From IMG/VR virus record IMGVR_UViG_3300030329_003926, positions 1 through 25,101 of that record: 25,101 nucleotides of DNA. One strand, written 5' to 3'. Both the position numbers and the translations under genes were made by a program. Within the stretch, counting starts at the first letter, position 1. The number at the start of each line of letters is the position of its first letter. This document shows positions 1-25,101 of the stretch, piece after piece. The notes under the pieces were generated by a model. The model did no database searches, was not told the DNA's origin, and saw nothing but the letters and a program-made list of their open reading frames with translations. This stretch comes from a virus.

Positions 1-3000
1 CCGCCGCGGCCAGCTTCTAATGCTGCTCGATCAATTGCTTCAGCTTGCTCCTCATAAGACATATACATACCAGCCATTGTATTTCTAAATTTACTTTTTT
101 CAGCCTGGGCAGCATCGCCGCTACGTTTCGCACGAGAAGCACTTGAAATTAATGGGCCACCTTCTGGATGAGCTTGAGTTATTCCTCTTTCTCCAATCAA
201 ACCCTTGCCACCTCGTAATGGACCAGGATAGAAGGCATAGTTTCTATCGGGCATATCGTCATGCATTACAGTAAAGTTCATTGTAACAGTGCAAGACATT
301 GGTATTCTTAACCCTTGAGTTATTTCCCATTTACCACCAGGACCAAGATGATTCCAATCAAGAGATAAGCTACGAATAAAGCCATTTAATCCCGAAAACA
401 TATCACCAATAGACATCTTAATAAGCGGGCCCGACTTCAATCGTTGGTCTTGATCATATGATGGATAACATTGTTGAGCGAGCCATGTAACTCTTTCATA
501 AAGATTTTGAAGCCTTCTTATTTCTGTAGCAAAAATTACAAAAGATAAATCAATAGTTCTTTCGGTCATTGTGTAAGTATGAATCTGTTCTGTTCTTCCA
601 AAGAAATGTTTAGATGACCATGCTGGAGCATATGATTCCGTTAAGCTTTGAAGAGTAGCTTGAAAATAAGCATATTGTTTAAACTCTTGACCCAGCAGCG
701 CTGAACCTCTTTTATTTACTGTCTCAAACATAAAAGGAAAAAATTGTTCATTGGCGCGAGTACGTGTTTTTAAGAAAGTAGTTTTATCTTCAAAAGGATC
801 TGATTGCCCTTCGGGTGCATTAGCTCCATCATTTTCTACAGCAGGCATTAATCCAGCAGGGTTTATGTTGCCATGAACTTGACCCGCAATATTGTCAATA
901 AAACCACGATCTTTAGTTATAGTGTTATTCCTACCTGTTGGTCCGTCCTCTTCAGAAAACTTGAAAACTGAACTACTATCATCAATATCTCCAGTATTAT
1001 ATTGACCAGGACCATTATAAGTTTGCATCCCTATTGGGCCTTGTAAATCAGAAACCGGAACCCCCGCTATAGTTCCAGGTGGATTTCTTTCAAACCCCTC
1101 TCTATCTTTGGCATGAAGAACAGATCTATTTTCTAAATAAAGTTTTGTAAAAGTATCATCGTTTATTTTACTAGAAACTCTTTCTTCAATAGCTGTAGCC
1201 AAGTCAAGAGTTTGATTATAGTTAGTAGGAGAAGCAGGATATAAATCCGTTGGCATTAGCAAGTTTTGTTGTAACAATTTGCTTAAGTTAAGTCTTATAT
1301 TAAAAACAATATTTATACGATTGCCGCCAGGCTTTATTTCCATCAACTGCTGTTCATATCTATTAATCTTTGATAATATACGATGTAGCCTTCCACTAGA
1401 ATATACATCCATTTCACGGGCATCACCAAACTGATAATGACCATACATACCATAAGGTTCAACTTGACCAACATTAAAGCCACGAGCGCCTTGATAAGCT
1501 ACCATTCTTTTATCGGGCACATTAGCAAAAGAACCATCTAGAGCACCTAAAAATCTAACCTTATAATCTACATCAGCAATTCTATGAGCACTAAAAAATG
1601 ATGATAATCTTATAGTGTTACCTGACCGTTGAACCGCTTCACTAGGAGGTCCATCAGTTTTTATGTTTACCAAAGTATACCATAGCTCTGCTAGATTACG
1701 AGCAGGTCGCGACATGCTAAAAGGTTTAGTATTTGGTGAAATGCCAGTAACTTCTGGCCAACCAAGCATCGTAGGTAATGTGCCTCGATTAACTTGAGGT
1801 CTTTTAAATCTACTGTCATACTGATCATTTATATTAAATACAGCTTTGCCATTCCCACTACGGTTAGGCCATTGATCACCTTCTGGATTTCTTACAGTGG
1901 CTCTTTGAATGTTTCTTTTCAACTCAATAGTATTTTCATCAGGCCGACTTAGGGTAAAGCTTTGATGATTGCTTCTTGTTACAGGATCGTCTTCATCTCC
2001 AAACTCTAGGTTAGGAGTATTATCAAAATCATAACGATAATATGAATCAGTAAAGGCATATTCTCTACCCTCATCATATTGAGCATTCATATCTTCCTGT
2101 GACCACTGATTCCTTCTTAATATTTTAGTAGCCTGAACAGTAGGAGCTTTACCGTCAGCAAACTCAGCGTCATACAACTCTCTTATAGTGCCTGCTCCAT
2201 ATTTCGTCATCCGAGCGCTATCGGCAAGACGAAAGAATATGTCAAGCATACTAAGAGGCTCGCCACCACTCTGACCATTATTAATACTAACTTTTCTACC
2301 AGTTTGATATGCTTTTTGGAAAGCTTCAAATAATTCTCTATTTTGTGGATTATCTGGAACAAAAGCATTTACATCACCAAACTTAACAGACATACCTGCT
2401 GGTTGCTCACCCTTATATGGTTGCGCTGCCGCGCTATTAGCCTTTACAGGCCGGCGCGCCGAACCACCACCCTTAGCTTCGGACGCTGGACCTCCTTCTA
2501 CTGTTGTAGTGTTCCACTTCTCTTCAATCGTAGGTGGACCTACTTGTCTATCTCTTCTTGCATTTACTTCATCGACCTTTTGAAATAAACCTTCTAAACC
2601 ACCACTTTCGCCAGCAGCCAGAATCGCATCTCGATCCTCTCTTTCCGAAGGGCGTCTATGATTCTGATTACCAAACCTATGAAATGGTTTATTATAATTG
2701 TAATCAGAAACTCTATCGGGTGGAATGGGACCGCCATGCCATTGACTACCATGTTGTGACCAATAAAGAACACTACCAATCTTTCTAAAAAGTCCTGGGT
2801 AACGATCATTTTCTAAATAGTTACTTTGATGATTGACCCTTTCTGCAGAACCTCGCCCATTATCATTCTCGCTAGTGGTGTCTCTATAATAAGATTGAGT
2901 CCATCTATAATCATCACCACTATTAAACAGCCCTGCTTCTTTTTGTTGCTGAGGACCATAACCTTCGGGAGTATCAGCAGATTGAGTAGCCCATGCCTCT

Positions 3001-3068
3001 AATATAGATTTAGCTTTTAAGTCTAGTTCTTGTAATCTAGTTCGTTTCATTCTTTGTGGGTCTGGCAT
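1..3068 (-). CDS. Very large tail/baseplate structural protein (3' end outside window)
   Basis: An open minus-strand frame starts at ATG 3066-3068 (MPDPQRMKRTRLQELDLKAK) and stays open to the left edge, at least 1022 codons, so the C-terminus is missing. It begins 9 nt after the tape-measure stop, which implies coupled expression. The first ~170 residues are polar and low in complexity (rich in R, E, G, P). The rest looks globular. A late segment, around residues 790-920, reads SLTESYAPAWSSKHFFGRTE, then TMTERTIDLSFVIFATE, then IPMSCTVTMNFTVMHDDMPD. To me this resembles baseplate or contractile-injection tube-initiator proteins coded just after tape measures. Only two cysteines were seen in the visible part. 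Position makes a baseplate or hub role likely; the exact family is not identified. A GGCGCGCC site at 2453-2460 lies inside the gene and means nothing special. Confidence 0.8.
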   Translation of the reverse strand, partial: MPDPQRMKRTRLQELDLKAKSILEAWATQSADTPEGYGPQQQKEAGLFNSGDDYRWTQSYYRDTTSENDNGRGSAERVNHQSNYLENDRYPGLFRKIGSVLYWSQHGSQWHGGPIPPDRVSDYNYNKPFHRFGNQNHRRPSEREDRDAILAAGESGGLEGLFQKVDEVNARRDRQVGPPTIEEKWNTTTVEGGPASEAKGGGSARRPVKANSAAAQPYKGEQPAGMSVKFGDVNAFVPDNPQNRELFEAFQKAYQTGRKVSINNGQSGGEPLSMLDIFFRLADSARMTKYGAGTIRELYDAEFADGKAPTVQATKILRRNQWSQEDMNAQYDEGREYAFTDSYYRYDFDNTPNLEFGDEDDPVTRSNHQSFTLSRPDENTIELKRNIQRATVRNPEGDQWPNRSGNGKAVFNINDQYDSRFKRPQVNRGTLPTMLGWPEVTGISPNTKPFSMSRPARNLAELWYTLVNIKTDGPPSEAVQRSGNTIRLSSFFSAHRIADVDYKVRFLGALDGSFANVPDKRMVAYQGARGFNVGQVEPYGMYGHYQFGDAREMDVYSSGRLHRILSKINRYEQQLMEIKPGGNRINIVFNIRLNLSKLLQQNLLMPTDLYPASPTNYNQTLDLATAIEERVSSKINDDTFTKLYLENRSVLHAKDREGFERNPPGTIAGVPVSDLQGPIGMQTYNGPGQYNTGDIDDSSSVFKFSEEDGPTGRNNTITKDRGFIDNIAGQVHGNINPAGLMPAVENDGANAPEGQSDPFEDKTTFLKTRTRANEQFFPFMFETVNKRGSALLGQEFKQYAYFQATLQSLTESYAPAWSSKHFFGRTEQIHTYTMTERTIDLSFVIFATEIRRLQNLYERVTWLAQQCYPSYDQDQRLKSGPLIKMSIGDMFSGLNGFIRSLSLDWNHLGPGGKWEITQGLRIPMSCTVTMNFTVMHDDMPDRNYAFYPGPLRGGKGLIGERGITQAHPEGGPLISSASRAKRSGDAAQAEKSKFRNTMAGMYMSYEEQAEAIDRAALEAGRG

Positions 3069-3077
3069 TTAAAATCT

Positions 3078-6000
3078 CTATATTCTTGAATTAACAGTGG
3101 AAACACCAGTTCTAATATCATCTGAGTTTACTGAGTTTAATACTTTACTTACTCGTTGCCCATCAAGATTAATAGGTGGAGGGCTAGTTACAACCTGTTT
3201 TAACAAACTATTCATTTGCCTTATTTCTTCAACTAAGTCACCACCACCCGGCAGAGGAGCGTTACCGCGTGTTTGATCAAGTGGTGTAATAGCTTCGGGT
3301 CCGGCTTCACCTATCAATGCTACTGTTGGTCTATTAACAATCGCTCCTCTAGCTCCAGCACCTTCTACTCGTCTTTCAAAATTAGTAAGCATTGCTTTCT
3401 GCTCATGGTCCTGCATTCCCGTACCCTTCAAAGCAGCTAATAATGACATTACTTCATTACTACTAAATTGAGTACCGGTGGTCCGCGAAATAACACTTCC
3501 TACATTACTAACCAGTTCACCCCTTAACCCTTCATCCATTTGACCTTCGGAGTTTTGCATAGCTTGATCAATGAACTGTGACATTATTTTACTTCCAGAA
3601 CTACCTCTCTTAAACGCTTGATATAGTTGCTCGCCGCCGGGTTTCCTAGCCACTCTCAATGCTCCCGCCAGAGAGCCTGTAACCTTTGCTCTCGCACCTG
3701 CTCCTCGTAATGGTTGCTTCTTCTTACCTCCCGAAAGAAAACCAGCCACAAGTGAGCCAGCAACACTACCAAGAAGAGGAGCTATTGGTGCCAATGGAGT
3801 AGCTGATAATGCCGCAGTAACTCCAAGATTAGCAGCTGTTCCTAAACCACTTGCCGCCGCTGCCTTACCTGCTTCTTTAAAAGAGCCAGTCTCAGCGAAA
3901 GTGTTAATACCAGCAGTTAATCCAGCTGCGCCACTCGCAGCTGCTCCCCCCTTCAAACCACCCTGTTTGGCCATATTATTTAATTTCGTAATTTGTTTAT
4001 TTACAAAAGCACCTTCGGTAGCCATTGATCTTGCTAACTCTTTACCTAGACCCTTTTTAAATCCTTGTCCTTCAAGTGCGCCTGCAACTATTCTACCGGC
4101 TGCTTGTGTAAACTCACCTCCCGCAGCTGTGCCCTCAAGAATACCTGCAGCTGCTCCTTCCTTTATTGCTTCTTGTAGATTACCTGTTTCTAGATATCTA
4201 TTCCACGCTGTTTCAACTCCTGTTGTAAGTCCACCCTTCATTTCCTCAGGCAACTTATTAAAAGCTCCCTCTATAGGTTTTGAAAGCTTATTCGGCATAA
4301 CCTTCCACATATCTTTCCAAGTTGTGTTGGTCATCTTCATAAAGTCATCCAAACCCACGGCAAGCTTATGCATGGTCTCGCCCCAATTACGTTTGGAACC
4401 TCCTCCTCTTCCTCCACCGCGACCACCTGGCGCGCCACCGCCAGTCATTCTTGGATCAGAAAAATATTGCTCTCTGGCTAGTTTTTCTTGCTCCTTCATT
4501 ATTTCATTAACTAATGCGCGTTGAGCTTGCCGGTCTTCCGCAGCCTGTTGTTCTATCTTTTGTTCTCTTCTTTTTATGGCGGCGGGATCACCTTGAGAGC
4601 CATAGATTGCTTGTTGTTGAGATTGTCTTCGTATATTTTGGCTTCCTCTTGCGACAGCAGCCGATGACACAGTACCAAACCCCCTGGCATACCCTGGAAC
4701 ACCAATAGATTGTAACTCTCTTGAAACAGACTGGCTTACTGGAAGACCCTTTCTTATTCTTTCCGTAGGTATAACAGCTTCACTTCTATTTTCTTCACCT
4801 ACCAAAGCTAGGGTTGGCCTACTATGAACTTGACCAGTGGCGTTTGTGGCTAAAGCACCAAGACCACCTGCAACTGCACCGCCGATTGCGCCAGGGATCG
4901 CACCAATACCACCGAACGCCATCCCAACACCACCACCCACAGCAGCACCTCCAATTATGCCCGAAATAACTCTGCCCACTGGTGAATTCATAAACCAATT
5001 TGTAACACCATTCATAAATGCTGCGCCGATTCTTTCACCTATTTGATTAAAAATCGGACTTAGAGTAGTCATTATTACACCAAAAGCTGCCTTTAGTTTT
5101 GGTCCAAGACCCTTAGCACCATCCATAGCCTTTGAGATACTCATTCCAAAAGCTCTAGCCATATCAGTAGCGTCATTCATCATTGGCTTTAGTTTATCAT
5201 GGAGCATTGTACCAAGCTCTGTAAACAACGGTAGTAATGCGGAAGATACCATACCTTTCAGTTGCTCCCACATTGTCATGGCTTCTTTGATGTATGTATT
5301 TAATTTTATTTGTTCTTGTGTAGGACCAGCTGCGGTTTTCTCCATATCTTTAATAACTTTACCCAACTGTCGCATATCTTTTATATTAAGACCAAGCTCT
5401 GCTCCTAGTTGTTTAGCTATACCAGGAAACCTTTCTATCATAGCCATGCCTTGTGGAGTGCTAATAGCTTTGTTTAACTCTTTCATTACTCCAATAGTAT
5501 CTTGCTTAACTGCCTTGTTATACAGGTTTAAGGCATTAAGATTGCTACCAAAAAATTGATTTAAGCGACCAACTAAATCAGTACCACTTTCTATGTTTAA
5601 AAAGGCATCTGTAGTTGCCAAGTTATCAGCCATTGACTTACCCATCTTGGCAGCCATAACAGCTGTTTTTCTCATGTAATCTTCACCACGACTTAAATAA
5701 ATTGATGTTAGATTACTATCATTAGAAATGTCTCTCATAACTTTGCGAGCATTTACACCAGACTTGGTTGCAAAAGTCATTATACTTTCAGCAAACTTTT
5801 CAACTTGAGGAGCCGTCTTTCCAAAGCCCCTTATAAGATTGTCTGCTAATGCCGCGGACTCTTGAGCGCTGCCACCCATAGCTTTTGCAATACGAGAAGT
5901 AACATCTATAAGCTTTGCAGAAACTTTTGTGGTATTACCTAAAGATTGTTGTAAGGCAGCAGCTTGCTTACCTGCATCAGTTAAACTAATATTGAGTGCG

Positions 6001-6422
6001 GCTAGACCACCCGCACCAAGTTTAACCTCTTTGAATACAGCCTTAAGTTGCTTTCCTACTAGTCCTGTGTCTTTGGAGATTGATGCAATAGTATCACTTA
6101 CCTGCATCAACTGTTTGAATAATAATGTAGCTGCGCTCGTAATAGCCCCAAGAGGACCAAGAGCTGCCATTTTACTTAGCCCGGGTAACTTCTTAAACGC
6201 CCCACCAGCAGCTCTTAAAGTGTTCCCTAATGTTTTAGCTAAACCATCAGATTCTTTTTTAATAGAGTCCGAGGCGGCTTTAAACTGCTGAGTAAACTTT
6301 TCCATTTCCGATGTAGCATCAGTAAGAGCTACACTAAAATCAGCAGTATTCTCTTTAATGTGTATAAAGTTTCCAGCTACTTCCTTAGAAGCTTTATTTA
6401 AATTATTAGAGATATCGGCCAT
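3078..6422 (-). CDS. Tail tape measure protein
   Basis: 1114 aa. The tape measure sets tail length, fills the tube lumen during assembly and is ejected with the DNA. Support: large size, position after the tube gene and chaperone-like pair, long alpha-helical Ala/Lys/Gln-rich N-terminal part, and Gly/Ala-rich hydrophobic stretches typical of tape measures at about residues 482-525 and 857-900. A charged, probably coiled-coil segment (about 600-650) is followed by a Gly/Arg linker (GGGAPGGRGGGRGGGSKRN). The C-terminal tape-measure signature occurs twice: RPTLALVGEENRSEAVIP near residue 540 and RPTVALIGEAGPEAITPL near 1035. This suggests an internal duplication or fusion of two ends. No cysteine was noticed. 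The functional equivalent in T4 is gp29, but clear homology cannot be claimed by eye. The start is preceded by a purine-rich GAGAGAG. Confidence 0.9.
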   Translation of the reverse strand: MADISNNLNKASKEVAGNFIHIKENTADFSVALTDATSEMEKFTQQFKAASDSIKKESDGLAKTLGNTLRAAGGAFKKLPGLSKMAALGPLGAITSAATLLFKQLMQVSDTIASISKDTGLVGKQLKAVFKEVKLGAGGLAALNISLTDAGKQAAALQQSLGNTTKVSAKLIDVTSRIAKAMGGSAQESAALADNLIRGFGKTAPQVEKFAESIMTFATKSGVNARKVMRDISNDSNLTSIYLSRGEDYMRKTAVMAAKMGKSMADNLATTDAFLNIESGTDLVGRLNQFFGSNLNALNLYNKAVKQDTIGVMKELNKAISTPQGMAMIERFPGIAKQLGAELGLNIKDMRQLGKVIKDMEKTAAGPTQEQIKLNTYIKEAMTMWEQLKGMVSSALLPLFTELGTMLHDKLKPMMNDATDMARAFGMSISKAMDGAKGLGPKLKAAFGVIMTTLSPIFNQIGERIGAAFMNGVTNWFMNSPVGRVISGIIGGAAVGGGVGMAFGGIGAIPGAIGGAVAGGLGALATNATGQVHSRPTLALVGEENRSEAVIPTERIRKGLPVSQSVSRELQSIGVPGYARGFGTVSSAAVARGSQNIRRQSQQQAIYGSQGDPAAIKRREQKIEQQAAEDRQAQRALVNEIMKEQEKLAREQYFSDPRMTGGGAPGGRGGGRGGGSKRNWGETMHKLAVGLDDFMKMTNTTWKDMWKVMPNKLSKPIEGAFNKLPEEMKGGLTTGVETAWNRYLETGNLQEAIKEGAAAGILEGTAAGGEFTQAAGRIVAGALEGQGFKKGLGKELARSMATEGAFVNKQITKLNNMAKQGGLKGGAAASGAAGLTAGINTFAETGSFKEAGKAAAASGLGTAANLGVTAALSATPLAPIAPLLGSVAGSLVAGFLSGGKKKQPLRGAGARAKVTGSLAGALRVARKPGGEQLYQAFKRGSSGSKIMSQFIDQAMQNSEGQMDEGLRGELVSNVGSVISRTTGTQFSSNEVMSLLAALKGTGMQDHEQKAMLTNFERRVEGAGARGAIVNRPTVALIGEAGPEAITPLDQTRGNAPLPGGGDLVEEIRQMNSLLKQVVTSPPPINLDGQRVSKVLNSVNSDDIRTGVSTVNSRI

Positions 6423-6462
6423 TACAACTCTCTCTTAGGTTTTTATGTAAAACTACAAAATA

Positions 6463-6502
6463 AATATCCCTTTACCATAAAAACATATAGTAAAGGGATA
6501 TT
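6463..6502 (-). terminator. Strong hairpin between the chaperone-like frame and the tape measure gene
   Basis: A perfect 13-bp inverted repeat (AATATCCCTTTAC at 6463-6475, GTAAAGGGATATT at 6490-6502) encloses a 14-nt loop. On the minus strand it is followed by a T-rich run (TTATTTTG). It begins 3 nt past the stop of the preceding small frame and sits 41 nt before the tape-measure start. It may act as a partial terminator or mRNA stabiliser that lowers tape-measure expression relative to tube and sheath. The stem is seen directly; function is inferred. Confidence 0.7.
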
Positions 6503-6505
6503 ATA

Positions 6506-6721
6506 TTAATTCTTCTTTGGTCTTTTTGCTAATGATTCTTTTTGTGCTTTTTCTTCGGCCTTACGTTTTTCTTCCAGTGTCCAGTTAATTCTTTTTATCC
6601 ACCAGTTTCTAAGGTTAACTGGCATGTTATAAGCGTCTTGAAAAGATACTTTACCATGATACACTACATCAAAAAGTTCCTTATAAAAAGTTTCTTTACT
6701 ATTCGTCAGGCCAAAAGAAAC
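6506..6721 (-). CDS. Short downstream frame of the gp26-like gene, possibly expressed by +1 frameshift (gp51-like or tail-assembly chaperone extension)
   Basis: An open frame lies between TAG at 6722-6724 and TAA at 6506-6508, overlapping the end of the gp26-like gene in the +1 frame. From CTG 6707-6709 it reads LTNSKETFYKELFDVVYHGK and continues SFQDAYNMPVNLRNWWIKRI, ending in a Lys/Glu-rich tail. The 'YHG...MPV..R.WW' pattern resembles small proteins coded in this place in T4-like phages. There is no ATG or TTG near the start of the frame. The first GTG (6662-6664, giving 52 aa) would cut away FYKELFDVV, which looks part of the domain; an AAGGA lies 13 nt upstream of it. The frame may therefore be read as a frameshift extension of the upstream gene, for which UUU-UGG at 6711-6716 is a candidate slip site. 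Coordinates give the whole open frame; the true start is unknown. Confidence 0.6.
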   Translation of the reverse strand, partial: VSFGLTNSKETFYKELFDVVYHGKVSFQDAYNMPVNLRNWWIKRINWTLEEKRKAEEKAQKESLAKRPKKN

Positions 6722-7574
6722 CTACCGAAATCGGTACATCCACCTCCCCTCGGTGGCCGCAATGAGAACAATTAAACTCCTGGTTCATATCAATATCTGG
6801 AGTATTGTCTTCCATATGCTTTCTAAGTGCCCGTGAATCTCTAACATTAAGAGAATCTACATACTGGTTAATCAAAGAAGGATCATTATTACCATCAATA
6901 GAAAGAATAGTATTCTTAAGACGAGTAGTAACATTCCTGTCAATAGGAGAGTTAGTGCTTCTCTTAATCCTATCTTGTGCGTCAGAAATTTCCTTCTCTT
7001 CGGCACTATTCAAAAACTTAAACTCTATATGAGTGCCAGTTGGTACTTGAAAATAAAATCTATTCTCACCCTTTTCAATAGGTTGAATATCCAACGTCTT
7101 CATTTCAAGTTGACTCAAGTCAAACTCATACTTAGAAGTTTCCTCACAACCAGGGCAGTCTATTTCAACCTTGTATTCTGGTCCATATCCACTTACTCTC
7201 AAAAAGGTAATAAGTGCATTTTTATCACCCGACAAAAGTTCTTCGGGGTTAATCCTGGCGTCCAAAATACAGTTCTGTAAAACAGCATCAATAGCCTTAC
7301 CACTACGCAACAAAGACCTTGATGTAAGAATATCCTCATCAACAGCAGTCATATATCTTACTTCAATTTCTTTGAGATTATGTAAGGGGGAACTAGGTGG
7401 ATAAACCAAACCAAAAGAAGGAAGCGGAACAAACTCAGTAGGAACTTTGAAGGCAGAAGCCTCATTAGCTTCTGCCCCCATTTTCTGAGCGCGTTCAATA
7501 CCTGCCATTTCTTCTGGTGTTAAAACTTGTTTTTCTTCTTGTGATTCTTCCAAATCAACATTAATTTCCGTCAT
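6699..7574 (-). CDS. T4 gp26-like baseplate hub / putative tail-assembly chaperone protein with two CxxC pairs
   Basis: 291 aa, preceded by AAGGA 9 nt before the ATG. The middle reads ITFLRVSGYGPEYKVEIDCP, the arrangement I associate with the T4 gp26 family (Pfam T4_baseplate). T4 gp26 is about 208 aa, so this protein is longer. Two knuckles, C140-PG-C143 and C269-SH-C272 followed by GH, could together bind one zinc. The N-terminal 40 residues are acidic and Gln-rich, probably disordered. The gene lies between tube and tape measure, where lambda-like and Mu-like phages encode the gpG-type tail-assembly chaperone, and it overlaps a second frame at its 3' end as gpG does. In T4, genes 26 and 51 are also adjacent and lie upstream of the tape-measure gene 29. 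Assignment to the gp26 family is fairly likely; a chaperone role is inference from position. Confidence 0.75.
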   Translation of the reverse strand: MTEINVDLEESQEEKQVLTPEEMAGIERAQKMGAEANEASAFKVPTEFVPLPSFGLVYPPSSPLHNLKEIEVRYMTAVDEDILTSRSLLRSGKAIDAVLQNCILDARINPEELLSGDKNALITFLRVSGYGPEYKVEIDCPGCEETSKYEFDLSQLEMKTLDIQPIEKGENRFYFQVPTGTHIEFKFLNSAEEKEISDAQDRIKRSTNSPIDRNVTTRLKNTILSIDGNNDPSLINQYVDSLNVRDSRALRKHMEDNTPDIDMNQEFNCSHCGHRGEVDVPISVGFFWPDE

Positions 7575-7617
7575 TCAGTTTTGTCCTTGTTAAAACCTTA
7601 TAAAACTAAAACTATTT

Positions 7618-8112
7618 TTAGTATCTTAGTATACACTCGTCCATACGAATTGTAAGGTCGATAGGTAATACTTCACTTGATGCCATATCATAATCACCAA
7701 AAGTGGCATCGGTAATAAAAGCACCTCTGATTTCCCATCTTTCTACAGCTGCACCGACAGGATCAAGGGCGATTAGGTTAAAGTTCTTCTTGTAAAAAGC
7801 TGCATATCCATCTCTGCCAGAAATTGTTTCATGTGCCAAACGAGCCCATTCCATAACCTTCTGTGCTGCTGAAGGAGCAATAGGATCGTGAAGTCCGATA
7901 GTCATTGTATTCCACTCAAACTTACCAGCCAAATAGCGCTTAGTGTTCAAGTAATCAATCGTAACAGTTTCCTGTGTGAAAGATGGCCGTGAAGCTGTTC
8001 TAGCAATATAAGCTGGAAGCGTATCATCAGTGAACTGAAACAAAAATCTATTTTGTCTCTTAGGTTCAAAGGTGTCCGCCAGCATCGCATTAACTTCAAA
8101 AGGCTGTGGCAT
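7618..8112 (-). CDS. Tail tube protein (T4 gp19-like)
   Basis: 164 aa, essentially the size of T4 gp19 (163 aa). It forms the inner tube inside the sheath. The sequence opens MPQPFEVNAMLADTFEPKRQ and continues NRFLFQF, with FEWNTMTIGLHDPIAPSAAQ in the middle and an end (LPIDLTIRMDECILRY) typical of the gp19 beta-barrel family. It lies directly downstream of the sheath gene, the usual pairing. GGAG stands 8 nt before the ATG. The 108-nt gap to the sheath gene holds a hairpin terminator, so tube mRNA may come both from read-through and from a separate start. Nothing appears broken or missing. Confidence 0.92.
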   Translation of the reverse strand: MPQPFEVNAMLADTFEPKRQNRFLFQFTDDTLPAYIARTASRPSFTQETVTIDYLNTKRYLAGKFEWNTMTIGLHDPIAPSAAQKVMEWARLAHETISGRDGYAAFYKKNFNLIALDPVGAAVERWEIRGAFITDATFGDYDMASSEVLPIDLTIRMDECILRY

Positions 8113-8187
8113 TCTAAATCTCCATCTTCATTTTTATTTTAATAAACATCCTACAATAAATACACTACTCAATAAAAAAATATAACA

Positions 8188-8209
8188 GGATGGGGCCGAA
8201 ACCCCATCC
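8188..8209 (-). terminator. Rho-independent terminator after the sheath gene
   Basis: GGATGGGG (8188-8195) and CCCCATCC (8202-8209) form an 8-bp GC-rich stem with a 6-nt loop. On the minus strand the stem is followed by TGTTATATTTTTTT, a U-rich tract after a short interruption. It sits 11 nt past the sheath stop. It may be leaky, since the tube gene follows without an obvious strong promoter. Confidence 0.8.
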
Positions 8210-8220
8210 CATTAAATCAT

Positions 8221-10629
8221 TTACTCACTAAAAGCTGCGCCGTTAGGTGTGACAGTAAAGTCAAAGATAACGATTTCAGCTGCGGTGGTGGGCTTCAAGA
8301 AAATCTTACCCTTGATAATGTTTCTATCAATCAAGTCTGGTGTAGTAGTGGTTTCATCCAATACTGCTCTAAACTCGTTAACACCGTTAGCGGCTTGTAC
8401 GCTAGAAAGATAGTCATTAACCTGTGTCAATAGACGCTCTCTTGTAGCAACAGAGTTGGGTTCAAAAATGAAGAGTCGTGAGAAACCAGCAATAGTCTTA
8501 CGAACTTCAATCATCATACGGCGAACATTAACTCTATCCAATACCGATTGCTTAACCTGTAGAGTCTTCTGACCGAAGATAACAATACCTTGGCCTGGGA
8601 AGGTTGCAATTGGGTTGACATTGTTCGTATAAAGGTCGTCACGTTGACCTTGAGTAAGCCTTCTTCTAACCTCTAATACCTCATCCAAACCACCACGATT
8701 GAAGCCAGCAGGTGCAAACCAAGGCTGAGCAACTCTATCGTTGAATGCGTAGGCACCCATTACAGCTACTGATGGGGGAACCCAAACGAGCTTATCATTA
8801 TCAATGTCGTTAATACGAACCCAAGGATAATAAGTAGCACCGTAGTTAGAGGTATACTTAGCAGCTTCTGTCTGAGCGTTTGCAACCGATAGAGCCAAAC
8901 CAGAACCAGTAGCGGTTGTATCGGCAATATCAATAATACCAAATGCGTCTGCTCTTGTTGAACACATGTCCAACAGACGGTCAGTTAGTGAACCGCCGGC
9001 AGAAGAAGTAATACCAGGCATCGCAATGAGATTAAAGTCAACCTCATCGGGGTTAGAAAGAATTTTAATAGCTGTATTAAAGTCACCCGACAATGTATCA
9101 GTGCCAGTTGACTGCTCTGTTTCCAACTGATTCTTACGAGGATCAAAACCATCCCAACCACCAAACATAGGTACAGTAAATCTTACCTTATTAGTAGTAG
9201 AAAAGTTACCAGAGTTAGAGCCAACCTGATCAACGTAAGTATATTGGGCTGAAATTGAAGTATTAGTAGCACTAGAAGCTCCGCCAACATCATCACTATT
9301 AGCAAAGATTAGAATACCATGATCAGCACTAGTAGTACCAGAAGCTGAAGTTACGGTCTTCTTAAGTCTGTCACTAATGCTTTTTCTACCCATATCATCA
9401 ACACCAATAAAGATACGACCATCAACAGCACTATTAGTGTTCAAGTGGTTAGTTTTCATTGGAAGTGCCGCGGCACTTAGAGTTTGACTACCAGTAACAC
9501 CAGCATACATATTAGTACTAACACCCTTGAAACCTGCAGGTCTTGCAGCTTCAGGTGCTTCAGCAGCCATAGTGATTCTTACATACTGTGACTTATTAGG
9601 ATAGTCACCGTTGTACAATACTTCTGGAGGATCTTGAGAAAGATCGAAAACGGTCTCTCTATCACCAATAACCCTAGCAATATAGTTTTTGCTATCGGGG
9701 TTAAGAGTAACGTCTGTGAAAGTTTCCAATACAATAGGATTCTCATCCGTATCATTAGCTTGTCTTACGGCTACAGTAAAAGCCGGATAAGAGCTAGCTG
9801 AAGTTTTGATATCTACATGAGAAATAGCAATCTTATATTGGTTATTAGTATTACTACCATCAGCAAGAGCAGTGAACTTAAATAGTTCATGCACTGTACC
9901 AGCAAAGTTCTGAGAAACAACATAAGGCGTACCTGCGGGAGCAAAGCCACCTGTTACTTCTTCAAATGCATCAGCAAGAGCGCTAACACTTGACCAGTGA
10001 CCACGACCACCAGCATCACCAGATATAGTAGCACCATCGGGTGGAGTTGAATAAGTAAGAACAGAATCTACATAAAAAGCAGTAAATCTATCACCATTAT
10101 GTGATTCAATAGGATCAGTACCTAATACTTTCTCAATATAGCCAGCATCAGAAGGAACTAGTGAAAGACCTTCTACTACATCTGAACCAGCAGATAATGA
10201 GAAATCCCCATGATTACCACTAAGACAAATATCACCAAGCCCGCTAGCTCTTCTTCTAATAGTAGCATAAACTGTATTAGATGAAGACAACCCAGCCGAT
10301 GCTGTCTGTCCTTCGATACCAACATTAGGAAATGCAATGACACCAACCTGACCAGCATTAGCGGTATTCTTACCAAGAACCCTAACTACTGTAAGAGGTG
10401 AGCCATTTCTGAGATAGGATTTAGCAGCATAAGGCATATACTTGGTGACATCTTGACCACCAAATGTATTCCTAAACTCACTAAAATTATTTACCCGAAT
10501 TGGCCTAAACGCAGGACCAGATACAGTACGACCTATTAGGGCAGCACCAATCGTACCAGCACCAGCGGGTACAAAAGTATCATCAATTTCCTGAGTATAG
10601 ACGCCGGGCGAGACAAAGACTTCGGCCAT
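8221..10629 (-). CDS. Contractile tail sheath protein (T4 gp18-like)
   Basis: 802 aa, longer than T4 gp18 (659 aa). It forms the contractile outer layer of the tail. The N-terminus MAEVFVSPGVYTQEIDDTFV, followed by AALIGRTVSGPAFRP and FRNTFGG, is characteristic of T4-type sheaths. The C-terminal part (about residues 690-800: RRMMIEVRKTIAGFSRLFIF, then FLKPTTAAEIVIFDFTV) is the conserved domain that packs on the tube and carries the interlocking arms. The extra length lies in the middle, roughly residues 100-500, a Ser/Thr/Asp-rich region probably forming surface-exposed insertion domains. GGAG lies 7 nt before the ATG. Two flanking hairpins suggest that it is an independent, highly transcribed unit. 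It has only two cysteines, in contrast to the fibres. Confidence 0.95.
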   Translation of the reverse strand: MAEVFVSPGVYTQEIDDTFVPAGAGTIGAALIGRTVSGPAFRPIRVNNFSEFRNTFGGQDVTKYMPYAAKSYLRNGSPLTVVRVLGKNTANAGQVGVIAFPNVGIEGQTASAGLSSSNTVYATIRRRASGLGDICLSGNHGDFSLSAGSDVVEGLSLVPSDAGYIEKVLGTDPIESHNGDRFTAFYVDSVLTYSTPPDGATISGDAGGRGHWSSVSALADAFEEVTGGFAPAGTPYVVSQNFAGTVHELFKFTALADGSNTNNQYKIAISHVDIKTSASSYPAFTVAVRQANDTDENPIVLETFTDVTLNPDSKNYIARVIGDRETVFDLSQDPPEVLYNGDYPNKSQYVRITMAAEAPEAARPAGFKGVSTNMYAGVTGSQTLSAAALPMKTNHLNTNSAVDGRIFIGVDDMGRKSISDRLKKTVTSASGTTSADHGILIFANSDDVGGASSATNTSISAQYTYVDQVGSNSGNFSTTNKVRFTVPMFGGWDGFDPRKNQLETEQSTGTDTLSGDFNTAIKILSNPDEVDFNLIAMPGITSSAGGSLTDRLLDMCSTRADAFGIIDIADTTATGSGLALSVANAQTEAAKYTSNYGATYYPWVRINDIDNDKLVWVPPSVAVMGAYAFNDRVAQPWFAPAGFNRGGLDEVLEVRRRLTQGQRDDLYTNNVNPIATFPGQGIVIFGQKTLQVKQSVLDRVNVRRMMIEVRKTIAGFSRLFIFEPNSVATRERLLTQVNDYLSSVQAANGVNEFRAVLDETTTTPDLIDRNIIKGKIFLKPTTAAEIVIFDFTVTPNGAAFSE

Positions 10630-10643
10630 CTATTTTCTCCATC

Positions 10644-10669
10644 TATAAATGTTATAAATCTGTATAAAT
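10644..10669 (-). promoter_or_regulatory. Triple ATTTATA repeat in the sheath leader
   Basis: On the minus strand ATTTATA occurs three times (10663-10669, 10653-10659, 10644-10650) at 9-10 nt spacing, just upstream of the sheath ribosome binding site. A small inverted repeat GACTC-ATG-GAGTC (10675-10687) lies next to it. The gap 10630-10823 has no gene. The repeat could be a late-promoter or activator region, or an AT-rich leader that keeps the ribosome site open. On the opposite strand the units read TATAAAT, close to the T4 late box TATAAATA, but no gene lies that way. Function unproven. Confidence 0.4.
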
Positions 10670-10791
10670 CTTGAGACTCATGGAGTCATAAAAAAGATAT
10701 ACATAGTTTTTTGTTCGTGTAGAGAGTTAAACTTTAAACAATTACAAAATAACCTATAAAACTCCTAAAATAAATATGAAACAAAAAAACG

Positions 10792-10827
10792 CTAAAACAT
10801 CTATAGATGGAGAAAAATGGGTTTTAG
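10792..10827 (-). terminator. Putative terminator at the end of the accessory cassette
   Basis: On the minus strand CTAAAAC (which includes the stop codon of the 86-aa gene) pairs with GTTTTAG about 22 nt later and is followed by CGTTTTTTT. The enclosed region contains the palindrome CATCTATAGATG (10798-10809). The 7-bp stem is AT-rich and therefore weak, but the T7 tract placed immediately after it is typical. It would separate the cassette from the sheath gene. Confidence 0.5.
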
Positions 10828-11084
10828 AGAGCCACCTCTTCTTCTTCAATTGCTTCTTCAGTAGCGACCACATCATCCACAGAAGGCTGCTCTTCACCGG
10901 TGATGCTTTGAATAAGCGCATTAGCATACTGCAAAGCGCCAGCATTTGTAGCCAAGTTATTACGAACTGCCGCCAACTGTTCCTCAAGCTGAGTGCGAGT
11001 AGCGGTCAACTGAGATACAGCTTCGGTTAGCTGCTTCTGCTGATCTTGCAAGGTTTCCAAACTTACAGAATTATTATCTGCCAT
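10824..11084 (-). CDS. Small acidic coiled-coil protein of unknown function
   Basis: 86 aa. Residues about 8-55 form a heptad-rich helix (LETLQDQQKQLTEAVSQLTA), strongly predicted by eye as a coiled coil. The C-terminal 20 residues are very acidic (EEAIEEEEVAL). It has no cysteine and no signal or membrane segment. Its ATG overlaps the stop of the glycosyltransferase gene by one base (TAATG), with a strong GGAGG just upstream, so it is translated with the cassette. It is the last gene before the sheath. A small structural or scaffold role, or an oligomerisation partner, is possible; no family is recognised. Confidence 0.75.
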   Translation of the reverse strand: MADNNSVSLETLQDQQKQLTEAVSQLTATRTQLEEQLAAVRNNLATNAGALQYANALIQSITGEEQPSVDDVVATEEAIEEEEVAL

Positions 11085-11842
11085 TACTTCCTCCTTTTGT
11101 TATTTAAAAAATCCATCGGTATTCGATAGTATTCAGTACCATACTTATCATAACCAGCTTTAAAAGCTTCGTATGCTTCTTCTAGCTTACCAATAAACTC
11201 CGCAGATACTCCAAGATAATAGTAACTTTGGTAATCATCTGGGAATCTACGCAATCTATCTTTCGCTAACTTATAATAATAAGGTGCCTTAACCTTCATA
11301 TTTAGCTTGCCCCAATGATGTATAACCAAATCTGTCTTTATATACTTTAATTTCGCCCTACTTAAAGAGTTATAAAGTGTTTCATGCGTATTAAACTCAA
11401 AAAATATTCTTGGGTCGTTACGAAACAGCCGAATACAGCCATCATCAACTGCGTTAGTAAAACCTTTGTATTCTTCTACCTTCTTAACACCAAATTCTTC
11501 CCGTCCTACCGGAAGATATCCTCGTTGATGAATTTGAAAGGCATCTATACCCTCCATCTTAACTGCTCTACTTATTTTTTCTAAGTTCTCCGAATCTATT
11601 TCCTCATCCGTATCCATGCGAAAGATCCAGTCAGATTCAACCAACCTTAAACCTGCGTTAAGTGGAGCAGAGTAATCATCGAACCACGGGAAATAGAGAA
11701 CCTTGTATCTACCGCTTTGCTTAACCTGCTTGTTGCCCGTGATTACGATGACTACTTCACTTACTACACTCTCTACTGCTTTAATAATAGTTTGAACAGA
11801 TTTAAACTCGTCCTTACACATTATCAATAGAGCGATGGACAT
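11084..11842 (-). CDS. GT2-family (GT-A fold) glycosyltransferase
   Basis: 252 aa. Transfers a sugar from a nucleotide-sugar donor to an acceptor that cannot be told from sequence. The N-terminus MSIALLIMCKDEFKSVQTII is the nucleotide-binding strand and loop of GT2 enzymes. YSAPLNAGL is followed by a DTDEEID segment (about residues 77-83) that supplies the DxD metal/nucleotide motif. VIHHWGKL near residue 175 is common in this subgroup, as is a helical TPR-like C-terminus (YQSYYYLGVSAEFIGKLEEA). The arrangement resembles small bacteriocin or flagellin glycosyltransferases rather than processive synthases, and no membrane helix is present. It overlaps the kinase gene by 29 nt and the next gene by 1 nt, so it belongs to the same operon. 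Confidence 0.85.
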   Translation of the reverse strand: MSIALLIMCKDEFKSVQTIIKAVESVVSEVVIVITGNKQVKQSGRYKVLYFPWFDDYSAPLNAGLRLVESDWIFRMDTDEEIDSENLEKISRAVKMEGIDAFQIHQRGYLPVGREEFGVKKVEEYKGFTNAVDDGCIRLFRNDPRIFFEFNTHETLYNSLSRAKLKYIKTDLVIHHWGKLNMKVKAPYYYKLAKDRLRRFPDDYQSYYYLGVSAEFIGKLEEAYEAFKAGYDKYGTEYYRIPMDFLNNKRRK

Positions 11843-12755
11843 ATAGCTTACCCCCAGTGCCTTTTACTATGTTTGTTTTAGTGTTTCTATAAATTTCATC
11901 AGACATGCTCTTACTAACTACATCAATAGTTCCGAGCTGCTGTGTAGAGAGATGCGCCACAATGTCGCCATACACTAACGCCGGTAGATATGCCTCCCCC
12001 TGCCACCGCGCCATATACGACACGAACCCTGCTAAAAAAGAATCGCCAGCACCAATACTATCTATAAAGTTATTATCCTTATCTTTAGTAAATATAACAT
12101 TTACACCCAACTCTTTAATGTAAGCTACACAACCTTTATCACCTAAAGTTACAATAACATTAGAACCTGTTTTTTCAAAAATATCTTTTGAAATCATTGT
12201 AGAGTCACCATTACGATACTCTACTTTCATAAAATCTTGAGCTGTTTTTAAGTTAACTTTCAACCAATCTATATTGTTATGAGAGTCCCAAATATGATTG
12301 GTATCAACGAAACTAATAGCTCCCTTAAGATGACATTCCTCCCTTATACGAACAACATCAGATTTTTTTATAGTTCCCTTATGGTAGTCAGAAACAATAA
12401 CAAAATCTCCATGTTCTATGCTATCTATACACCTATCAATAACGCTTTCATCATATCCTACTCCATCATTTACATCTTCCCTTAAGAAGAATCTATCGTC
12501 TACATAATGTCTTACTTTCGTAGGATGGTCAATCCAGCCGGGAGGAAGTTCATCAAAGCACCCAGTATAAAAAAACTGAACCTCTTTGCCGCATAAAGAT
12601 TCAATGTTACGAACAAGATTGCCGGCCCCGCCATTTACAGACTTCTCTTCTAGTAACTCTACCACAGGAGCATTGTCATTAGCAGGGTCGGTTCTTGTTT
12701 GTTTATAAAACCTATAGCGATCAATCAAATAATCGCCAACTACAATTATTTTCAC
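11814..12755 (-). CDS. PfkB-family sugar kinase, similar to the HldE/RfaE heptose-7-phosphate kinase domain
   Basis: 313 aa from a GTG start (12753-12755) that overlaps the histone-like gene's stop. PfkB kinases phosphorylate sugars with ATP. VVGDYLIDRYRF followed by DPANDNAPVVE matches the HldE opening (GD-x-hydrophobic-D-R-Y ... PEAPVPV), where the sugar is bound. NGGAGNLVRNI (41-51) is the GGAxN motif, and DSIGAGDSFLAGF carries the GxGD catalytic loop with Asp at 238. The overall length equals the kinase half of bifunctional HldE; the nucleotidyltransferase half is absent. In bacteria HldE makes ADP-heptose for LPS. Its presence beside a GT9-like transferase supports a heptose or heptose-like pathway, but the true substrate could be another sugar phosphate. 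A host enzyme would be needed for the missing activation step. Confidence 0.85.
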   Translation of the reverse strand: MKIIVVGDYLIDRYRFYKQTRTDPANDNAPVVELLEEKSVNGGAGNLVRNIESLCGKEVQFFYTGCFDELPPGWIDHPTKVRHYVDDRFFLREDVNDGVGYDESVIDRCIDSIEHGDFVIVSDYHKGTIKKSDVVRIREECHLKGAISFVDTNHIWDSHNNIDWLKVNLKTAQDFMKVEYRNGDSTMISKDIFEKTGSNVIVTLGDKGCVAYIKELGVNVIFTKDKDNNFIDSIGAGDSFLAGFVSYMARWQGEAYLPALVYGDIVAHLSTQQLGTIDVVSKSMSDEIYRNTKTNIVKGTGGKLYVHRSIDNV

Positions 12756-12928
12756 TTGGAAGCTTCGATACTTACCTTGCGATATTCTGTCAATAGCTTC
12801 TTAAGTTCAGTAGCAGCCTTACGAGCGCGAGTTCCAGCAGCCTTGTTACCCGCTGCATTCTTTTCGTGATTAGCTTTGAACTCTTCCAAAACTGCTTCAA
12901 TCTGATTATATGAATCCTGTACTGCCAT
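12752..12928 (-). CDS. Histone H1/Hc1-like small basic protein
   Basis: 58 aa; ATG at 12926-12928 is preceded by GGAGG with good spacing, and the stop overlaps the next gene (GTGA). The sequence MAVQDSYNQIEAVLEEFKAN is followed by NKAAGTRARKAATELKKLLT and EYRKVSIEASK. The acidic helix, then a Lys/Arg/Ala-rich helix containing 'GNKAAGTRARKA', is the pattern of phage and bacterial Hc1-like proteins, which bind DNA non-specifically. Its place inside a sugar-modification cassette is unexpected. It could help condense DNA, or bind nucleic acid in another role. Confidence 0.8.
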   Translation of the reverse strand: MAVQDSYNQIEAVLEEFKANHEKNAAGNKAAGTRARKAATELKKLLTEYRKVSIEASK

Positions 12929-13492
12929 TTAATCACCTCCTTTGGTAACGTAATAATTCTCTAACACTAAAGCATCAATGTTAGAGTTAGTAAATGTTCT
13001 TACTGCATCTCTTGGTGATTCCACAATCGGCTCTCCACCAAGATTAAACGATGTATTTAATAAAACAGATACTCCTATCTTATCTTTAATACATTTTAGT
13101 AAATTATAAACTTTACTGTTTTGTTCTTCATTGACCGTTTGTATTCTAGCGGACCCATCTTCATGTGTTATTCCCGGTAGATTATCAACTTTTACCTTAT
13201 AAGACATCAACATATATGAGTTAGCGTCAGTTTCTAAAAGGTCGAAATAGTTGCTGGCTTCGTCTTCAGCAACGATTGGAGCATAGGGTCTCCATGGCTC
13301 CCTATACTTTACAAAGTCGTTTAGATGGGATTTGGCAAGCTCCCAGCAGGGGTTGGCGAATATGCTTCGGTGGCCCAGTGCGCGAGGCCCATATTCGCTG
13401 GCTCCTTGAAACCATCCTACTACTTTATTATTAGAAATGTCTTCAGCTACTCTATCAAGTAGCTCATCATCAGCTAGCTTCTCGTAAAGCAT
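12929..13492 (-). CDS. O-carbamoyltransferase, C-terminal subunit of a split NodU/CmcH-type enzyme
   Basis: 187 aa. It contains the YrdC-like C-terminal domain of the family: KVVGWFQGASEYGPRALGHR (23-42) and VLLNTSFNLGGEPIVESPRD around 143-162. In TobZ-type enzymes this domain makes carbamoyl-AMP from carbamoyl phosphate and ATP. The Kae1-like half is coded by the gene immediately upstream. The start ATG lies within that gene, 23 nt overlapping, with GAGGA about 8 nt before it. Aligned to the neighbouring 600-aa enzyme it begins exactly where the linker between the two domains ends (MLYEKLADDELL versus LPYERLESKEIV). I read it as a deliberate two-subunit arrangement, not decay, because both chains are otherwise intact. 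Confidence 0.85.
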   Translation of the reverse strand: MLYEKLADDELLDRVAEDISNNKVVGWFQGASEYGPRALGHRSIFANPCWELAKSHLNDFVKYREPWRPYAPIVAEDEASNYFDLLETDANSYMLMSYKVKVDNLPGITHEDGSARIQTVNEEQNSKVYNLLKCIKDKIGVSVLLNTSFNLGGEPIVESPRDAVRTFTNSNIDALVLENYYVTKGGD

Positions 13493-14567
13493 CTTCTATT
13501 TCCTCATCGTTATAAAGTTTACCTGTGAAACCCAAATAATCATCCATCGTTATTACTTTTTCTTTTTGAGATACTTCATAAAGCGCTCCACCAAAACACA
13601 AACCCGAATCATTAGCAGCTGGAAAGATATGAATGTCTTTGAAAAAGCCGGGTCGCCAACGAGACTTTAGAAGAGCTGCATTAGCTAATACATTCAAACC
13701 ACAACCGCCACCTATACAAAGATAAGGAGCCTTGATGGTTAGAGTAGCAAAAAACTTTATAAGTATTTCTTCAAACTGATGTTGTAGCCATGCAGAAACA
13801 TCTTTAGCGTCATACCTATCTAGTTGTGCGTCAGTAGGCATTTTATGGTCATAGATGTAGGGAAAATAAAAACCATCATTGTTTATCTTAAACAAGTCTG
13901 GTAAATCAATTTTATCTTTATTTCCATAAGCAGATAACCCCATTATTTTCCCGGGAGCTGTTTCCATAAAAACATAAGGATTATCAATAGATTCTGCTTT
14001 CTTTGACTCCATTTTGCTATAACACCAACGAGAGATGTTATTATAAACTTGACCTAGATTGAAAGTAGTATGTTCTTTTACTCCATTGATAGAATGATAA
14101 ACCACATAAACACCTTTTTGTTTATCTCCTATCGCATAAAGTCCTGTTTCATAACCACCGCCAGGAAAACTATTACCCGCTCCATCAAAAGTAAGAATAC
14201 TTGCCTTCTCAAAAGGACTGGTATAAAAAGTAGCACAAGCATGAGCTTGATGATGGTCACAAAAACTTACCTTTGCTTGTGGAAACTCTCTACTCAATAC
14301 ATCTTGGATAGCTGTATGCCTAGAAGGAGAATGAACATTCTCTACATACACTACTATATCTACTTCATCCCTAGTGATTTCTGCTTCATCTAAAACATAG
14401 TCAATAGATAGGTCGGGAAAGTTGCCATCATACTTTTCTCTAGTAAGTCGCTCTTCACTAATAGTAGAGACATGGGTTCCATCAACCCATAATGAAGCGC
14501 CAGCAGAATGAAGCCATGCGTCATCGGGTGCCCAACCACAGCATCCATAAAGACCGATTATTTTCAT
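13470..14567 (-). CDS. O-carbamoyltransferase, N-terminal subunit of a split NodU/CmcH-type enzyme
   Basis: 365 aa. It carries the Kae1/ASKHA-like domain, which transfers carbamoyl from carbamoyl-AMP to a hydroxyl, usually of a sugar. Visible: SEERLTREKYDG (38-49), the metal-site motif CDHHQAHA (103-110), FDGAGN (near 127), and CIGGGCGLNVLANAALL near 287. It ends GKLYNDEEIEDALREAS, the point where the one-piece paralogue enters its linker. Its ATG overlaps the stop of the 600-aa gene by 4 nt (ATGA), so the two enzymes are co-translated. N-terminal sequence differs strongly from the 600-aa paralogue (an extra insertion around GWAPDDAWLHSAG), so it is probably an old duplication or a separately acquired homologue with a different acceptor. 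Confidence 0.85.
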   Translation of the reverse strand: MKIIGLYGCCGWAPDDAWLHSAGASLWVDGTHVSTISEERLTREKYDGNFPDLSIDYVLDEAEITRDEVDIVVYVENVHSPSRHTAIQDVLSREFPQAKVSFCDHHQAHACATFYTSPFEKASILTFDGAGNSFPGGGYETGLYAIGDKQKGVYVVYHSINGVKEHTTFNLGQVYNNISRWCYSKMESKKAESIDNPYVFMETAPGKIMGLSAYGNKDKIDLPDLFKINNDGFYFPYIYDHKMPTDAQLDRYDAKDVSAWLQHQFEEILIKFFATLTIKAPYLCIGGGCGLNVLANAALLKSRWRPGFFKDIHIFPAANDSGLCFGGALYEVSQKEKVITMDDYLGFTGKLYNDEEIEDALREAS

Positions 14568-16366
14568 ACAGTTTTCTTTTCTATCAAATAATTTTCCAAT
14601 ACCAAAATATCAATGCCTGTCTTTGAGAAACAAGCTATAGCATCCTTCGGTGATTCAACAATAGGCTCACCCTTATCATTGAATGAAGTGTTGATAATGA
14701 TAGGTATACCCGTCTTTTTATCGAAAGCTTTCACAAGAGAATAGAGTCTTCCGTTATCTTCCTTTGTGAGCGTCTGTACCCTTGCTGTGGCGTCGATATG
14801 AACACCCGAAAGTATTTCCTCAGGCCTATTACATAAGACACTATACAACATAAATGGCGAAGCCTGACCATTTAGTTGAAACCACTCTTCCGCATTCTCT
14901 AATGGCACGACAGGAGCGAATGGTCTAAACTCTTCACGGTGCTTTACCTTATCATTTAGAATACCTTTGTTATTAGGATTACGAGCATCAGCAAGAATAC
15001 TTCTGTGACCCAAAGCTCTTGGTCCAACTTCACTACCACCTTCAAACCAACCGACTATTTTACCTTCAATAATGTAGTCAGCAACCTTATCAACAATCTC
15101 TTTGCTTTCCAATCTTTCATAGGGTAACCCACTATCCTTAATAGCCGTAAGTATCTCATCACCAGAATACTTTTTACCACCCTCAAAAACTTCTTTTACA
15201 CTATGAATCTTTTTCTTGCTTACTGATTGTTCTACTTCGTCCTTCTTATTCTTCTTCAACTGATTAGATAGAAATACTGCTCCACCAATACACAACCCAT
15301 CATCGCCAGCAGCAGGTGCAACAAATACATTATCAAATAAGTTACTATTCAAAATCTTTCCATTACTTACACAGTTCAAAATAGTCCCACCAGCAAGACA
15401 TAGATTTTTAGAAAGATTACCACCCGTCTTTGCCAACTTCTCTACCATGTTGTGTATTCCTTCTTCTAACACAGCTTGAGCGGTGGCAGCAATGTCTTGT
15501 GATTGTTTACTATCCCAATCATCCTTGTCTAACCATTCTGCAGCAGCTTTTCCACCTTCACCTTTTAGTTGTGGGTAAAATACTCTATTATCGGGGAAGT
15601 TTTTGATGCCAGCCCTTGAAATAGTGTGCAGATACATGTCCCCGTGAAAGACATCGCCCATTTGGACTACACTTGGCCAGCTGAAATCTTTATAATCCTC
15701 AAAAGGTGTCCCATACGCAGCCAATGCCATCACCTTGCCAGCATCAGTTAGAGAGGGCCAGAAGCCCAAATAATCACAGATTTGCCCATAATAAGACCCA
15801 ATTGTGAAGTCACCGCCTCTACGCAACGGCCTAAAAATTGTGTTCTTATCGTCAAAGTAATAAGCGGAATGATTTGCCCCAACATTATCAGCAAAATCAA
15901 CTGAAAGGCAAATAGCATCCTTATATGGAGACATAAAGTAAGCGTAAGCACAATGACTAAAATGATGATCCAAAAAGAAGCAGCGTTTGGTTTGATCCCC
16001 AACAGAGAAGTTATACATTCCTTGTGCCACCATAGCACTATTCTGCGCCAGCTGTCGCCACTCCTGTTCTGAAAATTCTATACCATTATCATTTGTTATT
16101 GAGAAGTCCTCTTTAGTTTTATCAAATAGCTCTTCACCTTCTAAACCACGGTCCCAGAAATAATTATTCACAGAGATAACATCAATATCATCAAACTTCA
16201 TGTTTGCTTTATCTAAAACATATTTGATTGTTCTTTTGGTGACGCCGCGTTCTTTTTTGAAACGGGTAAGCCTTTCAGTTGCTAATGCTGCTACTAACTT
16301 CCCATCTTTTACAACACAGGCACTGCCATCATGCCCAAAGTTTAGTCCTAAAACATTGATTGCCAT
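14564..16366 (-). CDS. Full-length O-carbamoyltransferase (NodU/CmcH/TobZ family)
   Basis: 600 aa, the normal family size. The N-terminal Kae1-like domain begins NVLGLNFGHDGSACVVKDGK and includes ATERLTRFKKERG and the Fe-site motif DHHFSH (133-138). CLAGGTILNCVSN lies around 325-337. A lysine-rich linker (about 370-395) leads to the YrdC-like C-terminal domain with GWFEGGSEVGPRALGHRS around 440-457 and IINTSFNDKGEPIVESP near 570. All key regions are present, so it should be active using ATP and carbamoyl phosphate. AGGAG lies in front of the ATG; the upstream glycosyltransferase ends 8 nt before. One oddity is SVDFADNVG (155-163), where many relatives show a DGxGE-like loop. The acceptor may be a sugar of the cassette or, as reported for some phage homologues, hydroxymethylcytosine in DNA. 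Confidence 0.9.
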   Translation of the reverse strand: MAINVLGLNFGHDGSACVVKDGKLVAALATERLTRFKKERGVTKRTIKYVLDKANMKFDDIDVISVNNYFWDRGLEGEELFDKTKEDFSITNDNGIEFSEQEWRQLAQNSAMVAQGMYNFSVGDQTKRCFFLDHHFSHCAYAYFMSPYKDAICLSVDFADNVGANHSAYYFDDKNTIFRPLRRGGDFTIGSYYGQICDYLGFWPSLTDAGKVMALAAYGTPFEDYKDFSWPSVVQMGDVFHGDMYLHTISRAGIKNFPDNRVFYPQLKGEGGKAAAEWLDKDDWDSKQSQDIAATAQAVLEEGIHNMVEKLAKTGGNLSKNLCLAGGTILNCVSNGKILNSNLFDNVFVAPAAGDDGLCIGGAVFLSNQLKKNKKDEVEQSVSKKKIHSVKEVFEGGKKYSGDEILTAIKDSGLPYERLESKEIVDKVADYIIEGKIVGWFEGGSEVGPRALGHRSILADARNPNNKGILNDKVKHREEFRPFAPVVPLENAEEWFQLNGQASPFMLYSVLCNRPEEILSGVHIDATARVQTLTKEDNGRLYSLVKAFDKKTGIPIIINTSFNDKGEPIVESPKDAIACFSKTGIDILVLENYLIEKKTV

Positions 16367-16374
16367 CGTAGCTC

Positions 16375-17529
16375 CTATAGGATTATTTTATTTTTATTGT
16401 CTTCCTTATTTAGTGTTGATTCTAACTTTTCTACTTCTCGCAGCACTTGTTTTACTGTTATTGACTTCATACAGGAATAACCTCTGTCACATACCCAACT
16501 TTGCCCCTTCGGGTTTACATCAAACACTGAAGGTCGCCAACAACCAATAATGTCACAGCTACTTTTATTCCAAATGTTGATGTTATGCTCATGCCCCCAC
16601 ACATTCGGGCTAACACTACCCCACAACACAATGCCTCTCTTTTTGATAGCAGCAGCAAGGTGAGGAACATTATTATCAATGCTCATAAAGAACTTACACT
16701 TTGGATGCTCTAACATTTGCAGAATAGGATTGAGGTTGTCTACCTTTATACTCTGCACATTAGGTATGTCTGGATTGTCTTGACCATTAGATACTTGAAC
16801 AAAAGAGTATTTACTTTTTAGCTTATCTACCAGTTCAGCCCAACGCTGTAAAGACCAAACCTTGAATGTTCTATAGTTGATGGGTTGAGCATAATCTTGT
16901 GGGTTTCTATCCATTCCTAAATGTAACAATACAACTGGTTTAGAAGTAGACCTCATAAAACTGGATACTTGATTGTTTTGTTCCGTAACCTTGAGCATAG
17001 GTGGGCCACCATCATACTCTAAACCCATTACCTTCCCATAATGATGACTAATAAAGCTCTTTTTATCATTCTTGTATTTATGTTGATGAATAAGTTTGGT
17101 AAGAGCAAAGCCATACTCAATAGAGTAAGCTCGTTCCCAGTTATTATTGAGAAGTTCCCACAACTCTAACTGATTAGGGATTTTACTATTTTTGAACTGC
17201 TCCAACCAGTGTGTAAAGGTTGGGTGTTCCATACCGGCTTCGCCTATACTCCAAAGACCAGGATCATTGGGATAACCACCATGACCTTCGGGAATCTGAA
17301 TACCATAAACTTGTTGGTTAGATAAAGCAGCAGAAACCATATGCCCTATAAGAGTATTATCACATACTAAAATAGGATGCGTATTACCATCTTGTTTTCT
17401 TTTGCGGATAAGAGTGCGAATGAAAGCAGTTTGAAGAATCCTTGCTCCCATACCGCCCTGAAGAATAAGAAAATAAACCTTATCTTTTGGGCTGCTAACC
17501 TGTATTTGTTGATTCTGTTGCTGATTCAT
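16375..17529 (-). CDS. GT9-like (heptosyltransferase-type) glycosyltransferase
   Basis: 384 aa. After a Gln-rich tail (MNQQQNQQIQ), VYFLILQGGMGARILQTAFI (18-37) resembles the N-terminal GDxxxxTP-like loop of ADP-heptose:LPS heptosyltransferases. The C-terminal Rossmann domain contains MSIDNNVPHLAAAIKKRGIV around 284-303 and WGSVSPNVWGHE, the S/T-D...HLAAA...LfG pattern by which GT9 enzymes bind the donor. A four-cysteine tail (CDIIGCW ... VCDRGYSC) is also seen in GT9 relatives. It is a soluble GT-B enzyme and probably adds a heptose or similar sugar. It fits the HldE-like kinase in the same operon. AAAGGG lies before the ATG, and a hairpin with a promoter-like sequence lies upstream. Confidence 0.75.
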   Translation of the reverse strand: MNQQQNQQIQVSSPKDKVYFLILQGGMGARILQTAFIRTLIRKRKQDGNTHPILVCDNTLIGHMVSAALSNQQVYGIQIPEGHGGYPNDPGLWSIGEAGMEHPTFTHWLEQFKNSKIPNQLELWELLNNNWERAYSIEYGFALTKLIHQHKYKNDKKSFISHHYGKVMGLEYDGGPPMLKVTEQNNQVSSFMRSTSKPVVLLHLGMDRNPQDYAQPINYRTFKVWSLQRWAELVDKLKSKYSFVQVSNGQDNPDIPNVQSIKVDNLNPILQMLEHPKCKFFMSIDNNVPHLAAAIKKRGIVLWGSVSPNVWGHEHNINIWNKSSCDIIGCWRPSVFDVNPKGQSWVCDRGYSCMKSITVKQVLREVEKLESTLNKEDNKNKIIL

Positions 17530-17546
17530 AAAACCCTTTGTATAGA

Positions 17547-17577
17547 AAGATTATAATGGATACACTACTATAATCTT
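17547..17577 (-). promoter_or_regulatory. Inverted repeat with a sigma70-like promoter before the carbamoylation/glycosylation genes
   Basis: AAGATTATA (17547-17555) and TATAATCTT (17569-17577) form a 9-bp AT-only stem with a 13-nt loop in the 51-nt gap before the GT9-like gene. On the minus strand the sequence also offers TTAAGA, 18 nt, TATAAT. There is no clear T-tract after the stem, so a promoter/operator seems a little more likely than a terminator. Confidence 0.35.
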
Positions 17578-17580
17578 AAT

Positions 17581-17991
17581 CTAAGAACTGTTTATTATAA
17601 ACCCGCCTCTTGGTCTTTTTATCAAACGCGTTATGCTTTCGCGATGGACTACTCTAGCATAGTCACATTTGTTTTCACAAGATGTAGCAATAATACAATC
17701 TTTGGGCACTTGATTGCCATACTGCGATATTCTTCTAATAGATAAATCAGTAAGACCTTGTGTTTTATTGGTGGTGATTATTTCCTTTTCATTGAGTTGA
17801 AAATAATCACCCGCCAAAGCTAATACTTTTTTTATTCTCTTTTCAGTATTACCATAGATGTATAAAACAAAATCACCAATCTCTATGTCTTCAAACTCAA
17901 AATCTACAAGACCATCAACTTGTTCTCCATGAGATAACTCTGGCTCTAAACAAGTTCCCTCTAAGGTTATTCTAGAATACCTCGTCACCAT
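17581..17991 (-). CDS. S26 (signal peptidase)-like protein with Cys at the nucleophile position
   Basis: 136 aa. The S26 layout can be followed through the chain. RITLEGTCLEPELSHGEQVD (7-26) matches the box GxSMxPTL..GD but has Cys14 (codon TGT) instead of Ser. KRIKKVLALAGDYFQLN (51-67) matches the catalytic-lysine box KRVVGLPGD with Lys54 retained. VPKDCIIATSCENKCDYARV (94-113) corresponds to the GDNxxxSxDSR box, again with Cys. It has no N-terminal membrane anchor and should be cytosolic. It may be a thiol protease, a processing enzyme for a virion protein, or an inactive binder. Its ATG overlaps the stop of the 1149-aa fibre (TAATG), so it is coupled to that gene. Homology is fairly clear by motif order; activity is unknown. 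Confidence 0.7.
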   Translation of the reverse strand: MVTRYSRITLEGTCLEPELSHGEQVDGLVDFEFEDIEIGDFVLYIYGNTEKRIKKVLALAGDYFQLNEKEIITTNKTQGLTDLSIRRISQYGNQVPKDCIIATSCENKCDYARVVHRESITRLIKRPRGGFIINSS

Positions 17992-20900
17992 TATGAAATA
18001 GTGCCACTAGATTTCCAGAAGGTTATGAATACAATACCAGCACCGCCATTTCCTCCGGCATATCCTGCGCTTGAGCCTCGACCTCCACCACCTCCACCAG
18101 AACCTGCGCCACCGGCCTGACCGGCTTGATCCGTGTTACCGCCGTTGCCGCCTTCTCCAACCATAGAAGCACCACCGCCACCACCCCAACAGCCTCCACG
18201 ACCTCCAGGGTAACCTGCTGTACTGCCTCCATTACCAACGCATCCACCCTGAGTAGCGCCAGCACCACCACCTCCTCCAATACCTCCTTGCATCCCAGCT
18301 CCGCCGCTAATTGCATTTACATCATTAATAGTCACAGGAGAAGCGTTGGCCAATCTACCAGCATCGGTAGCTGCGAGAGAATCACACACGCCGCCTGCCC
18401 ACCAACAACACAACTCATGTTGGGTACCCTCATTGTTCATAGGTTTGCCGCTGCCTCCACCGAAACCACCCATCGACCCGGTGTTTGAAAATGCCATGCC
18501 ACCACATTGACCGCCCCAAGCACAAGCAATATTTCCGACGCCGCTAACACAAATAAAGCTGGGCTGACCCCATCCATCACCACATCCACCAGAATGAGTA
18601 GTACCACAAACTCCACCAGCACCGGCTCTAACACCTAACTCATTGCCAGGCGCAACCATAAATGCTCTTTCATGCATAGAAGTTCCTGCTCCGCCACCTC
18701 CACCACCACCACAACTATCACAACCGGCACCGCCAGCGCCACCACCAGCAACCATAGTAACAGTTATTCTACAAACTCCAGTTGGTACAGTAACATCAGT
18801 TGCAGTATTTCCACAAATACAATAAACACCCGCAATAGATTGAGCAGCTGCAACTTCATTATCCACATAAGTTTTATTAGCAATATCAGTACCAGCAGTA
18901 GGAGCATCAGCAACAGTTGCTCCTCCGAAAGTTCCTTCAGCCCCACAAACAACAGCAGATACCAGACAAGTAGCTGCATGAGCTACACCCTCAACGTCCA
19001 AAAGATGAGAAGGAGTCGCAGTACCTATGCCTACTCTATCAACACTAGCATCTAACATAAACAAGTTAGCCTCTGTATCACCTTCCATTCTTACATCGAA
19101 ATCGCCGCCAGCGTCATTAAAAATAACATTACCACCTTGAACATCCAATCTACCGCTGGGGTCATCAGTACCAATACCAACATTAGTAGCATAATATATT
19201 TCAGGACCACTAATACAAGTCCAATAACCACCAGGGCCAAATGTTAATGTATCGCTACCATCAGTGCAGATAACCTCACCTGCACTACCATCAGCCGCTG
19301 GCAGTGTATAAGCATTATTTATTTTTACTGCTCCGCTATTTACTTCTATTCTTGAGCCACCAGAATCACAAACCAGTAAGGCTGCAGCGGATGCTGCATT
19401 GGCACCTACATGAAGTGTATGTGCAGGAGTTGTGGTGCCAATGCCAACATTATCGCCAGCGGATAACTCTTTGTAATAAGCATCTTGACCATTCATTGTC
19501 CATACATCATCTGTAACACCACCACCAGAGAATGTTTGAGCATAAACTGTACCTGTAGTGCAACTATCACCTTGAACTTTGAAAATAACATCACTAGTTG
19601 TGGCGGTTCCTATACCAACACACCCAGCACTAGTAATAGTTACTCTTCTAGTATTGTTTGTCCAAAAACCTAATTCAGCCGTAGTTGCTGTGGCTAAATG
19701 TAACCCCGCAGATGCAGTAGAGTCAGCTTGAAGCAATACACCATCAGCTATTTTTTGATTAGCAGTAGTAAAAGAAGAGCTATAAGCGCCAAGAAAACCA
19801 CTAGACGTATTAGTGTTAGCTGTGAAAACAGATGCTGCTGCTGCGCCAGCGGTTTCGTTAAGAACTTTAATTGTTGATGCTGCGTTTTGATCTATATGTG
19901 CTGTTAGAAGATTGTTTGTGCCAGGGTCATTAGTCCCTATACCAACACAAGAGCTAGTAACATAAACAATATTTGTTCCCGATGACCAAAGAGAAGCGCC
20001 ACCACCCGATACACAAGCAGCAGTTATTGTGCCTGTAAAACAAGCATTACCTTGAACTCTCAAAGGAACGCCAGGTGTAGCAGTACCAATACCTACATTT
20101 TGACTAGCGTCAATATAAATAGCATTTGTTCCATCAGCGCTATTGAGTTTTAGAATACCACCAGACTCTTTTGTTCCTACTTCCATCGTAGTAGTGCTTT
20201 GAGTGTGTTTTATTTCTGCTCCTAATGCATCCGAAGCAGAGCCAAAAACCAATGACCCTGCGTTTGCGTCAGGAGTAAGAATTGAGATACCGCCAGCAGC
20301 ATTATTTTCTACAACCAGATTACATGCCCCAGAACCAGCTGCTACCGAACCTGCTGTTCCAGCATGAATATGAAGTAAGCCATCGGGAGTTTGAACACCT
20401 ACGCCTATGCACCCACCACTTGTAACAGTAGCTCTTCTAGTGCTATTTGTCCATACTCCTATTTCGTTAGTGCCTGCTGTGGCTATTTGTAATCCACCAG
20501 AGGATGTATTGAGAGATTCCAATACTACTGAATCAGCTATTTTATAATTGCTTGTTGTATATGAGCTACTATAAGAGCCAAAAGTAGCACCGCCTGCATC
20601 ACTACCTAATTGTAGTCGAGCAATTGCTCCTGTACCAGCAGTATCATTACTAACTGTAAGTGTTGTATCGCTATTTTGATCTTCTTGAACCTCAAACCTA
20701 GTGCTAGGAGTAGCGGTTCCTATGCCTATTCTATCGGTAGAGGCATCAACCATAAACAAGTTAGCTTCGGTATCGCCCTCTATTCTAAAATCAGCATCAG
20801 CACCATCTTGATTAAATATAGCTGCCCCTCTTACATCTAAAAGAGCATCAGGCGCATCTGTTCCTATGCCAAGCCGACCATTAGTATCAAATACACCACG

Positions 20901-21440
20901 CGTTACACCTGCAGTTCTAAAGCCCAACTTATGAGAAGAAGTAGTTCCCACAGAGCCGGAAGAACCCTCATTAACAATCTTGGTAGTAATACTATTGGTA
21001 GTTTCAGTAAGAATAATACCGCCCGTTGATGAATCGGCATATGCTATATCTAAAACAGAAGCTGCTGATTTTTTACCTAAACCAATCGCACCTGCGGGAG
21101 TAATAGATAATGCGTTATAATGAGTAGTTCCACCTGCGCCAGTGCAGTTAGAAATAATAAATGAATCAGACGTATTGCCTGATACAGCCAACTCCCACAT
21201 AGGTCTAGCATCATTATTAAGAAAAATAGACGCGGTGCCATTTGTGTTGGTTGTCTCAAAATAAGCTTCTACATTATTACTCGACTTCGCTGTAAATAAG
21301 CCAGTAGGTGAAACTGCTTCACCGCCTACAGCCATAGAAGTAGAAGCTGTAAAACTGGCAGCAAGAAATGAACAGCTTGTATCTAAGGCTGCTGGTTTAA
21401 CCGCCGCATCTTGGAATTGAATATCACTAACTATGGCCAT
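17991..21440 (-). CDS. Long modular tail fibre with glycine-rich adhesin tip
   Basis: 1149 aa. Residues about 1-830 are repeated trimeric fibre modules marked by VGIGTATP-like turns and L-x-VQG strands. EGDTEANLFMVDASTDRIGI near 230 recurs as EGDTEANLFMLDASVDRVGI near 800. A larger module containing YSSSYTTSNYKIADSVVLE recurs as YSSSFTTANQKIADGVLLQ. FTGTITAA-like joints separate shaft segments. From about 890 to the end is a Gly-rich domain (CDSCGGGGGGGAG, GGQCGGMAF, GGGGGGRGSSAGYAGG, final GGAGIVFITFWKSS) of the kind forming polyglycine-helix adhesin tips, which often set host range. I counted about 29 cysteines, very high for a phage fibre. GGAG precedes the ATG, and a late-promoter-like box lies 17 nt upstream. 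The receptor is unknown. Confidence 0.88.
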   Translation of the reverse strand: MAIVSDIQFQDAAVKPAALDTSCSFLAASFTASTSMAVGGEAVSPTGLFTAKSSNNVEAYFETTNTNGTASIFLNNDARPMWELAVSGNTSDSFIISNCTGAGGTTHYNALSITPAGAIGLGKKSAASVLDIAYADSSTGGIILTETTNSITTKIVNEGSSGSVGTTSSHKLGFRTAGVTRGVFDTNGRLGIGTDAPDALLDVRGAAIFNQDGADADFRIEGDTEANLFMVDASTDRIGIGTATPSTRFEVQEDQNSDTTLTVSNDTAGTGAIARLQLGSDAGGATFGSYSSSYTTSNYKIADSVVLESLNTSSGGLQIATAGTNEIGVWTNSTRRATVTSGGCIGVGVQTPDGLLHIHAGTAGSVAAGSGACNLVVENNAAGGISILTPDANAGSLVFGSASDALGAEIKHTQSTTTMEVGTKESGGILKLNSADGTNAIYIDASQNVGIGTATPGVPLRVQGNACFTGTITAACVSGGGASLWSSGTNIVYVTSSCVGIGTNDPGTNNLLTAHIDQNAASTIKVLNETAGAAAASVFTANTNTSSGFLGAYSSSFTTANQKIADGVLLQADSTASAGLHLATATTAELGFWTNNTRRVTITSAGCVGIGTATTSDVIFKVQGDSCTTGTVYAQTFSGGGVTDDVWTMNGQDAYYKELSAGDNVGIGTTTPAHTLHVGANAASAAALLVCDSGGSRIEVNSGAVKINNAYTLPAADGSAGEVICTDGSDTLTFGPGGYWTCISGPEIYYATNVGIGTDDPSGRLDVQGGNVIFNDAGGDFDVRMEGDTEANLFMLDASVDRVGIGTATPSHLLDVEGVAHAATCLVSAVVCGAEGTFGGATVADAPTAGTDIANKTYVDNEVAAAQSIAGVYCICGNTATDVTVPTGVCRITVTMVAGGGAGGAGCDSCGGGGGGGAGTSMHERAFMVAPGNELGVRAGAGGVCGTTHSGGCGDGWGQPSFICVSGVGNIACAWGGQCGGMAFSNTGSMGGFGGGSGKPMNNEGTQHELCCWWAGGVCDSLAATDAGRLANASPVTINDVNAISGGAGMQGGIGGGGGAGATQGGCVGNGGSTAGYPGGRGGCWGGGGGASMVGEGGNGGNTDQAGQAGGAGSGGGGGGRGSSAGYAGGNGGAGIVFITFWKSSGTIS

Positions 21441-21456
21441 GCAAGTATCTCCACAT

Positions 21457-21464
21457 CATTTATA
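21457..21464 (-). promoter_or_regulatory. Candidate T4-type late promoter box for the 1149-aa fibre
   Basis: The minus strand reads TATAAATG, one base from the T4 late box TATAAATA, 17 nt before the ATG. In T4 the box lies about 6 nt before the transcription start, which would give a very short leader holding GGAG. The box is embedded in an AT-rich imperfect inverted repeat (21458-21482) in an otherwise empty 79-nt gap. The match could be chance in such AT-rich DNA. Confidence 0.4.
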
Positions 21465-21519
21465 TATTGATATAATATAAATATGTTGTTATTATCGTAT
21501 CGGCTTCTTTTATATCTTT

Positions 21520-21876
21520 TTATTCTGTTTCCGCCCAAGCTGGTACATTTTCACCTATAGGCGCATTAAATTGTGATTCTATTTGATTTACTACATTAGC
21601 AGTTACCGAACCACTCCACGAATCCATCAAAGGTTGAATAAAGGCAGGCTTAGAAGCACTAAGAGTAGCCCATTCTACATAATCAGAAGCTGTCTTTGTG
21701 TCTGGGGTAGCAAAAGCAACCACCTCACCATAAATGCTTTCGTAATCACCACTAATACCCTTTACCTCCATCACCATAGAGACAGCGTAATCTGTAACCT
21801 CTGTTCCATCTCCAAGAATAGCTTTAGGCTTAACAGATACCCTATCTGTAAAAACCAATTCCCATGTTATTTCCAT
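21520..21876 (-). CDS. Small conserved-looking fibre-associated protein of unknown function
   Basis: 118 aa, starting MEITWELVFTDRVSVKPKAI, with a strong GGAGG before the ATG and the start only 3 nt after the previous fibre's stop. It is acidic, has no cysteine, no signal peptide and no membrane segment. It alternates short strands (YAVSMVMEVKGISGDYESIY) with a helix near the end (NVVNQIESQFNAPIG). It lies between two long fibres, where phages often code fibre chaperones, connectors or accessory caps. I do not recognise a family with certainty. The base composition matches the local AT-rich genes, unlike the GC-rich 84-aa gene upstream. Confidence 0.75.
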   Translation of the reverse strand: MEITWELVFTDRVSVKPKAILGDGTEVTDYAVSMVMEVKGISGDYESIYGEVVAFATPDTKTASDYVEWATLSASKPAFIQPLMDSWSGSVTANVVNQIESQFNAPIGENVPAWAETE

Positions 21877-21879
21877 TTT

Positions 21880-24669
21880 TTATTCCTCCGGAAAATCAGT
21901 TTTGCCGCCTTCAGCAGTATTTTGAATAGCGTCAAAAGCGTTACCTATCATTATAATCTTGTTGGCCTTAGAAACATTTTCATAACCAGTAACAAAATCT
22001 GGATCATCCTTATCCCATGTATTATTGAAATGAATGAAGTCATCCAACTCAGCACAAGTCATTGACTCTAGACCATTTATGTTTTCCATTTCACCTCTGT
22101 ATTCCCAACGCTCAGCACATAATCTACCATCATCACAAGCACCGGGCCTATCACCTTGAGCTATAGTGCATAAAATGTGTTTATCAATTCTTCTACCATT
22201 GACTATCCAATGGAAACATTGAGTTTGATTACCCGCCTCATCAGTGCAAACACAAAAGCTATTATTACTAAATACATTTTCGTTATCTAGTTTTATAGTT
22301 AGGTTAGAAATACCACCCACTGGAGTAAGCTGTACTGTAGCATCTGTTTTTTCTGCTAATGCTTCAAAATACTCTGGTAAGTCAACCTTTACTGCTCCAC
22401 TATCTAACTGGGACGAACCTCTATAATAAACACCATACTCTGGACCCTCCAATGTTGAGTGAACCAAATGCATCATGTTGTATTTGTTAGGTGACTCATC
22501 ACTAGCCAATGGATGTTCTATTTCAAAGTTTTTAGTAGGTGAGCCAATGCACGTAGAAGCACAAAGACAATAAGGAGTACAAAAACAACCCAACAGACAT
22601 AATCCACGAAGATGAACAAATCCTATAGTAGTAACAGCATTATTCTCTGAAGCATAGATCACCACCCGCCCACAAGAATCTTTTGATTCTACGCACCCAT
22701 AAATAGCACCTTGTGGCTTCCACCAATCAGCATTACCATTAGCAAATGTGAGCTGACCAGCAACACAACTATTGCAAGAGCAACCAGTAATACTTGCAAA
22801 TGCCTGAGCCCCATATAGAGTTGTGTTGCCTGAACTATCCAAATGAAATCCATAATAGTTACATATAGTTGGGCCGAAATGCAGCACCGAAGTTCCCATA
22901 CCATGCAATCCCCAACAATACTTATTGCAAGTGCTTCCATCTTTTCCGTATCTCCAAGTAAAACCGTCACTTGGACCCATATTCATGTTAAGAAGAGAAC
23001 ATGGCGAGGTCGTGCCAATGCCAACTCTGCCAGAAGAGTCGATCCGCATACGCTCAGTAGTAGTTGCCGCCCCATCTGCCGTTGTGCGAAAAATCAACCT
23101 ACCCGGCATATCATTTGACCCCGGCGTGCCGTCCACCTCGGCCCATATCTCAGCACCCAAGCTGTTTACATCTGTTCCGTCATCACCAGCAAACGCGATA
23201 TACCCCAATGCGTCACCGTCTTGCAGTATGGTATAACACCCCACAGTGGCATTGCGCGAGTGGGCCATTGTGAATACACCGGGGTATTGGTTCTCCCGAT
23301 GCGAGTGTATGGCAAAGTTGGCAAACGTGTCATCACCCGCCAGTTGCAACCCGTTACCTGTGCCCGACGATACGCCCAGACTGGAATCGGTACCAATAAG
23401 AAGTTGTCCGCTGGCGCTGAGCCGCATACGCTCTGTAGCTTGCGTGTCGAACCTGAGATACCCATCAGCGCCATCCTTTCCTCTCATATTCGCGGTGTTG
23501 CTCGACCCCCACAGCACAAGGCCGTCATCCGCAAATGTCAACTGAGAACTCGTCAGCGCAGCTACGCCACCAACCGTAAGCGTAGTGCCATCAAAGGTCA
23601 GGTTGGCCTCGCCACATAATGCGTTTGAACCAGTAACTGTTGCTATTGTGTTATCTGTTGAGCCAGCTAAAGTTACGCCCGCTGAAACAGTTGCCCATTG
23701 TAATGCAGCACTTCCATTGGTACATAATACTTGACCTGCGCTTCCATCAGCCGTAGGATGACAAATACCATCAAGGATCACAATTCCACTACCATTTGGC
23801 GTTATTGGAATATTTCCGTTACTAGCTGAGATAATACTATTTCCATTTACATCTAGGTTTCCACCAAGCTGTGGAGAAGTATCACTACATAAGTCAGTAT
23901 TAACAGTAGCCCATTGTAAAGCAGCACTTCCATTGGTGCATAATACCTGTCCCGCTGAGCCATCAGCAGTTGGGTGGCAAATACCATCAATAATAGCAAT
24001 ACCAGAGCCATTTGGCGTTATAGGAATGTTACCATTAGAAGCAGAGACAATACTGTTACCATTAACATCTAGGTTTCCGCCAAGTTGTGGAGAAGTGTCT
24101 GATACTAGACTCTCGCCGACAGCTGCACTAGATAAAGTGATACAACATTGAGTTCCATCAGCTTCTCTAACCTTCAAAAGAGCATTAGTTGCACATACCG
24201 TAACATCTGTGGCATTAGAGCCTGAGTTGTCGGTAGCAGTAACCGCAGATCCAACAAAGTTAAGACAAGTACGAGAGGCTAGAGCGGTTCCTTCGTCAGC
24301 TATAGTGTGACCGCTACTAGCAGCATCAGCAAAAGCAAGCGCACCACTACCATCAGTACAAATAAGCTGACCGGCAGAACCATCAGAAGTTGGTAACACA
24401 TACTCACTACCAATACATAAAGCAGGTGCCACTACCTTTACTGTCGCACAAAGATCACCCGTAGCTTTCAGTATTGTTCCATCGAAAGTAAGGTTACTTT
24501 CAGAGGTCACTGCGCTTGTACCATTTCCTGTTATAAGTTGATTAGAGCCAATAGTAGCTATGCCAGTCCCACCGTGAGCTATACCCAGAGTATCTCCAGA
24601 AGCAAACTCCGCTAATCCTGTTAGTGATGAACCATCATAACCACCTTTTACTGGTACTTTATCTGCCAT
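21880..24669 (-). CDS. Long modular tail fibre, cysteine-rich, with mosaic centre
   Basis: 929 aa. Typical phage fibre modules: SSLTGL and GDTLGIAHGGTGIATIGSNQ near the start, two tandem 66-aa repeats (about 191-328), VGIGTTSP near 558. Around 712-765 comes a conserved block (NFEIEHPLAS, LVHSTLEGPEYGVYYRG) that I associate with the C-terminal heads of marine-phage fibres. The last 160 residues are globular and end in an acidic helical tail. No S74 self-cleaving domain was seen. About 36 cysteines are present, with dense groups such as GCSCNSC and CLLGCFCTPYCLCASTC around 625-700. Residues about 354-560 are coded by GC-richer DNA and contain almost no cysteine, pointing to recombination. AAGGA precedes the ATG. 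It shares ICTDGS-type modules with the 1149-aa fibre. Confidence 0.88.
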   Translation of the reverse strand: MADKVPVKGGYDGSSLTGLAEFASGDTLGIAHGGTGIATIGSNQLITGNGTSAVTSESNLTFDGTILKATGDLCATVKVVAPALCIGSEYVLPTSDGSAGQLICTDGSGALAFADAASSGHTIADEGTALASRTCLNFVGSAVTATDNSGSNATDVTVCATNALLKVREADGTQCCITLSSAAVGESLVSDTSPQLGGNLDVNGNSIVSASNGNIPITPNGSGIAIIDGICHPTADGSAGQVLCTNGSAALQWATVNTDLCSDTSPQLGGNLDVNGNSIISASNGNIPITPNGSGIVILDGICHPTADGSAGQVLCTNGSAALQWATVSAGVTLAGSTDNTIATVTGSNALCGEANLTFDGTTLTVGGVAALTSSQLTFADDGLVLWGSSNTANMRGKDGADGYLRFDTQATERMRLSASGQLLIGTDSSLGVSSGTGNGLQLAGDDTFANFAIHSHRENQYPGVFTMAHSRNATVGCYTILQDGDALGYIAFAGDDGTDVNSLGAEIWAEVDGTPGSNDMPGRLIFRTTADGAATTTERMRIDSSGRVGIGTTSPCSLLNMNMGPSDGFTWRYGKDGSTCNKYCWGLHGMGTSVLHFGPTICNYYGFHLDSSGNTTLYGAQAFASITGCSCNSCVAGQLTFANGNADWWKPQGAIYGCVESKDSCGRVVIYASENNAVTTIGFVHLRGLCLLGCFCTPYCLCASTCIGSPTKNFEIEHPLASDESPNKYNMMHLVHSTLEGPEYGVYYRGSSQLDSGAVKVDLPEYFEALAEKTDATVQLTPVGGISNLTIKLDNENVFSNNSFCVCTDEAGNQTQCFHWIVNGRRIDKHILCTIAQGDRPGACDDGRLCAERWEYRGEMENINGLESMTCAELDDFIHFNNTWDKDDPDFVTGYENVSKANKIIMIGNAFDAIQNTAEGGKTDFPEE
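22990..23610 (-). other. GC-rich mosaic block inside the 929-aa fibre gene
   Basis: Two 60-base lines counted by hand here are 53% and 58% GC, against 25-43% in two lines just downstream (lower coordinates) in the same gene. The encoded part (about residues 354-560) ends at a VGIGTTSP turn, a motif repeated through the fibres that could serve as a recombination junction. Only one cysteine (VGCY) falls in the block. The reading frame is intact through both edges. Confidence 0.7.
23686..24099 (-). repeat. Tandem 66-aa repeats in the 929-aa fibre (period 216 bp)
   Basis: Copy 1 at 23902-24099 and copy 2 at 23686-23883, each 198 bp, are separated by 18 bp (NTDLCS). Each runs from DTSPQLGGNLDVNGNSI through GICHPTADGSAGQVLCTNGS to LQWATV. 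The two protein copies differ at only about three places (V/I, A/V, I/L), while the DNA shows more changes, mostly at third positions. This means that the protein is under selection and the duplication is not very recent. Confidence 0.9.
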
Positions 24670-24685
24670 TATTACTTATCCTTAC

Positions 24686-24940
24686 TTAGCTATTATTTTG
24701 ATTTTCGTTGAACGTCTGCCATGCCGACTTGACATCATCGGTCCATACTGCCGCCGCGATTCTCTGTATCTCAGCAGACTCGCCGCTGACATCGGCATCG
24801 GGCGTAATCACGCGCCGGTGAAAAGACCGCGATAACTCCGTGCCATCCTCGCTGAGTATAGTTGCCGTGCGAATATTGAGGTGCTTGTAATCGCCAACGA
24901 TTTCTATTTTATCGTCAGCAGTAGCTTTGATTATTGCCAT
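24686..24940 (-). CDS. Small phage protein of unknown function, GC-rich
   Basis: 84 aa, starting MAIIKATADDKIEIVGDYKH with AAGGA 8 nt before the ATG, 16 nt upstream of the 929-aa fibre and 12 nt after the previous gene's stop. The first half looks like a beta hairpin structure (LNIRTATILSEDGTELSRSF). The second half is helical (EIQRIAAAVWTDDVKSAWQT) with a polar NENQNNS tail. No cysteine or membrane segment. One 60-base line of it counts at 63% GC, far above the neighbouring fibre shaft. It may therefore have travelled together with foreign fibre segments. Position suggests a fibre or baseplate accessory protein; the family is not recognised. Confidence 0.7.
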   Translation of the reverse strand: MAIIKATADDKIEIVGDYKHLNIRTATILSEDGTELSRSFHRRVITPDADVSGESAEIQRIAAAVWTDDVKSAWQTFNENQNNS

Positions 24941-24952
24941 TTTATTTGTCCT

Positions 24953-25101
24953 TTATACTGGATAACTAAACTGAATGAAAAACGAATCGCCCGACGCAAC
25001 GTCGGATGAGGTAAACATCGAATAACCCGCATTATCGTTTGCTTCGGCCATGCTGACTGTGGTCCCATTGATGCCCATCATAGTTACCGGACCCGTACCA
25101 C
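24953..25101 (-). CDS. C-terminal end of an upstream structural gene (5' part outside window)
   Basis: An open minus-strand frame enters from the right edge and stops at TAA 24953-24955. The visible end includes GPVTMMGINGTTVSMAEAND and then SGDSFFIQFSYPV, a beta-rich, Ser/Gly-rich tail. This is compatible with a fibre, neck or baseplate protein, but too short to identify. The next gene follows after 12 nt with its own ribosome site. Confidence 0.6.
   Translation of the reverse strand, partial: GTGPVTMMGINGTTVSMAEANDNAGYSMFTSSDVASGDSFFIQFSYPV

Follow-up and report, generated by a model that had tools for sequence, protein, structure and literature searches.

The stretch of viral DNA analysed here (hereafter the window, 25,101 nucleotides, positions 1 to 25,101 of the IMG/VR record IMGVR_UViG_3300030329_003926) very probably carries a frameshift-expressed pair of tail assembly chaperones belonging to the T4 gp26 family, the long form of which would be produced by a +1 slip of the ribosome. 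The observations behind this reading are the anatomy of the two genes, their conservation, a marked constraint on codon choice around the site, and the homology of the domain across three arrangements. The features of the locus are the following:

8221..10629, minus strand: tail sheath protein (phrog_23, E=6.5e-77; PF04984)
7618..8112, minus strand: tail tube protein, gp19-like, directly upstream of the gp26-like gene (phrog_4542, E=2e-28)
6699..7574, minus strand: gp26-like gene (PF12322, T4_baseplate), short form of 291 aa, ending in ...VGFFWPDE and the stop
6509..7574, minus strand: predicted long form of 355 aa, obtained by translating with one base of TGGC skipped
6721..6726, minus strand: SD-like GGTAGG upstream of the slip site, possible stimulator (anti-SD pairing -6.4 kcal/mol)
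6722..6724, minus strand: +1-frame stop TAG, upstream bound of the shift window
6714..6716, minus strand: UUU proposed as the slip codon (P site), with UGG as the next codon; the tRNA would re-pair with UUU 6713-6715
6699..6701, minus strand: zero-frame stop TAG of the gp26-like gene, downstream bound of the shift window
6506..6721, minus strand: +1-frame ORF of 71 codons, predicted to encode the C-terminal domain of the long form
3078..6422, minus strand: tape measure protein, directly downstream of the small ORF (phrog_305, E=8e-5, and position)

Read along the minus strand, the order is sheath, tube, gp26-like gene, small ORF and tape measure. The ORF list bears out the coordinates and the frame first described for the small ORF, which overlaps the end of the gp26-like gene, opens at 6721 and is +1 relative to it. 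The original prediction also placed the pair in the slot between tube and tape measure, and the profile matches of both neighbours agree with this; the same slot holds the overlapping ORF pair in the phages immuto, Mel-JY01, SP-15 and BRock. The gp26-like protein matches PF12322 well above the curated cut-off (E=5e-18, 66 bits against 24.5) and also phrog_150, a baseplate hub family (E=3.4e-21). Translated with one base skipped, the predicted long form consists of 287 gp26-like residues up to ...VGFF, followed by GLTNSKETFYKELF...

A block of carbohydrate genes (11084-17529, minus strand) is found between the tail fibre genes and the sheath of the same window, with two glycosyltransferase-like genes and two carbamoyltransferase loci. 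One carbamoyltransferase is seemingly split (12929-14567, minus strand) into an N-terminal domain matching PF02543 (14567-13470) and a C-terminal domain matching PF16861 (13492-12929) that lie in different frames and overlap by 23 bases, the second part having an ATG. It may be a split gene, a frameshift or a case of decay. An intact full-length paralogue adjoins it (16366-14564, minus strand).

The small ORF has no obvious way of being translated on its own. Its first GTG is codon 20 (6664) and its first ATG, at 6625, falls within the conserved domain; a search for ATG, GTG or TTG near the start of the ORF found none ahead of this domain, in line with the earlier remark that the recognisable part begins before the first GTG and that neither ATG nor TTG is available nearby. 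The ORF is also closed to entry from a start further up because of the +1-frame TAG at 6724-6722. This stop and the missing start together imply that a ribosome can enter the frame only by changing frame within eight codons. Judged from the sequence, independent initiation in the window is excluded as far as ATG, GTG and TTG are concerned.

IMG/VR contains 594 or more relatives of the gp26-like protein. About 120 related loci were inspected, including cultured phages and MAG contigs. With a single exception, LR756511, which encodes the domain in the -1 frame, they have the +1 frame open over the gp26 stop and carry the domain in it. When nine close relatives are compared, the small ORF differs 401/117/836 times at codon positions 1/2/3, and the median dN/dS of the +1 frame is about 0.06 (19 scorable pairs). 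By these substitution patterns, the +1 frame is protein-coding and under purifying selection. Being open in nearly all relatives, with a conserved protein and such a dN/dS, the small ORF is more than a chance open frame. The source is a metagenomic contig and one base would suffice to fuse both frames, so that sequencing error or a decayed gene might be invoked; however, the same arrangement recurs in cultured phages (immuto, Mel-JY01, SP-15, LIS04, BRock and GXN1) and in hundreds of independent contigs, and this account, to which we give a negligible probability, is already refuted by the relatives.

Another way to express the small ORF would be as a separate gene, by a near-cognate start or by a termination-coupled restart, with the gp26-like protein never being extended. 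In the window a CTG is found at codon 5 of the small ORF, but it is not conserved, being CTA in two relatives (L003 and L004). The 8-codon shift window is closed by an upstream stop in the window and in 13 other distinct sequences, most of which have no ATG, GTG or TTG ahead of the conserved domain. Relatives with a clear ATG and ribosome-binding site were also looked for, and an ATG near the gp26 stop appeared in only a few of the +1 relatives, without being conserved. The best case for a separate gene comes from P-SSM2-like cyanophages, most of which carry an ATG in the small-ORF frame 5 nt beyond the first base of the gp26 stop, and from GenBank, where P-SSM2, Syn9 and KVP40 have separate gp51-like CDSs annotated. 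A separate start would nevertheless leave unexplained the codon constraints described below (the YTT codon, the avoided T before it and the fixed TTC of the -1 clade), and we regard it as unlikely.

For a ribosomal +1 shift, the overlap of the window (GTA GGT TTC TTT TGG CCT GAC GAA TAG) offers a single good candidate. UUU-U (6716-6713) is the only codon that re-pairs perfectly within the shift window, as expected from the proposal that a tRNA on UUU (6714-6716) slips forward onto an identical UUU (6713-6715). When relatives were compared at the overlap, UUU followed by a pyrimidine (UUU-Y) was present within the shift window in 106 of 106 distinct sequences. The variants of the site are TTT TTT TGG CCT (75 loci), TTC TTT TGG CCT (20) and TTT CTT TGG CCT (12), with few others, and wherever relatives have TGG at the site the codon before it is YTT (UUU or CUU). 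Taking representatives at 90% identity, this codon reads TTT in every one of the 81 cases with Phe (background 70%) and CTT in each of the 11 with Leu (background 26%). The expectation was derived from the codon use of each gene, and the joint log10 P is -20 for these representatives and -8 for the 43 representatives at 55% identity, probabilities that ignore shared ancestry. The base preceding TTT TTT is constrained too, T being avoided (GAC 15 and GAT 0; AGC 11 and AGT 0) where C fractions are otherwise 33-40% (log10 P -17.5, shared ancestry ignored). A T in this position would create the classic -1 heptamer U UUU UUU, and its avoidance is what would be expected if -1 slippage is selected against. 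The proposed slip at UUU is thus flanked by signals of codon choice on top of its perfect re-pairing.

Upstream of the slip codon pair, six-base stretches able to pair with the anti-SD are enriched at a distance of 3-5 nt in the relatives, and they pair more strongly than synonymous shuffles do, by 0.9 +/- 0.2 kcal/mol. No common downstream RNA structure that could act as a stimulator was found in 8 loci (z-scores -2.9 to +1.5). The window does not have a classic X XXY YYZ -1 site, since the ORF is +1 and the overlap reads GGT TTC TTT; the cyanophage clade does qualify. Taken at the level of sequence, the +1-frameshift reading of the overlap is well supported.

The frame might also change at a different codon, either the first Phe codon where this is UUU or CCT-GAC, which had been put forward as a second +1 site. 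The first UUU followed by a pyrimidine can indeed re-pair as well in the sequences with TTT CTT, TTT CTA or TTT TTT AGT, and in L003 and L008 it is the sole site of perfect re-pairing. In the clade of the window (TTC TTT TGG), perfect re-pairing is available only at the second codon. As for CCT-GAC, neither CCT nor the base that follows it is conserved among relatives, some of which have CCC, CCA, TCT or GTT instead, and this candidate was rejected. A ribosomal shift at a codon other than the proposed UUU appears very unlikely. Slippage of the polymerase on the T run is a further conceivable source of the frame change, given that among 121 +1 loci the run reaches 7 T in 80 and 8 T in 4. In 35 loci, one of them the window, the run is just 3 or 4 T long (TTC TTT TGG or TTT CTT TGG), yet both the arrangement and YTT-T are kept; we have therefore rejected transcriptional slippage as highly improbable.

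Two phages show another motif at the end of gp26, namely TTT CGT in Streptococcus phage GXN1 (L005, 3217 region) and TTT CGC in Streptomyces phage BRock (L007, 3214 region). The TTT-CGN motif is known from +1 shifting in RNA viruses and has been proposed in haloviruses (PMC7230728). The HF1 group of haloviruses and HSTV-2 resemble the window in having a proposed +1 shift between tube and tape measure, at a TTT-CGC motif (PMC7230728); they differ in that the hosts are archaeal and the +1 shift of the HF1 group is itself a proposal. The +1 frameshift of prfB (RF2) is a closer parallel in two respects, the CUU-U slip present in some relatives (TTT CTT TGG) and an SD-like element upstream (PMC5009743), although here the A-site codon is UGG and not a stop and no autoregulation is known.

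In the phages P-SSM2, Syn9, HTVC008M, KVP40, Cr30 and ViI there is a single PF12322 gene, and the small ORF after it lies in the -1 frame. All 159 of the loci of this type from IMG/VR end gp26 in NNT TTT TTC, although TTC makes up 19% of the Phe codons there. The T before the pair is uninformative alone in this clade because its background is 85-93%. In ViI the site is ATT TTC, without a clear heptamer. An ATG at +5 is present in most -1 loci and missing there in about a dozen, and separate initiation is therefore a possibility for the -1 clade. In P-SSM2-like loci (L171-L329), the retained -1-frame ATG might also yield a free small domain. In GenBank the small ORF is labelled gp51-like in P-SSM2, Syn9 and KVP40, and the KVP40 record describes it as similar to the C-terminus of T4 gp51. 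These small 'gp51' CDSs share with the window the slot after gp26 and the domain; they are unlike it in lying in the -1 frame over T TTT TTC, in being annotated as separate and in often having an ATG nearby.

The homology of the domain in both frames is supported by profile searches. When 4490 six-frame ORFs were searched with the +1-domain profile, the -1 ORFs of 74 loci were retrieved, and no other match scored better than E=1.7. The 595-kb uncultured jumbo phage LR756511.1 (L009, ~3190-3420) uses the -1 frame for the domain, over GGT TTT TTC. Its gp26 groups with the +1 set in spite of this, and the slip direction seems, from its sequence, to have been switched in this lineage.

T4 itself represents a third arrangement. 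Its gp26 and gp51 are both PF12322 proteins (E 9e-64 and 4e-52), but phrog_150 covers gp51 to position 280 and gp26 only to position 235, and the -1 domain of P-SSM2 matches phrog_150 positions 231-278. It follows that gp51 is a gp26 paralogue with an extra C-terminal domain, which gp26 does not have. The -1-domain profile also finds the long proteins of T4, RB49, 44RR and CP220. A direct profile comparison between the +1 domain and the C-terminus of T4 gp51 was not significant (hhalign 1.5%), so the link to T4 goes through the -1 clade, whose domain is connected significantly to both the +1 domain and the gp51 C-termini. The annotated gp51 family, phrog_634, matches 3 of 59 +1 domains (best 4.7e-4).

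It had been suggested that T4 genes 26 and 51, being adjacent, could be the same system. The genes are indeed neighbours, but they lie on opposite strands (divergent), contrary to what the suggestion implied. Likewise, the homology of the T4 pair (PF12322 in both, and the extra domain in gp51) stands, whereas the mechanism does not: because the two genes are divergent T4 does not frameshift here, and 26/51 as a frameshift pair was rejected. T4 appears, from these sequence relationships, to have a pair comparable to lambda G/GT as two divergent genes, with gp26 as the short and gp51 as the long member. A precedent for such a proposal is provided by gp143/gp144 of phage 0305phi8-36, a G/GT pair derived from paralogous genes (PMC2147016), although the proteins are different and T4 gp26/gp51 are not mentioned there. 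The T4 proteins have been named hub assembly chaperones or hub components, not tape measure chaperones, and gp51 is essential and reported to be absent from the particle (PMC3004832). In the open-access literature we found no paper that treats gp26/gp51 as G/GT or reports frameshifting from one to the other.

The +1 domain is also reminiscent of DUF6760 (PF20546). The domain of the window stays under the cut-off (16.4 bits against 27), and DUF6760 matches 29 of 59 relatives of the +1 domain (6509-6715) at E up to 0.1 (best 1.2e-7). By sequence the domain is thus possibly a distant DUF6760 relative, not filed as a member. No match to DUF6760 was obtained in 296 cellular genomes of one order, a search with no positive control, and no open-access paper on it was found. 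DUF6760 presumably occurs in contractile injection loci; if so, the chaperone idea would extend to them.

The gp26-like part and the small domain were folded apart, with two GenBank phage rows left out of the alignments. The gp26-like model (pLDDT 88.5, pTM 0.82) had no significant match in the PDB by Foldseek (E 3-4). The best two of 740 realigned chains were YqbN (3klu, Z 5.2, 3.4 A over 82 residues) and HK97 gp13 (2ob9, Z 4.4, 4.4 A over 87), both with low Z and covering residues 167-259 only. A Z under 8 can reflect a common arrangement. Both proteins are described as tail assembly chaperones (PMC9603447), and the resemblance of the predicted gp26-like fold to them is weak and supports the chaperone reading without proving it. 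For the small domain three helices are predicted (pLDDT 87), with fold matches to generic helical chains only (Z up to 3.3). By sequence, the PDB contained no relative of A4 or of T4 gp51, the lone A4 match (E 0.54) being a designed protein.

Putting these elements together, we infer the slip step and its efficiency, the chaperone function and the equivalence with T4 as follows. Most ribosomes would stop at the TAG at 6701-6699 and release the short form of 291 aa. A fraction would pause with peptidyl-tRNA-Phe on the UUU at 6716-6714 and UGG in the A site. The tRNA-Phe would then slip one base forward onto the UUU at 6715-6713 and translation would continue in the +1 frame. The product would be a long form of about 355 aa with the junction ...VGFF-GLTNSK, its last 68 residues making up the three-helix domain. 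If the pair works like lambda gpG/gpGT, the tape measure protein would be coated by the short form, while the additional domain of the long form would recruit tube subunits, and both forms would then leave the tail. The two systems are alike in having overlapping ORFs between tube and tape measure, a second domain reached via frameshift only and a shared N-terminus (PMC5009743). They differ in that lambda shifts -1 at another slippery site and the window +1 at UUU-U, and in that the N-terminal protein of the window is PF12322, without detectable sequence relation to that of lambda.

Elsewhere, the equivalent two-form protein would be made by a -1 shift in the cyanophages, KVP40 and others, mostly at U UUU UUC, and from two genes in T4. 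We consider it likely that T4-type phages, T4 included, have a G/GT-like pair of the gp26 family obtained by three interchangeable means, namely a +1 shift (the window and hundreds of relatives), a -1 shift (cyanophages, KVP40, Cr30 and ViI) and duplication (T4 gp26/gp51), and that the direction of the slip is set by the single U ahead of UUU UUY together with the final base of the second Phe codon.

If this is correct, the annotation of hundreds of marine phages, in which the domain has been missed or called a separate gene, would be corrected. The relatives would also form a natural series, with one base near UUU UUY tracking +1 versus -1 slippage, useful for studies of reading-frame control. 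Frameshifted tail chaperones are the rule for long-tailed phages, and T4, the best studied of them, is the named exception in a review of the subject (PMC5009743). Considering gp26 and gp51 as the short and long forms, encoded by two genes, would provide a testable answer for the role of the essential gp51.

Follow-up and report, generated by a model that had tools for sequence, protein, structure and literature searches.

Described Systems Related to the Fiber Locus

To the best of the authors' knowledge, enzymatic protein S-glycosylation has been established mainly in a handful of bacteriocins, and we know of no S-transfer activity in the glycosyltransferase (GT) 9 family discussed here. In the glycocins, as in the SunS and pallidocin systems, sugars are attached to Cys by dedicated GTs of family GT2 (PMC6405829), and S-glycosides withstand glycosidases (PMC7020787). 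In a second group of systems, the BAHT enzymes TibC and AAH, a GT9-type gene lies beside a repetitive beta-structured adhesin that is glycosylated at many sites, the acceptor residue is Ser, and the enzyme carries a four-Cys finger near its C-terminus (PMC4358343). Finally, the virion proteins of the Agrobacterium phages Milano and 7-7-1 are unusually rich in Cys (2.1-2.6%), an enrichment that involves the capsid, sheath, tube, and baseplate and in which Cys are paired at fixed sites (PMC10811340, PMC12796354).

The locus examined here is the tail operon of a myovirus, carried on a complete IMG/VR record of 25,101 bases that was analyzed over its whole length (hereafter, the window). Like Milano and 7-7-1, the window and its relatives (the clade) encode Cys-rich virion proteins, but only the distal fibers are enriched, the Cys sites turn over, and GT genes adjoin the fibers. 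The likeness to glycocins resides in the window GT2, yet the substrate would be fibers of about 1000 residues with tens of sites rather than a small bacteriocin; moreover, this GT2 scores only 25.5 bits against the SunS model TIGR04195, far under the cut-off of 350, and is absent from the relatives richest in Cys, a GT9 being the invariant enzyme. That GT9 recalls the BAHT enzymes in its position beside fibers and in having four Cys at the right place near the C-terminus, although their spacing is C-x4-C-x16-C-x5-C as opposed to C-x2-C-x15-C-x11-C in BAHT. When a low-confidence model of the window GT9 was compared with PDB folds, TibC ranked among the top matches. Despite this shared fold class and the four C-terminal Cys, the BAHT model TIGR04414 was unmatched at an E-value of 0.1, with none of eight clade records matching at the GT9 gene, and the enzyme is therefore not classed as a BAHT.

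Cysteine Enrichment of the Window Fibers

The two fibers of the window, fibA and fibB, are each encoded by a single open ORF and belong to tail-fiber families according to their profile matches (Table 1). Cys makes up 2.5% of fibA and 3.9% of fibB, as compared to 2 Cys in the 802 residues of the sheath, none in the 1114 residues of the tape measure, and 47 in 5918 residues (0.79%) for the rest of the window proteins; binomial probabilities relative to those other proteins are 1e-7 for fibA and 2e-14 for fibB. The counts given in the initial annotation, made by hand, are exact for both fibers, the sheath, and the tape measure, and all of the motifs that it quoted are present, namely LCTNGS (twice), ICTDGS, GCSCNSC, CLLGCFCTPYC, and CDSCGGGG. 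Another Cys occurs within one to four residues of a given Cys about 2-fold more often than expected. The densest Cys region of fibB contains a domain (residues 711-839, phrog_17490) common to fibB and the fibers of relative L066, and the match of the C-terminal part of fibA to PF21722 is above the cut-off.

Table 1. Coordinates of fiber and sugar-related features in the window.
Feature	Position	Strand	Remarks
fibB, Cys-rich tail fiber, 929 aa, 36 Cys	21880..24669	(-)	phrog_9942/18345; homologous modules in 88 Cys-poor fiber ORFs
fibB residues 161-330, repeated module (D1 repeat), 82% identical copies	23680..24189	(-)	Basis of site-by-site comparison
fibB residues 557-872, densest Cys region, 22 Cys	22054..23001	(-)	
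fibA, Cys-rich tail fiber, 1149 aa, 29 Cys	17991..21440	(-)	phrog_9942; homolog is the L025 fiber
fibA residues 880-1141, Gly_rich_2 domain (PF21722), 13 Cys	18018..18803	(-)	
Signal-peptidase (S26)-like ORF, 136 aa, Cys at nucleophile position (GTCLEPEL)	17581..17991	(-)	
GT9 glycosyltransferase, candidate fiber glycosyltransferase	16375..17529	(-)	Pfam PF01075
NodU/CmcH-type carbamoyltransferase, 600 aa	14564..16366	(-)	PF02543 and PF16861 both present
Second carbamoyltransferase, N-terminal half, separate ORF	13470..14567	(-)	PF02543/PF16861 split pair
Second carbamoyltransferase, C-terminal half, separate ORF	12929..13492	(-)	PF02543/PF16861 split pair
PfkB kinase, nearest RfaE domain I (heptose-7-phosphate kinase)	11814..12755	(-)	
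GT2 glycosyltransferase	11084..11842	(-)	SunS is the sole NCBIfam match

A stricter control was provided by 88 fiber ORFs from other viral contigs that are homologous to residues 161-330 of fibB. Together these encode 74 Cys in 49,247 residues (0.15%), with a median of 0.14% and a maximum of 0.76%, so that the window fibers are enriched 17-26-fold over these ORFs. At the seven Cys sites of the fibB module (175, 176, 231, 244, 261, 303, and 316), the residues found in the homologs are S, T, N, K, Q, or V, the most frequent being K at the LCTNGS site and S at the ICHPTADG site; the earlier suggestion that Cys stands where similar modules have Thr, Ser, or Ala is roughly right. Ser, Thr, Asn, and Asp are reduced in the Cys-rich fibers relative to the controls. 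TGY codons are raised in frame 0 only (2.55 versus 0.16 per 100 codons), with no comparable difference in the other frames, which rules out a DNA-level motif as their source, and the Cys enrichment is a real protein-level trait. For fibA, an IMG/VR scan and a tblastn search in phages returned no matches.

Conservation Within the Clade

Relatives of the window were fetched by sheath and GT9 scans, and Cys-rich fibers recur among them. A fiber in L025 that is 49-60% identical to fibA has 28 Cys in 602 residues, and comparable contents were found in the fibers of L062 (30/1000 and 26/793), L066 (32/765, 43/766, and 35/716), L069 (29/1216 and 20/820), and G004 (33/915 and 47/827). The highest value among the window's relatives is that of L065, a record that starts inside the last-named of these fibers (47/827 in G004) and has 39 Cys in 584 residues (6.7%), and the fibers of L061, L063, and L048 are intermediate. 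A fiber of L030 is Cys-poor (4/822) despite the presence of GT9, the remaining L030 fibers being off the contig. In G001 and G004, Cys content is low in the fibers most distant from the sugar genes (0/1104, 2/1308, 1/851; 1/856) and higher in nearer ones. The enrichment is restricted to fibers: the sheaths of the relatives have 0-4 Cys, the tubes 1-3, and the tape measures 0-1, and the enrichment of sheath, tube, and baseplate that typifies Milano was thus not observed.

The initial annotation had proposed that its idea would fail if relatives of these fibers had a normal Cys content. Inside the clade this is not the case; it is true only of fiber homologs outside it. The HTVC115P fiber, part of which is 61% identical to fibB, has 1 Cys in 752 residues. 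In immuto and Mel-JY01, which are outgroups by sheath, the fibers are poor in Cys and no such sugar operon is present. Among homologous Cys-rich fibers at 45-54% identity, Cys was kept at 64 of 130 sites (49%), a value close to the overall identity. Judged from these alignments, it is therefore the density of Cys that is conserved and not the positions.

Sugar Genes Adjoining the Fibers

The fibers are followed by the S26-like ORF, GT9, a carbamoyltransferase encoded by a single ORF, a second one divided between two ORFs, PfkB, and GT2. Assignment of GT9 to the GT-B fold is based on a Pfam score just above threshold (22.4 bits; cut-off of 22) and on Foldseek matches of its low-confidence model (pLDDT 57) to 3tov, WaaC, and TibC. 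Its four C-terminal Cys (C325, C330, C347, and C353) are invariant, and the gene adjoins the fibers in all clade loci of sufficient length. A NodU-type carbamoyltransferase, assigned to the NodU/CmcH family by both of its Pfam domains, is likewise found in all relatives whose DNA extends to that point. GT9 and this carbamoyltransferase are the only clade-wide invariants. PfkB and GT2 are frequent but not invariant, and a universal role for the SunS-like GT2 is ruled out by its being missing in L048, L059, L065, and L066. The thiol-type protease reported earlier is real and corresponds to the S26-like ORF, whose nucleophile position holds a Cys; however, it was found only in the window, L025, and L065 and is not the core partner.

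Cysteine-Rich Fibers in Unrelated Phages

IMG/VR was scanned with two DNA patterns that require Cys inside common fiber modules and that are blind to neighboring genes. Outside the clade, this recovered 19 loci whose fibers exceed 2% Cys, representing 9 lineages of unrelated phages, with contents of up to 7.8% Cys and, in the giant fibers of G012, G013, G015, and G016, up to 228 Cys in 4280 residues. These giant fibers contain 17-residue repeats in numbers that permit a position test, the window fibers having too few. The 313 repeats contain 363 Cys, which occupy positions -5, +1, +2, +5, +6, +9, +11, and, rarely, +8 and +10. The eight positions -4 to 0, +3, +4, and +7, where the conserved and hydrophobic residues lie, have no Cys. 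Cys pairs within a repeat occurred at chance level, and Cys at the same position in adjacent coils showed no excess over chance. As read from the repeats, Cys in these fibers are independent, unpaired singletons at variable positions. An AF2 model of the repeats is a beta-solenoid (pLDDT 81), and its PDB matches are weak and nearly all beta-solenoids; a YadA head is not recognized by Pfam, and "YadA-like" is an impression from sequence only.

Association With Glycosyltransferases

In loci outside the clade, a GT9-family HMM matched 3 of 19 Cys-rich and 0 of 116 Cys-poor fiber loci (P = 0.002). By Pfam, any GT (GT9, GT2, or GT34) was present within 3 kb in 7 of the 19 Cys-rich loci and 1 of the 116 Cys-poor loci (P = 2.7e-6). 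In this comparison, the Cys-rich loci were chosen by the Cys-based scans, blind to GTs, and represent few lineages; the control loci had a mean length of 6.8 kb, as compared to 9.7 kb for the Cys-rich loci, and were counted without collapsing lineages. On whole contigs, the fibers of G017 and G020 have GT9 as a neighbor, and the G015 fibers have GT2. No GT was found in the fetched DNA of L211/L269, L217, and L280 (three of the nine lineages, with about 2-3% Cys). In G026, a fiber-like ORF low in Cys lies near a gene with a GT9 domain, indicating that a GT is not sufficient for a Cys-rich fiber. In these loci, the presence of a GT is neither necessary nor sufficient for Cys-rich fibers, and as several GT families are represented, the data do not imply one Cys-specific enzyme.

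The association was also seen in the reverse direction. When GT9 proteins from outside the clade were compared to 50,697 named phage records, the only matches were in HTVC111P, HTVC112P, and AG-345-L05. In the first two, both cultured Pelagibacter phages, a GT annotated as "putative glycosyl transferase" directly follows the tail fiber, and the adjacent fibers have 12 Cys in 811 residues (1.48%) and 14 in 756 (1.85%), respectively, the top two values among 12 homologous named-phage fibers, the others having 0-1.1% (P = 0.015). They differ from the window and its relatives in this lower content (1.5-1.9%), in another fiber fold region, and in the absence of the carbamoyltransferase cluster in the region shown. 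AG-345-L05 has GT9, with only 0.5-1% Cys in its fibers.

Proposed S-Glycosylation and Alternative Explanations

The fibers of this mostly marine phage family have 10-40 times the usual number of Cys, scattered singly over the surface. A purpose for them is slightly favored in which surface Cys serve as acceptors of S-linked glycans added by enzymes encoded next to the fibers. Solvent-exposed polar positions of the fiber would be seeded with many single Cys; GT9 and the NodU-type carbamoyltransferase, the latter perhaps O-carbamoylating the sugar, would be the invariant candidates within the clade, with the heptose-kinase-like PfkB and GT2 as frequent, non-invariant helpers, and the resulting glycan coat may protect the fibers or tune adsorption. 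We infer from gene content and sequence that the enzymes act on the fibers and that Cys is the acceptor, and the identity of the sugar and the function of the coat are proposed in the same way. The broader reading, that several unrelated, mostly marine lineages have independently evolved fibers in which GTs encoded nearby, often of one GT9 family, densely S-glycosylate surface Cys numbering from tens to hundreds, giving the virus a glycan coat that is based on Cys and spans the whole protein, falls a little short of an even chance. S-glycosylation had been raised in the initial annotation and has gained indirect support, as GTs flank Cys-rich and not Cys-poor fibers in several unrelated lineages and the reverse search led to fibers with raised Cys. 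Lipidation of fiber Cys, raised alongside it, found no evidence here.

The main rival, particularly for the dense fibB clusters, is that the Cys form intra- or inter-chain disulfides that staple the trimers after release into oxic water, as in Milano and 7-7-1. Similar Cys levels accompany mapped disulfides in Milano structural proteins (2.1%; PMC10811340) and occur in 7-7-1 capsid proteins (2.58%; PMC12796354), clusters such as CLLGCFCTPYC and GCSCNSC in fibB and fibA could pair, and the 2-fold excess of closely spaced Cys is in keeping with this. Nevertheless, cross-linking is considered unlikely overall, given that Milano also has Cys in the sheath, tube, and baseplate while the clade has hardly any in the sheath, tube, or tape measure, that positions in the clade are conserved no better than those of average residues, and that it leaves the association with GTs without explanation. 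Dedicated oxidative folding genes were not evident either: among six clade records, mostly fragments, none had DsbA and a single one had thioredoxin. Disulfide pairing or metal ladders should moreover leave a signature in the repeats of the unrelated giant fibers, and none was seen, neither the fixed pairs of the Milano type nor any stacking, which weakens both of the structural roles suggested initially, inter-chain disulfides and metal sites. A role in binding metal ions or in reacting with host-surface thiols, as docking or adhesion devices, is very improbable: dense CxCxxC and CxxC motifs do resemble metal ligands, but ligand geometry is not conserved, positions turn over, Cys in adjacent coils are at chance, most Cys are isolated, and no metal-handling partner gene was seen.

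Somewhat less improbable, though still doubtful, is that Cys receive some other modification, for example a lipid, or that the GTs act on Ser, Thr, or Asn while Cys serve another purpose. Ser is the residue heptosylated by BAHT enzymes, which share the GT9 class (PMC4358343), a finger-like motif of four Cys is present in the clade GT9, and sulfotransferase genes occur in addition to those for carbamoyltransferases. However, a higher Cys content goes with less Ser, Thr, and Asn, and Cys-poor fibers rich in Ser and Thr are found without GTs, both of which point to Cys as the acceptor. That the composition is simply relaxed or drifting, without function, has the least to commend it and is scarcely credible; fiber modules do change fast and are shuffled, yet the enrichment recurs in independent lineages, in fibers only and at variable positions only, and homologous modules elsewhere keep their Cys at the low control level.

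A search of open-access papers returned no earlier report of Cys-rich or S-glycosylated tail fibers. If fibers with as many Cys as the largest ones found here are S-glycosylated, many S-glycosyltransferases would await discovery in phages, and sugars displayed on the virus would take part in the recognition between marine phages and their hosts. For the reading of genomes, a Cys-rich fiber with an adjacent GT is offered as a rule, of which HTVC111P and HTVC112P are the cultured case; the Cys of their fibers occupy the same repeat positions as those of the giant Cys-rich fibers.

Other Cys-rich proteins and genes linked to the fibres

Cys-rich products include a 97-aa ORF with 9 Cys, placed between the carbamoyltransferase and GT9 genes of a clade relative (L059, 1403-1693), and a fibre of G010 (IMGVR 3300033145_001890; L179-L181) in which all 26 Cys follow a hub-like, Cys-free N-terminal region of about 360 residues. 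Beside this G010 fibre gene lies that of a 309-aa protein with 18 Cys, and beyond it a GT9 gene. In G013, a phage outside the clade, a single fibre ORF of 4280 aa carries 228 Cys (33291-46130; L300-L301).

Additional decoration of the sugar is suggested by a sulfotransferase (Pfam; L318, 10089-10904) and an ORF judged sulfotransferase-like by eye (L332, 13699-14622), each of which adjoins a fibre-linked GT9. A weak match to TIGR04414 (TibC/AAH; E 1e-6) was detected in the 109-kb relative G001 (L168, G001:C1:18182-18556), within a multi-domain ORF of 806 aa that is distinct from the fibre-adjacent GT9. The window's second carbamoyltransferase comprises two overlapping ORFs, N-terminal (PF02543) and C-terminal (PF16861), at 12929-14567, and is likewise split in the relatives L025, L048, and L066.

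The window and two relatives encode small signal peptidase (S26)-like proteins in which Cys occupies the nucleophile position; these are putative proteases that possibly process the fibres.

S26-like proteins by residue at the nucleophile position
Locus	Coordinates	Version	Motif
Window	17581-17991	Cys	GTCL
L025	2348-2746	Cys	GDCL
L065	9575-9940	Cys	GNCL
L025 (additional)	1820-2299	Ser	

Two pelagiphage proteins (L330, 3015-3401; L331, 3225-3632) are annotated as RTX-toxin/lysine acyltransferases; since the gene in the equivalent position of CRP-831 is named DUF6950, this toxin-related name may be a misannotation.
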